Shown here: positions 1 to 64,000 of the stretch, piece by piece | Position numbering within the stretch: position 1 is the stretch's first letter | Layout: each line of letters starts with the position of its first letter | Assembly (NCBI GenBank): GCA_030651285.1 | Contig: JAUSCN010000020.1 | Coordinates: 54,106-118,105, forward strand | DNA from: a bacterium | GTDB lineage: Bacteria; Patescibacteriota; Minisyncoccia; Phycocordibacterales; Phycocordibacteraceae | Direction: 5' to 3' | Length of the DNA: 64,000 bases | Notes under the pieces: model-generated | What the model was told of the DNA's origin: nothing | Database searches by the model: none | Seen by the model: the letters and a program-made list of their open reading frames with translations, nothing else | Position numbers and translations under genes: made by a program

Positions 1-1077
1 GAAACGCACATTGTCGAAAGCGATGGAGCCCTCACGCACCTCAAGCGACTTCGCACCCGGTACGTCCTGGATCGCGTGCGGCAATTCGAGTATTTCGTAC
101 ATCTCGGTCGCATCGGCAAATGCTGCGTAGAGCTGGCGCATATTACGACCAATACCCCACACGCGATCCATAAGTCCAAGCACATATACTTGAATGAGGA
201 CGAAATCTCCCACAGTCACAACGCCACGCTCCCAAAGCAGCACCGAACCAGCAAGAAGAGCGATATTGATGCCCACAGCGAAAAGGCCCTGTACCCCGTA
301 CACGAGCGCATCCGCGTTCCAAATGCGGCGTGTCGCCGCATACCATCGACCCACCACCTCTTTGAATCGCGAACGTTCGTAGCGCGCAGATGCAAATGCG
401 GTAACTGCCGAATGATTAAGCACCGTGTCCGAGAGGAAACCGGTCATCTTACTATCCTCTTCCATACGCGCCACACGCAGCGGCTGCAGTGATCGCTGCA
501 TCCTGTACTGCAGATACACGAACACGGCAGTCCACGTGAGAAGACCTGCGCCAAGCAAAATATTTTTTAACGAAAGAATGATGATGACGCCGGCCGAAAA
601 AAGGAGTGCCGAAAAGAAATCGATGACGATAGTGTTGAGTACTTGTTCAAATGCGAGCGCATAGCGCGATACGCGGCGCGTGAGCGTGCCTGTAAAATTT
701 GAAATGAAAAAATCGTGCGAATGTCCAAGCAAGTAGTCGAAAGCGTTCTGGTAGAGGTCGACCATCACTTTTGCAACAAGTGTACTGAGCGACACCACTC
801 TTATTCGCTGACCAAACCAGCCGAAGAGATTTATGGCACCGTATACCAGAAGCACGAAAAATAACTCGTGCACAACTTCAGGAGAAGGTGCACCTTTCGA
901 AAGAAGGTCGATAAATTCCCGCAAATACAGCGGGGACGTGACCCACGCAAGCTCAATACCCGTAGCGGCTATAAGCGTCACGGTCAAAAGCCACGGATAC
1001 ACGAGCACTGCCTTTCCGTATATGCGGAGCACGGACCCCACACGTGATTTTTTCTTGTCTAGAGACATTTCAATCAT
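1..1077 (-). CDS. ABC exporter, transmembrane half (partial, C-terminus off window)
   Basis: This is the N-terminal 359 codons of an ABC-type exporter half-transporter; the ORF runs off the left edge, so the track does not list it. Translation gives several hydrophobic helices (LTVTLIAATGIE, FFVLLVYGAINLF, FVLIQVYVLGLMD) and the typical sequence leading into the nucleotide-binding domain (EGSIAFDNVRF) at the window edge. Such proteins are homo- or heterodimeric MsbA/MdlB-like exporters of lipids, peptides or drugs. The start is ATG at 1077 or 1068 (MIEMSLDKK); neither has a Shine-Dalgarno sequence. It begins 7 bp after the apbE stop, so the two genes are probably cotranscribed. The substrate cannot be told. 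Confidence 0.8.
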   Translation of the reverse strand, partial: MIEMSLDKKKSRVGSVLRIYGKAVLVYPWLLTVTLIAATGIELAWVTSPLYLREFIDLLSKGAPSPEVVHELFFVLLVYGAINLFGWFGQRIRVVSLSTLVAKVMVDLYQNAFDYLLGHSHDFFISNFTGTLTRRVSRYALAFEQVLNTIVIDFFSALLFSAGVIIILSLKNILLGAGLLTWTAVFVYLQYRMQRSLQPLRVARMEEDSKMTGFLSDTVLNHSAVTAFASARYERSRFKEVVGRWYAATRRIWNADALVYGVQGLFAVGINIALLAGSVLLWERGVVTVGDFVLIQVYVLGLMDRVWGIGRNMRQLYAAFADATEMYEILELPHAIQDVPGAKSLEVREGSIAFDNVRF

Positions 1078-1084
1078 CGTATCA

Positions 1085-1825
1085 CTACGACGTGAAAGCC
1101 TTAAACCCGCTCGTCATGGTGGCGATACCCTCCGCATCGATCATATACCCCTCGAAGCCGGACAGGTTTTCAATAAATACAATCCCCTTCTTTCCCATCG
1201 CAAAAGCTGCGGTCGCAAACCGATCGGCCTCGAGCACGTCTGGACCGATGACCGTAAGGCTCACAATTTCTTTTACATGCTCTTTGGGCGCATGCGGATT
1301 ATAAATATGGTCGCCGCGAATATATGATCCTGAAGTGGCAATACCTTTCCCGCGCGGATACACCACCTTAACAATTTCATTGATTTTAAAAGGATTTCGA
1401 ATACCCACACTCCAATCCTTTCCCTCAGAATTTTTCCCGCTCATAGCGATGTCGCCGCCCGCATTTACAAAATAGCCTTCATACCCCGCATCGCGTATGA
1501 GCGCCGCCACATTACGTATCGCCCACCCTTTCACAATACCTGACGGGTCGATAAGCCCGTCTGGACGACGAATATCGAAATATCCGTCCGTCTCTTTTTT
1601 TGTTTTCTCAGCAAGCGCAAAGACATCACGCATTTCATTGCTCGCCGACTCAACACATATTTCGCCACGATTGATGCGCGATATTTCACTATCTTCTTTA
1701 TAGGTACTAAACCTCTTATCGACCTCGGCAAGATATTCGAACGCCTTTTCAAAGATATCTGCCGTATCTTGAGTGACTATCTCGATCTCGATGGGCATAC
1801 CCATAATGAGTCGTACTTTCTTCAT
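1085..1825 (-). CDS. apbE: FAD:protein FMN transferase (ApbE family)
   Basis: ApbE moves FMN from FAD onto a Thr/Ser of target proteins, making covalent flavoproteins. Family hallmarks are visible: MGMPIEIEI at the N-terminus, FSTYKEDSEISRIN, PSGIVKGWAI, FVNAGGDIAMSG, GIATSGSY and EADRFATAAFAMG near the end. At 246 aa it is shorter than most family members (about 300-350 aa), and it lacks the export signal or lipobox usual in the family. No upstream in-frame start adds one. A likely target, an FMN_bind protein, lies 2.5 kb away on the other strand. It is divergent from doxX across 66 bp and is followed by the ABC exporter gene. Confidence 0.9.
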   Translation of the reverse strand: MKKVRLIMGMPIEIEIVTQDTADIFEKAFEYLAEVDKRFSTYKEDSEISRINRGEICVESASNEMRDVFALAEKTKKETDGYFDIRRPDGLIDPSGIVKGWAIRNVAALIRDAGYEGYFVNAGGDIAMSGKNSEGKDWSVGIRNPFKINEIVKVVYPRGKGIATSGSYIRGDHIYNPHAPKEHVKEIVSLTVIGPDVLEADRFATAAFAMGKKGIVFIENLSGFEGYMIDAEGIATMTSGFKAFTS

Positions 1826-1891
1826 AGAGATATTCCCATGGTACTCCCCTTTACAAATCTTTCACCTCTTGTCGCCTGATATACTGGGAGG

Positions 1892-2431
1892 ATGAACAAT
1901 CTCTTCATGAAGCAATCTTCGTTTGCTCATTTCTTCACTACAAGCACGCACAGCGCACCACTTTGGTTTATCATCCGCGTATATCTCGGCTGGGAATGGC
2001 TCATGGCGGGATCCGAAAAAATCATGAATCCAGCATGGTTCGGCAGTGAAGCAGGCGCAGCATTGAATGGCTTCGTGCAGGGAGCACTCGGCAAGACCGG
2101 CGGCGCACACCCAGACGTGCAGATGTGGTATGCAGCATTTCTCAAAGCCACAGTACTCCCCCACGTCGTCACCTGGTCAAACGCAATAGCGCTTGGAGAA
2201 GTGATGGTTGGACTTGGACTTGTCGTAGGCCTCTTTACTGGTATTGCTGCCTTCTTCGGCTTCTTTATGAATCTTAACTTCATGCTTGCTGGTACCGTAA
2301 GCATGAATCCCATATTCCTTATACTTGCCCTTGGACTGATGATTGCTCGCCGTGTCGCTGGCTATTACGGCCTCGACCGCTTCGTACAGCCATTCATACA
2401 AGAAAAGTTCTTCCCTCGGCGCATTCAGTAA
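1892..2431 (+). CDS. DoxX family membrane protein
   Basis: A DoxX/TQO-subunit-like integral membrane protein of 179 aa with about four membrane helices. Visible family features are YLGWEWLMAGSEKI near the first helix, the GEVMVGLGLVVGL segment, and a YYGLDRFV tail like that of thiosulfate:quinone oxidoreductase small subunits. DoxX proteins are tied to quinone or thiol redox chemistry and oxidative stress, but the exact reaction here is unknown. A TATACT hexamer ends 6 nt before the ATG (TATACT-GGGAGG-ATG), which predicts a leaderless transcript; the GGGAGG lies too close to act as a normal SD. An internal ATG at 1907 is the alternative start. Confidence 0.8.
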   Translation: MNNLFMKQSSFAHFFTTSTHSAPLWFIIRVYLGWEWLMAGSEKIMNPAWFGSEAGAALNGFVQGALGKTGGAHPDVQMWYAAFLKATVLPHVVTWSNAIALGEVMVGLGLVVGLFTGIAAFFGFFMNLNFMLAGTVSMNPIFLILALGLMIARRVAGYYGLDRFVQPFIQEKFFPRRIQ

Positions 2432-2458
2432 TTTCCTGACGGCACTCACATTTCCCGA

Positions 2459-3160
2459 ATGAACAGTTATATGATGACAAGAAAAAATGGATTTGCGCCT
2501 ATCCTAATTTTAGGGATTATCGCCGTCGCATTATTGCTCAGCAGTGGCGGATATATCGCATACAAAAAAACAGGAGGAAGACCCTTTTCGGTAACAGAAC
2601 CTGTAACTCGACAACAAGAGTCTGGGCCTATCAGCGACAAAAATGTAGCTACATCTACCCAGAACTCAACTACTGACTGGCAAACTTATAGAAATGAGAA
2701 GTACGGCTTCGTGCTTCAGTATCCACCCTACTATTCCTTATCTATTAAAGAATACCCTGAAGAGTCTGTGGCAAATCTAGAGATTAAAAACAAAAGATCG
2801 GAAAGCCTTCCAGGAAATTCTTTTTACGTTTACATATGGAAAGATATTTACGATAAAGATTATTGGGATAAGAGGTTTTCTAACAAAGAGATATCATATA
2901 GAGACGGGACAGAGGGAAGCTTCGAGCCCTTAGGTACGACCACTTTTGCCGGAACTGTTGGTGGAATCACTGTAGCGTGCGTAATGGGGGGATGTTCGCG
3001 GACAGTCACTATTCCCAAAAATGGTTTTATTTTTACGGTAGATCTGTCGTCATCGGATGAGGATCCGACTTATATCTTTGGTGAGAATAATATCGCCAGA
3101 AACGAGGAGGCTGTCAAAATTCGAAAACAAATTCTTTCCTCATTTAAATTCACTCGTTAG
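2459..3160 (+). CDS. single-pass secreted/anchored protein of unknown function
   Basis: Not assigned to a named family. The N-terminus MTRKNGFAPILILGIIAVAL is a short basic stretch followed by one hydrophobic helix, a form common in Patescibacteria surface proteins. After a Ser/Thr-rich linker, residues about 80-230 form a soluble domain beginning with YRNEKYGFVLQYPPYYSL, the pattern seen in PsbP-like or related extracytoplasmic domains. Base composition is more AT-rich than in its neighbours. Starts at 2459, 2471 or 2474 are possible and none has an SD. A strong hairpin terminator follows. Confidence 0.6.
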   Translation: MNSYMMTRKNGFAPILILGIIAVALLLSSGGYIAYKKTGGRPFSVTEPVTRQQESGPISDKNVATSTQNSTTDWQTYRNEKYGFVLQYPPYYSLSIKEYPEESVANLEIKNKRSESLPGNSFYVYIWKDIYDKDYWDKRFSNKEISYRDGTEGSFEPLGTTTFAGTVGGITVACVMGGCSRTVTIPKNGFIFTVDLSSSDEDPTYIFGENNIARNEEAVKIRKQILSSFKFTR

Positions 3161-3204
3161 TTACTGATGCACCTGAGACTCCCTCCTCCACTAAAACCCT
3201 CGGC

Positions 3205-3233
3205 AAAATCCCATCGGCTGATGGGATTTTGTT
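3205..3233 (+). terminator. Rho-independent terminator
   Basis: Perfect 11-bp stem AAAATCCCATC / GATGGGATTTT with a GGCT loop. It lies 45 bp after the stop of the 233-aa gene and before the dehydrogenase gene. Confidence 0.75.
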
Positions 3234-3264
3234 GAAACAGTGTAGAATGTAAGGCATTCACACT

Positions 3265-4278
3265 ATGAAAATTCATTATTTTTCGGGCGAGTCATGGGAA
3301 GAGGCTTTTGTGCGCGAGAAGCTTACTGGACAAGATATCAGCTTTCACGAAGGACCCCTTTCTGCACTTACTGATCTTACCGACCCAGAAGCAGAAGCTC
3401 TCTGTGTATTTATCGAGTCCCACATCGGCGAAGCAGAACTGAGCCGCTTCCCCAACCTGAAACTCCTCGCCACCCGTTCGACCGGCTTCGACCACATTGA
3501 TCTTGCAGCAGCGAAAGCTCGCGGCATCACGGTCACGAACGTACCCTTCTATGGCGAAAACACCGTCGCAGAATTTGCATTCGCGCTCCTTCTTGCACTG
3601 TCCCGCCGAATCGTAGATGCCGATGAGCGCGTACGCGAGAGTGGCATCTTCTCGCCAACAGGATTACGCGGCTTCGACCTTTCTGGAAAGACGATTGGCG
3701 TTGTTGGTACCGGACACATCGGCGCTCACCTTATCAAGATGGCACAGGGCTTCGGCATGAAGGTTGTCGGATTCGATGCGTTTCCAAATGCCGACCTCGC
3801 ACATACTCTTGGCTTCACCTATCTCCCACTTCCAGAACTCCTCGCTACTGCCGACATCATTTCCCTGCACGTCCCCTACAATGAACATACACATCACCTT
3901 ATTAATAAGGAGAACATTGGCACGATCAAGAAAGGTGCCTACATCATCAATACTGCCCGTGGAGCCGTCCTTGAAACAGAGGCGCTCATTGAAGCACTCA
4001 AGAGCGGGATTATCGCTGGAGCCGGACTCGACGTACTCGAAGAAGAGGGCGAGCTTGCTGATGAGGCAGCATTTCTCACGGCCCCGCACCCGCGCGAAGA
4101 AGAGCTCAAGATCGCGCTTGCAAATCACTACCTCATCAGTCATCCGCGCGTCATCGTGACTCCTCACCTCGCATTTAACACTCAAGAGGCTGTGGAGCGA
4201 ATCCTCAACGCAACGATTGAGAACATTCAGCACTTCGCAGCAGGCTCTCCGACAAACATCGTGAAGATGCCGGTATAA
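3265..4278 (+). CDS. D-isomer-specific 2-hydroxyacid dehydrogenase (D-lactate dehydrogenase-like)
   Basis: An NAD-dependent dehydrogenase of 337 aa that probably interconverts pyruvate and D-lactate, the usual NADH sink in fermentative CPR cells. It shows the Rossmann motif VVGTGHIGAHLIKMAQGFGM (about residues 148-167), the catalytic Arg in NTARGAVL, the acidic partner in GLDVLEEEG and the catalytic His in VTPHLAFNT. The insert AALANHYLISH-type segment before the His loop resembles LdhA-like enzymes more than phosphoglycerate dehydrogenase. The FMN-binding gene starts 8 bp downstream, so both may be in one transcript that disposes of reducing equivalents. Confidence 0.85.
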   Translation: MKIHYFSGESWEEAFVREKLTGQDISFHEGPLSALTDLTDPEAEALCVFIESHIGEAELSRFPNLKLLATRSTGFDHIDLAAAKARGITVTNVPFYGENTVAEFAFALLLALSRRIVDADERVRESGIFSPTGLRGFDLSGKTIGVVGTGHIGAHLIKMAQGFGMKVVGFDAFPNADLAHTLGFTYLPLPELLATADIISLHVPYNEHTHHLINKENIGTIKKGAYIINTARGAVLETEALIEALKSGIIAGAGLDVLEEEGELADEAAFLTAPHPREEELKIALANHYLISHPRVIVTPHLAFNTQEAVERILNATIENIQHFAAGSPTNIVKMPV

Positions 4279-4285
4279 ACGCAAC

Positions 4286-4885
4286 ATGGAGCAGAAGAGA
4301 TCATCCCTCGGCAGCAAGATCGCGCTCTCGCTCGGATTGATTTTTGCATCCACTGTATACGCAGCATGGCAGCAAATCAGTGGGGAGATACATGCTGGTC
4401 CTCAACCAACAAAGGCTGAGATTACTCCTGGGCAGTCGTACAAGGATGCGAACGAAAGACTCCTGGCAACGCTCGCTGAATTAGAGCGATTGGCTGCAGA
4501 GAAAGCGGCGCGCACGGTTATAGCGACACCCGCACCATCGAAACCTCAGACGTCACCGACACCGACACTAAACCCTGCACCCACACCCTCGAGACCTGCA
4601 GGCAAATATGTCGACGGTTCTTACACGGGCGATGCTACGGATGCATATTATGGCACGGTGCAAGTGAAGGTGGCAGTGCGTAACGGACTCATCGCCGACG
4701 TACAGTTCCTTCAGCACCCGGACAGCCGCAGTACATCGCGCTACATCAACGAGCAGGCCATGCCGCTCCTGACTCAAGAGGCGGTTCAGGCCCAGAACGC
4801 ACAGGTAGACGGCGTCTCTGGGGCGACGTTCACGAGCGAAGCATTCAGACAGTCACTCGCATCAGCGCTCATCAAAGCAGCCTAG
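4286..4885 (+). CDS. Membrane-anchored FMN-binding domain protein (predicted ApbE substrate)
   Basis: The 199-aa protein has an N-terminal signal anchor (KIALSLGLIFASTVYA), a Pro/Thr-rich linker at about residues 80-105, and a C-terminal FMN_bind domain starting at KYVDGSYTGDA. The domain ends with DGVSGATFTSEAF, very close to the NqrC/RnfG flavinylation motif; the predicted FMN-carrying residue is Thr183. The domain should face outside the membrane. The NqrB/FNR fusion gene starts 2 bp after its stop, so the two are cotranscribed and presumably partners. No cytochrome or Fe-S motif is present. The call is firm on domain and motif; the electron acceptor is unknown. Confidence 0.88.
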   Translation: MEQKRSSLGSKIALSLGLIFASTVYAAWQQISGEIHAGPQPTKAEITPGQSYKDANERLLATLAELERLAAEKAARTVIATPAPSKPQTSPTPTLNPAPTPSRPAGKYVDGSYTGDATDAYYGTVQVKVAVRNGLIADVQFLQHPDSRSTSRYINEQAMPLLTQEAVQAQNAQVDGVSGATFTSEAFRQSLASALIKAA

Positions 4886-4887
4886 AT

Positions 4888-6402
4888 ATGAATATCGTTG
4901 ATAATTTCCTGAACAAGATCACGATGTATCGCCTCGTGCTGTACTATCTTTTCGGACTCATCGTAGTCGCGACAGTCTTCGGATTCTTTAACATAATCCA
5001 CTACAGCCCAGCGAACCTGGCGTTCTCTACCCTCCTTATCCTCGCGACCTGCTGGGGCACCAACACCCTATTTGCGAAAGTATTCAAAGCAGCTCCGAAT
5101 TCTGAATCAGTGTACATAACCGGCCTGATCCTTGCGCTCATCATGACTCCTGTTGCGCCGGAGAACCATACCGGCATCGGATTCCTGATATTCGCATCGG
5201 TATGGGCGATGGCGTCGAAATACATCTTCGCTCTTGGACACAAACATATTTTCAACCCAGCAGCATTCGCAATCGCTCTTTCAGCGGTCGCCATCAATCA
5301 GTCGGCCACGTGGTGGATCGGCGGCAACCTGCCACTCCTTCCGTTCGTATTCTTCGGCGGACTCCTGATAGTGCGTAAGATCCGCAGATTCGATCTCGTC
5401 GTATCTTTTTCCGTAGTCGCACTCGTCACCATCATCTTCACAACAAGCAACACGAACTTCCTGACCCCAATCACGCAGACACTCCTCAATTCCTCCTTCT
5501 TCTTCCTTGCATTCGTGATGCTCACCGAACCACTCACGATGCCTCCCACAAGAACACTGCGCATCATTTACGGAGCGATCGTCGGGCTTCTGTTTGCACC
5601 GGACATGCACATAGGCTCTTTCTACTTCACGCCCGAACTCGCACTGCTCATAGGTAATGTGTTCGTGTATTTCGTCAGCCCAAAAGGACGATTCCTGCTC
5701 ACGCTACTCGAGAAAAATGAGATCGGGACCGGCACCTACGAATTCGTGTTCGCGCCCAATCGCGCATTCACATTCCGCCCAGGTCAGTACATGGAGTGGA
5801 CGCTCGGACATCGCTTTACCGACGATCGCGGTAATCGCCGCTACTTCACTGTCGCCTCATCCCCGACCGAAGACACGGTACGTCTCGGCGTGAAGTTCTA
5901 TGAACCGGAGAGCACGTTCAAACGAGCACTGAAAGCGATGAAACCGCATGAGACACTTTCGGTCTCGAACCTTGCGGGAGACTTCGTACTTCCAAAAGAC
6001 CCTTCACAGAAACTCGTATTCATCGCTGGCGGTATCGGCGTCACCCCATTCCGCAGCATGGCGCAATACCTGATAGATAAGAAAGAGAATCGCGCGGTCA
6101 CACTCCTTTATTCAAACAAGGTGGCGAGCGAAATCGCCTACAAAGACATATTTGATACCGCCGCCAAAGAAATCGGTATGAGAACTGTATATGCGCTCAC
6201 CGACGAAAAAACCTCGATGCCTGGTGTTCATATAGGCTTAATCGACGCTGCACTTATCATGCGCGAAATTCCCGACTATAAAGAGCGCATCTTTTACATC
6301 TCTGGCCCACACGGCATGGTCACTACATTTACAAAGACGCTGCATGGCATGGGTATTCCTCGTTCTCGCATTGAGACAGACTACTTCCCTGGATTTGCAT
6401 AA
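4888..6402 (+). CDS. NqrB/RnfD-like membrane protein fused to ferredoxin-NAD(P) reductase domain
   Basis: A 504-aa two-part oxidoreductase. Residues 1 to about 265 form many membrane helices of the NqrB/RnfD type, including the conserved stretch FVMLTEPLTMPPTRTLRIIYG (family TDPxTxPxT region). Residues about 270-504 are an FNR module: RRYFTVASSPTE for FAD binding, FIAGGIGVTPFRSM for the nucleotide, and the terminal ISGPHGM and DYFPGF segments. The covalent-FMN SGAT motif of true NqrB/RnfD is not seen, and there is no 2Fe-2S domain as in NqrF. Likely role: to take electrons from NAD(P)H in the cytosol and pass them across the membrane to the flavinylated protein encoded just upstream. Confidence 0.85.
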   Translation: MNIVDNFLNKITMYRLVLYYLFGLIVVATVFGFFNIIHYSPANLAFSTLLILATCWGTNTLFAKVFKAAPNSESVYITGLILALIMTPVAPENHTGIGFLIFASVWAMASKYIFALGHKHIFNPAAFAIALSAVAINQSATWWIGGNLPLLPFVFFGGLLIVRKIRRFDLVVSFSVVALVTIIFTTSNTNFLTPITQTLLNSSFFFLAFVMLTEPLTMPPTRTLRIIYGAIVGLLFAPDMHIGSFYFTPELALLIGNVFVYFVSPKGRFLLTLLEKNEIGTGTYEFVFAPNRAFTFRPGQYMEWTLGHRFTDDRGNRRYFTVASSPTEDTVRLGVKFYEPESTFKRALKAMKPHETLSVSNLAGDFVLPKDPSQKLVFIAGGIGVTPFRSMAQYLIDKKENRAVTLLYSNKVASEIAYKDIFDTAAKEIGMRTVYALTDEKTSMPGVHIGLIDAALIMREIPDYKERIFYISGPHGMVTTFTKTLHGMGIPRSRIETDYFPGFA

Positions 6403-6405
6403 TCT

Positions 6406-7380
6406 ATGCGCTTCAAAAATAATTTGACCAAGACCTTCCCGACCAGACCGCACAAGAATCACAAAAAGCGGAACCATAAGAAAGTTCCAACACGGGCAAC
6501 TCAGCAAAGCTCGCAGGAGCTCCGACCTCGCACCGCAAGCGCCCTCGCGACATTCTGCATCATAAATGCAGCTTGCATGTCCTTCCTGACACAGAACGCC
6601 TTCTATAACCGACCGCCGTACATTCCCTCGAGCGACCAGGCAGCCTACGCTGAAATATCAACAACTTCGGCACAGACTTCGACACCCCTTGACCAATTTG
6701 CCGACAAACTCGACCTACCCATCCTGGTCTACCATATCGTCCGACCCAGCTACCCAGACGACAGCGCATCCGTGCGAGCCATCGCACTTACGCCGGAGAC
6801 ATTTGATGCGCAGATGACCTACCTGAAAGAAAGTGGGTATCACGTAGTCACGTTTACTGATCTTGAGTACTACTATAAAAACAAGAAGCCTCTATCGAGA
6901 AACCCGATCATTCTATCGTTTGATGACGGATGGAAAGATCAATTCCAGTACGCATTCCCTATCCTGAAAAAGCATGGGTACACAGCAACATTCTTCGTAT
7001 TCACCAACTCGATCGATCATAAAAGTTTCTTTTCGCTCGCTCAATTGAAGGAAATGCTTGCTGCCGGCATGATCATCGGGAGTCACTCACGCACTCACCC
7101 CTACCTCACACAGATAACCAACCAGGACGCACTATGGAGAGAAATCAGCGGCAGCAAAAAAATACTCGAAGATCTCCTCGGGGTGCGCATACACGAATTC
7201 GCATATCCGTTCGGCGCATACAACGACACCATCGTAGCGATGGCGAAAAAAGCTGGGTACCGATCCGCTCGTGGAGATTATTTCACCGGAGTCCAGTCGG
7301 CAAACCATCTCTATGAACTGAGCGCTATGAACGCACCCACCACGATGGATCTCTTCAGGAAAAAGTTTCAGCCGAAATAA
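6406..7380 (+). CDS. Polysaccharide deacetylase (NodB domain), exported
   Basis: A carbohydrate esterase 4-type deacetylase that removes acetyl groups from GlcNAc polymers such as peptidoglycan or capsule. The NodB motifs are clear: ILSFDDGW (catalytic Asp and metal Asp), SHSRTHP (metal-binding His pair) and FAYPFGAYND. The 324-aa protein starts with a very basic region, then a hydrophobic segment (ALATFCIINAACMSFL) that probably anchors it in the membrane. It begins 3 bp after the NqrB/FNR fusion, so it shares the transcript, although a functional link to the redox proteins is not obvious. Confidence 0.85.
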   Translation: MRFKNNLTKTFPTRPHKNHKKRNHKKVPTRATQQSSQELRPRTASALATFCIINAACMSFLTQNAFYNRPPYIPSSDQAAYAEISTTSAQTSTPLDQFADKLDLPILVYHIVRPSYPDDSASVRAIALTPETFDAQMTYLKESGYHVVTFTDLEYYYKNKKPLSRNPIILSFDDGWKDQFQYAFPILKKHGYTATFFVFTNSIDHKSFFSLAQLKEMLAAGMIIGSHSRTHPYLTQITNQDALWREISGSKKILEDLLGVRIHEFAYPFGAYNDTIVAMAKKAGYRSARGDYFTGVQSANHLYELSAMNAPTTMDLFRKKFQPK

Positions 7381-7396
7381 TTCGTTGATGGGCTGA

Positions 7397-8920
7397 TTAT
7401 TCCACTCGGAACATGAACATCATTCCTGCCTCGAGATGCTCAGCGATGTGGCAATGAGCCATCCAAACCCCAGGATTTGAAGGTTCGAGGATAATGTCGA
7501 CTATCTCACCTGCTTTGACGAGTACTGTATCCTTCCAGACAAGATTCGTCTGCCTCACTCCGTCACGATACGCGACCAGGAAGCGTTGCCCGTGGAAATG
7601 AATCGGGTGCTGCATCGGATGCATCGATGCTGCCGGATTTTCGATACGGATCTTTATCGGCACATCCCTCTTCAGGGTCCAATCGATATCCATGTTCACC
7701 TTACCCGTGTCTTGGTCGACGATTTTCCACGCGACACCGCCAGCCGACATTTGGTCCATCATGACCGTATCCTCCCACTCAATGCCGCCAGGATTCTGAG
7801 ACATCAGAGGACCACCCATTGCCGACCCGTCCGGCATCATGTGAGACCCATGACCTATGTTCGCTGGCATCATGCCACTGCCAAGCGCGAGCACGAGCTT
7901 CTTGTCAGGTGCCTTTCCGAAATACGTCAGGAAGGCTGCCACACTCTGCTGTACGGCCTTATTTTCCTGCAGTGCGGCGAATTGAGCTGTATATGGCGTC
8001 GCAACTGCGTCTGTCCGCACAACTATTGTTCCGAGCACATACACAGCATTCGGCGTCTTATTCTGCAATTCATATGAACCAGCTTTTTCGAACAGAACAT
8101 CTATGATCGCTCGCTCTGACGGACCGAGTAACACACTCTCTGTGAAAAATGCTTTCTCGTATGCACCATTATCGCCTCCCACGACCTTGATCGTCGCACC
8201 AGGAATCGCCACATTGAATGGCCGTGTCGTCGCGGCATTAACGACATAGAAACGAACCACTTCTCCGGCAGAGGCCTCGAGCGAGAAATGCTCTTCCCCG
8301 TTTGTAAGAAACACGTTTCCATAACGACCCATGAGCGCATGGCTCATGTCGTTCTTGCGCAATGTTATCTTTCCATTCTCAACCGGAATATCGGAAAGGA
8401 ACAGCGGCATTTCCCGATTCACTGGAGGGAAATAATTCGCATCATTCGGAGTCACGACAAACGCACCATAGAGCCCGAGCGGCTGCTCATATGCTTCGTG
8501 TACGTGCGGGTGGTACCAGTAGATTCCGGCATCAGGGAATTTTAGCTTGTAGGAAAAAGATTCTCCGGGCGCGATTTCTTTTTGAGTGACAGGAGGAGCG
8601 CCATCGAACGGATTATCCATGCGCACGCCGTGAGAGTGCAGTGCCGCTGACAAGTCAGTCTCATTCTTGAGATTGATCGTCACTTCTGCGCCCTGCGAAA
8701 CTTTGATCGTCGGCCCGGGGATCGAACCGTTGTATGCGAGCATCTTTTGCGCTTTGCCCGCAACCACCTTAGTGACATAGCTCGCCGTCAGCGCGTAGGT
8801 ATCGCCATCTTTAAGCTCCACGAGCTGCGTATTCTGCACAGTGGGCGAAGTAGTGCCCGCAAGGAGATATATGGCCCCGAGTACCACTATGACCACTACT
8901 GCGTAAAGTATCGTTTTCAT
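7397..8920 (-). CDS. Multicopper oxidase (CueO/laccase-like)
   Basis: A 507-aa three-cupredoxin oxidase that couples oxidation of Cu(I) or organics to reduction of O2. All four copper motifs are present: HSHG (residues 95-98), WYHPHVHE (from 135), HPIHFHG, and HCHIAEHLEAGM near the C-terminus with the T1 Cys and axial Met. A Met-rich insert (SGMMPANIGHGSHMMPDG) resembles the copper-sensing loop of CueO. A single N-terminal hydrophobic helix exports or anchors it. It is convergent with the deacetylase and lies downstream of the copper ATPase block, which fits copper detoxification. A TATACT box lies 10 nt before the ATG. Confidence 0.92.
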   Translation of the reverse strand: MKTILYAVVVIVVLGAIYLLAGTTSPTVQNTQLVELKDGDTYALTASYVTKVVAGKAQKMLAYNGSIPGPTIKVSQGAEVTINLKNETDLSAALHSHGVRMDNPFDGAPPVTQKEIAPGESFSYKLKFPDAGIYWYHPHVHEAYEQPLGLYGAFVVTPNDANYFPPVNREMPLFLSDIPVENGKITLRKNDMSHALMGRYGNVFLTNGEEHFSLEASAGEVVRFYVVNAATTRPFNVAIPGATIKVVGGDNGAYEKAFFTESVLLGPSERAIIDVLFEKAGSYELQNKTPNAVYVLGTIVVRTDAVATPYTAQFAALQENKAVQQSVAAFLTYFGKAPDKKLVLALGSGMMPANIGHGSHMMPDGSAMGGPLMSQNPGGIEWEDTVMMDQMSAGGVAWKIVDQDTGKVNMDIDWTLKRDVPIKIRIENPAASMHPMQHPIHFHGQRFLVAYRDGVRQTNLVWKDTVLVKAGEIVDIILEPSNPGVWMAHCHIAEHLEAGMMFMFRVE

Positions 8921-9002
8921 ACGTTTCGAAAGTATATCAAAATCCTGCCAGAGGCAGTATTAGAAATATGGCACTCATCATGTTTGTGAAAGAGTCAAGC
9001 TT

Positions 9003-9641
9003 CTATGGAGTAACCGTATGCCCTGTGCCCGTTCGAATTTGAGCGAACACGATGACGCTTAAGATCGCCGCGAAGAAACACCATACGGAGAAAAATGTTT
9101 CGGTATAGAACCAGCCCGCGACGAGAAAGGCGACGAATATTGCCGCGCCGAGTATGCGCACGATTCTATGGCTCGATACGAAACAGCTCCCGCATGTAGC
9201 GAACAAGTAGAGAATTAAGGAGACGGTCGGATATAAGTGTGGCGAACCGTACGCGATACTGTGATTCACGATACTGGAAGTAACTGGCTCAACAATAATT
9301 GAATACAAAAGATACAGCCCTGTAAGCAGTCCAACGGCTATAAAACCGCGCAAGATTTTCCGGTGAGCAGGATCGGTTTCCATCACAAACACGGAAATCG
9401 GCAGAAAAATTGGCCATAACACATGCGAGAAAAGCGAGTAGGCGTATGTCATAACAGCATTCAGCGACGCTGATCCGAATGATAGCCAAATAACCCCTTC
9501 TATAGTTTGCTGCACTCCAAATAACAGAGGTATTGCGGCAAATGGAATTTCTTTTTTACTCTTTGCCTTAGAAAGCGTCACAGCCCCCGTAGCTGAAAGC
9601 GCTCCGCCCGCTATAAAACTAGCTGTTGCAGAAAAACACAT
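9003..9641 (-). CDS. DUF6629 family integral membrane protein
   Basis: A 212-aa membrane protein with about seven helices. The start MCFSATASFIAGGALSATGAVTL and the segment FAAIPLLFGVQQTIEGVIW match the DUF6629 pattern; its function is not known. The track starts it at a TTG at 9647; the ATG at 9641, two codons in, is more likely. It begins right after the copper ATPase stop, so it belongs to the same transcript and may serve metal or redox homeostasis. Confidence 0.7.
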   Translation of the reverse strand: MCFSATASFIAGGALSATGAVTLSKAKSKKEIPFAAIPLLFGVQQTIEGVIWLSFGSASLNAVMTYAYSLFSHVLWPIFLPISVFVMETDPAHRKILRGFIAVGLLTGLYLLYSIIVEPVTSSIVNHSIAYGSPHLYPTVSLILYLFATCGSCFVSSHRIVRILGAAIFVAFLVAGWFYTETFFSVWCFFAAILSVIVFAQIRTGTGHTVTP

Positions 9642-9643
9642 AT

Positions 9644-11731
9644 TCAATCTTGATTTAAGTGCGCCTCAACCCGCCGTAATGAGACTGCATTGACCGCAAC
9701 GATGATGGATGAAGCGGACATAAGCAGTGCAGAAATTTCAGGCCGAAGCGACCATCCAAGCGACGAATAGAATGCGCCCGCAGCAACAGGGATCGCGAGC
9801 ACGTTGTAGATAGCAGCCCAGAAGAGATTCTGTTTCATCTTAGTGACCGTCGCCTTACTCAGACGGAGTGCCGCTACGATGTCGTATGGATCTGATTTCA
9901 TAAGCACGATATTGCCCGTCTCGATGGCCACGTCCGTCCCGGCACCGATAGCAATACCGATGTCTGCCCGCGCAAGCGCAGGAGCATCGTTTATACCGTC
10001 GCCCACCATCGCTACGAACTCCCCTTCATCTTGGAGCTTCTTCACATAGTTCGACTTCTCTTCTGGAAGCACTTCTGCAAAATAATGCTCGATGCCGAGC
10101 TGGCCCGCAACTGTCTTCGCGACCTGTTCATGATCGCCTGTGATCATGAACACCTTAAGTCCCATCTCCTTAAGTTTTGCTACAGCTCTCTTCGCGGAAT
10201 CGCGCACCGTATCTGCGACACCGATGACTCCTACAACTTTTCCATCGATCGCGACGATGCTAATGGTATTTCCGGTAGCCAGAAGACGGTCTATCTCATT
10301 TTTGAGTGGAGAAAGATCGATATTATTTTGAGCCATGAGCCGCTCGGTCCCTGCGATCACGGTCTTTCCATCGACCAGGGCACGGACGCCGTGCCCGCCG
10401 ATCGATTCGAATTTCTCTACTTTCTTCTCAAACGAAACATCCCTCCCTTTAGACTCTTCGATGATAGCGAGACTGATCGGGTGATTTGAATTCCGCTCGA
10501 CAGCAGAGGCATAGGCGAGCACCTCTTCCGCACTGTGGGAGGACCCCGAAACCACTTCGGTCACTTTCGGTTTCCCCTCGGTAAGCGTCCCGGTCTTGTC
10601 GAGCACGATCGCAGTTAGTTTTGATGTGTTTTCGAGTGTTGCGGCGTCTTTTATGAGTATGTTGTGCTTCGCGCCGAGCCCGGTACCCACAGCTACCGCA
10701 GTCGGCGTCGCGAGACCAAGCGCATCAGGACACGCGATGACGACCGTTGAAATAGCAAACGTAAGGGCGGCCACAAATGTTGCGCCTGCAAACACGTACC
10801 ATCCTAAAAATGCGAGAACACCAGAACCGACTGCAAGCACTACGAGCCATGCGGCAGCCTTATCCGCAATGCGCTGTCCTGGGGCTTTTGAGTTCTGTGC
10901 CGTCTCCACCATCTGGATAATCTGCGCGAGCACAGTATCGGCACCGACTTTCATCGCTTTAAAAGTGAGCGTTCCGGTCTGATTCACCGAACCACCTATG
11001 ACGCTTGCTCCAACAGCTTTTATGACAGGAATTGATTCGCCTGTGATGACCGACTCATCTACCGAGCTCTCACCCTCGACGATTTCTCCGTCGACCGGAA
11101 CTTTATCTCCAGGACGCAATACGACGATATCGCCCTGCAGTATTTCCGCACTCGGGATGATCATTTCCTTTCCATTTCTAACGACACGAGCTTGTGGCGG
11201 CACGAGATCGAAAAGCGCATGCAGCGCATCAGACGTGCCGCGCCTTGATTTCATTTCCATCCAGTGCCCGAAGAGCACGAAGGTCACGAGCATTGCAGCT
11301 GCTTCGTAGAACGCATCGCCACCGCCACTGAAAGCGAGTGCGATGCTGCCCAGATATGCGGCCAGCACTCCGGTCGCAATAAGCACTGCCATATTGAGCT
11401 TACGAGCTAAGAGCGAGTAGTAGGTGCCAGTGATGAAGATCGATCCAGTCCAGAACACAATTGGTGTCGTCAGAATGAAAAGGAGCAGATTCTTTGGAAT
11501 CGGAGATGGGAGTGATATGCCGAAAAGCATCTCTCCCATAGTCGAGTAGAGGACAATAGGAATGGTGAGCGCCAGTGATATGAAAAACCGCTTTCGCATA
11601 TCCCGCTCCATCTCTTCTGCCATCTGCGGATTGGTCATCGCCGCTTCGTGATCCATGTGACTCATGTGAGACATCACATCATGGCCCGCATGCTCATGAT
11701 GCCCCTCCCCGGCATGGTGATGGTGATTCAT
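9644..11731 (-). CDS. Copper-translocating P1B-type ATPase (CopB-like) with CPD motif
   Basis: A 695-aa heavy-metal P-type ATPase for copper or silver export. It has a His/Met-rich N-terminus ([24 protein letters not shown]) in place of a CxxC metal domain, as in CopB. It also shows [15 protein letters not shown] (phosphorylation Asp), the NHPI and GHGVRA nucleotide motifs, [12 protein letters not shown] and about eight helices. The metal-site motif in helix 6 reads [11 protein letters not shown], so the usual CPC or CPH is CPD. ATG 11731 is preferred over 11749 because TATCAT sits exactly 6 nt upstream, which predicts a leaderless mRNA. The DUF6629 gene follows directly. Confidence 0.92.
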
Positions 11732-11787
11732 GACACCATGATACCCCACAATGCATTTACACGACTTTCCTAATCAGAGACCTCAGT

Positions 11788-12312
11788 TTACGAACATTTG
11801 TATGTATAGATGACAGCATCAATCGACTTTCCCTCTTTCACGTGAGCGTCCTTACGGACTTCACTCCTTACAAATCCCGCATTGCTAAACAGCGCCACAC
11901 TACGCTCATTAAATGCGAATATATCTGAATGGATTGTATCCAATTTTAATTTATCATGAGCATAATCGACGACGAGCCGCACCGCTTCGGCACCGTACCC
12001 TTTTCCGCGCATATCAGCAGCTCCTATAAAAATACCGATAGGAGCAGTGCGCGACCCCGTATCAATATGATGCAATCCGATATTTCCCACATGCTCGTTC
12101 GTATCTTTAGCGACGACGCCAAATACCAAATCGGTTCGTGACTGCTCCATACTCACGACCCATTCGCGCTCCTGATTTTCAGTAAACGGAGGTTCTACGG
12201 TCAGATATTGCGTGAGTTCTGGATTATTGAGCCATGCGGTCATGCGCGGAGCATCCGCTGCTGTCAGTGGACGCAGATATATTTTCTCCCCCTGTATTGT
12301 GGGTGCTTTCAT
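11788..12312 (-). CDS. GNAT acetyltransferase (RimJ/RimL type)
   Basis: A 174-aa GNAT-fold acetyltransferase. IYLRPLTAADAPRMTAWL at the start and the acetyl-CoA loop RGKGYGAEAVRL are clear, followed by NERSVALFSNAGF, typical of the RimL/SpeG-like group. The substrate, a protein N-terminus or small amine, cannot be inferred. It lies between the copper ATPase gene and a degraded copy of that gene's 5' end, so it may have entered or duplicated with this segment. No SD is visible. Confidence 0.82.
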   Translation of the reverse strand: MKAPTIQGEKIYLRPLTAADAPRMTAWLNNPELTQYLTVEPPFTENQEREWVVSMEQSRTDLVFGVVAKDTNEHVGNIGLHHIDTGSRTAPIGIFIGAADMRGKGYGAEAVRLVVDYAHDKLKLDTIHSDIFAFNERSVALFSNAGFVRSEVRKDAHVKEGKSIDAVIYTYKCS

Positions 12313-12376
12313 AAAAATGATGTTCGATAGAAATGCTTGACCGAAAGAATAGCATTTCTACGGCACCGGTTCGCAT

Positions 12377-12425
12377 CCATATGTCTCATGTGAGACATAA
12401 CATCATACCCCACAACACGTTTTTA
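12377..12425 (-). pseudogene. Relict copy of the copper-ATPase 5' region
   Basis: On the minus strand this stretch combines GTGGGGTATGATG, matching the ATPase promoter/start region (ATACCCCACAA is shared exactly on the plus strand), with ATGTCTCACATGAG, matching codons for the MSHMSHMDH segment. About 27 of 30 bases match in the coding part, and the His-rich codons between the two parts are missing. It lies just upstream of the acetyltransferase gene. It may still act as a promoter remnant. Confidence 0.5.
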
Positions 12426-12452
12426 CTGAGCAGATACTCTCGACTACACGAG

Positions 12453-12938
12453 CTAAAACAGCAAATCGCTCTTATACATACGCTTCCCGACCAAGGCGAT
12501 GATATGTGTCTTGCCAGCAAGAGCTAGTGACACCGCACGATGATTCCCATCATCAATATCATATGCGCACCGCTGATACGCTTCTCGCTCTTTCTTCGGA
12601 CGAAGCTTTGAGTGCCGTATAACGCTATCCTCAAGAACGATGATTGGCACGTGCTCCGTGATAATTTCTGCAAAATTCCCAAGCTTTTCAATGTAGAGCG
12701 CTCGCTTCATCTTGGGATTCATTTTCTTTTTTCCCGAGAGATAAGGTCGAATATACTCGGCAGTATCTACGACAGTACCGGTAGTAGCAGCATCAGGTAA
12801 TTCTCCCATGCGTGGCCACACGCCACACTCGGCGAGAGGAATCATTTCAAGTCTCCATTCGGAATTAAAATAATTATCAAACCGTGGACCCCACATAACC
12901 CCTGATACCGTCAACTTCTCTAAAGGCATCTTACTCAC
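12453..12938 (-). CDS. Protein with ParB-like C-terminal motif, unknown function
   Basis: About 161 aa. The C-terminus DIDDGNHRAVSLALAGKTHIIA resembles the catalytic DGNHR strand of ParB/Srx-like nucleotide-binding domains; the rest is unrecognised. The track start is a GTG, but the frame stays open upstream through SKKDPKKLKKGLEAAIKK, which looks coding and reaches into the repeat next to the RAYT element. The true N-terminus may therefore have been cut or changed by that insertion. Composition is AT-richer than in the flanking housekeeping genes. Confidence 0.5.
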   Translation of the reverse strand: MSKMPLEKLTVSGVMWGPRFDNYFNSEWRLEMIPLAECGVWPRMGELPDAATTGTVVDTAEYIRPYLSGKKKMNPKMKRALYIEKLGNFAEIITEHVPIIVLEDSVIRHSKLRPKKEREAYQRCAYDIDDGNHRAVSLALAGKTHIIALVGKRMYKSDLLF

Positions 12939-12996
12939 CTTCTTTATTGCCGCCTCAAGACCCTTCTTCAGCTTCTTGGGATCTTTTTTAGATGGA

Positions 12997-13031
12997 GAAA
13001 TGGTGTCAGAAATGGTGCAGAAATGGTGTCA
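12997..13031. repeat. Three tandem GAAATGGTG(T)CA units at RAYT end
   Basis: Three adjacent copies, GAAATGGTGTCA, GAAATGGTGCA and GAAATGGTGTCA, run into the left inverted repeat of the transposon. They look like partial copies of the element's end, as expected for REP-type sequences mobilised by RAYT enzymes. Confidence 0.7.
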
Positions 13032-13742
13032 GGTACCTTTTTTCGGGCGACCTCGCTTGCGGGTCGTAAGCTCAAGACCGTAGCGTTCGACCATATACTC
13101 GACCCACCTCATAGTACCAAACGGTTTGCCTTTGTTGACCGAGATACGTATATCTTCAAGTTCATCTTCTTTGTCCGGTTGATTAATCCAGGCGCGATAC
13201 CCACTAGGCAGATCAACCGGGGAGCGGGCAAGAAGTTTCTTTTCCTCCACTGTTCCATCAAGGCGACGATAGCCACTTCCCCACTGCCAGCCCTCAACTC
13301 TTTTGGTGAGCCGAGCACGGACTGGGTTGCGCTCGACATATTTAATAGCAGCGAGGAGATAGTTATCATCCTCAACAAGAAAGGATTTGTAGCGGCCCTG
13401 GTAGACATGTCCGTAGCCGATAGTCTCGCGATATGCGTGATACTGCTGTGTGTGCGTGAGAGTAAGCCACTGCATGAAAGAGGAAAGGTCACCATCTTCG
13501 TACGAGTGAAGGATGAGGTGCCAGTGATTCGGCATGAGGACATAGGCGAGGATGCGCATACCAGTCCGGTCAACGGCTTCTTTGAGAAGTCGCTCAAAAT
13601 GACGGTAGTCATTCTCAGATTCAAAAATAGTTTGGCGACTGTTCGCTCGATTGATGACGTGATAGATTTGGCCACCAACGTCGATGCGGGGTGCTCGAGG
13701 CATTCCTCAAGGGTAGCATGTAAAAGGTACCTGACACCATTT
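13021..13742 (-). mobile_element. RAYT/IS200-like element with 21-bp terminal inverted repeats
   Basis: A 722-bp unit bounded by perfect 21-bp inverted repeats (core GGTGTCAGGTACC at 13021-13041 and its complement at 13722-13742) around one Y1 transposase gene. The repeat cores resemble the REP-like palindromic sequences found beside RAYT genes. The element sits inside a membrane-protein gene on the same strand; its right end replaces that gene's natural 3' part. Confidence 0.85.
13029..13703 (-). CDS. REP-associated tyrosine transposase (Y1_Tnp, HUH)
   Basis: A 224-aa single-strand transposase. The HUH metal motif is seen in LMPNHWHLIL, and the catalytic Tyr lies in AAIKYVERNPVRA. The N-terminus PRIDVGGQIYHVINRANSRQTIF is typical of TnpA_REP proteins. 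The Arg/Lys-rich tail (RKRGRPKKGT) fits DNA binding. It fills almost all of the 722-bp element; its stop lies inside the left inverted repeat. It appears intact. Confidence 0.93.
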   Translation of the reverse strand: MPRAPRIDVGGQIYHVINRANSRQTIFESENDYRHFERLLKEAVDRTGMRILAYVLMPNHWHLILHSYEDGDLSSFMQWLTLTHTQQYHAYRETIGYGHVYQGRYKSFLVEDDNYLLAAIKYVERNPVRARLTKRVEGWQWGSGYRRLDGTVEEKKLLARSPVDLPSGYRAWINQPDKEDELEDIRISVNKGKPFGTMRWVEYMVERYGLELTTRKRGRPKKGT

Positions 13743-14110
13743 CCACCGAAAATAATGAAAAGAATGAGCAAAGAAACCAGGAATCCTAGAGCCAGAATCG
13801 CAGAATCAAGAGACAAGAACGCACTTAATAAAGTAAGGAGGAGCATCAAGACATAGAAGAAAACAAAATACTGAACATTCTTGATAAATCTACTGCTCCC
13901 TTTTTCTTTTGCGATAACTAAAATTCCAAGAAGGAAAAATATATAAGTAACGAATATTCCCATGCTTATAAAGAACTCTGCGAAACTAAGAGGGAGATTT
14001 TCTGGATAAAAACTTCGTGCGCCAGCAATAAACAGATATGGGATTACCAGAAGAAGACAAATTAATCCATGCAACTTCCCTCGGCGCACTGCTTTGAGAT
14101 TTGTGTCCAT
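13743..14110 (-). pseudogene. Membrane protein gene interrupted by the RAYT element
   Basis: About 122 codons encode four hydrophobic helices (GLICLLLVIPYLFIAGA, FFISMGIFVTYIFFLLGILVIA, YFVFFYVLMLLLTLLSAF, LALGFLVSLLILFIIFG). The frame then enters the transposon at FGGN and continues as an artificial 333-aa ORF antisense to the transposase. The original C-terminus is not found directly beyond the other end of the element, so part may be lost. Family unknown. It follows the small two-helix gene by 14 bp. Confidence 0.7.
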
Positions 14111-14124
14111 AAAATTATGTGATT

Positions 14125-14379
14125 TTACTTGAATAAACTATAAACAAAGAGTCCTAACAATCCTACTCCAAACACCAACCACTGCATTCCTAGACTGTAT
14201 CTAGTGAACCAAATTCGCCAGCGAGGCAGCGATTTATATTTTTCCTCTAGAGTCCTGCCTTCCGTTTCCTCAACTTCATCAACGTAGTATTTTTTTGATG
14301 TAAACGTACGAATACCTGTATAAGAGAAACTTATTCCAAGTATCAGCATTACTATCTGGAGTATTAATTCTATTGGCAT
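14125..14379 (-). CDS. Small two-helix membrane protein
   Basis: 84 aa with helices at residues about 3-20 (LILQIVMLILGISFSYTGI) and 62-83 (LGMQWLVFGVGLLGLFVYSLF), joined by a charged loop. No family recognised. It starts 13 bp after the RHS-chimera gene on the same strand. Small membrane proteins directly after RHS toxins are often immunity proteins, so that role is possible but unproven. Confidence 0.6.
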   Translation of the reverse strand: MPIELILQIVMLILGISFSYTGIRTFTSKKYYVDEVEETEGRTLEEKYKSLPRWRIWFTRYSLGMQWLVFGVGLLGLFVYSLFK

Positions 14380-14392
14380 AAAGTTATAGGTT

Positions 14393-15472
14393 TTATTTTT
14401 TACTAAAAGCTGATCGAACCTGGTCTATTGCTTTTGTTTGCGTAGCTGAGAGCGAAGAGACTCCAAATGACTGAGCAAGCGAAGATATAGCTGATGATTG
14501 CGTGCCAGTATAATTACTAGACACAGAGTTTCTAGTTGTATTCTGCAGTTGATTTTGATTGGTACTCGAATTCGAATACACTTGCGAACCAAAATAATGA
14601 TCCATCACGTCAAGAACTGCTGGCGCAACTTGTAAGAATGTTCTTTCTGCCACATCTTTCGTTGCCCTACCAGCTCCAAAAAGTGCCGTATCAAGACCAA
14701 TTTTGAATCCGGTCTGGAATTTCTCTTGTTTATTAAATACTTCTGGATAATCCCAAAAGACGGTCTTTGCTTCATAGAGATTTATTAGGGTTTGAGCTAT
14801 GGAATATATACCGAGTATTGGTAAGAGAGGGATGGCTTCTCCCGTTGGATCGCTATATCGTAATGGGTTATTACGAGCATATCCATATGCATTGAGAAGC
14901 TGTGGATCGGAAAGAAATTCTTGCGAAATACGTCGATTTCCTTCTTGTTGGATTTGCCCACCAATTGTCTCTGAACGGAAAGATGCATTGGGTAAGGTGG
15001 CGATTCTTGTCAGAATTTCTGTTAGTTTCGGTGATCCAAGAGCGAGAAACACCGGATCCTGTGAAAGGAACTGTCCTCTACTCCCCTCATAATAACGCGC
15101 ATTCAGGTATGAGAGCGAGGTGTCGGTATCAAAGTATTGGCCGATGTATTGGCGCTGTTCAGTACCGGTGCCTTGATTGATTCGTTTTGAACCATAGGGA
15201 TAGTAGTCGAGGGTTTGAGCGAGGATGCCAGAGGAGTCCGTGGTGACCTGAGTGGAGCCGAGGTGATCGCCGTGGTCGTATTTTGTGCTTGTTGCCATGC
15301 CATTCCCTTCGATGGTCGCGATGAGCGAATCGCCAGCGAAGATGTGGAGCGTGGTTGTAGCACCCTGGAGGGAGTAGTACTTGTCGGGGTAGTAGGTGGT
15401 GGCTACCCAACCGAGCGCTTCGCTATCGCCTGCGCCGTAAGTAATGCTGTCTCCCCAGATACCAATTTCCAT
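14393..15472 (-). CDS. SGNH-hydrolase N-terminus fused to RHS-repeat core C-terminal fragment
   Basis: A chimeric gene of about 359 aa. Residues 1-23 (MEIGIWGDSITYGAGDSEA) are the start of an SGNH/GDSL hydrolase with its catalytic GDS block. From about residue 24 the protein is an RHS/YD-repeat end: YDHGDHLGSTQVTTDSSG, DYYPYGSKR, YIGQYFDTDTSLSYLNARYY, SQDPV and LNAYGYARNNPLRYSDPTG. The approximately 150-residue tip after DPTG is unrecognised and Ser/Asn/Gln-rich at its end. ATG 15472 is chosen (8 bp after the csaA stop) over 15499. The hydrolase body and the RHS shell are missing, so this is probably a deletion fusion of two genes. Whether it makes a working toxin is unclear. Confidence 0.75.
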   Translation of the reverse strand: MEIGIWGDSITYGAGDSEALGWVATTYYPDKYYSLQGATTTLHIFAGDSLIATIEGNGMATSTKYDHGDHLGSTQVTTDSSGILAQTLDYYPYGSKRINQGTGTEQRQYIGQYFDTDTSLSYLNARYYEGSRGQFLSQDPVFLALGSPKLTEILTRIATLPNASFRSETIGGQIQQEGNRRISQEFLSDPQLLNAYGYARNNPLRYSDPTGEAIPLLPILGIYSIAQTLINLYEAKTVFWDYPEVFNKQEKFQTGFKIGLDTALFGAGRATKDVAERTFLQVAPAVLDVMDHYFGSQVYSNSSTNQNQLQNTTRNSVSSNYTGTQSSAISSLAQSFGVSSLSATQTKAIDQVRSAFSKK

Positions 15473-15479
15473 AATGAGT

Positions 15480-15821
15480 TTATTGTAACTTGCTACCAAT
15501 CTCTACGCTCGCCTTGGCGGGATTGATGAGCACCCATCCAATTCCAGCTGTGTTCTTGAACCCGAGAGTGAGGACTTCTGATTCGAATGGTCCGATTCTC
15601 TTCTTCGGGAAATTCACGACACAGCACACCAGCATCCCTAGCAGCTCTTCTTTTGTATGCGCACCGACTGCTTGCACGCTTGATACTTTGACGCCGATCT
15701 CCTTGCCGAAATCTATCTTCAGTTTAAATGCAGGATTCCGCGCCTCGGGGAAATCCTGCACTTCGAGTATCTTCCCGACTCGAATATCTACCTTCTCAAA
15801 ATCGTCGTATGAAATAGTCAT
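15480..15821 (-). CDS. csaA: tRNA-binding OB-fold protein (CsaA-like)
   Basis: A 113-aa stand-alone tRNA-binding domain like CsaA or the C-terminal domain of methionyl-tRNA synthetase. It opens with YDDFEKVDIRVGKILEVQDFPEARNPAFKLKIDFG and ends with LGFKNTAGIGWVLINP, both conserved in the family. CsaA has chaperone-like and tRNA-binding activity. Its ATG overlaps the stop of the HAD gene (ATGA at 15818-15821), so the two are translationally coupled. The former SGNH hydrolase gene followed it in the same transcript. Confidence 0.87.
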   Translation of the reverse strand: MTISYDDFEKVDIRVGKILEVQDFPEARNPAFKLKIDFGKEIGVKVSSVQAVGAHTKEELLGMLVCCVVNFPKKRIGPFESEVLTLGFKNTAGIGWVLINPAKASVEIGSKLQ

Positions 15822-16201
15822 AGATTCGCATCAAGGAATTCCTTAAGGGTCCCAATATCCTTTTTCTCGCTGTCGTAATAATAGGAGAGGATACCGACTG
15901 ACTCTGCGCCTTTAACCGCATCTGGATTGTGTTCAAAATAAAGGACATCTTCCGGTTTTAGGCCGAAATGTGCAAGCATGGTCTTAAAGTATGCTGGGTC
16001 TGGTTTGTCCGGATTATGCTTGAGTGTGAAAACCTCATAGGGCATACCGTTCAGGCCGAATTTGACCATCTGTTCATCGTTGGCGTTCGTAAGAATGATC
16101 TTTCGATTCGAGTACTTCTCGAGCAGATCGTGAAGCGGCTTATAGATGCCCTCTCCTTCTATAACTAAGGCGTCTATGGCATCAACAAGGATAGTTTTCA
16201 T
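15818..16201 (-). CDS. Short HAD-like protein with degenerate motif I
   Basis: 127 aa with a HAD-like order of blocks: VDAIDALV (motif I position), ILTNAN (motif II), KPDPAYF with the Lys, and VLYFEHNPDAVKGAESVGI (motif IV). The DxD pair of motif I is broken (DAID instead of DxD), and no cap domain fits in this length, so phosphatase activity is doubtful. TATACT lies exactly 6 nt before the ATG, so the mRNA is likely leaderless. It is the first gene of the HAD-csaA unit. Confidence 0.75.
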   Translation of the reverse strand: MKTILVDAIDALVIEGEGIYKPLHDLLEKYSNRKIILTNANDEQMVKFGLNGMPYEVFTLKHNPDKPDPAYFKTMLAHFGLKPEDVLYFEHNPDAVKGAESVGILSYYYDSEKKDIGTLKEFLDANL

Positions 16202-16519
16202 GCGCTAAGTATAGCTTGAGTCTGGTATTCCTGCCCCCGTCTAGCTCGACCAGGACGGGAACTCGAGAACCGGTGTGGTCAGTGAGCTTCGCCAGTTCGA
16301 TTCCAGCGCCCCTGCTCAAAATCAGGGAGGGACGACCGTGATTGCAACACGAAACTATGGCTAATACGAGAATCGGAATCGAACTGGGAATATGGTGTAT
16401 CTGCTGAAAACGCAAAAACCACTTTCGTGGTTTTTGCTCGCTTTTCTGGCTGAACAGGGGCGCCGGTACAGTACCGACTTTGACGGGGAACGGTACTGGT
16501 TCCTGGCGTCACAACCGTG
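16202..16519. other. Intergenic stretch with several inverted repeats
   Basis: No convincing ORF. It holds the TATACT promoter of the HAD gene at its left edge and at least three potential stems. CCAGTTCGATTCC (16292-16304) pairs with GGAATCGAACTGG (about 16374-16386). CAGCGCCCCTG pairs with CAGGGGCGCC-type bases near 16455. CAGTACCG (about 16469-16476) pairs with CGGTACTG (about 16491-16498). The CAGTTCGATTCC core looks like a tRNA T-loop, but no cloverleaf forms around either copy. A structured RNA or tRNA remnants are both possible. Confidence 0.4.
16412..16437 (-). terminator. Bidirectional hairpin terminator
   Basis: Perfect 11-bp stem GCAAAAACCAC / GTGGTTTTTGC with a 4-nt loop and T-runs in both directions. 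It lies about 80 bp beyond the 3' end of the initiator tRNA and could end that transcript. Confidence 0.65.
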
Positions 16520-16803
16520 TTGCGGGGGCCGGAATTGAACCGGCGTCTGGAGGTTATGCTTACCACTACAATTTTCATTGCCCCTTCGGTTTGTGGTCTG
16601 GACTATGCCTTCACCCCGCGAGGGGTGTCTACCGTCTAGTCTCTACACCTTCCTTTCTCCAAAAAGAGAAAGGCTTGGCTCGGTATTGCCTTTCGCTTTC
16701 GCAAGAGGGTTCCGCCGAATTTGGCAGATGATCTTATGCGCAATTACTCGCGCACACGCCCGTATTATTCAAGCCTCCCGAGGTACCTCTCCTCTACCCC
16801 GCA
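16520..16803 (-). tRNA. Initiator tRNA-fMet (CAU) interrupted by a group I intron
   Basis: The two exons join to a full cloverleaf: acceptor TGCGGGG/CCCCGCA, D-stem GAGG/CCTC with the initiator-type A11-U24 pair, anticodon stem GGAGG/CCTCC, loop CTCATAA (anticodon CAU), and T-arm GCCGGTTCAATTCCGGC. The acceptor and T-arm are nearly identical to bacterial tRNA-fMet. Position 1 is U against A72, and the anticodon stem has A29-U41 where most initiators have G-C. CCA is not encoded. Exon 1 is 16803-16772 and exon 2 is 16558-16520; the break is between U33 and C34. It lies 42 bp after the HEPN-like gene. Confidence 0.88.
16559..16771 (-). ncRNA. Self-splicing group I intron in tRNA-fMet anticodon loop
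   Basis: 213-nt intron without an ORF. The core is recognisable: AATACCGAGCCAAGC (P4-P6 region), GTGTAGAGACTAGACGG and the matching AAGGCATAGTCCAG (P7/P3/J8-7 region). The 5' exon ends in U and the intron ends in G, as the group I mechanism requires. Its place after U33 is the same as in the known cyanobacterial tRNA-fMet introns. Its small size and the sequence style suggest subgroup IC3; this needs a covariance model. Confidence 0.87.
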
Positions 16804-16844
16804 CAGAAAGTATACACAAAAAAATATGTGGGGCAACACCTTAC

Positions 16845-17414
16845 TCAAATAGCTTTAAATTCGCGGAAAACGGATGCATAGCGGGCGATAGTGCGACGAG
16901 CAAGTGTGTCTGACAAGATGAATGCCGAGCCTTCGTGCGCGATCTGGTTACGCACCTTATGCGCATCCCATGCCTCCTGAATTGACGGATAACTCACCTG
17001 ATCAACCTGCTTCAGCTTCTCGCCGACACCGACACCTGTATACCCCTGTTTCGTAAGAACATCGTCGAGCATGATGTCTGCCTCAATGATCGCCTCCTTC
17101 CACTCGCTCGAACTTGATCCGCCCGCAAGCTTTTCAATATGTTCCCAACGCGAATGTATCTCTCGCTTCGCCTCTGGAGTGAGCAGAAGCGTGTTGTAGA
17201 ACTTCCTTTCACGATCGCGCAACTCAAACAGCTGCATCGTCGTATAGATGATGATGAAAAGGCCGATGACGGAAAGTGCGTAGCCGATAATGACGATCCA
17301 GACCCAGACATTCGCAAGCAAAGCGACAAGTTGAGAATATTCAATCGAGTTGTAACACGACCCCCAAAGGCATTCATAGAGAAGCCGGTACCAATATTCA
17401 ACGTTCAGCTGCAT
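16845..17414 (-). CDS. Membrane-anchored protein with HEPN-like RNxxxH motif
   Basis: 189 aa. An N-terminal region is followed by one strong helix (VWIVIIGYALSVIGLFIIIYTT), then a charged helical cytosolic part ending in AHKVRNQIAHEGSAF. RNQIAH matches the R-x4-H signature of HEPN RNases, and the flanking helical pattern (ARRTIARYASVFREFKAI) fits. HEPN proteins often cleave RNA in stress or defence systems, but the motif is short and the family is not confirmed. It is the gene directly upstream of the intron-bearing initiator tRNA. TATACT lies 13 nt before the start. Confidence 0.55.
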   Translation of the reverse strand: MQLNVEYWYRLLYECLWGSCYNSIEYSQLVALLANVWVWIVIIGYALSVIGLFIIIYTTMQLFELRDRERKFYNTLLLTPEAKREIHSRWEHIEKLAGGSSSSEWKEAIIEADIMLDDVLTKQGYTGVGVGEKLKQVDQVSYPSIQEAWDAHKVRNQIAHEGSAFILSDTLARRTIARYASVFREFKAI

Positions 17415-17449
17415 AGCGTATGCACTCAGTATACGCGGAAGAAAAGACG

Positions 17450-18877
17450 TTAGCGGACCTTCTCCACTGCACTACCAGCCGCAAAAAGAACCTCTTCAGC
17501 CTGGTGCGGTGCGGTGAAATGAATGCCGATCGGGAGATGCTTGCCGTCGCGCACGACAGTACCCATCGGTACAGAGATTGCTGGCATGCCCGTAAGGTTT
17601 GCAGTGACCGTGAAAATATCTTCCAGATACATCGAGAGCGGATCCCCCTTCTCGCCGAACTTAAATGCTGGGGAAAGCGTCGTCGGAAACGCGATGATGT
17701 CGGCCTTTTTGAAAGCTTCCATGTATTCGCGGCGGAGCACCGCGCGTGCGGCATCTGCCTTTCTATAATACGCATCGATATATCCTGATGAGAGCACAAA
17801 GGTGCCGAGCAATATGCGGCGACGAGTCTCTTCGCCAAAGCCCTCGGTACGAGAATTAACGTAGTCATCGAGCAGCGTCTTGCCATTTGCATGGTGTCCA
17901 TATCGAATTCCATCGAGACGCGCGAGATTTGTTGAGACTTCAGCAGGCATGATGACGTAATACGCTGCGAGCGCATGCGAACTAGTCGGAAGCTCAATAT
18001 CGACAAGCGTATGCCCTGCATCCGTAAGCTTCTTTAGTGTCGCCTCAAAAGTTTCGAGCACATCTGCTTCTACTCCCTCTCGAAACAGGTGACGTGGTAC
18101 ACCGATATGGAACTTTGCGGAAACTTCGCGCTTTTCATAGAGACCATCTGGAATGGTCGTAGAGTCGAGAGCATCTTGTCCGCGAATTGCTTCATACAAG
18201 ATTTTCGCATCTGAAACCGATTTCGTGAGCGGACCGATCTGATCGAGCGATGAGCCCATAGCGATGAGCCCCGAGCGAGAAACCGCGCCATACGTCGGCT
18301 TGAGGCCCACAAGCCCGGTAAGCGCAGCTGGCTGACGGATCGATCCGCCAGTGTCAGAACCGAGCGCTGCGATAGCGATGTGTGCAGCAACCACCGCAGC
18401 TGAACCACCAGAAGACCCTCCAGGCACGCGAATCGTATCTATCGGATTGAGTGTTTTTCCAAATGCAGAGTGTTCCGTCGACGAACCCATCGCGAATTCG
18501 TCCATGTTGGTACGACCAATGAAAAGCGCTCCGGCTTCCTTCAATTTCTTGATGACCGTCGCGTCATATGTCGCACAGTAATTCTCAAGCATCTTCGACG
18601 CTGAACTTGCGATCTTTCCTTCTATTAAAATATTATCCTTTATCGCAAGCGGTATGCCGCAGAGAGGCGGAGCTTTTTCTCCTTCAGCGTCAACGCGCTT
18701 CTGAGCAGCGTCGATCGCCGCATCGTCAGCGGGAAACAATTCTATGTACGCATTCAGCCCGGGATTCTTCTCTGCAGCAGCTGTTGCACACGCATCCCAG
18801 AGGGCGCGAACCGTGAGTTCCCGCGCGCGGAGCGCGTGGGCCGCTTCCTCGATAGTCATTTCATTCGGTCTAGTCAT
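17450..18877 (-). CDS. gatA: Asp-tRNA(Asn)/Glu-tRNA(Gln) amidotransferase subunit A
   Basis: A 475-aa amidase that frees ammonia from glutamine for transamidation of mischarged Glu-tRNAGln or Asp-tRNAAsn. The Ser-cisSer-Lys triad is visible: Lys in LAIKDNIL, Ser in VPGGSSGGSAAVV and Ser in SDTGGSIRQPAAL. Length is normal. It overlaps the gatC stop by 8 bp, giving the order gatC-gatA. gatB is not in the window. Confidence 0.95.
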   Translation of the reverse strand: MTRPNEMTIEEAAHALRARELTVRALWDACATAAAEKNPGLNAYIELFPADDAAIDAAQKRVDAEGEKAPPLCGIPLAIKDNILIEGKIASSASKMLENYCATYDATVIKKLKEAGALFIGRTNMDEFAMGSSTEHSAFGKTLNPIDTIRVPGGSSGGSAAVVAAHIAIAALGSDTGGSIRQPAALTGLVGLKPTYGAVSRSGLIAMGSSLDQIGPLTKSVSDAKILYEAIRGQDALDSTTIPDGLYEKREVSAKFHIGVPRHLFREGVEADVLETFEATLKKLTDAGHTLVDIELPTSSHALAAYYVIMPAEVSTNLARLDGIRYGHHANGKTLLDDYVNSRTEGFGEETRRRILLGTFVLSSGYIDAYYRKADAARAVLRREYMEAFKKADIIAFPTTLSPAFKFGEKGDPLSMYLEDIFTVTANLTGMPAISVPMGTVVRDGKHLPIGIHFTAPHQAEEVLFAAGSAVEKVR

Positions 18878-19163
18878 GTTGAATGATCTGCTTCACCGAA
18901 AGGGCATCTCCCTCACGAGCTGCAAACTGCGAGGCAATCTTTTCAGTGTACGCACCTTGCGCATGCGGCTCACCATCTGTCCGCATAATATTTCGCAGCG
19001 CCGGCTTCTCTCCCTTAAGATCTTGAGGGATTTCGAGCTTCTCGAGCTGTCCGACATAGGCAAGAATCGCATCGAATTCCTTCGTGAATTTCTCGAGCTC
19101 AGCGTCCTCCACCTTAATGCGCGCGAGCGCCGCAAGCTTTTTTACATCTTCTACTGTCGCCAT
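18870..19163 (-). CDS. gatC: Amidotransferase subunit C
   Basis: A 97-aa GatC that stabilises the GatCAB complex. MATVEDVKKLAALARIKVEDAEL and the C-terminal LRNIMRTDGEPH match the family. ATG 19163 is preferred to the track's GTG at 19172 because TAGAGT lies 7 nt upstream of it, in the leaderless pattern seen elsewhere here. It starts 13 bp after ligA ends on the same strand. Confidence 0.9.
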   Translation of the reverse strand: MATVEDVKKLAALARIKVEDAELEKFTKEFDAILAYVGQLEKLEIPQDLKGEKPALRNIMRTDGEPHAQGAYTEKIASQFAAREGDALSVKQIIQHD

Positions 19164-19176
19164 TACCCGCACTCTA

Positions 19177-21174
19177 TCACGCCCCGAGCCTTATGAGGAG
19201 TTCGGCTTCCGTAAGGACCGGAATGCCGAGTTCTTTCGCATTATCGAGCTTGCTGCCAGCATTTTCACCCGCAACCACGAAGGAAGTTTTGACAGATACA
19301 GACCCTGCCGGCTTTCCGCCCGCCATGCGCACTCTTGCTTCGGCCTCTTCGCGCGAAAGAGTCGGGAGCGTACCAGTTACCACGACTGTCATACCCGTGA
19401 GCGGGCCCTGACTCGGCGCAACGACTTTCTTGAGTTTCAGATGTTTCTCAAGACGAGAAATAAGTGCTCGATTACCCGCATCCTTAAACCACTCCGCAAC
19501 CGCATACCCGATAATCGGGCCAATACCACTAATGTTTGAGAGAGATTCCTCATCAGTTGCACTAAGTTTTTCAAGAGTTCCGAAATGCGTAGCAAGAAGA
19601 AACGCAGTTTCTTCTCCCACATGCGGAATACCGAGTCCGATAAGGAATCGGTCAAGCGGAACCTCCCGCACATCTTTGATAGCCTGCACGAGCTTAGTAG
19701 CTTTTGTCTCTTCGAATCCCTCAAGCTCAAGCAACTCATCTTTTGTGAGCTCGAATATGTCATCAAAATCAGATATGAGATCATGCTCCATGAGCGTGCG
19801 GACAGTCTCGCGACCCATACCGGTTATATCGATCGCGCTCTTTCCAGAAAAGTGAGCGAGCTTGCGTGACTGCTGTTCAAAAGAGCCAGAGACCTTGCAG
19901 CGATGTGCAGCCTCTCCTGGTACGCGCTCAATACTTCCATCGCCACCGCACAGCGGCGAAGTTGTAGGAAACTTCCACCGCTTCGCCCCTTGCGGTCGCA
20001 GCTCACTAATGACCGACACAACTTCAGGAATGATATCTCCCGCCTTCTGCAAGATGACAGTATCGCCGATACGTATATCTTTTTCCGTAATGAAATCCTC
20101 ATTATGCAGCGTCGCGCGAGCGACCGTAGTTCCCGCGACAGCCACACTGCGCAAGTGCGCAACCGGTGTGAGCTTTCCGGTGCGACCGACCTGGAGCGTG
20201 ATATCTTCGATGATCGTCTGCACCTGTTCAGGCGGAAATTTGTACGCAATACCAAAACGCGGTGCCTTGCCGGTATACCCAAGAATGCGCTGCTGCTCAG
20301 GCGACTCGACCTTTAGCACAATACCGTCGATTTGATAATCGACTTTGTCGCGAGCAGAACCTTTCCATTTCTGCCAATATGCAAATACTTCCTCAAGTGT
20401 ATCAACGTGACGGTGCTCCGGATTCACCGGAAGACCTAGACCCGCTAGATATTCAATCTCTTCTGTCTGAGACTTCGGAAATGCTTCCGACGTCTGTGCG
20501 ACATCATATAAAAATACTCCAAGCGGACGTGCAGCTGCGACTGCAGGATCAAGTTGACGGATGGAGCCTGCTGCTGCATTGCGAGGATTCGCGAATAACG
20601 GTTCGCCTTGTTTCTGACGAAGCCTATTCAGCTTTACAAATCCAGAGCGGCTGAGGTATATCTCGCCTTCCGCGATAAGGTCGACAGAGCGAGCTAGTCG
20701 CTCAGGTATCTCGCGTATGGTTCTAATATTATGAGTCACATCTTCACCAATCACACCATCGCCTCGCGTCGCCGCAGTCGTCAAAACCCCTTTCTCATAT
20801 GTAAGAACTATCTTGAGTCCATCTATTTTGAGCTCAAGGTCATATGTCGGCACTGCTCCACTTACCTTACGCACCCGTTCATCAAACGCTCGTATGTCGT
20901 CTTCGGTAAACGCATCATTAAATGACCATTGGGAGATGGTGTGACGCACCTTCTTAAGAAACGGTAAGGGCGCACCTGCTACGACTTGCGTCGGCGAATC
21001 CGGAGTTATGAGTTCTGGGTATTTCTCCTCAAGCTCCGCGAGTTCATATTTGAGCGAATCAAGCGCCTCAGCCGATATCGGAGAGATGTCCTTTCCGTGC
21101 TGAAGAGCACGATATTTCGTTATCGTGCTCTTCAGCTGCTCTGCACGCTCTCGCACCTCATGTGGGACCTTCAT
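19177..21174 (-). CDS. ligA: NAD-dependent DNA ligase with reduced zinc finger
   Basis: A 665-aa LigA that seals nicks using NAD+. The adenylation Lys is in LELKIDGLK; TRGDGVIGEDVTHN and LRPQGAKRWKFP follow; then come the HhH domains and a C-terminal BRCT domain (LTGMTVVVTGTLPTLSREEAE). The zinc finger is altered: only two of the usual four Cys remain (PLCGG and HRCKV), with Ser or other residues in place of the first and last. ATG 21174 is chosen: TATACT lies exactly 6 nt upstream, and the track's extra 30 residues are non-homologous. Confidence 0.94.
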   Translation of the reverse strand: MKVPHEVRERAEQLKSTITKYRALQHGKDISPISAEALDSLKYELAELEEKYPELITPDSPTQVVAGAPLPFLKKVRHTISQWSFNDAFTEDDIRAFDERVRKVSGAVPTYDLELKIDGLKIVLTYEKGVLTTAATRGDGVIGEDVTHNIRTIREIPERLARSVDLIAEGEIYLSRSGFVKLNRLRQKQGEPLFANPRNAAAGSIRQLDPAVAAARPLGVFLYDVAQTSEAFPKSQTEEIEYLAGLGLPVNPEHRHVDTLEEVFAYWQKWKGSARDKVDYQIDGIVLKVESPEQQRILGYTGKAPRFGIAYKFPPEQVQTIIEDITLQVGRTGKLTPVAHLRSVAVAGTTVARATLHNEDFITEKDIRIGDTVILQKAGDIIPEVVSVISELRPQGAKRWKFPTTSPLCGGDGSIERVPGEAAHRCKVSGSFEQQSRKLAHFSGKSAIDITGMGRETVRTLMEHDLISDFDDIFELTKDELLELEGFEETKATKLVQAIKDVREVPLDRFLIGLGIPHVGEETAFLLATHFGTLEKLSATDEESLSNISGIGPIIGYAVAEWFKDAGNRALISRLEKHLKLKKVVAPSQGPLTGMTVVVTGTLPTLSREEAEARVRMAGGKPAGSVSVKTSFVVAGENAGSKLDNAKELGIPVLTEAELLIRLGA

Positions 21175-21279
21175 GCAGACAGTATACGTTTTTTTTCGTT
21201 GGTACTCCAACAAAAAAAACGCGTCGGGAATGGAGTCCATCGCGTTATTATGTAAGAGAATCACGCACTAGATACCTGC

Positions 21280-21810
21280 TTATTGATAACTAGCATTAAT
21301 GCCGCGAGACATGAAACGCACCTTCCCTGGGTTCGCTATCGTCGCACAAGGGATGTTATACCCTCGCGAGAAGAGATACGTCCTTAGACCTGCGCTGGGA
21401 TCTGGTTTATAGATCGTCACATCTGCACAAAGTCTCCCCGAATCAATGGAGACCCGTTCTGAAACAACCCACTGATTCGCATTCCACGAATCTATAGATG
21501 AAGAAACTGCCCCAACTCCATCGCACGTCAACGAAGGAGCAGACGAGGGTACCGGAGTGGTGTGGACAAAAAGATTCAGCTTCTGGTCTGCATAGAGCAA
21601 ACACTCGAGCGCAGCATCAGCCGCATAGAACGCATTCTGTGACTCTATGGCCGAAGAAGCAAGTATCTGCTGCTTATAGCCAAGCGAACTAAGCGTTATG
21701 CCGAACACGAGCATCACTGACATGAAAATTATTGCAACGAAAAGCGCGAAGCCTCGTGAAGAATCCGCTCTTCGTATTTCCCGCGCACTGTTTCTATTTT
21801 TTATTGCCAT
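21280..21810 (-). CDS. PilX-like minor pilin / pilus assembly protein
   Basis: 176 aa with a basic leader and RGFALFVAIIFMSVMLVFGITLSSLGY, the hydrophobic N-terminus of PilX/GspK-like proteins, followed by IESQNAFYAADAALECLLYA, which is typical of PilX. It is the last gene of the minor-pilin cluster and overlaps the preceding gene by 10 bp. Its probable role is in priming or tip assembly of the type IV pilus. Confidence 0.78.
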   Translation of the reverse strand: MAIKNRNSAREIRRADSSRGFALFVAIIFMSVMLVFGITLSSLGYKQQILASSAIESQNAFYAADAALECLLYADQKLNLFVHTTPVPSSAPSLTCDGVGAVSSSIDSWNANQWVVSERVSIDSGRLCADVTIYKPDPSAGLRTYLFSRGYNIPCATIANPGKVRFMSRGINASYQ

Positions 21811-22439
21811 GGCGTGAGATGGTCAGTAACTGTTACCGACTGTGTAACCCCATGGAAATCCCACGAAGTTCTAGACACTACACGCACCTCGGTAGGACTT
21901 GCCGCGGCATCTGGCACACTGAACACCTGAATCGTGCGCGTGTATGGCGTACGAGTGTTGCCCGTCTGCTGCTGTGTATACACCCCATCATTTCTCCGAT
22001 AAAGTGGCGTGCAGCCTGCTCCCGAGCAAGCAGTAAACGGAGAACCCGCGACCTGCACAGGATCAAGCGTACAGGTCAAAGGCGCTGCAGATGTACCCCG
22101 ACACTGAGTTACTGACGCTGTACCCGCACCTGAAATAAACTCGTTCCATGCGTCCGTCGATACGTTTGCTCCACCAATTCGATATGCATCAAGATACGAA
22201 TCATCACGCATCTCGCGCACATATTCGATTCCCTCCTGAGCGAGATATGTAGCGATTAGCTTGCCCTCGGCAGACTGCGCCGCAACCAAGGAGCGACTCG
22301 CAGAATACAGTGGCCCCGCGACCGATAATGTGACAATTGTGATCGCAATAAGAGTCTCGACCAGGGTGAATCCTGACACCCATCTTCGAGGGTTGCTCTT
22401 GGAATTTCTGCCTATCATATAAGGTTCATATTTTTTCAT
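21801..22439 (-). CDS. Minor type IV prepilin (PilV-like)
   Basis: About 212 aa with a class III signal: SGFTLVETLIAITIVTLSVAGPLY, where cleavage before Phe leaves Glu5. The following helix LIATYLAQEGIEYVREMRDDSYL is typical of PilV/GspI. The C-terminal head is rich in Cys and Thr. ATG 22439 (MKKYEP) is chosen over a TTG at 22445. It is coupled to the PilW-like gene upstream. Confidence 0.85.
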   Translation of the reverse strand: MKKYEPYMIGRNSKSNPRRWVSGFTLVETLIAITIVTLSVAGPLYSASRSLVAAQSAEGKLIATYLAQEGIEYVREMRDDSYLDAYRIGGANVSTDAWNEFISGAGTASVTQCRGTSAAPLTCTLDPVQVAGSPFTACSGAGCTPLYRRNDGVYTQQQTGNTRTPYTRTIQVFSVPDAAASPTEVRVVSRTSWDFHGVTQSVTVTDHLTPWQ

Positions 22440-22441
22440 AC

Positions 22442-22972
22442 TCAAATATCGGTGCCGCGCATCGTTGAGCCCGTCTGAACGTAGAAACGATCGGTGTTCA
22501 GTGCACTTGAACTAACCGTCCCCGAAACAACCATCAGCACACGTGGCTGCTGATAATCGTTCACTGACGTTTTCGCCGTACCGACGACATAGAACCGGAG
22601 CAAAGAGACGTTCACTGACGCATCAGTAAGCGTTCTCGTTTCAGTTCCTTTTATCTCTTGTATCGTGTTTCCGACAAGACTATAGGTTATCGGTACCGTT
22701 GCACCGTTCACATTAGCATCAAATGAAAAAGTGTTTCCTCCGTTTGCGCAGTCACTTGCAAAATCGCAACTATAGTTGACGCCGGTACGCATGTTGCGCG
22801 TCATGACCTCCAGCGCAAAAGAGAGGTTGTCGACGCCGGTCGATAATCCTTGCGCTTTCCGAGTTATACCGATCATCATGAGGTATGCACCTGAGGCCAA
22901 GAGCATGATGATCGAGAAAAGTCCGAGCGCGACCATAAGCTCGATAAGCGTGTAGCCACGTGTAGGGTTCAT
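22442..22972 (-). CDS. Minor type IV prepilin (PilW/GspJ-like)
   Basis: About 176 aa. TRGYTLIELMVALGLFSIIMLLASG is a prepilin signal and helix, followed by a TRNMRTGVNYS segment common in PilW/GspJ. ATG 22972 overlaps the stop of the upstream prepilin gene as ATGA, so translation is coupled. The track's longer start at 23065 lies inside the upstream gene and is rejected. Confidence 0.85.
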   Translation of the reverse strand: MNPTRGYTLIELMVALGLFSIIMLLASGAYLMMIGITRKAQGLSTGVDNLSFALEVMTRNMRTGVNYSCDFASDCANGGNTFSFDANVNGATVPITYSLVGNTIQEIKGTETRTLTDASVNVSLLRFYVVGTAKTSVNDYQQPRVLMVVSGTVSSSALNTDRFYVQTGSTMRGTDI

Positions 22973-23658
22973 GATGGACATGGGGAAGCATTCGCAGTTA
23001 TCGCCCCTGACGCCTCGACCCAGACGGAACGCGAGCCGCCCTGAGTAGAAGCAAGAGCGACACATGCTCTTGAGCCCGTCACATTGATGAAAGGGTCGGG
23101 ATTGGGTCGTGCGAAAACAATATCGAGCGTAGTCAGGCCATCACTCGCACAAGACCAACTTCCTGACTCATAGACGCAAAAATTAGTCATGTAGATTGAA
23201 TTCCCTATATTGTACTCTTGAATCTTTTCATCCTGAGAGGGGGTATACATACAATCGCCGGGTACGGCATTAGGTGCACCCGCACCTCCAGATGGTAACC
23301 CATGGCAATTTGGACTAGGGTCTGTGTCGGCAAAGAGAGTGAATATATGGTTCGGAGCGGTTTGAATATGAATGCCGTACCCGACATTTGTGTTGCCATT
23401 TACCACACGACTGCTGATGCCGTATGTTTCAGCCGAACGGAACGTTAGAGCAATATCATACGCCGTATTCGCAAGGATGAGCGACTTATTGAAAGAGGTC
23501 TGACTATTCATGGTGATCGCAGTAATGACCATGATGATCGCAGTGACGACCAGAAGCTCTACTAGAGTAAACCCCATTGGAGATGGGGCACGTTTTCTAT
23601 TCACAACACCTTTAGGGCGGGTCTCTGTCGGGACAAAAGCTCCCACTCCCATCATCAT
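22969..23658 (-). CDS. Minor type IV prepilin (GspH/FimT-like)
   Basis: About 229 aa with MGFTLVELLVVTAIIMVITAITMNSQ as the prepilin cleavage and assembly helix after a leader of about 25 residues. AYDIALTFRSAETYGISSRVV matches the GspH/FimT helix. ATG 23658 overlaps the pilD stop (ATGA), so it is chosen over the track start 23706. It belongs to the operon that continues with the PilW-, PilV- and PilX-like genes. Confidence 0.85.
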   Translation of the reverse strand: MMMGVGAFVPTETRPKGVVNRKRAPSPMGFTLVELLVVTAIIMVITAITMNSQTSFNKSLILANTAYDIALTFRSAETYGISSRVVNGNTNVGYGIHIQTAPNHIFTLFADTDPSPNCHGLPSGGAGAPNAVPGDCMYTPSQDEKIQEYNIGNSIYMTNFCVYESGSWSCASDGLTTLDIVFARPNPDPFINVTGSRACVALASTQGGSRSVWVEASGAITANASPCPS

Positions 23659-24431
23659 GGAGCTATCTGACGAATCAGGAGTTCGGTGAGAGCGAAAGGA
23701 TTCCATTGCGTAAAGTAAGCGAGGAGAAAGCCGGCGGCCAAATATGGCGCGAACGGGACCTCAACCCCCATTCTAGAACCCTTAGGCCTCCGCGCCAATA
23801 TGATTATCCCACTTACCGCGCCTATCCAGAACGAAAATATAAATCCAGAAAATGCAGCTCCGCCGACGAGCATCGAGAGTCCGAACGCGAATGGAGCATC
23901 CGCAAAACCCATGGCGCGCCCTTGGGAGAGTATATGGATGAGTGCGAGACTCGCCGCGATCAGGACAGCTGCGACAAGCGTGCCCATAAAATCTGATTGA
24001 GGTTGGGATGCCACACTTGCCGCAATGCTCATCGCCACGAACGGATACAGCAGCGATGAGGGCAATATCTGGTGCGAGAGATCGTACAGAACGAGCGCGA
24101 GGACCAAAGCCATCGACACAAACACGAGCGGAAGTGCGATACTAAGACCGATCTTGCTATACGCAAGCACGAACAGTCCGCCCAAGAAGATTTCAGTCAA
24201 CGGGGCTTGATAGGATATTTTTGCACCACAACACTGCGCCTTGCCGCCCGAAGCAAGATAAGAAATGATTGGTACGAGCATGAGTGACGAAAGCGTCGTA
24301 TCGCATATATCGCAGCGGGAGCGGCCAGAAAAAATGCTTTGCCCAGTATTGAGACGGGCGACGACTACCCCGATAAAACTAGCGACGATCGCACCCAACA
24401 AAAATATCGCCACCGATATCGGAGAAAACAT
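23655..24431 (-). CDS. pilD: Prepilin peptidase
   Basis: A 258-aa membrane aspartyl protease that cleaves and N-methylates prepilins. The N-terminal Cys cluster CDICDTTLS ... QCCGAKI is retained. The catalytic Asp residues lie in VLYDLSHQILP and RAMGFADAPFAFGLSMLVGG, the latter a variant of the GxGD motif. About eight helices are present. It sits between the major pilin genes and the minor pilins, all on the minus strand. Confidence 0.92.
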   Translation of the reverse strand: MFSPISVAIFLLGAIVASFIGVVVARLNTGQSIFSGRSRCDICDTTLSSLMLVPIISYLASGGKAQCCGAKISYQAPLTEIFLGGLFVLAYSKIGLSIALPLVFVSMALVLALVLYDLSHQILPSSLLYPFVAMSIAASVASQPQSDFMGTLVAAVLIAASLALIHILSQGRAMGFADAPFAFGLSMLVGGAAFSGFIFSFWIGAVSGIIILARRPKGSRMGVEVPFAPYLAAGFLLAYFTQWNPFALTELLIRQIAP

Positions 24432-24442
24432 GCACGCATCAT

Positions 24443-24477
24443 AGCAGAAACCCGCGGGATACCCGCGGGTTTCTGCT
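24443..24477 (-). terminator. 16-bp perfect stem-loop between pilin and pilD
   Basis: AGCAGAAACCCGCGGG / CCCGCGGGTTTCTGCT with a 3-nt loop. On the minus strand it follows the pilin gene by 22 bp and precedes pilD by 12 bp. No strong U-run follows on that strand, so it may act as a partial terminator or RNA-stabilising hairpin that keeps pilin mRNA more abundant than pilD mRNA. Confidence 0.6.
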
Positions 24478-24498
24478 CTTTCCCCCTTAAGAAGAAGA

Positions 24499-25002
24499 TT
24501 ACTTACTCGTGACGCACGAGCAGGTAGGAGTGGTGAACGTCACAGAGCTTACTCCGCAACGATTACCTGCCCCGTCGGCGCACCAATATGCCGATGTGGT
24601 CGAAGCGACATCTGCAGGTCGTGACACCGCAACTACGTATGCGGAGTTCGTCGAGAGACAGACTGCTGAGCCGCCTGATGAGTCGGTCACAGCCGCTTCA
24701 ATCGCTCTTGCGATGGTCGATTCATGGAACACAGTAGCTCCCGCAGTTCCTGGTACCGGACATGCTGCAGCGCCCGTAGCGGTACCGTCATTGAAGATAC
24801 CGTACGCGTTGTTGTTGTCCGAAAGGAAGAGGGCTGCTTGAGTGCTTATAGAACTGAGGTTAGCCTTCACACCAGCATCGTTACCCTTCGAACGTGCACT
24901 ATTAAGAGATGCGAGCACGACAGCCGCAAGAACGCCGATGATCGCAATCACGACGAGAAGTTCGATAAGAGTGAACCCGCCTGATGCTTTTTTAGTGTTC
25001 AT
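24499..25002 (-). CDS. Type IV pilin (major-type)
   Basis: 167 aa with GGFTLIELLVVIAIIGVLAAVVLASLNSAR after a short basic leader, the classic pilin N-terminus. The head domain has two pairs of Cys near the end (YWCADGAGNRCG and TCSCVTSK) that could form disulfides. It is a paralogue of the next pilin; both share the DNNNAY or GNVYA region and the 'ARSKGN/ARTRGN' turn. VKOR in the same window could supply disulfides. Confidence 0.9.
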   Translation of the reverse strand: MNTKKASGGFTLIELLVVIAIIGVLAAVVLASLNSARSKGNDAGVKANLSSISTQAALFLSDNNNAYGIFNDGTATGAAACPVPGTAGATVFHESTIARAIEAAVTDSSGGSAVCLSTNSAYVVAVSRPADVASTTSAYWCADGAGNRCGVSSVTFTTPTCSCVTSK

Positions 25003-25029
25003 GTCTGAATATCTAGAGATGCGCCGAGA

Positions 25030-25506
25030 TTAAGGGCAAACAGCAAGGGTACCAGCCGCTGCAAGGTTTGCCGTCGTTGCTGCTGGTATCGCCTTTGAGG
25101 TACCAGTGTAGTCTACGCACCAATAACCTCCACCAACGAGGTCAGCGGCAATAACGTAGGTAGTTGCGGTTGCTGCGCAACCGATTGCACCTGCACCATT
25201 TGCGGTATTAGCTGCATCGATAGCTCGTTTTATAGTAGTGTCACCAACTACAGACGTACCTGCTGCAGCCGGACAACTTGCAGTTGTCCAAGCAAGATCA
25301 ACAGTAGCGTACACGTTGCCAGCATTACCGTAGTAGATCTCAGCCTGTGAGAGCATACCCGCAAGGTTCGACTGAACCGCTGCGTTATTACCCCTTGTGC
25401 GAGCAGTATTAAGAGATGCAAGCACGACAGCCGAGAGGACACCGATAATAGCGATCACGACGAGAAGTTCGATAAGAGTGAAACCTTTTGAACGATTGTT
25501 ATACAT
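25030..25506 (-). CDS. Type IV pilin (major-type), tandem paralogue
   Basis: 158 aa with KGFTLIELLVVIAIIGVLSAVVLASLNTARTRGN at the N-terminus and an Ala/Thr-rich head with several Cys. It is the first of two tandem pilin genes. Upstream (25507-25626) are AT-rich hexamers TACAAT and TATAGT that could serve as -10 elements, but no SD. The gene begins the pilin/pilD/minor-pilin part of the cluster, separated from pilC by 120 bp. Confidence 0.9.
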   Translation of the reverse strand: MYNNRSKGFTLIELLVVIAIIGVLSAVVLASLNTARTRGNNAAVQSNLAGMLSQAEIYYGNAGNVYATVDLAWTTASCPAAAGTSVVGDTTIKRAIDAANTANGAGAIGCAATATTYVIAADLVGGGYWCVDYTGTSKAIPAATTANLAAAGTLAVCP

Positions 25507-25626
25507 AAAATATTATTTGGGCTAATGCCGAAATTGTACGCTGAGAGCGGCAGGAGCGGAAGCGGGGGTGTGGATAGCGTCACCCCTACGTACTATACCT
25601 TTTAGGTTCTAGGAGAATTGCAGAAA

Positions 25627-26832
25627 CTAGAATGACCCTGCCATGTTATAGATCGGAAGCAACACCGCCGCAAGCAGCACGCCAACGCCGAGACCAAGGA
25701 GGACAATCATGGCTGGTTCAATGAGGCTGACGAGCGTATCGACAGCATTCGTCACTTCGCGATTATAGAATTTTGCGAGCGTAGTGAGGATCTTGCCAAG
25801 CTCGCCTGTTTCCTCACCCACTCTGGTCATGGCGACCATGATGCCCGGAATTTCCGCATGCTTGCCGAACGAATCCGAAATAGACGATCCTCCTTTTACG
25901 CTCGCGCCAACATCTTTAAGAACTTCCGCATATGCGGCATTTCCGACAACTGAGCTGGTAATCTCGATCGCCTCGACGACCGAGACTCCTGAGAGGAGCA
26001 TTGTAGCGAAGTTGTCTGCAATACGAGAAAGATACAATTTCTTGTAGAGATCGCCCAAATACGGGACACCGAGCTTGAAACCATCAAGAAAGAGCTTCCC
26101 GCTCTCAGTTTTCCCAAGCCTCCACACATAAAAACCGGACGCGATAAGCGCAATGAGTATGAAGATGCCGTATTGCACTAGGAAGTTCGAAAAGCCGATG
26201 ACGATTTTTGTGTACATTGGAACTTCTTGACCCGAATCAAGCAGGACGGCACTAATTTTTGGAATCACGAGCGTGAGCATCAGCGCCATGACACCAAAGA
26301 ATACGGCGATGACGAATGCCGGATAGATAAGGGCGTTTTCAGCCTTACTGACGAGCTCATACGAACGATCAAGATAGTCTGCGAGATAATTGAATGTCTC
26401 AGAAAGCTTTCCTGATTCTTCCCCAGCCCGAACCATGTTTACATAAAAAGTCGAAAACACTTTGGGGTGGCGCGAAAGCGCTTTACTAATCGGGCTTCCT
26501 CCTTGAAGATCATCTCCGACCGTCGTAAGAATGGATGCTAGACTCTTATTTTCAACTTCGGACGCGATGAGCCGAAATACACGCAATGCCGAGACCTGCG
26601 CCTCGAACAGGGTGGCTATTTGGCGAGAAAGAATGACGATTTCTTTATTGGATACTCTGTCGAAAAACGCGAGATTCATCTCGAATACCGACTTCTTATC
26701 GGCAGACTCGATCGCCGAAATAATGAGACTGCGGCGCTGCAGGGCGGAAATAGCTATTTCTTGCGAGGGGGCTTCTATGGTCCCCTCTCGCTCGTGCCCA
26801 TCCTGATCGATAGCGTGATATTTAAATAGCAT
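25627..26832 (-). CDS. pilC: Type IV pilus inner-membrane platform protein
   Basis: A 401-aa GspF/PilC family protein with two repeated T2SSF domains: NKEIVILSRQIATLFEAQVSALRVFRLIA in the first and YLSRIADNFATMLLSGVSVVEAIEITS in the second. Three membrane helices include AFVIAVFFGVMALMLTLVIP and PAMIVLLGLGVGVLLAAVLLPIY. It couples the cytosolic ATPases to pilin extrusion. It starts 5 bp after pilT. Confidence 0.94.
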   Translation of the reverse strand: MLFKYHAIDQDGHEREGTIEAPSQEIAISALQRRSLIISAIESADKKSVFEMNLAFFDRVSNKEIVILSRQIATLFEAQVSALRVFRLIASEVENKSLASILTTVGDDLQGGSPISKALSRHPKVFSTFYVNMVRAGEESGKLSETFNYLADYLDRSYELVSKAENALIYPAFVIAVFFGVMALMLTLVIPKISAVLLDSGQEVPMYTKIVIGFSNFLVQYGIFILIALIASGFYVWRLGKTESGKLFLDGFKLGVPYLGDLYKKLYLSRIADNFATMLLSGVSVVEAIEITSSVVGNAAYAEVLKDVGASVKGGSSISDSFGKHAEIPGIMVAMTRVGEETGELGKILTTLAKFYNREVTNAVDTLVSLIEPAMIVLLGLGVGVLLAAVLLPIYNMAGSF

Positions 26833-26837
26833 AGGCG

Positions 26838-27899
26838 TTAGATATAGTGCTCGAAGGTCTTCGGATCCATCGCGTGTTCATAAGCATGCTCGACAGTAAC
26901 TTCCCCACGATGCACAAGCTCTGCGAGCGAGCGATCCATATCGATCATTCCCTCCTGCGATGAAGTCTCAATGACGGAACTTATCTCATGGGTTCGCGCA
27001 TCGCGAATGAGCGTACTCACTGCATTGTTGTTGATAAGAAGCTCGTAGGCCGGAATGAGACCGCCCGAGATGCGAGGGATGAGACGCTGAGAGAAGATAC
27101 CAATGAGAGATCCTGCTAGCTGCACACGGACCTGATCCTGCTGCTCCGAGGGGAACATGTCGATGATGCGGTCGATGGTCTGTGCGGCATTATTAGTGTG
27201 GAGCGTGGAGAGCACGAGGTGGCCGGTCTCAGCCGCGGTCACCGCCGAAGAGATCGTCTCATAATTGCGCATTTCGCCGACCATAATCACGTCTACATCT
27301 TCTCGGAAAGCTCCTTGCAGGGCCGTGTGGAAATCGGCCGTATCGACGTTTACTTCGCGCTGATGAATGAGCGATTTCTTCGGCATGAAGATATATTCAA
27401 CCGGATCCTCGATGGTGAGGATATGTTCCGCACGCGAATCATTGATGCGATCAACCATTGCAGCGAGCGTCGTCGACTTCCCTTGACCCACCGGTCCCAC
27501 CACCAGAAAGAATCCCTGCTCGCGCTGTGTGAACACTTCGAGGATCGGAGGGAGGTTGAGTTCCGTGAATGTGCGAACAGAATGCGGAATCAAGCGGAAC
27601 GCGAGCGCTACTGACCCTTGCGCGCGATACCCATTCACGCGAAATCGTGCGTCGGATTTGTGTGCATATGAAAGGTCGATGCTCTGGTTTTCCTTGAAAG
27701 AATTCCAGCGATCCTCCGGAACGATGCTCTTCAACATTTCTTCGGTCTCTTTCTCGGTAAGTGCAGGATATTTGCTGAGCGGCACGAGCGCACCTGACAC
27801 CCGGATGACCGGGGACCCGCCTGCAAAAAGATGGAGGTCCGACCCACCCTCTTTTACGACGGTATCGAGGAATTCTGCGAGGCGTTTGTCGATGGTCAT
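26838..27899 (-). CDS. pilT: Type IV pilus retraction ATPase
   Basis: A 353-aa PilT-type hexameric ATPase. Walker A is the slightly altered GPVGQGKSTTLAAM, the Asp box is TIEDPVEYIF, Walker B is DVDVIMVGEMRNYET, and the HLVLSTLHTNNAAQTIDRIIDMFP block is typical of PilT. Retraction drives twitching and DNA uptake. It starts 4 bp after the receiver-domain gene and lies in the pilB-RR-pilT-pilC order. Confidence 0.94.
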   Translation of the reverse strand: MTIDKRLAEFLDTVVKEGGSDLHLFAGGSPVIRVSGALVPLSKYPALTEKETEEMLKSIVPEDRWNSFKENQSIDLSYAHKSDARFRVNGYRAQGSVALAFRLIPHSVRTFTELNLPPILEVFTQREQGFFLVVGPVGQGKSTTLAAMVDRINDSRAEHILTIEDPVEYIFMPKKSLIHQREVNVDTADFHTALQGAFREDVDVIMVGEMRNYETISSAVTAAETGHLVLSTLHTNNAAQTIDRIIDMFPSEQQDQVRVQLAGSLIGIFSQRLIPRISGGLIPAYELLINNNAVSTLIRDARTHEISSVIETSSQEGMIDMDRSLAELVHRGEVTVEHAYEHAMDPKTFEHYI

Positions 27900-27903
27900 G
27901 GTG

Positions 27904-28296
27904 CTAGTTAGATTTTTCTGTCTTTATAATACGCAATGTCTCGGTAAATACTTCCGAGGGAATCGCGGACGCCTTGATGATGTACCCATCTACACCGAGC
28001 TTCTTCGCTTTCTCAATGTCGGAATCCTGACCCTGATTTGAAAGGATGATTATCTTCGCGCCTTTCGCGAGGTTATCTTTCCGTATCATCTCAAGAGCAC
28101 CGAACCCACCGATACCCGGCATGATGACATCGAGCAGGATGGCGTCCGGCATGACTGCATCTTTCTTCCGGAGAGCCGCAACGAGATCCTCCCCACTACC
28201 GAACACACTCACCTCATGGTCGGCATTCTTAAACTTAACTGCGTAGAGGTCGAGAAGGAACTTGTCGTCGTCGACAATAAAAATACGGTATGCCAT
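27904..28296 (-). CDS. Stand-alone response regulator receiver domain
   Basis: A 130-aa CheY-like protein with the acidic pocket IVDDDKF, phospho-acceptor Asp in AILLDVIMPG, Ser in ILSNQGQ and Lys in YIIKASA. There is no output domain and no histidine kinase gene in the window. Placed between pilB and pilT, it probably controls pilus motor activity. TATACT ends 8 nt before the ATG, so it may have its own leaderless promoter inside the operon. Confidence 0.9.
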   Translation of the reverse strand: MAYRIFIVDDDKFLLDLYAVKFKNADHEVSVFGSGEDLVAALRKKDAVMPDAILLDVIMPGIGGFGALEMIRKDNLAKGAKIIILSNQGQDSDIEKAKKLGVDGYIIKASAIPSEVFTETLRIIKTEKSN

Positions 28297-28310
28297 TACC
28301 GATTAGTATA

Positions 28311-30116
28311 CTACGCATCCCCCACAGGGTCCGTATCCATCTCGGGGAAAAGATCGCCGCCAAGCGTATTGATTTCCTCAAAAGGAATGTCTTGCGAAAG
28401 AGCCTTCACAATCGCACTTTCGCGCATCGTGAGCATGCCGTTCATACGTGCCGCCGCGTAGATTTTTTCCTCAACCGGCTCCTTGAGCACGACCTGTTCA
28501 AGATCTTTGTTCATATGCAATATCTCGAACACTGCGGTACGACCGCGTGTACCATTCGCACACTCGGACGTCGGGGTCGCCGTATAAAATTCCTTGAATG
28601 GCGGGAGCTTGCTGCGGTATTGCTCCGGCAAATCTGAAAACTGCTGATCAAGAGACATCTTCACACTCTCAGTGATTGGCAACGCTTTACCTGCCCCTTT
28701 GCAAAGTTTTCGAACCAGGCGTTGTCCGATAACTCCAACCAATGTCGGCGCAATAAGAAACGGATCGACACCCATGTCGATGAGACGCGGGATAGCTCCT
28801 GAAGCGGTATTGGTGTGAATGGTTGAAAACACGAGGTGGCCCGTAAGCGCTGCCTGCACCGCAAGCGCAGCCGTCTCCTTGTCGCGAATCTCTCCGACCA
28901 TGATCACATCAGGGTCTTGGCGCAGAATGGAGCGCAGACCAGTCGCGAACGTGTACCCGATTTCGGGTCGCACCTGGCTTTGCGACACGTTCGGTATTTC
29001 GTATTCAACCGGATCCTCAAGCGTAACGACATTCGATGTCTCACGATCAAGCTCGGAGAGCATAGCGAAAAGCGTCGTCGACTTTCCCGACCCTGTCGGG
29101 CCAGCGATGAGAATGATGCCGTACGGAACTTTCATCATAGTGCGCACCTCTTCAAGATGTTCGCCGGAGAACCCTACCGACTCAAGCGTCGCACTCGCAT
29201 CTGACTGATCGAGAATACGCATCACCACCTTCTCGCCGTTTTCTGTTGGAAAGGTGGAGACACGGAAATCGATTCGACGACCTTCAACGGTGGCCGAGAA
29301 ACGACCATCTTGCGGCTTACGTTTCTCATCAAGACGCAGTTTCGCGAGAATCTTTATGCGCGCGACAACCGCCTCGTGCACTTTCACCGGCAACTCGATC
29401 GAAGTATGCAGATCGCCATCCATACGGAAGCGAACACGAGTCCTCGTATGCATAGGTTCGATATGAATATCAGACGAGTGACCTTCGATGGCATATCTCA
29501 GTATCGTCGATACTATTTTCGTCACTGGCGCATCTTCTTTAAGAGCCTCGTGCGGGCCCGAAAGATTAAGCTTTTCTTCGGTCAGCATCGGCGACTCGTC
29601 AGAAGAAGCTGCTACACCCGAAACAGCATTATTTACCACAGGAGCTTTTCCCTCCGTCTCAAACTCAGACAGTGCCTTACCAACCTCTCCAGAAATAGAA
29701 TGGTAGCTTTCGATCACGCGATCAAAATCTTCCTTGGTGATAAGAAAGATTTTGTATGGCATGCCTACCCGAGTCGAGATGAACTGCAGCGCATCAAACG
29801 CCTCGATATTGTCGGGATCGATAAGACCGACCTCGAGTGCACCTTCATTGACCGTAAGGGGGACGAATCCGTAGTGGCGAGCTGAATCGATTGGAATATA
29901 CTCCAACGCCTGCTCCGAAACGGGAGGATCACCGAGAACTCTCACGGGGAATCCGTACTCTTTCCCTGCCTCTCCCAATGCATCTTCAAGCTTGATTCCC
30001 TGTTCGGAAAGAGCGTCCGAGAGCGAACGCGTCTTCTTTGCAAGATCAGCCTCAACAGCCGCGCGCGCACTCGCAGTGAGAATTCCTTTGTCGACAAGAA
30101 ATCCGAGGAGATTCAT
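28311..30116 (-). CDS. pilB: Type IV pilus extension ATPase
   Basis: A 601-aa GspE/PilB family ATPase. An N-terminal MshEN-like domain (FLVDKGILTASARAAVEADL ... GFPVRVLGDPPVSEQALEYIP) precedes the motor: Walker A GPTGSGKSTTLFAML, Asp box TLEDPVEYEI, Walker B DPDVIMVGEIRDKET. The zinc-binding tetracysteine loop found in many PilB proteins is reduced here: only LCKGAG and ECANGTRGRT remain. It powers pilus extension. Confidence 0.94.
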   Translation of the reverse strand: MNLLGFLVDKGILTASARAAVEADLAKKTRSLSDALSEQGIKLEDALGEAGKEYGFPVRVLGDPPVSEQALEYIPIDSARHYGFVPLTVNEGALEVGLIDPDNIEAFDALQFISTRVGMPYKIFLITKEDFDRVIESYHSISGEVGKALSEFETEGKAPVVNNAVSGVAASSDESPMLTEEKLNLSGPHEALKEDAPVTKIVSTILRYAIEGHSSDIHIEPMHTRTRVRFRMDGDLHTSIELPVKVHEAVVARIKILAKLRLDEKRKPQDGRFSATVEGRRIDFRVSTFPTENGEKVVMRILDQSDASATLESVGFSGEHLEEVRTMMKVPYGIILIAGPTGSGKSTTLFAMLSELDRETSNVVTLEDPVEYEIPNVSQSQVRPEIGYTFATGLRSILRQDPDVIMVGEIRDKETAALAVQAALTGHLVFSTIHTNTASGAIPRLIDMGVDPFLIAPTLVGVIGQRLVRKLCKGAGKALPITESVKMSLDQQFSDLPEQYRSKLPPFKEFYTATPTSECANGTRGRTAVFEILHMNKDLEQVVLKEPVEEKIYAAARMNGMLTMRESAIVKALSQDIPFEEINTLGGDLFPEMDTDPVGDA

Positions 30117-30224
30117 CTTGTCAGAAGATGGTCGTAGCTACACGACCTAATTATGCGGCTAAATGATACGTGCATTTCCATACTTCTGTCATTCTACTAC
30201 ATCACGTACGGTCTTCAGCGAGAT

Positions 30225-30524
30225 TTACCTCCTGCCTGTGTTTGAAACTCCAGAAATAGTCGCAAACGGATCGATGCGTCCAGCAGTCTCTGGAGCAACC
30301 TGCGTCGTAAGATCTACGAGCACACTGAAGCGAGGGTCATCAAATATTTTCGTGTCGAACGAACCAGGAAGCTTGACGATAAGCTCTCGGAATTTCGTCT
30401 GATCGACGTTTTCTGTCACGCTTGTCGTAAGAGGCGCCTCGTTCCCTGTACCGGTAAAAAAGTACCAATACGCGCCGGCAGCGATCAGAAGCGTTGCGAT
30501 GATGAAAGTTGTGTTTGATTTCAT
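30225..30524 (-). CDS. Single-helix periplasmic/extracellular pilus-operon protein (PilP position)
   Basis: 99 aa from ATG 30524 (MKSNTTFIIATLLIAAGAYWYFF), one N-terminal helix followed by a soluble part ending in DPFATISGVSNTGRR. It holds the PilP place after PilM-N-O, but there is no lipobox and sequence similarity to PilP is not evident. The segment DPRFSVLVDLTTQVAPETAGRIDPFA is typical of this slot in Patescibacteria operons. It starts 24 bp after the PilO-like gene. Confidence 0.65.
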   Translation of the reverse strand: MKSNTTFIIATLLIAAGAYWYFFTGTGNEAPLTTSVTENVDQTKFRELIVKLPGSFDTKIFDDPRFSVLVDLTTQVAPETAGRIDPFATISGVSNTGRR

Positions 30525-30548
30525 AATAAGAAAATATGGGGCTGGCAA

Positions 30549-31109
30549 TCAACGGAGCCAGAAGAGGCGGATCTTCATCCGATAACTATACACACCAGTA
30601 TCGGAACCAGTGACACCAAGATCTCGCACTTCGAGTATGCGAGCACTCTTCTCTACTCCCACCAGAAATGTTTGCAGGGAAGAATACGTACCCACCGCAG
30701 AAAGAGATAAGTCGACTGAACCGACTGGATCAACCTTGGCAGCCGGCGTCGCACTCCGTGCTGGAGCATTTGTTGAAGCCGTATCTGTCGTAACATCGAC
30801 ATTAGAGAGTACGATTCCTGAGCGCGCAGCGAGCGCGTTCAGATCGAGAATGAGCCCAACATTGTCGACCGAATCGGGAAGAAAGACGGACAGTCTTTCG
30901 AGGTTTGCCGGGTCGATCGCACTGCGCGCAGATGCAAGTTGATTTTGCTTCGCTGAGTATGCGCTGGACGCCTCAAGCGCCTGATTATCCGCTTCGATCG
31001 AGGCTTTCGTTTCAGCTATTACTCCCGTCCATGCCGGATGAACATACCCAAAGAAAATACCGGCTGCGGCTAGGAAGGCGAATAGAGGGATGATACGGTC
31101 TGCCATCAT
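30549..31109 (-). CDS. pilO: Type IV pilus alignment protein PilO-like
   Basis: 186 aa with one N-terminal helix (IIPLFAFLAAAGIFFGYVHP), a coiled-coil-like region (AETKASIEADNQALEASSAY) and a ferredoxin-like C-terminal part (VDLSLSAVGTYSSLQTFLVGVEKSARILEV). The architecture and position after the PilN-like gene identify it. ATG overlaps the upstream stop (ATGA). Confidence 0.8.
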   Translation of the reverse strand: MMADRIIPLFAFLAAAGIFFGYVHPAWTGVIAETKASIEADNQALEASSAYSAKQNQLASARSAIDPANLERLSVFLPDSVDNVGLILDLNALAARSGIVLSNVDVTTDTASTNAPARSATPAAKVDPVGSVDLSLSAVGTYSSLQTFLVGVEKSARILEVRDLGVTGSDTGVYSYRMKIRLFWLR

Positions 31110-31738
31110 AATGGTGTAGTGGTTGAGGTTTCTATAGAAGATGCGTCCTGTGCAGGCTCGCCCACGGTAAACTCGATAAGCTTCTGATCTAACGAGGCTG
31201 AGAGCGCGAAAGCAACAGAGCCATTGACCGGACTGACAACAAGGCTCGAGAAGATGGCGTCCCTGATGCGTCCATCAGCGGCAAAAGCCGACGACACTGC
31301 CGCCAGCGCATTGAAATTTCTTGCTACGCCAGCCCCGCTAAGTTTCGCCCCTCCTTTTTCGCCCAAGGTGATATTTAGTGATGAGAAGCGCACAGTGGAA
31401 GGAATAATCCTCTCAAGAAGAGAGAAGAAATTCGAGAACGCGATATGCTTTGAAAGAAGTTTTTGCCCTGAATCAAGACGATCATGCAGTCTGACGAAAT
31501 TTTCGATTGTTGCGGAGTCGATCCCGCCTTTAGCCTTAGCAAGCTCCGCATCCCTGCTCGCCTGCGTGCTTGCCAAAATACGCCCGTAAAAGAAAACTCC
31601 GGCTGCAAGCGCAATAACGATGCCGAGAATTATGTAGATGACCACACCGAACACTCCAGTCAGGTCCCTACTTGCGCGGCGTGGTGCGCCGCCTAGCGGA
31701 TGAGGAACGAAGGATGTTGGAATCGACGGAGGAAGCAT
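31106..31738 (-). CDS. pilN: Type IV pilus alignment protein PilN-like
   Basis: 210 aa: a short cytosolic tail, one helix (VFGVVIYIILGIVIALAAGVFFYG), a coiled-coil-like stretch and a PilN-like domain (FSNFFSLLERIIPSTVRFSSLNITL). TATACT lies 8 nt before the ATG, giving the gene its own probable leaderless promoter downstream of the pilM hairpin. It starts 97 bp after the pilM stop. Confidence 0.8.
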   Translation of the reverse strand: MLPPSIPTSFVPHPLGGAPRRASRDLTGVFGVVIYIILGIVIALAAGVFFYGRILASTQASRDAELAKAKGGIDSATIENFVRLHDRLDSGQKLLSKHIAFSNFFSLLERIIPSTVRFSSLNITLGEKGGAKLSGAGVARNFNALAAVSSAFAADGRIRDAIFSSLVVSPVNGSVAFALSASLDQKLIEFTVGEPAQDASSIETSTTTPL

Positions 31739-31773
31739 TTACGTTCAGTATACGATACTCACGCAAGCTTCGT

Positions 31774-31806
31774 GCAACTCATCTGTGTAAAACACAGATG
31801 AGTTGC
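31774..31806 (-). terminator. 15-bp stem-loop between pilM and pilN
   Basis: Perfect stem GCAACTCATCTGTGT / ACACAGATGAGTTGC with a 3-nt loop. It follows the pilM stop by 29 bp and precedes a TATACT promoter for pilN. On the minus strand it lacks a long U-run, so it may only partly end transcription. Confidence 0.6.
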
Positions 31807-31835
31807 GTTTTGCAATGTGGAAAAATTCTTATGTT

Positions 31836-32927
31836 CTAGACTTCCTCAAGCTTTCGCAATGCAATACCGACAGCGACTGCGAACTCCGGACCGATCTCCT
31901 GAAGGACCGACCGCATAAACGCCGGAGCCTCGGTTTTTTTAAATGGATCGGCGACCTGTACATCTATAGAGAAGACACGTTTCGCATACGCACCGAGCTC
32001 TTTAGTAACGCCGCCACCGCCCGTGAAGATAATCGAGGTAACTGACTTCTTATGTGCTGTTTCATACTGAATGAGCACGCGCCGTGCTTCAGAAAAGATA
32101 CGTGAGAAGACGAGTTCGGGAGAACTGTGCGTAGTCCCCTCCCCTAATCCTTCTTTCTTTTTCAGTGCCTCTGCTTGAGAGATGGACACGTTTCCGGAAA
32201 TCGATATCGCACGAGTAATGTCCTGACTTCCGGTACCGACAGCATGCGAAAGTGCCACGACCCCATGCTCGATGACATAGGTCTTTGTTGATGATGCGCC
32301 AACATCAATAACCATGACCGGCTTTACCGGTTCATCAACCGCAGCACGGATGGTGCTGAAAATCTCGAGTTCGTAGAAACTTGCCGAAAGCCCTGCGCCG
32401 GCGACAATATTCTGTAGCACAGCAAGCTCATCATTATGAACCGCCACAAGGAGTACTTCGACTTTGTCTTTTTTGGGCGCTTCTTTATTATCTTCGGAGA
32501 ACTGAGTTGCATCCGCCGAGGGCACAACAAACCACTCAAGCTGCACTTCACTCACCGGCACGGGAATATACTTACGAGCCTCGAGCTCGACGACGGTCTT
32601 TTGTTCCTGCGGATCCGCACGGTATGGGAGATCGACCAGAGTGAGAAGCGACCGTGCGAACGGTATGGAGACACCGCAGCTTTTTGTGGTTACTTTCGCC
32701 TCACGCAGCAGGTCTTTCAGAGACTCCGCAATCTGTTCCGGAGAAAGATTGGTCGCGAGCCCGACTTCTGAGCCGCCATAAGGGCCGAGCGCAAGTTCGC
32801 CATAGGTTTCGAGCACTGCCTGACCATGCTCCTTGCGCAACTGTACGACCTTCAGCGAGGACGACCCGATGTCCACGCCCAAGACGCTTTGCTCCTTTTT
32901 CGCAAAGAGACTATCGAGAAACGACAT
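31836..32927 (-). CDS. pilM: Type IV pilus assembly ATPase-fold protein PilM
   Basis: A 363-aa actin-like PilM of the FtsA fold. VLGVDIGSSSLKVVQLRK is the first phosphate loop, PVMVIDVGASSTKTYVIEHG the second, and TSIIFTGGGGVTKELGAYAKR the adenosine motif. It binds PilN's N-terminus in the cytosol. TATTAT ends exactly 6 nt before the ATG. It is divergent from comF with only 14 bp between the two start codons. Confidence 0.94.
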   Translation of the reverse strand: MSFLDSLFAKKEQSVLGVDIGSSSLKVVQLRKEHGQAVLETYGELALGPYGGSEVGLATNLSPEQIAESLKDLLREAKVTTKSCGVSIPFARSLLTLVDLPYRADPQEQKTVVELEARKYIPVPVSEVQLEWFVVPSADATQFSEDNKEAPKKDKVEVLLVAVHNDELAVLQNIVAGAGLSASFYELEIFSTIRAAVDEPVKPVMVIDVGASSTKTYVIEHGVVALSHAVGTGSQDITRAISISGNVSISQAEALKKKEGLGEGTTHSSPELVFSRIFSEARRVLIQYETAHKKSVTSIIFTGGGGVTKELGAYAKRVFSIDVQVADPFKKTEAPAFMRSVLQEIGPEFAVAVGIALRKLEEV

Positions 32928-32941
32928 GAGAGAATAATACC

Positions 32942-33559
32942 ATGGTGTCTATACGTAACTGGCTGGACCTGCTTTTCCCGCCCCGCCCCGATGAACTTGT
33001 CGTACGGGAAATATCTACCGACACATTTATCGCCTCTCTTACCCCGAAACTTGCCACAGTCACGCGCCCAGAAACGGTCGTGCTTTTCTCCTTTTCTGAC
33101 CCTGCTGTACGCTCAACGATTCACGAAGCTAAATATCACGGTAGCGAACAGGCTTTTGAACTACTAGCAACGGCACTCGCTGAATATCTACAAGAAAGGA
33201 ACGGCAGTGGGGTGGAAACGATCATTGTGCCAGTACCACTTGGGGAAAAACGTTTCCGGGAACGTGGATTCAATCAGGTCGAAGAAGTGATCCGACGTGC
33301 CACCAGACGTACCGGACAAACAGTCGACGCTACGATCCTCCAGCGAATACGCGAGACCGAGTCCCAGATAGCGCTTCCGCGCCACGCCCGCGAAGAAAAC
33401 ATGCGCGGCGCCTTCAAGACCAGGCACTCAATAGACCCCACATACACTTATATGGTAATAGATGACGTTGTAACCACTGGCGCCACCCTCCAGGCCGCCA
33501 TTGACGCCCTTAAAGAAGCTGGCGCGAAACATATCATCCCTCTCGCCCTCGCACACTAA
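32942..33559 (+). CDS. comF: ComF family phosphoribosyltransferase-like competence protein
   Basis: 205 aa with IHEAKYHGSEQAFELLA, PVPLGEKRFRERGFNQVEEV and the PRPP loop YMVIDDVVTTGATL, the full ComF signature. The N-terminal zinc ribbon of many ComF proteins is missing; the protein starts at WLDLLFPP. ComF is needed for handling imported DNA during transformation, so its place next to the pilus operon supports competence. Start codons of comF and pilM are 14 bp apart, so each promoter must lie partly in the other gene. Confidence 0.9.
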   Translation: MVSIRNWLDLLFPPRPDELVVREISTDTFIASLTPKLATVTRPETVVLFSFSDPAVRSTIHEAKYHGSEQAFELLATALAEYLQERNGSGVETIIVPVPLGEKRFRERGFNQVEEVIRRATRRTGQTVDATILQRIRETESQIALPRHAREENMRGAFKTRHSIDPTYTYMVIDDVVTTGATLQAAIDALKEAGAKHIIPLALAH

Positions 33560-33563
33560 AAAC

Positions 33564-33590
33564 GACTGGCCGTCCAGATTCTGGACGGCC
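33564..33590. terminator. Bidirectional terminator comF / orphan gene
   Basis: Perfect 10-bp stem GGCCGTCCAG / CTGGACGGCC. On the minus strand it is followed by TCGTTTTTAG and would end the 102-aa orphan gene; on the plus strand it follows comF. Confidence 0.75.
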
Positions 33591-33595
33591 GTGCA

Positions 33596-33904
33596 TTATC
33601 CCTCTAATGGGCGATTGTGGTCCATAAGCTCCTGAAGCGTGTACCAGCCTGCGAAACTTAAAAACATTTGGACCGCAGCAAGATGGCTGCCCATCTTTCG
33701 CTGTTTCCTCGGATTTCCTGCAAACTCTTTCACCCCATCACACAGATAGTGCGCATGAGCGAGTATTTCGAACATGTTAAGCGACTCACATGTTCGGCGT
33801 GGATCCATTTTGTTTTTTGGAATTCCAGCACCACGCAAGCGACACTCATATCCCTCGATAATGGCAACTACCGCCTCTTTTGGTGTTCCTTTCGTCGGTA
33901 CCAT
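33596..33904 (-). CDS. Orphan SD-led gene, 102-aa helical protein
   Basis: No family recognised. ATG 33904 is chosen because AAGGAGG lies immediately upstream, a canonical SD rare among genes here; the track start 33982 is rejected. The protein is helical and charged (RRTCESLNMFEILAHAHYLCDGVKEF), with Cys but no obvious catalytic motif. It has a terminator of its own. One of seven orphan genes with strong SDs in the window; it lies between comF and tRNA-Ser. Its promoter is not clear. Confidence 0.7.
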   Translation of the reverse strand: MVPTKGTPKEAVVAIIEGYECRLRGAGIPKNKMDPRRTCESLNMFEILAHAHYLCDGVKEFAGNPRKQRKMGSHLAAVQMFLSFAGWYTLQELMDHNRPLEG

Positions 33905-34007
33905 ACCTCCCTCCTTTTTTTTATAAAAGACCCCTACTGCCAAGACCTTACCATACAAACAGACATGCTCGCCCTCGAGCATTAAATTTGATATTGTGGC
34001 GCAATAC

Positions 34008-34096
34008 GGAGGGGTCGCATAGAGGCCTAGTGCGGCGGGTTGCTAACTCGCTATACGGGTAAAACCGTATCGAGGGTTCGAATCCCTCCCCCTCCG
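34008..34096 (+). tRNA. tRNA-Ser (GCU)
   Basis: 89 nt with acceptor GGAGGGG / CCCCTCC, an anticodon loop containing GCT, a long variable arm (TACGGGTAAAACCGTA) typical of Ser tRNAs and the T-arm GAGGGTTCGAATCCCTC. CCA is not encoded. The promoter of the next orphan gene starts 6 bp after its 3' end. Confidence 0.92.
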
Positions 34097-34102
34097 CATC
34101 GC

Positions 34103-34131
34103 TTGACAATACATTATTAATATGCTATCAT
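34103..34131 (+). promoter_or_regulatory. Sigma70-type promoter of the 104-aa orphan gene
   Basis: TTGACA, 17-nt spacer, TATCAT. This is the best -35/-10 pair in the window together with the almost identical one at 43484. It predicts a leader of about 64 nt. Confidence 0.85.
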
Positions 34132-34201
34132 AGCCTTAGTAACTACTTGAGCCATTCTGGCCCAAAAACAGCACATTTTCATCTCAACAAAGGAGAGTTG
34201 C

Positions 34202-34516
34202 ATGTATCACAACACTATTGCGCTACCTTCGAAAACAACATTGCTCGAACGTCTGTTGCAAGTGGACGAAGATGTTAACTTTCAAATGCTCCTCTACCCA
34301 AAGATTCTCGAATCCGCTGGGCAGCAAAAAACGGCGATGAAGGTGGTACTGCTGTTGCGAATCGCCATCAACGATTATGCCGGGGGAGCGCCTTTGATAG
34401 AAGCGTCCGTACTCGTTCGGATGCATGAATTCATTGACGCCCTCATTCTCGATAAAGGAGTCGCGGAAGAGGCGAAGATGTACTTCGAGAAAGAGATGGC
34501 TATGGCAAGTAGATAA
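34202..34516 (+). CDS. Orphan SD-led gene, 104-aa helical protein
   Basis: Not recognised. A mostly helical soluble protein (TTLLERLLQVDEDVNFQMLLYPKILESAG). It has a complete transcription unit: consensus promoter, leader, AAAGGAG SD 7 nt before the ATG, and a strong terminator right after the stop. The unit is squeezed between tRNA-Ser and gpmA. The same layout occurs in the other orphan genes. Confidence 0.75.
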   Translation: MYHNTIALPSKTTLLERLLQVDEDVNFQMLLYPKILESAGQQKTAMKVVLLLRIAINDYAGGAPLIEASVLVRMHEFIDALILDKGVAEEAKMYFEKEMAMASR

Positions 34517-34522
34517 TCAGTT

Positions 34523-34562
34523 AAAGAGCGCACGACCCCATGGGTACGGCGCTCTTTTCTTT
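34523..34562 (+). terminator. Terminator of the 104-aa orphan gene
   Basis: AAAGAGCGC / GCGCTCTTT stem with an inner ACCCCATGGGT stem and a T-rich tail (CTTTTCTTTTG). Confidence 0.85.
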
Positions 34563-34577
34563 TGTCGAAGGCCGTGA

Positions 34578-35216
34578 TTATGCGTTTACGTCTGATCTGA
34601 TTTCACGCACCTCTTTACTCGTTTTGTGACCTTCCTGGTCCACATCGTACACAACGATTGCACCGAAAAGCATCTCGACATTCTTCGCCTCTTCCGGTGG
34701 GATGGATTCGATATACATCATGAGCGCACGAAGCGAATTTCCATGAGCAACCACGAGGACATTCTTCCCTTCCAAAAGAAACGGAAGAATCTTTGTTTTA
34801 TAAAACGGCACGACACGCTCATATACCATCTTGAGCGTCTCTCCGTTTGGAATAGGGCAATCCCAATCGCGACGCATGCGATCGAATTCCGCTTCTCCGA
34901 CAAGTGACTTCATGTCCCACTTGTTCTTTCCCGTATAGTCACCATAGTCGCGCTCATTGAGCTCCTTTGCGTGCTCAGTCGGGACACAGTGCAAGTCGAG
35001 CGTCATGAGCATGCAGGCAAGCGTCTCGATAGTGCGCACTTGCATCGACGTGAACGCCTGGTCGATATGAATATCTTGGATCACACGACCCATGTCTTCC
35101 GCCTTCTCAAAACCGTACTCAGTCAGATGTACATCGCGCGTGCCGGTCCAGAGACCCTTCTTATTCCATACCGACTCATGGTGACGAGCGATGAGAAGCT
35201 TTCCAGTCGTGCTCAT
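34578..35216 (-). CDS. gpmA: 2,3-bisphosphoglycerate-dependent phosphoglycerate mutase
   Basis: A 212-aa dPGM that interconverts 3- and 2-phosphoglycerate. The phospho-His is in LIARHHESVWN (RHHES in place of the usual RHGES), followed by LWTGTRDVHLTEYG, ELNERDYGDYTGKNK and VVAHGNSLRALMMYIE. It lies directly after eno, giving the lower-glycolysis pair. TATAAA ends 6 nt before the ATG, so it may be transcribed separately as a leaderless mRNA as well as from eno. Confidence 0.92.
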   Translation of the reverse strand: MSTTGKLLIARHHESVWNKKGLWTGTRDVHLTEYGFEKAEDMGRVIQDIHIDQAFTSMQVRTIETLACMLMTLDLHCVPTEHAKELNERDYGDYTGKNKWDMKSLVGEAEFDRMRRDWDCPIPNGETLKMVYERVVPFYKTKILPFLLEGKNVLVVAHGNSLRALMMYIESIPPEEAKNVEMLFGAIVVYDVDQEGHKTSKEVREIRSDVNA

Positions 35217-35230
35217 GTTTATTTTATATC

Positions 35231-36469
35231 TTACGCGGCTAGACGGTTCTCAATCTCTATCAAGCGATCGTATTTGGCCGTGCGCTCAGGCTTCGTCGGT
35301 GCTCCTGCTTTGATGTAATCGCATGAGAGTCCTGCAGCGAAATCGGAGATGAACGTATCCAGCGTCTCGCCTGAGCGATGCGATGCGAACGCCTTCCAAC
35401 CAGCCTTGCGAGCCGCGAGAACAGCATCGATACTCTCCGTCACCGACCCAATCTGGTTCGGCTTGATGATACAAGCATTCGCCGCATCCTTCTCTACTGC
35501 CATACTGATGCGCTCGATGTTTGTCACCGTGAGGTCGTCGCCGACAATACTGAGCGAGCCGAGCGTCTTCTTAAGCGCAACAAATCCTTCCCAGTCATCT
35601 TCGGAAAGACCGTCTTCGATCGAAATGATCGGATATTTCGCAGCCATCGCGGCATACCACTCGACAAGCTCCGAACTGGTCAGCGAGCGCTCGCCGCCTG
35701 ATCTGAGAACATATTTCCCCTCCTCGTAGAACGAGCTTGATGCGACATCGAGAGAGATCTTCACCTGCTCGGTCGTGTATCCGGCTTTTTCGATCGCAGT
35801 CACGAGCAAGCTGAGCGCTTCATCATTTGTCTCAAGAGCGGGGGCGAAACCTCCCTCATCTCCCATCTCCGTGCTGCAATTCTTCTGCTCGAGAAGAGTC
35901 TTGAGTTCGGCCATACACTTCTTCGCGACTTCTACCTGCTCTTTCATACTTGTGAAGCCGACAGGCGCAAGCATGCACTCCTGAATATCGATACCTGCTT
36001 TTGCATGCTTTCCACCATTCAACACATTGAAGAGCGGGACCGGAAGAGAAAAGGTGTTCTGGCCAGCGAGCGAGCCGAGATATTCGTACAACTCAACTCC
36101 GCGCTCCTGCGCCGACGCACGGGCGAAAGCAATCGAAATTCCGAGAATGGCATTTGCGCCGAGGCGACTCTTATTCTTCGTACCATCGAGTGCGCACAAA
36201 AAGGTGTCTAGGGATTTCTGGTCGAATTCCTTGCCGACAATCGCAGGAGCGATCTCGTCATGAATCTGTGCGATCGCTTTCGAGACGCTTTTAGGGTTCG
36301 CTGCACCTGCACCATCGCGCAACTCGACCGCTTCGTGCACCCCGACACTTGCGCCCGACGGGACCGATGCGACACCCATCCCGCCCGCGATTTCTACCGT
36401 CACCTCGATGGTTGGAGTACCGCGAGAATCCAAAACTTCCTTGCCTTTCACCGACTGTATTGTTGCCAT
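35231..36469 (-). CDS. eno: Enolase
   Basis: A 412-aa glycolytic enzyme that makes phosphoenolpyruvate. Recognisable blocks are VKGKEVLDSRGTPTIEV, GEMGDEGGFAP (here TEMGDEGGFAPA), SIEDGLSEDDWEG, VGDDLTVTN, KPNQIGSVTESI and SHRSGETLDTFISD. The substrate and Mg sites appear intact. It is somewhat shorter than the usual 430 aa. It lies upstream of gpmA on the minus strand. Confidence 0.96.
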   Translation of the reverse strand: MATIQSVKGKEVLDSRGTPTIEVTVEIAGGMGVASVPSGASVGVHEAVELRDGAGAANPKSVSKAIAQIHDEIAPAIVGKEFDQKSLDTFLCALDGTKNKSRLGANAILGISIAFARASAQERGVELYEYLGSLAGQNTFSLPVPLFNVLNGGKHAKAGIDIQECMLAPVGFTSMKEQVEVAKKCMAELKTLLEQKNCSTEMGDEGGFAPALETNDEALSLLVTAIEKAGYTTEQVKISLDVASSSFYEEGKYVLRSGGERSLTSSELVEWYAAMAAKYPIISIEDGLSEDDWEGFVALKKTLGSLSIVGDDLTVTNIERISMAVEKDAANACIIKPNQIGSVTESIDAVLAARKAGWKAFASHRSGETLDTFISDFAAGLSCDYIKAGAPTKPERTAKYDRLIEIENRLAA

Positions 36470-36572
36470 TTCAAATCAAAATATTCGTAACGTGTCCGCC
36501 AACTATATCACCTTGGTACAAACTGTGAGAACTACCCACTTCAAAATACTGTGTCTAAAAGAAGAGGTTTGC

Positions 36573-36618
36573 GCAGAAAAGAAAATCCGGCACCCAGGTG
36601 CCGGATTTTCTTTTCTGC
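36573..36618 (-). terminator. 21-bp perfect stem-loop terminator
   Basis: A GCAGAAAAGAAAATCCGGC-type arm and its exact complement around a CCAG loop, T-rich in both directions. It lies between eno and the DUF378 gene and can end the latter's transcript. Confidence 0.8.
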
Positions 36619-36639
36619 ATGAATTTGAGTATGCCAAAT

Positions 36640-36876
36640 TCACATCCCCGAACCGGAAACATCGCACACGCGACAATCCTTCCTATGAGAGAACAGGACG
36701 ATGAGCGCCGAGAGCCCGACGAGCACGTACACGAGGTTTATCAGCGCTGGCCAAGCTCCAAAAAGAAACGACACGAGATTCCAATCGCTGCCCATATACA
36801 TCCCAAGCCCGATGAGACCCCAATTGATCCCGCCGATCGCAAGCAATGCGAACGCTACGATATGCAATGACTTCAT
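36640..36876 (-). CDS. DUF378 family small membrane protein
   Basis: 78 aa with two helices. AFALLAIGGINWGLIGLGMY and ALINLVYVLVGLSALIVLF are the DUF378 (YuzA-like) pattern. The function is unknown. The C-terminus carries two Cys (HRKDCRVCD). It appears monocistronic with the long terminator downstream. Confidence 0.85.
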   Translation of the reverse strand: MKSLHIVAFALLAIGGINWGLIGLGMYMGSDWNLVSFLFGAWPALINLVYVLVGLSALIVLFSHRKDCRVCDVSGSGM

Positions 36877-37002
36877 ACGAGTAAAAAGTTATTAATGCGG
36901 GGTGATGTATCCGCTGCCTACAGTATGGACCTTCTAAAGACGGTTGGGAGGCCACCTGTGCAAAACACCACCTTCGCACTTTTAACAAAAAATAAACCTA
37001 AC

Positions 37003-37176
37003 TCAGAGCGCGCCGGTCATTTTCGCCAGTTTGAAACCGACCCAGATACCCGCAAAGCCTCCGATGGCGCCCCAGATCGCATATTCGATCAAGTCTCCAC
37101 CCCAGAGATACGGAATGAACTGACCAATCGTCGAACCGACAAGCATTCCGCCCCAAATGACAGACTTGCCGCTCAT
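37003..37176 (-). CDS. Small Gly-rich two-helix membrane protein coupled to MacB-like operon
   Basis: A 57-aa ORF too short for the track, starting MSGKSVIWGGMLVGSTIG and ending FKLAKMTGAL. Two hydrophobic Gly-rich helices (a glycine-zipper-like pattern) with WGAIGGFAGIWVGF in the second. Its ATG overlaps the stop of the ABC ATPase gene (ATGA at 37173-37176), a strong sign of a real, translationally coupled gene. It may be an accessory subunit of the exporter. Confidence 0.75.
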   Translation of the reverse strand: MSGKSVIWGGMLVGSTIGQFIPYLWGGDLIEYAIWGAIGGFAGIWVGFKLAKMTGAL

Positions 37177-37847
37177 GCGCGCGAGCTCGATATAATCTTC
37201 CCATCGTCGAGTTTCACGATGCGTTCGGCGAATCGCGCGAACTCTTCCTCATGCGTAACCATAATAATGGTCTGTCCGCCCTTATGAAGCTCCTTGAAGA
37301 TATTCATCACGATCGCGGATGACTCCTTATCGAGGTTCGCGGTCGGTTCATCTGCAAAGAGAACGTCTGGCGTGTGTGCGATAGCGCGCGAGATGGAAAC
37401 ACGCTGCTGTTCGCCACCCGAGAGTTGACTTGGAAGATTGTCGAGACGCTTCCCAAGACCTACGCGTTCGAGCGCTGCGGCCGCTTTCGCATCAGCGGCA
37501 GTGCGCGAAGCACCCTGCATGTAGAGTGGCAAGGCGACATTCTCAAGCGCCGTGAGCTCCGGCAGAAGCGCATAATCCTGGAACACATATCCGAACTCGG
37601 CGAGACGGAACAACATCTTTTCATGCTCGCTCATCGAGTGAGTATTCTGGCCATTGATGCGTATTTCGCCTGAAGTCGGCTCGTCGAGGAGTGATATCTG
37701 GTACAGAAGAGTACTCTTTCCCGCTCCCGAACGACCCATGATCGCGATGAATTCTCCGGCTTCGGCAGTGAAGTCGATACTCTTCAATACCCGCGTCTCG
37801 ATCGGGCCGTCCTTGAAAGTCTTTACGAGATTTTTTACTTCGATCAT
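37173..37847 (-). CDS. ABC transporter ATP-binding protein (MacB/LolD type)
   Basis: A 224-aa ATPase. Walker A GRSGAGKSTLL, Q-loop FQDYALLPELTALENVALP, signature LSGGEQQRVSISRAI and Walker B DVLFADEPTANLD are intact. ENVALPLYMQ is typical of the LolD/MacB/FtsE group. It is cotranscribed with the FtsX-like permease and the membrane-fusion protein upstream, which together form a MacAB-like efflux or mechanotransmission system. Confidence 0.93.
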   Translation of the reverse strand: MIEVKNLVKTFKDGPIETRVLKSIDFTAEAGEFIAIMGRSGAGKSTLLYQISLLDEPTSGEIRINGQNTHSMSEHEKMLFRLAEFGYVFQDYALLPELTALENVALPLYMQGASRTAADAKAAAALERVGLGKRLDNLPSQLSGGEQQRVSISRAIAHTPDVLFADEPTANLDKESSAIVMNIFKELHKGGQTIIMVTHEEEFARFAERIVKLDDGKIISSSRA

Positions 37848-37856
37848 ATATACATA

Positions 37857-39113
37857 TCAGCCTCGACCGAGGATGGAATCGAGCGTGTTCTTGCGCACAA
37901 TCATGCGTGACGGCAAGTATCCCGCGATGACAGTCGTGAGTACCAACAGCCCGATGCGTATCGCAGTACCGTCGATCGGTGCGACCAGGATACCGTCACT
38001 GAACGGGAAATCGATCGGATGCGCTGCGACCGCCGGCACCAAGACTCCATAGAGAACAAGTAGCCCTATCGAAGAACCGATGATCGCATAGAAGAGGGAT
38101 TGGAATATATACGATATCTCGATCGCTTCGCCCGTGATCCCAATCCCTTTCAAGATGCCGATGAATTTGCGGCGTGTGATTGCATTGATGAAGATCACTA
38201 TGAATATAGTGATCGCCGCCACGACAAGCCCAATCGAGCTGAAGCCGTTCCCGAGCATCGCAAACGTGGTTTTGATATCGGCGACACCATTCGGGATCGA
38301 GTCAGTAAACGTCTGCACTTTCGCTTTCTCTCCAATGCCGCTCCTGAGGAGAAGGTCTTTGAATGCAACTGGATCGGCCCCTGGCGTGAGCCGTATCGCT
38401 ATCTGTGCGACATTCTGATCGGTGCGCCCCATGAGCGTACGGAGTTCAGAAGCAGGCATAAAGATGCTGGTCGCAAGCAGAGCGACCTTGCTCTTCACGA
38501 CACCTTTCACGATCACTTCGCGCGTGGAGCCGTTTATAGTGAGCCGCACCTTGGTGCCAGGCTCAACATCGGTAAGCGGCGTGAGGCCAGGCTGCTGACC
38601 GAAGGCATATTTCGCAAGCAGATAATTCCCAACGAGGACCTGATCATAATCACCCTCTGCGAGATACGAGCCGTCGATTACCTTTGAAGAGAGGTTAGTA
38701 AAAGCATCTTCCGCCTCTGGACCGATACCAATCACCTGTGCGCCAGTAGCATTTGGCTTTTCCGTATCGCTTGTGCGCGTAAGATAGTTCGCCTCAATGG
38801 TGCCTCCCGATTGATAACGCTCCGTCACCATCGACACCTGCGACAATGTCTTCAGAAACGCGATGATGCTCGGAGTGTCTTGTATGTAATTCTTCGTCGC
38901 GAGCTCTGAAAGGATTACATCCCCCGTGTATTGCGTGCGGTAGCTTTCGTTTATGCCCTCAATAAGACCCACTAGAATTCCGGTAACGACAACTAAGTTT
39001 AGAAACGTGAGGAGCATCACGAACACGATGAGTCCCGTGGTCCACAAACTAGCGCGACGGAGCTGCCGCGTAGCGAGATAGAAACCGACGCGAATATTCA
39101 GAAAAGAGAGCAT
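37857..39113 (-). CDS. FtsX/MacB-type ABC permease
   Basis: 418 aa: one N-terminal helix (WTTGLIVFVMLLTFLNLVVVTGILVG), an extracytoplasmic domain of about 200 residues (MacB_PCD-like), and three C-terminal helices (IGLVVAAITIFIVIFINAITRRKFIGILKGIGITGEAIEISY). The layout is that of MacB/LolC permeases. It lies between the fusion protein and the ATPase with 3- and 9-bp gaps. Confidence 0.9.
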   Translation of the reverse strand: MLSFLNIRVGFYLATRQLRRASLWTTGLIVFVMLLTFLNLVVVTGILVGLIEGINESYRTQYTGDVILSELATKNYIQDTPSIIAFLKTLSQVSMVTERYQSGGTIEANYLTRTSDTEKPNATGAQVIGIGPEAEDAFTNLSSKVIDGSYLAEGDYDQVLVGNYLLAKYAFGQQPGLTPLTDVEPGTKVRLTINGSTREVIVKGVVKSKVALLATSIFMPASELRTLMGRTDQNVAQIAIRLTPGADPVAFKDLLLRSGIGEKAKVQTFTDSIPNGVADIKTTFAMLGNGFSSIGLVVAAITIFIVIFINAITRRKFIGILKGIGITGEAIEISYIFQSLFYAIIGSSIGLLVLYGVLVPAVAAHPIDFPFSDGILVAPIDGTAIRIGLLVLTTVIAGYLPSRMIVRKNTLDSILGRG

Positions 39114-39116
39114 GCG

Positions 39117-40628
39117 CTACTCTGCGGGAGCGAGCAAGATGACGTCACCGGCAGAAAGTCCTGAAAGAATGTGCGCCTGTCCGAGCGCAGGAGACGGGCC
39201 CATAACGACCGTGCGGGAAACCATCACGTCGCCACTGATGACGGACACATAAGGAACGCCATCTCTCATACCGACCGCACCCGAAGGAATGACAATTGAA
39301 TCGTGCAGCACCCCTGTCACGATAGTGACATTCGCGGTCATGCCGCTCCGTATGCGGGTATCCGCCCTCTGAAACACAAGTGTCGTCTTGTAAGTAGGCA
39401 CGCCATCCTTCAACGTCTCTGCCGGATCGACCGCAATGACCGTCGCAGGAAATATTACCGCCGAACCATAGGCATCAAGCGTCGTACTCGCTGAATTCCC
39501 CTGAGCGATGCGGGCAATATTTACTTCAGGAATGTACGTCTCAATCTCAAAGACTCCGTTGCTTTGCATTGAGATCTCTGAAGTCGTCGGCGAGATTATT
39601 TCTCCAACTTTCGCATCCATACGTGTAACGGTGCCAGAAAATGGAGCAACCACCCGCGTAGCAGCGAGCTTGGACTGAGCGGAGCGGACATCGGCAGCAG
39701 CCACAGCAACAGCCGCTTCTTGTGCTGCAATAGACTCACTTGTGGGGCCTGCTTTCTTGAGTGTAAGCGAGGACCCTGCAGCCTCAAGTGCAGAAACATT
39801 GGCGGCAAGATTCGTCGCGGCAGTGTTTACATTCGTGCGTCCCGTAGCAAGCGTCGTCCCATATGTAGAGAGCGTCGCAGCGGAAGTAGATTGGTCTGGT
39901 ATGCCTTGATTGAGTGCCCTGTTCGCATCAGCAAGAAACGCTGTGACCTGTGCGAGATGTTTCTGAGACTGCGTCGCCGTAGCTGCGACATTCTCGTTCG
40001 AGAGCTTCACGATCGACATCCCCCAATTCGTAAGCACGGACTCTATTTCTGCCCGTTCGCGCTCGACCAATAACTTAAGCGCCGCATCTGAGACGTTGAA
40101 TGAAAGTTTTGGACTGGTGCGCGGATTTGTGAAGAAAGAATCGATCCGGTTATGCACCGCATCGTCACTCACAGTGTATGCATTCTGTATCGTACTTACG
40201 AGCGCTGATTTCGCATTGTCGACCGCAACGGACGCGACAGCAACCTCTTCAGCACGTGTGCCGGCGTGGAGTACAGCAAGATTGGCCTGCGCCTGTGCGA
40301 GGGCAGCCTGCTTCTGCGTGAGTGCCGCAGCAAGGTCACCATTCTCCGTCTCTGCAAGGATCGCACCCGCTCCGACATATTGCCCGACTTTCGCGTAGAT
40401 GCTGGCGATGCGTCCACTGGCCGCAAACCCCAGATCGACATCCTGCGCCGCAATGACCGTACCAGACACGCTTACCTGCTCCTTAAAATCACCAGGTGAA
40501 ATAGTTAACGTAGCGCCCACATTCGTCCCACTCGAGAAATAGAAATACCCGACACCTACAAGAATAATGCTAATCCCGACCGCCAGTCGCCAGTACGAAA
40601 CTGCGAATTTCCACATACCCGTACTCAT
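39117..40628 (-). CDS. HlyD/MacA-like membrane fusion protein
   Basis: About 503 aa from ATG 40628. One N-terminal helix (AVGISIILVGVGYFYF), a lipoyl-like half (VSGTVIAAQDVDLGFAASGRIASIYAKVGQYV), a long helical hairpin rich in Ala/Gln/Thr, the second lipoyl half (RVVAPFSGTVTRMDAKVGEIISP) and beta-barrel domains. The hairpin carries an insert with IDSFFTNPRTSPKLSF. It is the first gene of the exporter operon. TACACT lies 8 nt before the ATG. Confidence 0.9.
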   Translation of the reverse strand: MSTGMWKFAVSYWRLAVGISIILVGVGYFYFSSGTNVGATLTISPGDFKEQVSVSGTVIAAQDVDLGFAASGRIASIYAKVGQYVGAGAILAETENGDLAAALTQKQAALAQAQANLAVLHAGTRAEEVAVASVAVDNAKSALVSTIQNAYTVSDDAVHNRIDSFFTNPRTSPKLSFNVSDAALKLLVERERAEIESVLTNWGMSIVKLSNENVAATATQSQKHLAQVTAFLADANRALNQGIPDQSTSAATLSTYGTTLATGRTNVNTAATNLAANVSALEAAGSSLTLKKAGPTSESIAAQEAAVAVAAADVRSAQSKLAATRVVAPFSGTVTRMDAKVGEIISPTTSEISMQSNGVFEIETYIPEVNIARIAQGNSASTTLDAYGSAVIFPATVIAVDPAETLKDGVPTYKTTLVFQRADTRIRSGMTANVTIVTGVLHDSIVIPSGAVGMRDGVPYVSVISGDVMVSRTVVMGPSPALGQAHILSGLSAGDVILLAPAE

Positions 40629-40635
40629 TACGGGA

Positions 40636-40648
40636 GAGTGTAACACTC
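40636..40648. promoter_or_regulatory. Palindrome in the divergent promoter region
   Basis: GAGTGT-A-ACACTC, a perfect 13-bp palindrome between the divergent starts of the MacA-like gene (40628) and the phosphatase gene (40667). It overlaps the predicted -10 of the MacA-like gene, so it could be a repressor operator. Confidence 0.4.
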
Positions 40649-40666
40649 GGGTATACTAAGCGCATC

Positions 40667-41374
40667 ATGCCTCCACTTGAACTCATTGCCATCACACTTG
40701 TCGCAATCGGTGTCGTCCTCATCATGCGACCGAAGCGATTCTATTTCATCCGTCACGGCGAAACACTTTTAAACGCCAAACACATAAAACAGGGTGCCGA
40801 GGGAGCATTAAGTGAATCAGGGAAACAGCAGGCGGCGGCCGTCGGAGAACTGCTTGCGCCACTCGGTATCAAGAGGATTATCGCCAGCCCCTACGAGCGA
40901 GCGAGAGAGACCGCAACAATTATCGGCGAGAAGGTACGTGCGCCAATCATGTATACCCCCCTCCTTGTTGAGCGACGCAATGCGACCGAACTCATCGGCA
41001 AAAGCACGCGCGACCCAGAAGTGATACGTATCGTCGACGAGATGGACCTTGCGTACCATGAAGATGATTATCGCTACTCAGACGAGGAAAACTTTCAGGA
41101 CCTGAAGATCCGTGCGCACAAGTGTCTGCTCTATCTCGCAAAAACTGGCAGGGCACAGACCTGCGTCGTCACGCATCACGCATTCCTTAAAATGATTCTC
41201 TCGTACATGCTCTACCGCGAAGACCTGCATCTCCCGGGATATGTGAAGCTCTCGTTCTTTAATACATCGGATAATGGAGGTATCAGTGTCTGCGAATTTC
41301 ATCCGTGGAAGATATTCTCAAAGACGCGTGGCTGGGAAATCCTGAGCTACAACGAACAGTCGAGCGCTCATTAA
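40667..41374 (+). CDS. Membrane-anchored histidine phosphatase (PGM-like)
   Basis: 235 aa. An N-terminal helix (LELIAITLVAIGVVLIM) anchors a histidine phosphatase domain: FYFIRHGETLLN (phospho-His), ASPYERARETA and CVVTHHAFLKMILSYML. The substrate is unknown; the domain is of the phosphoglycerate-mutase-like phosphatase type. TATACT lies 9 nt before the ATG. It is divergent from the exporter operon and convergent with groEL. Confidence 0.85.
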   Translation: MPPLELIAITLVAIGVVLIMRPKRFYFIRHGETLLNAKHIKQGAEGALSESGKQQAAAVGELLAPLGIKRIIASPYERARETATIIGEKVRAPIMYTPLLVERRNATELIGKSTRDPEVIRIVDEMDLAYHEDDYRYSDEENFQDLKIRAHKCLLYLAKTGRAQTCVVTHHAFLKMILSYMLYREDLHLPGYVKLSFFNTSDNGGISVCEFHPWKIFSKTRGWEILSYNEQSSAH

Positions 41375-41424
41375 AAAAGAACATACCCGCGAGGTGGTGA
41401 CCACCTCGCGGGTATGTTCTGCGG
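41371..41424. terminator. 20-bp perfect bidirectional terminator (groEL)
   Basis: AGAACATACCCGCGAGGTGG and its exact complement around a TGA loop. On the minus strand a CTTTTTTAAT tail follows, so it ends groEL; it also ends the phosphatase gene on the plus strand. Confidence 0.88.
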
Positions 41425-41442
41425 TTATTTCTGAGACGGGTG

Positions 41443-43399
<1,957 letters not shown>

Positions 43400-43451
43400 A
43401 AAGATTCTTATATAGATGAATAATTGCGCCCAAAGTCACACAGGTAGCGAA

Positions 43452-43479
43452 AGTATAAGAAAAGTTACCCACACTGCAA
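43452..43479 (-). promoter_or_regulatory. Predicted groES promoter
   Basis: Minus-strand TTGCAG, 16-nt spacer, TATACT. It lies back to back with the TTGACA box of the divergent orphan gene, with 4 bp between the two -35 boxes. Confidence 0.6.
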
Positions 43480-43483
43480 AGAC

Positions 43484-43512
43484 TTGACAATATATGTATA
43501 GCGTGATATCAT
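43484..43512 (+). promoter_or_regulatory. Sigma70-type promoter of the 50-aa orphan gene
   Basis: TTGACA, 17-nt spacer, TATCAT, the same hexamers and spacing as at 34103. It predicts a leader of about 34 nt. Confidence 0.85.
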
Positions 43513-43552
43513 ACTTTCAGCTTGATCTTAACCCTGGATAAGGAGGTCTGCC

Positions 43553-43705
43553 ATGGAACCCATCACAATGGCCCGTGTTGCTGAAGCATTTGCTGCAATG
43601 TCACTGATGGAGATTGGTGCACTTTTTACCCTCATGACCTGTTTGGCAATCATGGGAATTTGCAAAGTGTCGCCAACCCCCCGACCCAACAAACATATCC
43701 ATTAA
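43553..43705 (+). CDS. Orphan SD-led gene, 50-aa single-helix membrane protein
   Basis: Too short for the ORF track. It starts MEPITMARVAEAFAAMSLME, followed by a hydrophobic helix (IGALFTLMTCLAIMGIC) and a basic tail KVSPTPRPNKHIH. AAGGAGG stands 6 nt before the ATG, and the unit has a consensus promoter and a strong terminator. Function unknown. Its well-made expression signals argue strongly that it is a real gene. Confidence 0.82.
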   Translation: MEPITMARVAEAFAAMSLMEIGALFTLMTCLAIMGICKVSPTPRPNKHIH

Positions 43706-43714
43706 CATAGCCAT

Positions 43715-43748
43715 GCCGCGAGAAAACTTCTCGCGGCGCTATTTTTTA
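43715..43748 (+). terminator. Terminator of the 50-aa orphan gene
   Basis: Perfect 10-bp stem GCCGCGAGAA / TTCTCGCGGC with a 3-nt loop, followed by GCTATTTTTTATA. Confidence 0.9.
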
Positions 43749-43826
43749 TATACAGGACCCTTACACCAAGAACCCCGACTGCGACTTGCGCCCCATTCCC
43801 CGCCCATGGTAGTCTACCTGGTACAG

Positions 43827-44066
43827 ATGGAGGCACTCGTATCGGCACTGCCCTACGCGGAAATCATCCTCTCAGTACTCCTCGTCGTCGGTATCGTGCT
43901 TCAACAGCGCGGTGCGACACTCGGTGGAGCCTTCGGAGGCGATAACTTCGCGTCAACCTTTTACAAGCGCAGAGGCGCCGAGAAATTCCTGTTCAATGCG
44001 ACAATCGCTATCGCAGTCATACTCATTCTCACCGCGATAGCAAACTTCCTTCTGGCAGGCTCTTAA
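43827..44066 (+). CDS. secG: Preprotein translocase subunit SecG
   Basis: 79 aa from ATG 43827. YAEIILSVLLVVGIVLQQRGATLGGAFGGD is the first helix and conserved loop of SecG; RRGAEKFLFNATIAIAVILILTAIANFLL is the second helix. It assists SecYE in protein export. The track start 43713 lies in the upstream terminator and is rejected. Confidence 0.9.
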   Translation: MEALVSALPYAEIILSVLLVVGIVLQQRGATLGGAFGGDNFASTFYKRRGAEKFLFNATIAIAVILILTAIANFLLAGS

Positions 44067-44123
44067 ACCTCCCGTTAGAAATAACGGAGAGGCGGCCGGT
44101 GCGTACGGCACATACTCAGAGGC

Positions 44124-45905
44124 ATGGAACCATCCACACAAACAAACTCACATTTGATTTCTAACGAGGTACCCACTGCAGAAAATCGCGGAGCGATTCC
44201 TTTATGGCGAGAACGCCTTACCCGCTCACGTGGTGTCCGGTTCTTTGAATACCTGCACGAACGCCTCGATACCTTCTCGCCAAGCGACCGAGTCATTTTC
44301 TACACGCTTTCTGCCCTAGTCGGTATCGCATCCCTTTCCGGACTATATACCCTCGAACAATCCCTTCTCGTAGAAGTGCCTGCGTACGGCGGAAGCCTTA
44401 AGGAGGGTACGGTCGGAAGTCCTCAGTTCATTAATCCTCTTCTTGCAATAAGTGATGCTGATCGCGACCTTACCGCACTCGCATATGCCGGACTCATGGG
44501 GCTCTCGGGGTCAGGGTCGCTTGTACCAGTGCTTGCTGAAAGCTACACGATGTCTGAAGACGGAAAAATGTATACGTTCGTACTGCGCAAAAATGCGAAA
44601 TTCTCAGATGGCACGCCGGTCACTGCAGATGATGTTGTCTTCACGATACAGAAAGCACAGAATCCCGCGCTCAAGAGTCAGAAATATGCTGATTGGTCGG
44701 GAGTGAGCGTACGAGCGATCGATCAGCAAACAGTGCGGTTTACCCTCGCGAAGCCGTACGCACCATTCCTCGGAATCACCACTCTCGGAATCCTTCCTTC
44801 ACGCCTCTGGCAAAATATGTCGAATGAAGAATTCCCCTTCTCCACTCTTCAGACAAACCCTATCGGTGCGGGACCGTTCAAGGTCACGAACGTTTCGCGA
44901 GATGCATCGGGTCTGATAAAGAGCGTATTATTCACTGAGAATTCTCTGTATGTGCTCGGCCGCCCCTACCTCGATGACATCCGCTTCGACTTCTACTCGA
45001 GAAACGAAGATCTCGTGCGCGCACTCTCGGACGGGACCGAAGAGAGTTCGTACAACATTCCGACACAAGGAGCGCTGACCGCTCCCTATGCTCGCGTCTT
45101 CGGAGTTTTCTGGAACCAAAACGAGAAAAAAGTGTTCACGCGCCTCGAAGTCCGCAAAGCATTATCTCTCGCCCTCGACCGGCAAGGCATCATTGATTCG
45201 ATGCTTGGTGGCTACGCAACGGCGATCATGGGACCTGTGCCACCAGGAGAGAACGTAGATCAGGTAGCAGTACCCCAATCGAAGAATCCGGTCGCTGACG
45301 CAGCCGCCGTACTTCAGGCGGCCGGATGGGCATACGATGGCACCCAGCATGTCTGGAAGCATGCAGCTGCGAAGCAGACACTCGACCGCATCACTCTTCG
45401 CACCTCGAACGTACCAGAATTGAAGAACGTCGCGAGCGCCGCAAAAGCGCAGTGGGAGAAACTCGGCATCCATGTCGACATCGAGCTCTACGAACCAGGC
45501 GACTTGTCCCAGAACGTCATACGTCCGCGCAAATACGAAGCACTTCTCTACGGCATGGTGATAGGTCGCGACCAGGACCTCTACGCATTCTGGTCGTCTC
45601 AGGAGCGGAACGATCCCGGACTTAATATCGCCTTATACGCGAACAAGACCGTCGACGAGCTTCTTGAGAACGTGCGCGGCTCTGCCGACCAGAAAACGCG
45701 CACTGCGGATCTTCAGAAGATCGAGGACACCATTGCGGCCGAATACCCCGCCGCGTTTATTTACGCGCCAAGCTTCACCTACGCAGTGCCAAACGATCTG
45801 AAGGGTGTTATCCTGCCACAAATAATCACCCCGGCAGACCGCTTCGCGACAGTCGCGACCTGGTATCGGGCGACCGATGCAGTGTGGCCGTTTTTTACAA
45901 AGTAG
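44124..45905 (+). CDS. Membrane-anchored peptide ABC-transporter substrate-binding protein (SBP_bac_5)
   Basis: A 593-aa DppA/OppA-like binding protein. After a cytosolic tail of about 50 residues, a single helix (RVIFYTLSALVGIASLSGLYTL) anchors it; there is no lipobox. The solute-binding signature follows: YTMSEDGKMYTFVLRKNAKFSDGTPVTADDVVFTI, then NPIGAGPFKVTNV and FTRLEVRKALSLALDRQGII. No permease or ATPase partner lies nearby, so it may work with a transporter elsewhere or as a surface scavenger. CATACT lies 7 nt before the ATG. Confidence 0.88.
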   Translation: MEPSTQTNSHLISNEVPTAENRGAIPLWRERLTRSRGVRFFEYLHERLDTFSPSDRVIFYTLSALVGIASLSGLYTLEQSLLVEVPAYGGSLKEGTVGSPQFINPLLAISDADRDLTALAYAGLMGLSGSGSLVPVLAESYTMSEDGKMYTFVLRKNAKFSDGTPVTADDVVFTIQKAQNPALKSQKYADWSGVSVRAIDQQTVRFTLAKPYAPFLGITTLGILPSRLWQNMSNEEFPFSTLQTNPIGAGPFKVTNVSRDASGLIKSVLFTENSLYVLGRPYLDDIRFDFYSRNEDLVRALSDGTEESSYNIPTQGALTAPYARVFGVFWNQNEKKVFTRLEVRKALSLALDRQGIIDSMLGGYATAIMGPVPPGENVDQVAVPQSKNPVADAAAVLQAAGWAYDGTQHVWKHAAAKQTLDRITLRTSNVPELKNVASAAKAQWEKLGIHVDIELYEPGDLSQNVIRPRKYEALLYGMVIGRDQDLYAFWSSQERNDPGLNIALYANKTVDELLENVRGSADQKTRTADLQKIEDTIAAEYPAAFIYAPSFTYAVPNDLKGVILPQIITPADRFATVATWYRATDAVWPFFTK

Positions 45906-45979
45906 CGTCAGCCATTTTCGTACGGGTTTTCTTTTATTAGCAATTTTTACAAGCCCGAAACACATTAATCACAACACTT

Positions 45980-47908
45980 ATGAATCCAGCACCTGCACCA
46001 GCTCCAGCTCCCGCATCAGCCCCGAAAGAAGGAGCTCATCCGGCAGCACACCCAGGCAACGTCCGCCCGCCGAGAAGTTTCGACCGAGGCGGTCGCCCCT
46101 CTCCCGGGGGTCGCGGTGGAGTAAGACGCCCAGGAGGCGCATCACGCCGCATCCAGCGCATACTCCGACGACCAACCTCCACCCCGACTCGAACGATTCG
46201 AACCGCGGACTATTTCCCTGAGCCAGCGGGTCCGACAACGGTCCGCATCATCCCTCTCGGAGGCGTCGAGGAAGTGGGCCGCAACATGCTCGCTATTGAA
46301 GTCGGCGCGACTGGCGACATTCTCGTATTCGACGCGGGCTTCCAGTTCGTCTCTGAAGACTCGTCTCCGGGCGTCGATTACATCCTCCCGAACACAAAAT
46401 ATCTCGAGAAGAACGCAGACCGCGTGAAAGGAGTCATCATCACTCACGGGCACCTTGACCACATCGGCGGCATTCCGTTCACACTTCCACGATTTGGCAC
46501 GCCACCTATCTACACACAGAACCTCACATCGATCATGATTCAGCGACGCCAGGAGGAATATCCCGACGTTCCTAAATCAGAGATGATCACCGTTGAGGTG
46601 GGACAGTCTGTGATCATCGGAAAGACGCGTGTAAAGTTCTTCCCTGTCACACACTCGATCCCTGACTCAATGGGCTGCTCGATCGAGACTCCACAAGGAA
46701 ACGTTGTCATCACTGGCGACCTCAAGCTCGACCACAATGATGGCATACCTACGGACCGCGAAGTGACGACCTGGGGCACCCTCGCGAAGGACAAGAACAT
46801 CTTCTTCATTGCTGATTCTACGAACGCGGAGAAGGACGGATTCTCAATCCCTGAGAAACGCGTCATTCAGACCCTTGAAGACATCATCAAGACCGTCTCG
46901 GGACGCCTCATCATCGGCACGTTCGCATCACAGTTCGAGCGTATGATCCACATCATGACCGTCGCTGAAAAGCTCGGCAAGAAGATCGTCACTGAAGGCC
47001 GATCCATCAAAAACAACCTCGAGATCGCAGAAAAGACCGGCCTCCTTACGATCAAAAAGGACACACTCATTCCGGTGCAAGACATCAATAATTATCCGCC
47101 AGACAAGATTGTTATCCTCTCGACCGGTGCACAGGGAGAAGAGTTTGCAGCGCTCATGCGCATTGCGACCAAGCAGCACAAGTACATCACACTGAACGAG
47201 CGCGATACGATCGTACTTTCCTCATCGGTCATCCCTGGCAACGAGATCGCCGTACAGAAACTGAAGGACAACCTCTACCGTCATGGTGTGAGCCTCCTCC
47301 ACTACCGCTCGTCTGACGTGCACTCGACTGGTCACGGCAATACCGGGGAGCTCATATGGATCAACAAGCAGGTGGGCGCGAAGTTCTTCATGCCAGCCTA
47401 CGGCTATCGATCGATGACCACCTGCCACGCGAAAGCGCTTGAGCAGTCAGGCTTCCCGCGTGAAAACATCATCATTCCAGATAACGGCACAGTGATCGAC
47501 ATCGAGGATGGAGAGCGTATGAACGTGCACAAGCAGAAAGTGCCGTCTGCACCGATGGTCGTCGACGGATTCACTATTGGCGATATCCAGGAAGTCGTCA
47601 TCCGCGACCGCCAGTCGCTCGCCAAGGACGGCATGTTCGTCATCATCGCGAGCGTGAACCTGAAGACTGGCAAGCTGCGCAAGTCGCCAGACATCATCAG
47701 TCGCGGATTCATTTACCTGCGCGAGTCACAAAACCTTCTGAACGAAGCTCGAGTACTCATAAAGAAAACGATCGAGGACTCGACGCAGAACATGAACCCT
47801 GTTGATCTCGACTACGTGAAGAACAACCTCACGGACGTGATAGCAGGATTCCTCTTCACTCGCACCAACAAAGCCCCAATGGTGATTCCAGTATTGATCG
47901 GAATGTAA
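45980..47908 (+). CDS. rnj: Ribonuclease J
   Basis: A 642-aa metallo-beta-lactamase/beta-CASP RNase for mRNA decay and rRNA maturation. The core begins at VRIIPLGGVEEVGRNMLAIEV; the metal site is THGHLDHIGG, with VTHSIPDSMG and VITGDLKLD. Beta-CASP motifs include ADSTNAEKDGFS and STGAQGEE. The RNase J C-terminal domain follows. An N-terminal tail of about 80 residues is low-complexity Pro/Ala/Gly/Arg and probably binds RNA. No SD is visible. A clean terminator ends the gene. Confidence 0.95.
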   Translation: MNPAPAPAPAPASAPKEGAHPAAHPGNVRPPRSFDRGGRPSPGGRGGVRRPGGASRRIQRILRRPTSTPTRTIRTADYFPEPAGPTTVRIIPLGGVEEVGRNMLAIEVGATGDILVFDAGFQFVSEDSSPGVDYILPNTKYLEKNADRVKGVIITHGHLDHIGGIPFTLPRFGTPPIYTQNLTSIMIQRRQEEYPDVPKSEMITVEVGQSVIIGKTRVKFFPVTHSIPDSMGCSIETPQGNVVITGDLKLDHNDGIPTDREVTTWGTLAKDKNIFFIADSTNAEKDGFSIPEKRVIQTLEDIIKTVSGRLIIGTFASQFERMIHIMTVAEKLGKKIVTEGRSIKNNLEIAEKTGLLTIKKDTLIPVQDINNYPPDKIVILSTGAQGEEFAALMRIATKQHKYITLNERDTIVLSSSVIPGNEIAVQKLKDNLYRHGVSLLHYRSSDVHSTGHGNTGELIWINKQVGAKFFMPAYGYRSMTTCHAKALEQSGFPRENIIIPDNGTVIDIEDGERMNVHKQKVPSAPMVVDGFTIGDIQEVVIRDRQSLAKDGMFVIIASVNLKTGKLRKSPDIISRGFIYLRESQNLLNEARVLIKKTIEDSTQNMNPVDLDYVKNNLTDVIAGFLFTRTNKAPMVIPVLIGM

Positions 47909-47927
47909 TCAGAGGTTGAAAATACAT

Positions 47928-47960
47928 AAAAACGCGCCGAAATATTCGGCGCGTTTTTAT
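47928..47960 (+). terminator. Terminator of RNase J gene
   Basis: Perfect 14-bp stem AAAAACGCGCCGAA / TTCGGCGCGTTTTT with a 3-nt loop and a T-rich tail. Confidence 0.9.
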
Positions 47961-47998
47961 TTTTATCCCCAAAAAATTCATTTTTGACCAAAAAATGC

Positions 47999-48026
47999 TT
48001 GACTCTCAGTGTGAATGCTCTATAAA
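47999..48026 (+). promoter_or_regulatory. Sigma70-type promoter of the zinc-ribbon orphan gene
   Basis: TTGACT, 16-nt spacer, TATAAA. It predicts a leader of about 63 nt before the ATG at 48096. Confidence 0.75.
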
Positions 48027-48095
48027 TGCAACAGGAAGAAAATAAGTTCTAGGTTTTAAAGCAAGTTGTCCCTTTCACAAAAAAGGAGGTTACCA

Positions 48096-48272
48096 ATGGA
48101 TAGAGAAATTTCTGATCCGGGCAAGGACACTCCCGCCTCATGTGCACAGTGCGGGAAAGCGGGCGCCAGAAGACCGCCAGGAATAACCGGAAGTACGACC
48201 GTGAAATGTTCGCGCTGCGGACAAAAAATTTTCCTGTCCCCCCTGGCCCCGAATCTTTTGAAGACCGCTTGA
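48096..48272 (+). CDS. Orphan SD-led gene, 58-aa zinc-ribbon protein
   Basis: ATG 48096 is fixed by AAAAGGAGG 6 nt upstream; the track's longer version starts in the leader. The protein has two CxxC pairs, SCAQCGKAG and KCSRCGQKIF, spaced like a small zinc ribbon that could bind nucleic acid or protein. Otherwise unknown. It has its own promoter and a strong terminator, like the other orphan units. Confidence 0.78.
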   Translation: MDREISDPGKDTPASCAQCGKAGARRPPGITGSTTVKCSRCGQKIFLSPLAPNLLKTA

Positions 48273-48278
48273 TCTTTT

Positions 48279-48315
48279 AACTGGGTGGAGACTCTATGTC
48301 CACCCAGTTTTGCTT
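48279..48315 (+). terminator. Terminator of the zinc-ribbon orphan gene
   Basis: Perfect 11-bp stem AACTGGGTGGA / TCCACCCAGTT with a 9-nt loop, followed by TTGCTTTC. It also lies at the end of mutY on the opposite strand. Confidence 0.85.
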
Positions 48316-49164
48316 TCAGTCCGCAAGCGAGTACGTACTACCCTTGACTCTCACAAGACCCTCAACAAGAAGCGCCGCAAGTGCCTCAAGTATTTGGGTG
48401 CGCCGCGAAACACGAAATAGACCCTCAATGCGTTTCTTTGTGGCAGAGCCATCAGCAAGGAGCCGCAAAATAGCACCCCGCACTTCTCGTAAAGAGCCAG
48501 AAAATTTCGACTGTTTTGTGTATTGCTTAGTACGTGCATTGTGTGAAATACCCGAGCGTTTCAAGTAGCTGCCGTAATCCATGAGTGCGCTATACCATTC
48601 TCGCGACCTCTTCTTTGGCAGTGCCTGTATGAGTATTTTTTCTATCTCCGTGTCTGATACTTTTTTCTTTTTCGGAAAGAAATAGTGAATGATCACTGTC
48701 CGAACATTCGTTTCAATGACTGGCACATCCTGATTAAAAGCGAACGCGGCTACGGCGCGAGCGGTGTACGGACCGACACCCGATAGCGACTCGATTTCTT
48801 CAACGCTCTGTGGGAAGCGATTCTCGAACCGCCCGACGATATCTTTCGCTGCCTGCTGCAGCATTTTTGCACGACGATTATAACCGAGTCCTTGCCAGTT
48901 TTTAAGCACCTTAGAAAGTGGCGTGCGTGCAAGATCAGCGGCTGTGGGAAATTCTTTCAGGAAGCGCTCGTAAAAAGGAATCACACGATCCACCTGCGTC
49001 TGCTGTAGCATCACTTCGGAGACGAGTATGCGGTACGGGTCATTATTCGTTCGCCACGGAAGATCATGCCTTCCAGATTTCTTATAATGCGCCCATACGA
49101 CCCTCCGAAACTTAGGAATGTCGTTCTGTGCGCGGACTCCGGCACTACGAGCCCTGGATTTCAT
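48316..49164 (-). CDS. mutY: Adenine DNA glycosylase MutY, clusterless form
   Basis: A 282-aa HhH-GPD glycosylase that removes A opposite 8-oxoG. LPWRTNNDPYRILVSEVMLQQTQVDRVIPFYERF carries the catalytic Glu; the HhH hairpin is LSGVGPYTARAVAAFAF. The usual catalytic Asp position reads VPVIETNVRTV (Glu). The four-Cys Fe-S loop is absent: after SALMDYGSYLKRSG there is no Cys. The C-terminal NUDIX-like domain is replaced by a short winged-helix-like end. ATG 49164 is chosen; the track's first 101 residues are the neighbouring HAD gene read in another frame. It overlaps the HAD gene by 20 bp. Confidence 0.88.
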   Translation of the reverse strand: MKSRARSAGVRAQNDIPKFRRVVWAHYKKSGRHDLPWRTNNDPYRILVSEVMLQQTQVDRVIPFYERFLKEFPTAADLARTPLSKVLKNWQGLGYNRRAKMLQQAAKDIVGRFENRFPQSVEEIESLSGVGPYTARAVAAFAFNQDVPVIETNVRTVIIHYFFPKKKKVSDTEIEKILIQALPKKRSREWYSALMDYGSYLKRSGISHNARTKQYTKQSKFSGSLREVRGAILRLLADGSATKKRIEGLFRVSRRTQILEALAALLVEGLVRVKGSTYSLAD

Positions 49165-49912
49165 AAATAACATCCTTTCGCTCCACAACAATCTCCCACC
49201 CTCTCCGCTTCGCATGCGCATACAGCCGCTGATTCGGATTGAATGCAATCGGACGATCAACCATCTCGAGCATCTGGATATCGTGCTCAGTATCACCCAC
49301 CCCGACCGAGCCTTCGAGCGTGAGATTTTCTTTACGTACGACACGCTGAACAATCGCTGACTTGTTTTCAATGATGTCTTTATCTTCGACTTCTCCGGTG
49401 AAATTTCCCGATGCTCCAGAAGTGAAGAACATGCCGTATGATTTATCAAATCCCGCTTCATGCGCAAAACCGTCGACGATGAATTTCGGCGAACGTGAGA
49501 TGGCGAGCAAAAAATATCCCTTACGTTTTAGGTCTCGAATTAGATCGCGCGTATAGGTATACACATGATGACGCTGTTCCTCAATTATTTCTCCCGCAAT
49601 GTCCGCCACGGCCTGATATGGAACGCCCTTTATCCGCCGATGAAATACGCTCGCCACCTTGTCTATATATGACTTGTAGTCGCCCCTTCTCTCAATCCAA
49701 CGACGATACTCTTCTTCATATGAATCCTTCTCTTCCCACGGGAAGACTCCTTCCTCAATGAGCCGGTCCACAAGCTCAATCGCGAGCGAAGAACGGAACA
49801 ATGTGCCGTCTATATCAAATACGGCAATCTTTCGCTTCTTTACCCCGGCAGAGGCGCCACGACGCTCCGTGCTCGTTTTAACGATCCTACGAGAGTCTCT
49901 GCCGGGGCTCAT
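49145..49912 (-). CDS. HAD-superfamily phosphatase (SerB-like, IB subfamily)
   Basis: About 255 aa. AVFDIDGTLFRSSLAIELVDRL is motif I; ISRSPKFIVDGFAHEAGFD is motif II; DKDIIENKSAIVQRVV holds the Lys; VGVGDTEHDIQMLEMVDRPIAFNPN is motif IV. The layout is that of HAD-IB hydrolases such as phosphoserine phosphatase or PSP-like lipid phosphatases. The substrate is unknown. ATG 49912 lies 7 nt after a TACTAT box; an in-frame ATG at 49921 overlaps that box. Confidence 0.87.
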   Translation of the reverse strand: MSPGRDSRRIVKTSTERRGASAGVKKRKIAVFDIDGTLFRSSLAIELVDRLIEEGVFPWEEKDSYEEEYRRWIERRGDYKSYIDKVASVFHRRIKGVPYQAVADIAGEIIEEQRHHVYTYTRDLIRDLKRKGYFLLAISRSPKFIVDGFAHEAGFDKSYGMFFTSGASGNFTGEVEDKDIIENKSAIVQRVVRKENLTLEGSVGVGDTEHDIQMLEMVDRPIAFNPNQRLYAHAKRRGWEIVVERKDVIYEIQGS

Positions 49913-49927
49913 ACCTCCCATAGTACC

Positions 49928-50596
49928 TCAATTAGCTTTAGGCCAGCGGCGTGCCGCCTGAGGCCATATTTTCGTTAGGGAGTGCCCACTGCAATCATGC
50001 GGGCGAGCTGGACACACGTAGCGGCCATAGAGCACGAGTCCGTTGTTCACGAATTTCCAGTCCTTTTTGGGTATGAGCGCCTCGAGATCTTTTGAGATTT
50101 TCTTCAGATCAGTTTGAGTAGTAAGATCAAATCGTTTCGCAAAACGCTTCACATGCGTGTCAGTTGCAATACCTTCCCATACGCCATACAGCTCGCCAAG
50201 AATGACGTGTGCGGTCTTGTAGCCAACGCCCGGAAGCGCAACGAGCTCCGTCTCTGTGCGCGGCACGATTCCCTCGTGCCGCGCCTGAATCACTTCTGCC
50301 GCGCCGATGATGGCTTTCGCCTTATTACGGAAGAATGTCACAGAAGAGATCTCTTTCGTAAAAGTTGCCAAATCCGCTTTCGCGAAGTCCTTCGGCGTCT
50401 TGTATTTTTTAAATAACGTCGCCGTCACCTTGTTTACTGCCTTGTCGGTGCACTGCGCAGAAAGCATGACAGCAACAACAAATTGGAACGGGGTCGTGTG
50501 CACGAGCTCGCTCTTCGGTTCTGGATAGACCTTCTTCAGATATGAAACAATCTTTTTCGCACGCTTCTGCCGCTCTTTTTGGTTTACTGAAATCAT
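49928..50596 (-). CDS. nth: Endonuclease III with incomplete Fe-S site
   Basis: A 222-aa DNA glycosylase/AP lyase for oxidised pyrimidines. TTPFQFVVAVMLSAQCTDKAVN, catalytic Lys in ALPGVGYKTAHVILGE and Asp in GIATDTHVKRFAKRF are intact. The C-terminal cluster loop keeps only two Cys (YVCPARPHDCSGHS) of the usual four, so a 4Fe-4S cluster is unlikely. The gene starts 4 bp inside the end of the peroxiredoxin gene. Confidence 0.92.
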   Translation of the reverse strand: MISVNQKERQKRAKKIVSYLKKVYPEPKSELVHTTPFQFVVAVMLSAQCTDKAVNKVTATLFKKYKTPKDFAKADLATFTKEISSVTFFRNKAKAIIGAAEVIQARHEGIVPRTETELVALPGVGYKTAHVILGELYGVWEGIATDTHVKRFAKRFDLTTQTDLKKISKDLEALIPKKDWKFVNNGLVLYGRYVCPARPHDCSGHSLTKIWPQAARRWPKAN

Positions 50597-51045
50597 CGAA
50601 CAAGATCTTTTAGATCTGCAATGACTTCTGCCGCATGCTTCTCCGGCTTCACTTTTTCATATACCTTTGCGATCTTCCCTTCAGGATCAATGAGAAACGA
50701 GGTACGCATGGTGCCCACATATGTCGCCAACACGCCATAAGCTCCCACAACTTCTTTATGTTCATCTGCCAAAAGAGTGAATGGCAATTGATATGCGTCT
50801 ACAAATTTCTTATGGCTCGCAACACTATCAGTCGAAACACCAAGCACATTCACGCCGATGGTAGTGAAATCCTTGAATTGATCTCGTATAGTGCACGCCT
50901 CGATCGTACACCCTGGCGTATCATCTTTCGGATAGAAGTAGAGAAGTACCCAGCTCCCCTGATACTCCGCAAGCGAATGCATCTTCCCATCTTGATCTGG
51001 AAGAGTAAATTCTGGAGCTTCTGTGCCTACCTTCGGTATCTCCAT
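50593..51045 (-). CDS. bcp: Thioredoxin-dependent peroxiredoxin (BCP/PrxQ)
   Basis: 150 aa. FYPKDDTPGCTIEACTIRDQF carries the peroxidatic Cys and the nearby resolving Cys of PrxQ; FTLPDQDGKMHSL precedes it. It reduces H2O2 and organic peroxides. ATG 51045 is chosen: TATAGT lies exactly 6 nt upstream, so the mRNA is probably leaderless. nth overlaps its end by 4 bp, so the oxidant-defence and repair genes are cotranscribed. Confidence 0.93.
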   Translation of the reverse strand: MEIPKVGTEAPEFTLPDQDGKMHSLAEYQGSWVLLYFYPKDDTPGCTIEACTIRDQFKDFTTIGVNVLGVSTDSVASHKKFVDAYQLPFTLLADEHKEVVGAYGVLATYVGTMRTSFLIDPEGKIAKVYEKVKPEKHAAEVIADLKDLVR

Positions 51046-51052
51046 AGGGCGA

Positions 51053-52222
51053 CTATAGCATTTCCGAAGTACGCTCCTCGTGCGGGAATGCAAAGTTAAA
51101 GAAGATGGTCAGAAGCGCACCTGCAGAGAATATCGTCAGGAAAAACAGGAGAAGTGGGCCAGCACCCGGGACAAGAGTGATGAGAGAGAGAGCGAGCATG
51201 CCGAGAACGCCATCGCGCCATAGCACTGCCTCACGCTTCAAGAAGCGTCGTGCAAACATGTTGCCGAGCAGGATACCTGCATATAAAAATGAGAATAGCG
51301 CGAGCAAGGCATACAATAGGACGAGCAGGATGGAGAGACCGATACCGACAAACGTAAGCGCAAGAAGAATGATTAAGACTGGCGCCGCGACAAGTATCGC
51401 GAAACCAAGCAGCATCGTAAGCAAGAGACTGCGCAAATGATCTGTATGCGCGCGTTCAGAAACCGCTTCGGCCAACTTTGGAAATAGACCTGCAAGAAGT
51501 CCCGCCAGAATAAGTGCACCCAAGATACGCGCAAAAAGGAAGAAGCCGAGACTTACGAGCGCAAGAATGCGCGATGTGCCGACATCAGGCAAGTACGAGG
51601 CGCTCGTATATTTGATACCGCCAATAACCGTCGCAGACTCGGGAATCGTTGCTGTATCTGGAGCTTCATATATCAACTTTCCACGAATCACCGTATCTGG
51701 AGCAAGCGTCACGCGGCCACTCGCAACAATATCGACATCTCCTCTGAAATCACCCGAGAGAGCGATGTTGTTCCCATAGATTGTGACCGGGCCTGAAGCT
51801 CCATTATCGAAAACAGCATTCGCAGCGATGATGAAAGAATTGCCAGAAACACGACCTGAATTGTTCACCGAAAGACCTAAGGCGATTAAGTCACCCAGAA
51901 CAGTCTCTTCTACAGAAATACTTCCTCCCAATACCCGCAGATCACCCGCGACTTTAGCTCGTGAACTTACCGAGCCAGCAACAAGTAGTCCATCCCCAGA
52001 AACCGGAGCCGCAGTAACGATCGAACCACCAAAGGCAGAGAAATCTCCGGCGACAGGCGCAGTAAGCACAACAGAAGCTCCGGCAGCATATGCATTCCCT
52101 GGTGAGGAGCTCGCTGCGAGAAGAGAACGCGCAGCGATAAAAGATGCGTGCGCACCTGCAGCAGACGCGCTCGCCGGAAGGAAGATACTCGAAGCGAGAA
52201 AAATAAAAAATATGCGTGACAT
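51053..52222 (-). CDS. Secreted bactofilin-like/polymer-forming repeat protein with membrane helices
   Basis: 389 aa. A signal peptide (IFFIFLASSIFLPASASA) is followed by about 170 residues of beta-helix-like repeats (GDFSAFGGSIVTAAPVSGDGLLVAGS), as in bactofilin/DUF8173-type proteins. Four to five C-terminal helices follow (ILALVSLGFFLFARILGALILAGLLAGL onward). Its role may be in envelope shape or organisation; this is a guess from the fold. It starts 11 bp after the VKOR gene. Confidence 0.7.
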   Translation of the reverse strand: MSRIFFIFLASSIFLPASASAAGAHASFIAARSLLAASSSPGNAYAAGASVVLTAPVAGDFSAFGGSIVTAAPVSGDGLLVAGSVSSRAKVAGDLRVLGGSISVEETVLGDLIALGLSVNNSGRVSGNSFIIAANAVFDNGASGPVTIYGNNIALSGDFRGDVDIVASGRVTLAPDTVIRGKLIYEAPDTATIPESATVIGGIKYTSASYLPDVGTSRILALVSLGFFLFARILGALILAGLLAGLFPKLAEAVSERAHTDHLRSLLLTMLLGFAILVAAPVLIILLALTFVGIGLSILLVLLYALLALFSFLYAGILLGNMFARRFLKREAVLWRDGVLGMLALSLITLVPGAGPLLLFFLTIFSAGALLTIFFNFAFPHEERTSEML

Positions 52223-52233
52223 ATTTGAATTAA

Positions 52234-52707
52234 TTACGTTGCAGGCGGCAGAGGGATGCGCGTCTCAAGAAGATCTTGCGGGACACTTCTCCGCAACGGC
52301 TCAATGAAACCCGCACAGATCACTATGAAAAGCGCGATGACGGCAGATACGAGGCAATAGATACAGAATGCATTGATAACGAAAACCTGAACCAGTGTGA
52401 AATACAGTGAAGCAAGGACCCCGATGAGGGAAACTGCCTGAATGAGGCGGCGTACGAGCTGATTAAGCACAACAAGCTCAAGGGCAGCGAGGAAGAAAAT
52501 GATGCCGTAGAAAAAGGCACCGTATGCGGCTAGCGGGATACCAAACAAGTAAGAGTACGAACTTGAGACGACGACATTGCATCCAGAGAGGTTGTTAATG
52601 TCACAAATGAGCGGCGTACTATTTATCTCGTGCTGAAGGATGTAGACCGAATCTGTGAGTCCACAGAAAGCGAGAATCAAGATAGCCACAATATATGCAC
52701 GCTTCAT
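52234..52707 (-). CDS. Vitamin K epoxide reductase-like protein (VKOR)
   Basis: 157 aa with four helices. CDINNLSGCNVVVSSSYSYLFGIP holds the loop Cys pair and the conserved Ser; AFCIYCLVSA is the active-site CxxC. Bacterial VKOR reoxidises a DsbA-like partner with quinone and so drives disulfide formation outside the cytosol. No fused thioredoxin domain is present. ATG 52707 is preferred: TATCCT lies 7 nt upstream. Confidence 0.93.
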   Translation of the reverse strand: MKRAYIVAILILAFCGLTDSVYILQHEINSTPLICDINNLSGCNVVVSSSYSYLFGIPLAAYGAFFYGIIFFLAALELVVLNQLVRRLIQAVSLIGVLASLYFTLVQVFVINAFCIYCLVSAVIALFIVICAGFIEPLRRSVPQDLLETRIPLPPAT

Positions 52708-52784
52708 AGCGCACAGGATACGCGCCCTACTACCCATATGCAACCATCACGAATCATTGTGTGATCAGGTGCTAAAATGCACCC

Positions 52785-53150
52785 ATGAAAGACCTGACGC
52801 CTGAAGAGCTTCATGTAATGCGAGAAGGCGGGACTGAGGCACCCTTCTCTGGAAAATACATCGACCATTACGAGAAAGGAATGTATCTCTGCCGATCGTG
52901 CGGAACTACCCTATTTAGCTCAGGCGCAAAGTTCGATTCAGGCACCGGCTGGCCATCCTTCACCGATCCAGCAATCGAAAAAAACATAGGCACTCGAGAT
53001 GATGATTCTCATGACATGCACCGTACGGAAGTATTCTGCAAAAACTGCGGCGCGCATTTGGGTCACGTATTCGATGATGGCCCAGACGAAAAGGGAGGCA
53101 AACGATACTGCATCAATTCAGTCTGTCTCGATTTTGAGAAGAAAGACTAG
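52785..53150 (+). CDS. msrB: Methionine-R-sulfoxide reductase B
   Basis: A 121-aa MsrB that repairs Met-R-sulfoxide. The zinc Cys pairs CRSCGTT and CKNCGAHLGHVFDDGP are present, as is the catalytic Cys in RYCINSVCLDF; GTGWPSF is conserved. TAAAAT lies exactly 6 nt before the ATG. It is convergent with msrA, 27 bp apart. Confidence 0.96.
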   Translation: MKDLTPEELHVMREGGTEAPFSGKYIDHYEKGMYLCRSCGTTLFSSGAKFDSGTGWPSFTDPAIEKNIGTRDDDSHDMHRTEVFCKNCGAHLGHVFDDGPDEKGGKRYCINSVCLDFEKKD

Positions 53151-53177
53151 CCCCACTCCTTGGATCCCCAAGAAAAA

Positions 53178-53657
53178 TTAGATGTGACACACGACGCGAC
53201 CAGGATGCTTTTCAGCGTAGTGCTGATGATATTCTTCTGCCTTCCAGAAAACCTTCGCCGGCTCGATTGACGTTGCGATCGTGTTAGGAACATACTGTTG
53301 CGCAAGATCCTTTTTTATTTTTTCAGCGATCTCTTTCTGTTCCGGTGAGTGATAGAAAATGACTGATCGGTACTGTTCACCTACATCTGGACCCTGACGA
53401 TTCAGCTGAGTCGGGTCATGCAGTGCAAAAAACTTCCGCACGAGCGTTTCGTACGAGATCTTCTCTGGATTAAACGTAATCTCTACTGATTCCGCGTGAC
53501 CCGTATCCCCTTCGCACACCTGCTCGTAGGTAGGATGCTCGAACTGTCCTCCCGAATATCCAGAAACCGCGTCTTCCACACCAAGAAGCGCGAGGAACGA
53601 TGCCTCGACACCCCAGAAACAGCCCGCTGCGAACGTCGCTTTTTTTTGCGTATTCAT
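53178..53657 (-). CDS. msrA: Methionine-S-sulfoxide reductase A
   Basis: A 159-aa MsrA. TFAAGCFWGVEASF contains the catalytic Cys; GYSGGQFEHPTYEQVCEGDTGHAESVEI and YRSVIFYHSPEQ are family blocks. The C-terminal resolving Cys is reduced to VVCHI. TAAAAT lies exactly 6 nt before the ATG, the same arrangement as msrB, so the pair may be expressed alike. Confidence 0.96.
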   Translation of the reverse strand: MNTQKKATFAAGCFWGVEASFLALLGVEDAVSGYSGGQFEHPTYEQVCEGDTGHAESVEITFNPEKISYETLVRKFFALHDPTQLNRQGPDVGEQYRSVIFYHSPEQKEIAEKIKKDLAQQYVPNTIATSIEPAKVFWKAEEYHQHYAEKHPGRVVCHI

Positions 53658-53736
53658 GCGTCTATTTTATCACTCGACGGTAGTACATCACCCATCCCAA
53701 GGACTCCGCCACATCTGCTAGAATAACTAGGTTCTC

Positions 53737-54363
53737 ATGCCTTCCTTCGATTTACTTTCGCAATTCATTGGCGGCGCAGCGAGCAGCTCGGTCTCCCTAT
53801 CGCTCGCCATAATTCTCGGCACCTTCATTCTCGAAGACCCGACAGCTGTTATTGTGGGATTACTCGCAGCTAACGGCATCATCGGGGTTCCGCTCGCACT
53901 CATTTCACTCTATGCCGGCATCATACTCGGTGATCTTGGCCTATATTGCCTCGGATGGTTCGCGAGCACGCATCCGAAACTCAAGCTCTATCATGACCGC
54001 AACATCACCCTTCCTCTCCGAGCATGGCTCGAGAGCAGGTTCGTCCTCACTATCTTCTGGGCACGATTCATACCCGGATCTCGCCTTCCCACCTACGCCG
54101 CAAGCGGCTTCTTCCGCTCTCCTCTTTCCACATTCATGTACACCATCATCGCCGCGACTTCGGTATGGACGACGTTTCTTTTCTTTATTTCGTACTGGTT
54201 CGGAGACATAACTTCCGAATGGATGGCGTACGAGCGGTGGAGTATCGTCGCAGCATTCTTGCTCGCACTCTTCTTCATTGGGCGACACAATCTTCTTGCG
54301 TACCGGGCTAAACAAGAGGCAGCAGATGCTGAAACTACAGCTGCAGTCGTAAAAATAAACTAG
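53737..54363 (+). CDS. DedA family membrane protein
   Basis: 208 aa with about six helices. GIILGDLGLYCLGWFAS and FWARFIPGSRLPTYAASGFFRSP are the DedA/SNARE-associated signature (F/Y-x-R-x-x-P-G-x-R). DedA proteins move lipids such as undecaprenyl phosphate across the membrane in some bacteria. Its stop overlaps the convergent exonuclease gene's stop by 3 bp. Confidence 0.9.
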   Translation: MPSFDLLSQFIGGAASSSVSLSLAIILGTFILEDPTAVIVGLLAANGIIGVPLALISLYAGIILGDLGLYCLGWFASTHPKLKLYHDRNITLPLRAWLESRFVLTIFWARFIPGSRLPTYAASGFFRSPLSTFMYTIIAATSVWTTFLFFISYWFGDITSEWMAYERWSIVAAFLLALFFIGRHNLLAYRAKQEAADAETTAAVVKIN

Positions 54364-55088
54364 CGAAACGTCTGCTGCCAGCGCTTATATAGTGCAGCAG
54401 TGGCAATAAGATCCCCGGCATTGTAGCGAGCGATATCAAGATATTTCTTTTCCTTATATAGAGTCGCCACATCATCACCAGTCGTGCCCGACGCTTTCGG
54501 ACTCTGTATGCCGAGTGCGCGGCAGAACAAGTGAAGGCTCTTGCGAAAACGTGCGGCCCCATAAAACGTGAGCTGATCCATGAGGTCGATATGAACAGCA
54601 CCTCGCTGCATCGAAAGATATCGGTTGCTAAGCAAATCCTTCGTCGGGACGACATTGTGCACCATCGAACGAATAACGAGGAACGGCGCATCGAAGCTGC
54701 GGCCATTGAAGGAGACAAACTCTGTACAGACCGCGGCAACCTTCCAGAATTGCTCAAGCATTGCTTTCTCGTCCATCGCTTCATACTTAATGCCGTTCTC
54801 TTCCCTATTCTTAATTTCTGCATCTGACACCTCGTCACCCTGTTGAGGGTATGGAGCTGAAAAATACACAGCACCCTTCTCACGCTCAGTGTCATACACT
54901 CCGATCGCGACAATGCTTCCTGTGAGCGGAGAGAGCCCCATCCCCTCTCTGAGCTCTTTCATCTCATATTCGTACTCTTCGTCATTCTTCGACGATTCGC
55001 GCAAATACCATGAAAGATTATGTTGGGTTGTCTCATCAAGCAACTCCCACGACTCGCCAACCGTTTCAATATCAAACACAAGCGCCAT
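54360..55088 (-). CDS. Predicted 3'-5' exonuclease (PolB-like RNase H fold)
   Basis: 242 aa from ATG 55088. LVFDIETVGESWE carries the first DxE pair; FVSFNGRSFDAPFLVIRS, HIDLMDQL and RYNAGDLIATAALYKRW supply further Asp of a DEDD exonuclease, matching the stand-alone PolB-exonuclease-like family. Its role is probably in DNA or RNA trimming. TATACT lies exactly 6 nt before the ATG and overlaps the -10 of the divergent nuclease gene. Confidence 0.85.
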   Translation of the reverse strand: MALVFDIETVGESWELLDETTQHNLSWYLRESSKNDEEYEYEMKELREGMGLSPLTGSIVAIGVYDTEREKGAVYFSAPYPQQGDEVSDAEIKNREENGIKYEAMDEKAMLEQFWKVAAVCTEFVSFNGRSFDAPFLVIRSMVHNVVPTKDLLSNRYLSMQRGAVHIDLMDQLTFYGAARFRKSLHLFCRALGIQSPKASGTTGDDVATLYKEKKYLDIARYNAGDLIATAALYKRWQQTFR

Positions 55089-55094
55089 GAACAC

Positions 55095-55102
55095 AGTATA
55101 AT
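55095..55102. promoter_or_regulatory. Overlapping divergent -10 boxes
   Basis: AGTATAAT reads TATAAT (55097-55102) for the plus-strand nuclease and TATACT (55100-55095) for the minus-strand exonuclease. The two -10 elements share 4 bp, so polymerase can occupy only one at a time. Confidence 0.7.
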
Positions 55103-55111
55103 ACCCGACAC

Positions 55112-56023
55112 ATGAATCAAAAAATGATCCGTGCAATTATCGCACTTATACTCACGCTCGCGGCAGGAACCGCTGGATACTCGGCAGGAAGCGGCCAAGT
55201 ACGAGACACGAACATAAGCATTCCCGCTCAAACCATCTCAGTCCCCGCAGTAGGTACGACACGAATTATCTACAGCCTCGATGCAAAACAGAATGATCAG
55301 GAACTCATCGCGCTAATCGACAATGCCGAGGACCATATCTATTTCGCTATCTATACGTTTACCCTCACTGACGTTGCAGACGCCCTTGTAAAAGCGAAAG
55401 AACGCGGAGTCGTCGTAAAAGGACTTATGGACTCCGAACAAAGCCGAAGCAGTTACAGTGCACCTATCATTGCGAAGTTCAAGGACGCTGGAATATCTGT
55501 CCTCACAGAGAAACATGCGAGTGGGAACGGCATCATGCACATCAAGCTCCTGGTGACAGAAAAAGCATACGCATTTGGCAGCTATAACTGGACAAGCTCT
55601 GCAACGAAGATTAACGATGAAATCCTTGAAGTCGGTACCGATCCGAGCACCCGACAAGCTCATGAAAATATTTTGAAACGGCTCTTTGAGGAATATCGAA
55701 CTAGCGCGGCCGCGGGAGCGGCCGCGAGCGTTTCAAACGACACATACGACTACACTGACGCGTCCGAGCACGTCGGGGAATATGCCTCCGTGCGCGGCAC
55801 ACTCATCAAGACTTACACATCAAAAACTGGCACGGTCTTCCTCGACTTCTGCAAAGAGTATAAAAACTGCTCTTTTTCTGGCGTCATCTTCGCCGATGAC
55901 GCGAAAAAATTCGGTGACCTATCCCGCCACGTCGGAACCAGCGTTACCCTGACAGGAAAGATTTCCTTGTATCAAAATAAAGCGGAAATAATTCTCTCCG
56001 ATCCGAAACAGATTTCTAATTGA
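55112..56023 (+). CDS. Secreted PLD-like nuclease with C-terminal OB-type domain
   Basis: 303 aa. A signal sequence (AIIALILTLAAGTAGYSA) leads a single phospholipase D-type domain with HIKLLVTEKAYAFGSYNWTSSA (HxK and GSxN motif), the form found in Nuc-like endonucleases that dimerise. After an Ala-rich linker, the C-terminal 90 residues (EHVGEYASVRGTLIKTYTSKTGTVFLDFC) look like an OB-fold nucleic-acid-binding module. It probably degrades external DNA, which could feed the competence system. The linker is encoded by a GC-rich GCGGCCGC palindrome pair. Confidence 0.88.
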   Translation: MNQKMIRAIIALILTLAAGTAGYSAGSGQVRDTNISIPAQTISVPAVGTTRIIYSLDAKQNDQELIALIDNAEDHIYFAIYTFTLTDVADALVKAKERGVVVKGLMDSEQSRSSYSAPIIAKFKDAGISVLTEKHASGNGIMHIKLLVTEKAYAFGSYNWTSSATKINDEILEVGTDPSTRQAHENILKRLFEEYRTSAAAGAAASVSNDTYDYTDASEHVGEYASVRGTLIKTYTSKTGTVFLDFCKEYKNCSFSGVIFADDAKKFGDLSRHVGTSVTLTGKISLYQNKAEIILSDPKQISN

Positions 56024-56048
56024 CACTAATGGATTATCATGCTTAAAT
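56020..56048 (+). promoter_or_regulatory. Predicted promoter of the 166-aa orphan gene
   Basis: TTGACA overlaps the stop codon of the PLD gene; TTAAAT lies 17 nt downstream. A leader of about 50 nt leads to the SD. Confidence 0.65.
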
Positions 56049-56104
56049 AATACTAGTCATCCAGTTCCATAAATAATCACACTTCAATTCCGTAAGGAGG
56101 TTGT

Positions 56105-56605
56105 ATGTCTGCGAAAACGTTCGAACTGCCAAGCTGCCTGACGAAGAGGATCGTCGGAGAAGCAGTAATATCTGCACTTGCATCAACAGCAAACCCTTTT
56201 TGGCAAGAAATCTTGGAGTATCCGAAACTGCACATCGTGGTGCTAGTGCAAAAAAGAGTGGTCAGCTCTCGGAAGCATTCGCCTGGCACAATTCTGCCGC
56301 ACATATTGTTCGAGCACAGTCACAGCGGCAGACCTGAAGGTCTCCAGACCGCTCGGAATCAGGCGTTCCAACACTGGAGCGGGTGTGCCAATAGCGGCAC
56401 CAATGCAGTAGCCCACCTTCTATTCTCTGATAGCAGTTCTCGTTGTGGCAGCGTAAAGGAGGAAGGTCTTGTGGTCGCATGCTATGGCGCCCCCTCCCAT
56501 TATGCAAAAATGATCGCTGGATTCATCGCCCATTCATGCATCGCACTCTCCCAGGATAAACTTCTAAAGAATCGAAAGAAAGTAAGTGGGGACCACGCTC
56601 ACTAA
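56105..56605 (+). CDS. Orphan SD-led gene, 166-aa protein
   Basis: Family not recognised. TAAGGAGG stands 4 nt before the ATG. The C-terminal half (EEGLVVACYGAPSHYAKMIAGFIAHSCI) alternates strands and helices and faintly recalls DUF336/GlcG-like domains, but this is not secure. Several Cys and His are scattered, with no metal motif. The unit has its own promoter and a 13-bp-stem terminator, and it separates the nuclease gene from infC. Confidence 0.72.
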   Translation: MSAKTFELPSCLTKRIVGEAVISALASTANPFWQEILEYPKLHIVVLVQKRVVSSRKHSPGTILPHILFEHSHSGRPEGLQTARNQAFQHWSGCANSGTNAVAHLLFSDSSSRCGSVKEEGLVVACYGAPSHYAKMIAGFIAHSCIALSQDKLLKNRKKVSGDHAH

Positions 56606-56634
56606 CTCGACAACACTGCTCATTCAATAAACCC

Positions 56635-56668
56635 AAATCGCGTCGGCACCCAGCCGACGCGATTTTTC
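56635..56668 (+). terminator. Terminator of the 166-aa orphan gene
   Basis: Perfect 13-bp stem AAATCGCGTCGGC / GCCGACGCGATTT followed by TTCTATAT. Confidence 0.9.
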
Positions 56669-56723
56669 TATATCATTGCGCTCCACCGTCTTTTTATGCT
56701 ATAGTATCGGCACTTCCCTTCCA

Positions 56724-57305
56724 GTGTCTACCGACCGACTTCGCATAAATAATGAGATTCGCGCACAGGAGCTGCGCGTGATTGGCGCAAACGGTGAAAA
56801 CCTCGGCGTTCTCTCGCTTTCGGCAGCTCTCGAGGCGGCGAAGACTGCAGGACGCGATCTGATCGAAATCTCGCCTTCAGCCGTCCCGCCCGTTGCGAAG
56901 ATCATGGATTATGGTAAATTCGAGTACGAGCGTAGTAAGAAGGAAAAGGTAGCAAAAGCGAAGGTAAAAGTGTCTGAAACCAAGGAGGTCCAGATCAAGG
57001 TCGGCACTGGCGACCACGATATGGGCCTTAAGGCCAAAAAGGCAGCTGAATGGCTTGCTGAGGGGCACCGAGTACGCGCTGAGCTTTTCCTGAAAGGCCG
57101 CTATAAAGGCATGGAGGAGGTATTCTTGAAGGAACGTCTTGGAAGGTTCCTCAAGCTCATCCCTTGTGCTTACAAGGTCGCTGAGCCAGTCGCCCGGAGC
57201 CCGAAGGGCTTCGCCGCAGTCATCGAGCGCGATCTCATAGCTCAAGCGAAACGCGACAAGAATCACCCAGTAGATGTTTCTGCTGAAACAAAACCCACAA
57301 CATGA
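56724..57305 (+). CDS. infC: Translation initiation factor IF-3
   Basis: 193 aa from GTG 56724 (STDRLRINNEIRAQELRVIG is the conserved IF-3 start). Then LIEISPSAVPPVAKIMDYGKFEYE and the C-domain block KEVQIKVGTGDHDMGLKAKKAAEWL. The track's ATG at 56676 lies over the preceding hairpin and the TATAGT box and is rejected. It is the first gene of the infC-rpmI-rplT operon. IF-3 selects the initiator tRNA, which in this genome is split by an intron. Confidence 0.95.
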   Translation: MSTDRLRINNEIRAQELRVIGANGENLGVLSLSAALEAAKTAGRDLIEISPSAVPPVAKIMDYGKFEYERSKKEKVAKAKVKVSETKEVQIKVGTGDHDMGLKAKKAAEWLAEGHRVRAELFLKGRYKGMEEVFLKERLGRFLKLIPCAYKVAEPVARSPKGFAAVIERDLIAQAKRDKNHPVDVSAETKPTT

Positions 57306-57493
57306 AAACCAACAAATCATATTCAAAGAGAATCCGCGTAACTCGCAACGGGAAGCTTATGGCGCGCGCAAAAGGCCAGAACCATTTCAATGCCAAGGCG
57401 AGCGGATCAGAGCGCAACAGCAAGCGCCGCCCTGTTGCGATCACTTTGACAAAGAGCGTCCGTCGCCGCTTCCTTCCAGGCACTGGTGCATAA
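57302..57493 (+). CDS. rpmI: Ribosomal protein bL35
   Basis: 63 aa. MKTNKSYSKRIRVTRNGKLM, HFNAKASGSERNSKRR and VRRRFLPGTGA fit bL35. Its ATG overlaps the infC stop (ATGA), so it is translationally coupled. Confidence 0.94.
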   Translation: MKTNKSYSKRIRVTRNGKLMARAKGQNHFNAKASGSERNSKRRPVAITLTKSVRRRFLPGTGA

Positions 57494-57521
57494 TTAATCT
57501 GAGTTTACTAACCATTTTCGT

Positions 57522-57869
57522 ATGACAAGAATCAAAGGAGGTGTAATGGCGCAGAAACGCCGCAAGAACGTCCTCGAGCGAGCCAAGGGCTATCGCGGGG
57601 TACGCTCCAAGAAGGAGCGCTATGCGCACGAAGCGCTCATGCGCGCAGGTCGCTACGCGTTTGCCCACCGACGCGACAAGAAGACCGACTTTCGCCAGGT
57701 TTGGATCGTCCGACTCAATGCTGCTGTCCGTGAAAACGGTCATAAGTCCTACAGCACCTTTATCGCAAAACTGAAGAAGACTGGTTTTATGCTCGACCGC
57801 AAGGTCCTCGCACAATTCGCTTCCGAGCACCCAGAAGTTTTCACCCGCATCGCAAAACAAGTAGTGTAG
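57522..57869 (+). CDS. rplT: Ribosomal protein bL20
   Basis: 115 aa. TRIKGGVMAQKRRKNVLERAKGYRG and the WIVRLNAAVRENGHKSYSTFIAKLKKTGFMLDRKVLA block are bL20. An SD-like AAAGGAGG inside codons 5-8 is explained by the conserved protein sequence. The last 33 bases recur at 58821-58853 with only synonymous changes (see repeat). Confidence 0.96.
   Translation: MTRIKGGVMAQKRRKNVLERAKGYRGVRSKKERYAHEALMRAGRYAFAHRRDKKTDFRQVWIVRLNAAVRENGHKSYSTFIAKLKKTGFMLDRKVLAQFASEHPEVFTRIAKQVV
57836..57868 (+). repeat. Direct repeat copy A: 3' end of rplT
   Basis: 33 bp, 30 identical to copy B at 58821-58853 (shared core AGTTTTCACCCGCAT). The three differences, plus the stop TAG against TAA, are all silent: both copies encode VFTRIAKQVV followed by a stop. 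Confidence 0.85.
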
Positions 57870-57871
57870 AG

Positions 57872-57900
57872 AAATGCCCCGCAGACCGCAGGGCATTTTC
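57872..57900 (+). terminator. Terminator of the infC-rpmI-rplT operon
   Basis: Stem AAATGCCC / GGGCATTT with an 11-nt loop and a TTTTC tail, 2 bp after the rplT stop. Confidence 0.8.
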
Positions 57901-57916
57901 GTAAAGAAGGAGAGGT

Positions 57917-58732
57917 TTACCGATACATCGCTCGCTCAAGCTCACACAGACGTGCAAGCCCCATAAGAAGCGAGAGTTGTTGGATACCACTGTCCACATT
58001 GTGCGGGCTCAGTCGATATCCATGGGATGGACCCTCGTATGAACCACTACCGAAGGAAGGATCAAGACCACAAGCGTTGCCAGGGACCGATAGATGAATC
58101 GCTGTCGGTCCTGAAAAATTCACTTTAAATTGCAGTGGGAATAGTGAGTCTTTTTTTCGGTCTGGCCGCCACATATGTTCATCAGCAATTTGCATCGCAC
58201 TCCGAATCAATTCAAGTGAACCCTTCTCCGGACTAGACAGGAATGGATTCATTCCTGGAGTAACGATCGCCGATAAGGCACCACTGTTTAAAGCCTCTTG
58301 CACCATCAAACCCTCAACGATAATGAGTTGAGGAGTATCACAGTCCGTATCCTCATCGGGATAAGACCCTAAAGACATGAACAGCACATTCAAGGAGGCA
58401 CGTATGGCAATCGCCCAACCTCTACCGGACGCGTCTTTCTCCCAACGTTTCCTGTAGACAGGGAGCGGACAATGATATGACACCCAACCTTTTTCACCCG
58501 ACACGCACTGAATAACTCCTCCGAAGCCCCAACGTTCCTTTTTTGATAAGACAAAAGGAGGAACTTCTAACCTCCTGTTGTAATCCCGAATGATGGGTGA
58601 ATCCAGACTCACTCGGTCGAGCAGAGACAGCGCTTTCGGGTGAACACTAATGACAAGTGTCTTTCCATCATGAATTCCTAATTCGTACCATGCAGGGATT
58701 ATGTCCCTCCAAGGAAGTCGTATTTCGCCCAT
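57917..58732 (-). CDS. Orphan SD-led gene, 271-aa protein inside rplT 3'-end repeats
   Basis: Family not recognised. AAAGGAGG stands 5 nt before the ATG. The protein is soluble and mixed alpha/beta; blocks such as GKTLVISVHPKALSLLDRVSLDSP, GWAIAIRASLNVLFMSLGSYPDEDTDCDTPQLIIVEGL and FSGPTAIHLSVPGNACGLDPSFGSGS stand out but match nothing known to me. A TAATAC box with a weak TTGTGC 16 nt upstream may be its promoter. It lies between two copies of the rplT 3' end, which suggests that the whole 1-kb unit was inserted there. Confidence 0.75.
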   Translation of the reverse strand: MGEIRLPWRDIIPAWYELGIHDGKTLVISVHPKALSLLDRVSLDSPIIRDYNRRLEVPPFVLSKKERWGFGGVIQCVSGEKGWVSYHCPLPVYRKRWEKDASGRGWAIAIRASLNVLFMSLGSYPDEDTDCDTPQLIIVEGLMVQEALNSGALSAIVTPGMNPFLSSPEKGSLELIRSAMQIADEHMWRPDRKKDSLFPLQFKVNFSGPTAIHLSVPGNACGLDPSFGSGSYEGPSHGYRLSPHNVDSGIQQLSLLMGLARLCELERAMYR

Positions 58733-58820
58733 ACCTGCCTCCTTTGCAATAAGTTAAAGGACTCCCGGTAGGAGTATTACCTAGGTCCGAAAATTGCACA
58801 ACTGGAGGAAAAGGGACTGC

Positions 58821-58853
58821 AGTTTTCACCCGCATTGCAAAGCAAGTAGTCTA
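58821..58853 (+). repeat. Direct repeat copy B: displaced rplT 3' end
   Basis: Second copy of the 33-bp rplT end, 985 bp downstream. No further similarity to rplT extends upstream of it, so only the last 10 codons and the stop are preserved. Confidence 0.85.
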
Positions 58854-58859
58854 AATAAC

Positions 58860-59204
58860 TTAAAAACCAGTTGCCACGACGCCTACAATGACAGGGAATA
58901 TGAACAGGACACATGCCGAACCCAGAAATGCACTAAATCGAAATTCAGAACCGTATTTTTTACCCACCCACAAAGGTGTGATGATAAATGACAATATTGC
59001 CAAAATAGGAAAAAGAAAGACAAACGCTTCCAATGCTATAAAAAAATAGGCTCTAGGATCGATATATCCAATAGGAGTGGAATAATTTTTTAATAAATTT
59101 TCTGCTAAATTTACAATGACTATTGCATAAAACGCAGCAAAAAGTGTGATGCCGAACGGGATACAACCCCCTAATAAAAAGCTTTTAAATTTAAGATTTT
59201 TCAT
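58860..59204 (-). CDS. Three-to-four-helix membrane protein, unknown
   Basis: 114 aa with hydrophobic segments CIPFGITLFAAFYAIVIVNLA, YFFIALEAFVFLFPILAILSFIITPLW and AFLGSACVLFIFPVIVGVVA. No family recognised. Codon usage is AT-rich compared with the neighbours, which hints at foreign origin. It lies just beyond the displaced rplT end and may belong to the same inserted segment. Confidence 0.6.
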   Translation of the reverse strand: MKNLKFKSFLLGGCIPFGITLFAAFYAIVIVNLAENLLKNYSTPIGYIDPRAYFFIALEAFVFLFPILAILSFIITPLWVGKKYGSEFRFSAFLGSACVLFIFPVIVGVVATGF

Positions 59205-59223
59205 ATTGAATGAAAAAATTCAA

Positions 59224-60609
59224 TCACACCATTTTCACCGAATCTTTCGTAATCTCCCAGGTCTGACCAAGCTCAGGGACGACAGTGCGGACGCCGAGAT
59301 AGTCATAAATACGCTGAGCAAGGAATCGCTCTGCAGACGGCTCGCCGATCGCCACGAAAATGGCCTTCGTCTTAGGGAGCGTCGCCTCTGCAAATTTCAG
59401 TAACTCATCGCGATCAGCATGTGCCGACCACCCTCCGAGCACCTCGACTGTTGCATTCGCAGCAATCTCTTCGCCATTCACTCGCACCTTGCGAGCACCT
59501 TCCTGAATGCGGCGACCTGGACTTCCTGGTGCCTGATAACCAACAATAAGAAGTGTAGTTTTTGGATCAGGTAAGTAGCGCGCCTCCCATCCGCCAATCC
59601 GACCACCATGACTCATGCCTGCACCAGCAATGATGATCTTCGGATTCGGTGTCTCCTCTATTTTCGACGATTCTGTTCTCGAAGAGGTCATCTTCAGGAA
59701 TGGAAATTCGAAAATACTCCCCTCCCTCCTCATTTCATCTTCAGTTTCAGGTTTAAAGTATGAGGAACCCCATTTCTCGTATACACTCGTCACCTTGATC
59801 GCGAGCGGTGAGTCCAAAAATACTGGTACCTTCGGAAGCGATCCGTCCGAAAAGAAATTCGAAATCTCATAGAGCATAAGCTGCGTCCTCTCGAGCGAGA
59901 AAGCGGGAATGAGAACTGTGCCGCCACGCTTGAGCGCGCGATGCAAGGCGTCCTTCAAAGCTGCGGTGCGACCCGATAGTAGAGGATGCAACCGATCGCC
60001 GTATACACTCTCCATGACGAGAGCATCCGCATCAGTCACTGGCTCCCAATTCGGCAAAAGTGGCGAAGGCGAATTGCCGATGTCGCCCGTAAGCGCGACC
60101 GAAACCCCCTCTTCATCAGTAATGCGCACGCTTGCCGATCCGAGTATATGTCCAGTATTGCGCAAATACACCGAGAGACCTGGAGCAACTTCTTTTTCAA
60201 TGTGGTAGTCGAGCGTTTCGACGAGAGAAAATGTCTTATCGACATCTTCTGCAACATACAAAGGAGATATGCCGCGAACGTCTGCCTCTTCACTGAGAAT
60301 TCCGATCGAGTCATGCAAGATGAGCTCGGCAAGATCTTTCGTCGGAGGCGTCATATATATCTTCCCGCGGAAACCATCTTTTACGAGCTTCGGGATGCGG
60401 CCAACATGATCGAGATGCGCATGCGTAATGACAAGAGCGTCGATAGTCTTCACATCATATGGAAACGGCCCATACACGCACTCTTCGCAGACATGGGCCC
60501 CTTGTTCAACACCACAATCAACAAGAACTCTTCCCTGCTTCCCTTCAATAAGAAAATTGGAGCCAGTGACCTTTCCAGCTCCACCATAAAAACTCAGTCG
60601 CAATGCCAT
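59224..60609 (-). CDS. MBL-fold/beta-CASP RNA-processing nuclease
   Basis: 461 aa from ATG 60609. LSFYGGAGKVTGSNFLIEGKQGRVLVDCG opens the metallo-beta-lactamase fold; metal ligands lie in THAHLDHVGRIPKLV, GHILGSASVRI and LTGDIG. The beta-CASP part has MESVYGDR, AGAGMSHGGRIGGW and VLGGWSAHADRDELL. It is like bacterial YsH1/CPSF73-type enzymes, probably an RNA endo/exonuclease. TACATT lies exactly 6 nt before the ATG; the track's 17 extra residues are rejected. Confidence 0.92.
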   Translation of the reverse strand: MALRLSFYGGAGKVTGSNFLIEGKQGRVLVDCGVEQGAHVCEECVYGPFPYDVKTIDALVITHAHLDHVGRIPKLVKDGFRGKIYMTPPTKDLAELILHDSIGILSEEADVRGISPLYVAEDVDKTFSLVETLDYHIEKEVAPGLSVYLRNTGHILGSASVRITDEEGVSVALTGDIGNSPSPLLPNWEPVTDADALVMESVYGDRLHPLLSGRTAALKDALHRALKRGGTVLIPAFSLERTQLMLYEISNFFSDGSLPKVPVFLDSPLAIKVTSVYEKWGSSYFKPETEDEMRREGSIFEFPFLKMTSSRTESSKIEETPNPKIIIAGAGMSHGGRIGGWEARYLPDPKTTLLIVGYQAPGSPGRRIQEGARKVRVNGEEIAANATVEVLGGWSAHADRDELLKFAEATLPKTKAIFVAIGEPSAERFLAQRIYDYLGVRTVVPELGQTWEITKDSVKMV

Positions 60610-60628
60610 GTCTGAAATGTACCATGAG

Positions 60629-60717
60629 TAGCGCGCCAGCAATACAGAAAAGGAGGGCAAAGACTCGGCCTTAGTGGCCCGGAACGCACTCCTTTTCTGT
60701 ATTGCTGGCGGGCGCTA
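60629..60717. repeat. Long inverted repeat upstream of the beta-CASP nuclease
   Basis: 21-bp perfect arms (60635-60655 and 60689-60709; core AATACAGAAAAGGAG) extended by TAGCGC / GCGCTA, around a 33-nt loop that itself contains GGCC-TTAGT-GGCC. It lies just upstream of the predicted -10 and would cover the -35 region. It could form a cruciform, an operator, or a small RNA. Confidence 0.75.
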
Positions 60718-60727
60718 AATATAAAAG

Positions 60728-60761
60728 CATGAAAAGCCGCTCATAAGAGCGGCTTTTCATG
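60728..60761 (-). terminator. 15-bp perfect stem terminator
   Basis: CATGAAAAGCCGCTC / GAGCGGCTTTTCATG with an ATAA loop. The inner AAGCCGCTC / GAGCGGCTT stem recurs in the terminator at 62920. Confidence 0.75.
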
Positions 60762-60814
60762 GAGCTGTCCCCTTAAAGCAACTTAAATTTGCCAAGTGGG
60801 TGCAACAACGATGC

Positions 60815-60955
60815 CTATCGGATTTCCTCACGGAATTCGCCTAGCACATCTAAATGCAGAGCTCCCGATATATTAGCAAGTTGCGTTTTTAAGAACAGCT
60901 CCGTTTCAATTATATCACCGACAACATATCGGGCTAGCCGATAAGACTCCTCATG
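60815..60955 (-). pseudogene. Possible start-less coding remnant after ndk
   Basis: A minus-strand frame that overlaps the ndk end reads EESYRLARYVVGDIIETELFLK and continues to LGEFREEIR before a stop, with protein-like amphipathic character. No ATG, GTG or TTG starts it. It could be a remnant of a gene or chance; it is reported because it fills the otherwise empty 60762-60933 gap. Confidence 0.25.
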
Positions 60956-61539
60956 TCGGCATCGTACAGTGTCGCTTCATGAGGTACCCGATAGCTTATG
61001 AGTTCAGTGTGAGAAAACCAGAGCGGAATCTCCTTCTGAGCCTCAGGAATAGTGCCGGAGGCATGAATGAGGTTGCGTATAGCACGAGCGTCCCCATCAG
61101 CCATCTGATACGAATCAAGCACAAAATCTCCCCGAATGGTGCCGACACCTGCGCTGCGCGGTTCGGTGCCACCCGTAATCTTCCGCACGAGCTCAACAGC
61201 ATGTGCACCTTCCCATACCATCGCAATGACCGGTCCGCTTGTCATGTATTTCTTTAGATTCTCAACCACGGCCTCCGCCACTTTAATCGGGTCGCTATTT
61301 GGAGGAGTTTCCCCTTTCTTTACATAACTCGCAATCGCTTTTTCCCCCACATTCTTCTTCCAATTCGGATCGATCAAGTAATGATTCTCGATCATCGATT
61401 CGGTCGGCACCATCATCTTGAGACCAACAAGCTTGAGACCGAGCCGTTCGTAGCGCTTCATGATTTCGCCAATGAGCGCACGCTGAATGCCGTCTGGCTT
61501 CACAATGACGAGCGTCCTTTCAGTTTTCGGATGTGTCAT
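60934..61539 (-). CDS. ndk: Nucleoside-diphosphate kinase, extended form
   Basis: 201 aa, compared with about 140-150 in most bacteria. RTLVIVKPDGIQRALIGEIM and MTSGPVIAMVWEGAHAVELVRKITG are NDK blocks, and the phospho-His is in NLIHASGT. An insert of about 35 residues (LIDPNWKKNVGEKAIASYVKKGETPPNSDP) follows the first helix, and the C-terminus is longer. It transfers the gamma phosphate between nucleotides. It follows map by 2 bp. Confidence 0.93.
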   Translation of the reverse strand: MTHPKTERTLVIVKPDGIQRALIGEIMKRYERLGLKLVGLKMMVPTESMIENHYLIDPNWKKNVGEKAIASYVKKGETPPNSDPIKVAEAVVENLKKYMTSGPVIAMVWEGAHAVELVRKITGGTEPRSAGVGTIRGDFVLDSYQMADGDARAIRNLIHASGTIPEAQKEIPLWFSHTELISYRVPHEATLYDADMRSLIG

Positions 61540-61541
61540 GG

Positions 61542-62306
61542 TTACGCTGTAATGATACGCGCACCATTTTTTTCTATCAGAATCGTATGCTCGAAATGCG
61601 CAGAGCGCGAACCATCTTTAGTGCGATACGTGTATCCGTCGGGAGCGAGCACGACTGACGCCTTCCCTGCGGTAGAAATCGGTTCGAGCGCGAGCACCAT
61701 CCCCTCCTCAAGAACCTCCCCCTCACCAGGGCGACCGAAATTCGGAATGAACGGCTCCTCGTGCACAAGATCACCGACGCCATGACCACCAAGCTCCTTC
61801 ACCACCTTGAATCCCGCACTTTCAATCTCTTTCTGTATCGCATTTGCAATATCGCCGATATGATTCCCCGGAATCGCTTTTGCAATACCTGCAGCGAGCG
61901 AACGCTCGGTTACCTTGAGAAGATTCTTTGTTGCTTCATCTACCTCACCCACCGGTACCGTAATTGCCGCATCGACGATCACGCCATTATGCTTCAGACC
62001 GAGATCAAGCCCGACAATATCTCCCTCCTTCAGTATTTTTGGCGATTCGTTCGGAATACCGTGCACGACCTCATCATTTATCGAAACACAGAGCGTTGCT
62101 GGGTACGGGCGCTGCGCACCCTCGGGCGTGTAACCAAGAAAACATGGCTCATCGCCACCATCACGAATCATCTGCTCTGCAAAATCATCAAGATCCTCAG
62201 TTGAAACACCGGGGGCAACTTTCTTCTTGAGCGCAGCAAGCACGGCAGCAAGTCGCTTCCCTGCTTCAAGCAAATTTGCACGCTCGTTATCATTTTTAAT
62301 AGTCAT
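61542..62306 (-). CDS. map: Methionine aminopeptidase type I
   Basis: A 254-aa enzyme that removes the initiator Met. Metal ligands lie in VGLDLGLKHNG, IVDAAITV, GGHGVGD, LALEPIS and HFEHTILI; CVSINDEVVHGIP is conserved. Its start overlaps the adk end by 4 bp, giving an adk-map-ndk unit. Confidence 0.97.
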   Translation of the reverse strand: MTIKNDNERANLLEAGKRLAAVLAALKKKVAPGVSTEDLDDFAEQMIRDGGDEPCFLGYTPEGAQRPYPATLCVSINDEVVHGIPNESPKILKEGDIVGLDLGLKHNGVIVDAAITVPVGEVDEATKNLLKVTERSLAAGIAKAIPGNHIGDIANAIQKEIESAGFKVVKELGGHGVGDLVHEEPFIPNFGRPGEGEVLEEGMVLALEPISTAGKASVVLAPDGYTYRTKDGSRSAHFEHTILIEKNGARIITA

Positions 62307-62869
62307 TTTTTATCAAGTGCTGCATGTATATCTTCTGAGATACGTTCCGGTGATTGCTCTCCCTGTATCTCGACAAGTACCCCTGCTTCACGGAATATCT
62401 GAATGGCAGGCTCGGTGTACTCATAATATTCCTTCAATCGCTCATCGACAGCCATATCATCTGCACGCCCCTCGACCACTTTACGACCAGCAAGGCGACG
62501 ACGAATCTCTTCATCTGAAACTACTATATTGAAAACCTTGAATGGCCGATCGAGCCATCGGAGCGAATTAATGACGAGTTCAGCCTCTGGAACCTTGCGA
62601 TTGAATCCATCAAAAATAGCGCCTGACTCGTGAGAAATCGAAAGCAGCGAATCAAGGTAGAGATGCATCGCGAACCAATACGGCGCGAGCATACCGGCCT
62701 CATTCTCGGTTTTTATCTTTCGCCCGACAGGAGTGTCGGCTTTCGCAATCTCACGAAAGAGAGCACCCGATGCAAAAATCGGCCAGCCGGTTTTTCCCGA
62801 GAGCAGTTTCGCCTGCGTCCCTTTCCCGCATCCCGGCTTTCCAATGAAGAAGATGGTATTTGCTTCCAT
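62303..62869 (-). CDS. adk: Adenylate kinase
   Basis: 188 aa from ATG 62869. The P-loop is FFIGKPGCGKGTQAKLL; FASGALFREIAK, AIFDGFNRK (a variant of DGFPR) and the short LID RRLAGRKVVEGRADD follow. It makes ADP from ATP and AMP. There are no zinc Cys in the LID. TAGAGT lies 7 nt before the ATG; the track start is a GTG three codons upstream. First gene of the adk-map-ndk operon. Confidence 0.9.
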   Translation of the reverse strand: MEANTIFFIGKPGCGKGTQAKLLSGKTGWPIFASGALFREIAKADTPVGRKIKTENEAGMLAPYWFAMHLYLDSLLSISHESGAIFDGFNRKVPEAELVINSLRWLDRPFKVFNIVVSDEEIRRRLAGRKVVEGRADDMAVDERLKEYYEYTEPAIQIFREAGVLVEIQGEQSPERISEDIHAALDKK

Positions 62870-62919
62870 GCCGCCCACTCTAGCATCACTTTATGATTGA
62901 GGTAAGTATATAAAAGTGA

Positions 62920-62947
62920 AAGCCGCTCCCATCATCGAGAGCGGCTT
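62920..62947 (-). terminator. Terminator of the 49-aa orphan gene
   Basis: Stem AAGCCGCTC / GAGCGGCTT with a 10-nt loop, followed on the minus strand by TTTTATATA. The same stem occurs in the terminator at 60728. Confidence 0.75.
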
Positions 62948-62962
62948 CATTCTTTTCATTTT

Positions 62963-63112
62963 TCAGAACATACTCAAACGTAACGGTTCCCCACCCATAT
63001 TTTTGAGCCGTACCTCGCGTCTACTGAAGAAGACGAACTTAAAGAATACTGCCAAGAAAAGCAAGATGAAGATAAAAAACTCGAACACATAATTAACAAA
63101 CCTCCTCAACAT
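62963..63112 (-). CDS. Orphan SD-led gene, 49-aa membrane protein
   Basis: ATG 63112 is chosen because GGAGG stands 7 nt upstream; the track's start lies in the leader. A short N-terminus, one very hydrophobic Phe-rich helix (VNYVFEFFIFILLFLAVFF) and a basic tail (SRREVRLKNMGG). Function unknown. It has a TTGACA promoter and a terminator, like the 50-aa gene at 43553. Confidence 0.75.
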   Translation of the reverse strand: MLRRFVNYVFEFFIFILLFLAVFFKFVFFSRREVRLKNMGGEPLRLSMF

Positions 63113-63154
63113 GGCAGCACCTCCATTTGATTGCGCCAAACTATATCCAGATAT

Positions 63155-63182
63155 ATGGTACACTAAACATATAAAATGTCAA
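63155..63182 (-). promoter_or_regulatory. Predicted promoter of the 49-aa orphan gene
   Basis: Minus-strand TTGACA, 16-nt spacer, TACCAT. It predicts a leader of about 36 nt. Confidence 0.65.
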
Positions 63183-63198
63183 CTTTTGTCGACAGGAA

Positions 63199-64000
63199 CT
63201 ACCTCCCCAACACCACCCTCACCCTCGCAATCACTGCAGTATCTGCTCCGAAGGACTGGAGGAGAGCGATGATCGAGTCTGCCTGTGCCGGAGTGAGCGT
63301 GGAGGTAGAGGCATAGGAAGAGGAGGTGCCGTTTAGTTTGGCCCGAGTCTTGGCACCCACCATGCCATAGCCGGTGGAGGTTTGGGTGCCGGAGCAGACG
63401 ATGTTTTGGGCGCACTGATACTTCTGGACAGCGGCTCTAGTGAGCGCACCATAGAAGCCGGTGGTGTTGTTTGGGGCGAGGTAGTTGTTCTGGATGAGGA
63501 AGGTCTGGAGGTTCTTCACATCAGTGCCTTTGGTGCCTTGGTAGAGGGTGCGGGTGAGGGAGGGGGTGATGGCGGGTGAGGTTGGGGTAGTTTGAGAGGA
63601 TGGCGGGGTGTATGTGCTGCTGGTTGCAGGGGTGGTCGTCGTGCTGGCGAAACTTCCGGAGGATCCGCCTGCAGGTGAGGTGGTGTTAGGGGTAGAGGTG
63701 TTTGTCGAAGCGGGTGTATTGCTCGTCGTGGGAGTTGATGGAGTGGCGGGTGTAGCAGGGGGTGTCACGACCACTGCTTGGGTGGTGGCGCTTGCAGAGG
63801 AAGATTGTACCGAGGCATTCCCTGCTGCGTCATATGCGGCAACGGTATATGAATAGGTCGTTGAAGGTGAGAGAGTGGTGTCGGCGTATGACGTTGCGGT
63901 TGTGGTGGTGAGCTGAGCGCCATTGCGGTATATGCGGTATCCACTGACAGCAACATTGTCAGTTGCCGCACTCCAAGAGAGGTTGATTTGAGTAGAAGAG
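63199..64000 (-). CDS. Surface protein with fibronectin III and peptidoglycan-binding domains (N-terminus off window)
   Basis: The frame is open to the right edge; the track shows only the part after an internal GTG. From the edge: a fibronectin type III domain (INLSWSAATDNVAVSGYRIY ... YSYTVAAYDAAGN), then a Thr/Pro/Ser-rich linker of about 70 residues, then a PG_binding_1 domain (LYQGTKGTDVKNLQTFLIQ ... YGALTRAAVQKYQCAQ) and a helical end (LTPAQADSIIALLQSFGAD). It is an exported wall-associated protein of the kind common in Patescibacteria. The catalytic or adhesive part, if any, is outside the window. Confidence 0.88.
   Translation of the reverse strand, partial: SSTQINLSWSAATDNVAVSGYRIYRNGAQLTTTTATSYADTTLSPSTTYSYTVAAYDAAGNASVQSSSASATTQAVVVTPPATPATPSTPTTSNTPASTNTSTPNTTSPAGGSSGSFASTTTTPATSSTYTPPSSQTTPTSPAITPSLTRTLYQGTKGTDVKNLQTFLIQNNYLAPNNTTGFYGALTRAAVQKYQCAQNIVCSGTQTSTGYGMVGAKTRAKLNGTSSSYASTSTLTPAQADSIIALLQSFGADTAVIARVRVVLGR

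Follow-up and report, generated by a model that had tools for sequence, protein, structure and literature searches.

Patescibacteria are thought to be fermentative, with tiny genomes and no respiratory chain. The window considered here, a 64,000-nucleotide stretch of a patescibacterial contig, contains two adjacent genes (4286–4885 and 4888–6402, both on the + strand) whose products are homologous to subunits of redox complexes. The initial annotation read the two genes as a compact conduit leading from NAD(P)H via FAD and the membrane to covalently bound FMN on the outside. As a proposal this path is well supported, and it agrees with the systems described in PMC8238504 and PMC11334425. We consider it likely that the pair is an NQR/RNF-like flavinylated transmembrane electron-transfer system, which would act as a non-pumping sink for NAD(P)H and supplement the formation of D-lactate. 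The domains, motifs, topology signals, gene linkage and absence of Rnf-Nqr partners described below were obtained from sequences or predicted models.

The genes around the pair occupy approximately the first 12 kb of the window. On the − strand are a gene for an ABC transporter membrane protein (1–1077) and apbE (1085–1825), which encodes a short form of FAD:protein FMN transferase of 246 amino acids (PF02424). Divergent from apbE is a gene for a DoxX/DoxD-type membrane protein (1892–2431, +); such a protein is also found near the fusion in relatives L003, L004, L007, L019, L039, L079 and L128. It is followed on the + strand by an anchored protein without family assignment (2459–3160), a D-isomer specific, NAD-dependent 2-hydroxyacid dehydrogenase of the D-lactate type (3265–4278; PF02826, 194 bits; PF00389, 99 bits), the FMN_bind subunit, the NqrB/RnfD-FNR fusion and a polysaccharide deacetylase (6406–7380). 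The − strand then carries a CopA/CueO-like multicopper oxidase (7397–8920), a DUF6629 membrane protein and a Cu-type P-ATPase (9644–11749) whose N-terminus is rich in His; the oxidase and the ATPase are likely to be a copper resistance pair. The two open reading frames were correctly placed in the initial annotation and are separated by 2 bp; the D-lactate-type dehydrogenase does lie directly upstream, ending 7 bp before FMN_bind, and apbE, said to be 2.5 kb away, is 2.46 kb upstream of it. From the dehydrogenase through FMN_bind and the fusion to the deacetylase, consecutive genes lie 7, 2 and 3 bp apart, and co-transcription of all four is therefore likely. The dehydrogenase matched no NCBIfam equivalog at its cut-off.

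The FMN_bind protein (4286–4885) is NqrC/RnfG-like and was identified in a Pfam profile search by a match to PF04205 (44.8 bits, cut-off 22, E 2e-11). It has a hydrophobic N-terminus, predicted to form a single helix (residues 8–32), and a Pro/Ala-rich linker that precedes the FMN_bind domain (residues 111–198). This domain contains the D-x-x-[S/T]-G-A-[S/T] motif of ApbE substrates in the form D175-G-V-S-G-A-T181-F-T-S184, in which the NqrC-like SGATFTS site noted initially is residues 178–184. SGA[TS] is invariant in the aligned FMN_bind homologues (28/28). In this motif FMN is attached to the last residue (PMC12052999), and the predicted acceptor is therefore Thr181; the initial choice of Thr183 was off by two. 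The closest solved match is the covalent-FMN domain 8p2a, both by sequence (E 8.6e-14) and by Foldseek using the predicted model (1.5e-05; 40% identity over 88 columns). The N-terminal helix includes VYA-A, which could be a signal peptidase site, but the continuous 25-residue helix in the model favours an anchor over a cleaved signal. There is no Cys in this protein and one in the fusion, and neither protein of the pair has a CxxCH haem motif. A second, shorter anchored FMN_bind protein is encoded near the main one in three relatives (L015:1469–1897, L019:5251–5652 and L069:6180–6617), where it may extend the chain outwards.

The fusion (4888–6402) is 504 residues long, and consists of a 10-helix NqrB/RnfD-like domain (approximately 13–263) followed by a FAD/NAD(P)H domain of the ferredoxin-reductase type (approximately 268–504). 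It matches PF03116 (NQR2_RnfD_RnfE) with 49.9 bits (cut-off 27.7, E 3.7e-13), mainly over the C-terminal part of the membrane domain (157–262), and PF00175 (NAD_binding_1) with 52.2 bits (cut-off 22, E 1.1e-13). The fusion of an NqrB/RnfD-like domain to FNR is thus as annotated, and all three profiles that had been suggested as a check (FMN_bind, NQR2_RnfD_RnfE and NAD_binding_1) scored above their cut-offs. The membrane-domain profile also matches RnfD from a solved RNF complex (8ahx_D, E 4.7e-05). The AlphaFold model (mean pLDDT 87.9, pTM 0.81) has a membrane bundle and then an FNR fold; its C-terminal half resembles NqrF, flavohaemoglobin reductase and related reductase folds, and the top 50 matches in a fold search were all FNR-type. 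Chance similarity is ruled out by the existence of full-length (504-residue) relatives with 50–75% identity among the best 80 of 228 loci. The covalent-flavin motif [ST]GA[ST] is absent from the whole fusion, which was correctly described as lacking NqrB's own SGAT site, and from 39/40 aligned relatives, the sole exception lying in the FNR part.

The source genome comprises 30 contigs and is 96.7% complete; contamination is estimated at 5.3%, and a single absence from this genome is not proof. It encodes one ApbE and one FMN_bind protein. The RnfA/E-NqrD/E family (PF02508) had no match anywhere in the genome, while the control profile was detected in E. coli and others. The pair therefore has no Rnf or Nqr partners, as first suggested, and is unlikely to be a pump of the Rnf or Nqr type. 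Neither COX1 nor cytochrome bd oxidase was found in the genome, which is in keeping with a fermentative cell, and a respiratory terminal oxidase was rejected as a partner.

Systems of this kind are already known. NQR/RNF-like systems were defined in 127 genomes, mainly of Actinobacteria and CPR, by an N-terminal PF03116 and a C-terminal PF00175 domain, with an FMN_bind or ApbE gene within five genes (Meheust 2021, eLife, PMC8238504). A two-subunit form in which the Thr of NqrB/RnfD is missing was described, with a one-way model, in Huang 2024 (mSystems, PMC11334425). The window locus shares all these features: PF03116 and PF00175 are fused and above their cut-offs, FMN_bind is adjacent, ApbE is 2.5 kb away, and the membrane domain lacks the flavinylated Thr of NqrB/RnfD. 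Another feature of the systems of Meheust 2021 is a signal peptide or lipidation predicted for FMN_bind or ApbE; in the window, FMN_bind has its hydrophobic N-terminus and modelled helix (8–32), while ApbE has no signal. Judged by its sequence, the pair belongs to this described kind, reported mainly from Actinobacteria and CPR. The novelty initially claimed for the conduit does not hold, since the fusion, the two-gene form, the occurrence in CPR and the lost NqrB Thr all appear in the available text of PMC8238504 and PMC11334425. What we add, and did not find in that text, is the ApbE without signal, the relatives without FMN_bind or linked to cupredoxins, and the loop signature.

We then analysed the distribution of the system. 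When species genomes were scanned for the fusion, 228 encoded relatives were recovered. The best 80 of these are full length, with 50–75% identity, and come mostly from Patescibacteria and in some cases from Chloroflexota. FMN_bind is present at 75 of these best 80 loci and ApbE at 62, and the usual gene order is FMN_bind-apbE-fusion. In the lineage of the window (Kaiserbacteria and kin) apbE is displaced from the pair; at the window locus it is not only distant but reversed, and a D-2-hydroxyacid dehydrogenase gene abuts the pair, unlike the usual locus. The two-gene form seen initially is therefore correct for this locus but is not a general trait, because apbE lies between the two genes in most relatives. 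The dehydrogenase gene is upstream of FMN_bind in 12 of the nearest loci (L003–L008, L010–L014 and L017), directly so in six, and is a probable operon partner of the pair in near relatives only. Clustering of the neighbours at the best 80 of 228 loci gave no regulator or transporter as a constant neighbour, and no terminal reductase or other oxidoreductase recurrently linked to the pair. A conserved link to the copper genes at 7397–11749 was rejected, there being no multicopper oxidase and only 11 ATPases at these 80 loci.

Co-occurrence with apbE, which the initial annotation had suggested surveying, was analysed in 380 evenly sampled patescibacterial genomes. The fusion occurs in 64, ApbE in 83 and both in 44. 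ApbE is thus present in 44/64 genomes with the fusion and in 39/316 others (odds ratio 15.6, Fisher p 1.3e-19, with related genomes treated as independent). Twenty genomes with the fusion have no ApbE match, although ApbE or FMN_bind may be missed at contig ends or if highly divergent. Of these, 18/20 also lack FMN_bind beside the fusion, and in one of the two exceptions, which keep FMN_bind, a fragment of ApbE is found where a contig ends. The FMN_bind subunit and ApbE are therefore gained or lost together, which supports their joint work on the system. In a tree built from 99 fusions, the presence of FMN_bind requires 6 changes, compared to 19.2 for shuffled labels; fusions without FMN_bind mostly branch deep in this quick tree, whose midpoint root does not distinguish gain from loss.

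Comparison of 78 fusions that have FMN_bind with 14 deep-branching fusions that do not identified eight positions that are conserved only in the former and dispersed in the latter. Four of these (P238, H241, G243 and Y246) are within a single nine-residue loop between helices 9 and 10, P238–Y246 (codons at 5599–5625, + strand), as located by the predicted model and the conservation comparison. The helix count and the positive-inside loop RKIRR (163–168) suggest that residues 238–246 are extracytosolic. Being probably outside, and conserved in dependence on FMN_bind, this loop is the best candidate for a dock and is likely, on sequence and model, to be the docking site of the FMN_bind subunit. 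Tight contact of the two subunits has been modelled independently (Huang 2024, PMC11334425).

A small cupredoxin is encoded within 1.5 kb of the fusion at 6/23 loci without FMN_bind, and within 1.7 kb at 2/77 loci with it (Fisher p 0.0017, with related loci treated as independent). The six (L117:6033–6545, L127:3444–3953, L123:8870–9310, L118:8321–8806, L120:7723–8130 and L121:5633–6058) belong to Cupredoxin_1/Copper-bind; five have an anchor-like N-terminus and one is lipoprotein-like. In L117 and L127 the gene immediately precedes the fusion and shares its strand, while two others are convergent neighbours of the fusion, which is weak evidence of linkage. These sequences suggest that in some lineages the outer carrier may be exchangeable, from flavin to cupredoxin. 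A related and possible reading is that NqrB/FNR is a general transmembrane module driven by NAD(P)H, with exchangeable outer carriers, mostly flavin and in some cases cupredoxin. At L114, L122, L125 and similar loci, NqrB/FNR genes have neither FMN_bind nor an obvious carrier alongside.

From these data we infer flavinylation, direction, acceptor, docking site and lack of ion pumping as follows. NAD(P)H from fermentation would reduce the FAD of the FNR domain, on the cytosolic side, and electrons would cross the bilayer via one or more flavins held non-covalently in the NqrB/RnfD-like helices. They would pass to an FMN that ApbE had joined to Thr181 by a phosphoester bond; the FMN_bind subunit that carries this FMN, anchored in the membrane, would dock on the outer loop formed by residues P238–Y246. 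The FMN_bind domain, on its flexible linker, would then hand electrons to a diffusible extracytosolic acceptor. The conduit would be one-way, with the 2-hydroxyacid dehydrogenase next door competing for, or supplying, NADH; a dehydrogenase in this position fits a redox valve.

The same conduit could have reductive metal assimilation as its main job, with FMN serving as an extracellular reductant of Fe(III) or Cu(II), either to take the metal up or to detoxify it. The multicopper oxidase and Cu-type P-ATPase that follow the pair in the window would fit this, as would the metal P-ATPases at 11 of the best 80 of 228 loci, where Nramp is also found in some, and the ferrous transporter VIT1 carried by six NQR/RNF-like clusters (PMC8238504). 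However, those ATPases are mostly distant and on either strand, none of the 80 loci has a multicopper oxidase, and no iron transporter adjoins the pair at the window locus; we therefore regard this as unlikely. A rather improbable alternative is that electrons flow inward, with NAD(P)H formed at the expense of a donor outside the cell, or that the pair couples to a dedicated extracytosolic reductase or oxidase. In other bacteria, flavin carriers do feed fumarate-reductase-like enzymes, but the best 80 of 228 loci show no oxidoreductase as a recurrent neighbour of the pair, and the 2-hydroxyacid dehydrogenase, a cytosolic enzyme, accompanies it only in the nearest relatives. The sequence does not give the direction of flow, and reversal is possible in principle according to Meheust 2021 (PMC8238504). 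Finally, a vestigial Rnf or Nqr, a cut-down redox pump that still moves ions, is very improbable: NqrB/RnfD, to which the membrane subunit is homologous, are components of ion pumps, but with PF02508 absent from the genome there is no return path for electrons, and the fusion lacks the covalent flavin motif of these proteins.

Three observations count against an outward, non-pumping flavinylated conduit. No terminal reductase is conserved beside the pair; the NqrB match is mainly to the C-terminal part of the membrane domain, with nothing but FNR-type folds among the top 50 of the fold search; and ApbE, whose substrate domain should lie outside, has no export signal. The window ApbE is clearly identified (PF02424, 146.2 bits, cut-off 25.6, E 1.7e-42; solved ApbEs, E 4e-23), and when aligned with E. 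coli-type ApbE it keeps the catalytic Ser/His/Asp motifs (TSGSY 164, HIYNP 173 and LEADR 198). Its N-terminus, MKKVRLIMGMPIEIEI, starts at, or about 7 residues ahead of, the first conserved motif MGMPI (MKKVRLIMGMPI), and the open frame could extend it upstream by no more than about 12 residues. Neither the start position nor the N-terminal hydropathy points to a signal peptide or lipobox. The operonic ApbEs of the family, including those of Chloroflexota, start in the same way, and the mean of their best 17-residue hydropathy window at the N-terminus is 0.97, compared to 2.04 for the FMN_bind proteins. The operonic ApbEs (L009–L082) are also shortened, missing PF02424 positions of approximately 75–124 but retaining the catalytic motifs. 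The lack of a signal as a special mark of the operon is weakened by 30 other patescibacterial ApbEs that also seem to have none.

Exported ApbEs act on exported targets, while in Klebsiella an ApbE and the fumarate reductase that it serves are both cytosolic (PMC12052999). The window locus is a mismatch, pairing a signal-less ApbE with a substrate that bears the N-terminal helix of NqrC/RnfG. Tat export of a folded, already flavinylated protein was rejected as an explanation, since TatC was not found in the source genome and is present in 9/64 (absent from 55/64) of the sampled patescibacterial genomes with the fusion; the FMN_bind N-termini have no consistent twin-arginine motif. The FMN may be added before the subunit passes through Sec or while it does so, ApbE may be exported without a leader, or FMN_bind may have an inverted topology; the first of these is the most likely. 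In its specific form, in which the cytosolic, shortened ApbE flavinylates the FMN_bind subunit inside the cell and Sec then exports the product, we hold it only tentatively and with some doubt. FAD synthase of the RibF type (PF06574) was not found in the source genome and gave one strong match in the 380 patescibacterial genomes, from which it follows that FAD is probably imported, though a non-RibF enzyme may make it. Many of these genomes encode flavoproteins (ApbE, FNR) despite this near absence.

Like Na+-NQR and RNF, the pair has a homologous NqrB/RnfD membrane domain, an NqrC/RnfG-like FMN_bind subunit and an NqrF-like FAD/NAD domain. Unlike them, it has no NqrD/E or RnfA/E in the genome and no Fe-S ferredoxin domain, its NqrB part is without a covalent flavin motif, and a single one-way path is expected. 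In Listeria, flavin-based extracellular electron transfer uses Ndh2, EetA/B, FmnB and PplA, with FmnB working outside the cytosol. The proposed working of the window pair is similar, in that FMN would be covalently held outside the membrane and reduced from cytosolic NADH; however, the proteins are different, there is no quinone step, and the window ApbE is signal-less whereas FmnB is outside the cytosol. The closest solved FMN_bind domain to the window subunit comes from the multi-flavinylated proteins SaFMN3/CbFMN4, which have three or four FMN domains in a row (PMC10339131; PDB 8p2a, 8p2b), whereas the window subunit has one, on a transmembrane anchor. A 2025 survey of CPR from acid mine drainage proposed that iron is reduced by a flavin-based route, judging by FmnB, Ndh2 and Dmk genes that occur there in the absence of PplA/Eet (PMC12153355), and NQR/RNF-like systems could form part of what was seen there.

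The locus is a compact test case for a named class, and it poses a testable question: can Sec carry a protein that is already flavinylated, or is there an unrecognised route by which ApbE gets out of the cell? Flavinylation before export, if true, would break the rule that exported ApbE modifies exported flavoproteins outside, and would remove the need for FAD export in cells that are apparently unable to make FAD. For Patescibacteria, a two-protein route that takes electrons from NAD(P)H outwards would provide both a redox valve and a means of interacting with hosts or minerals.
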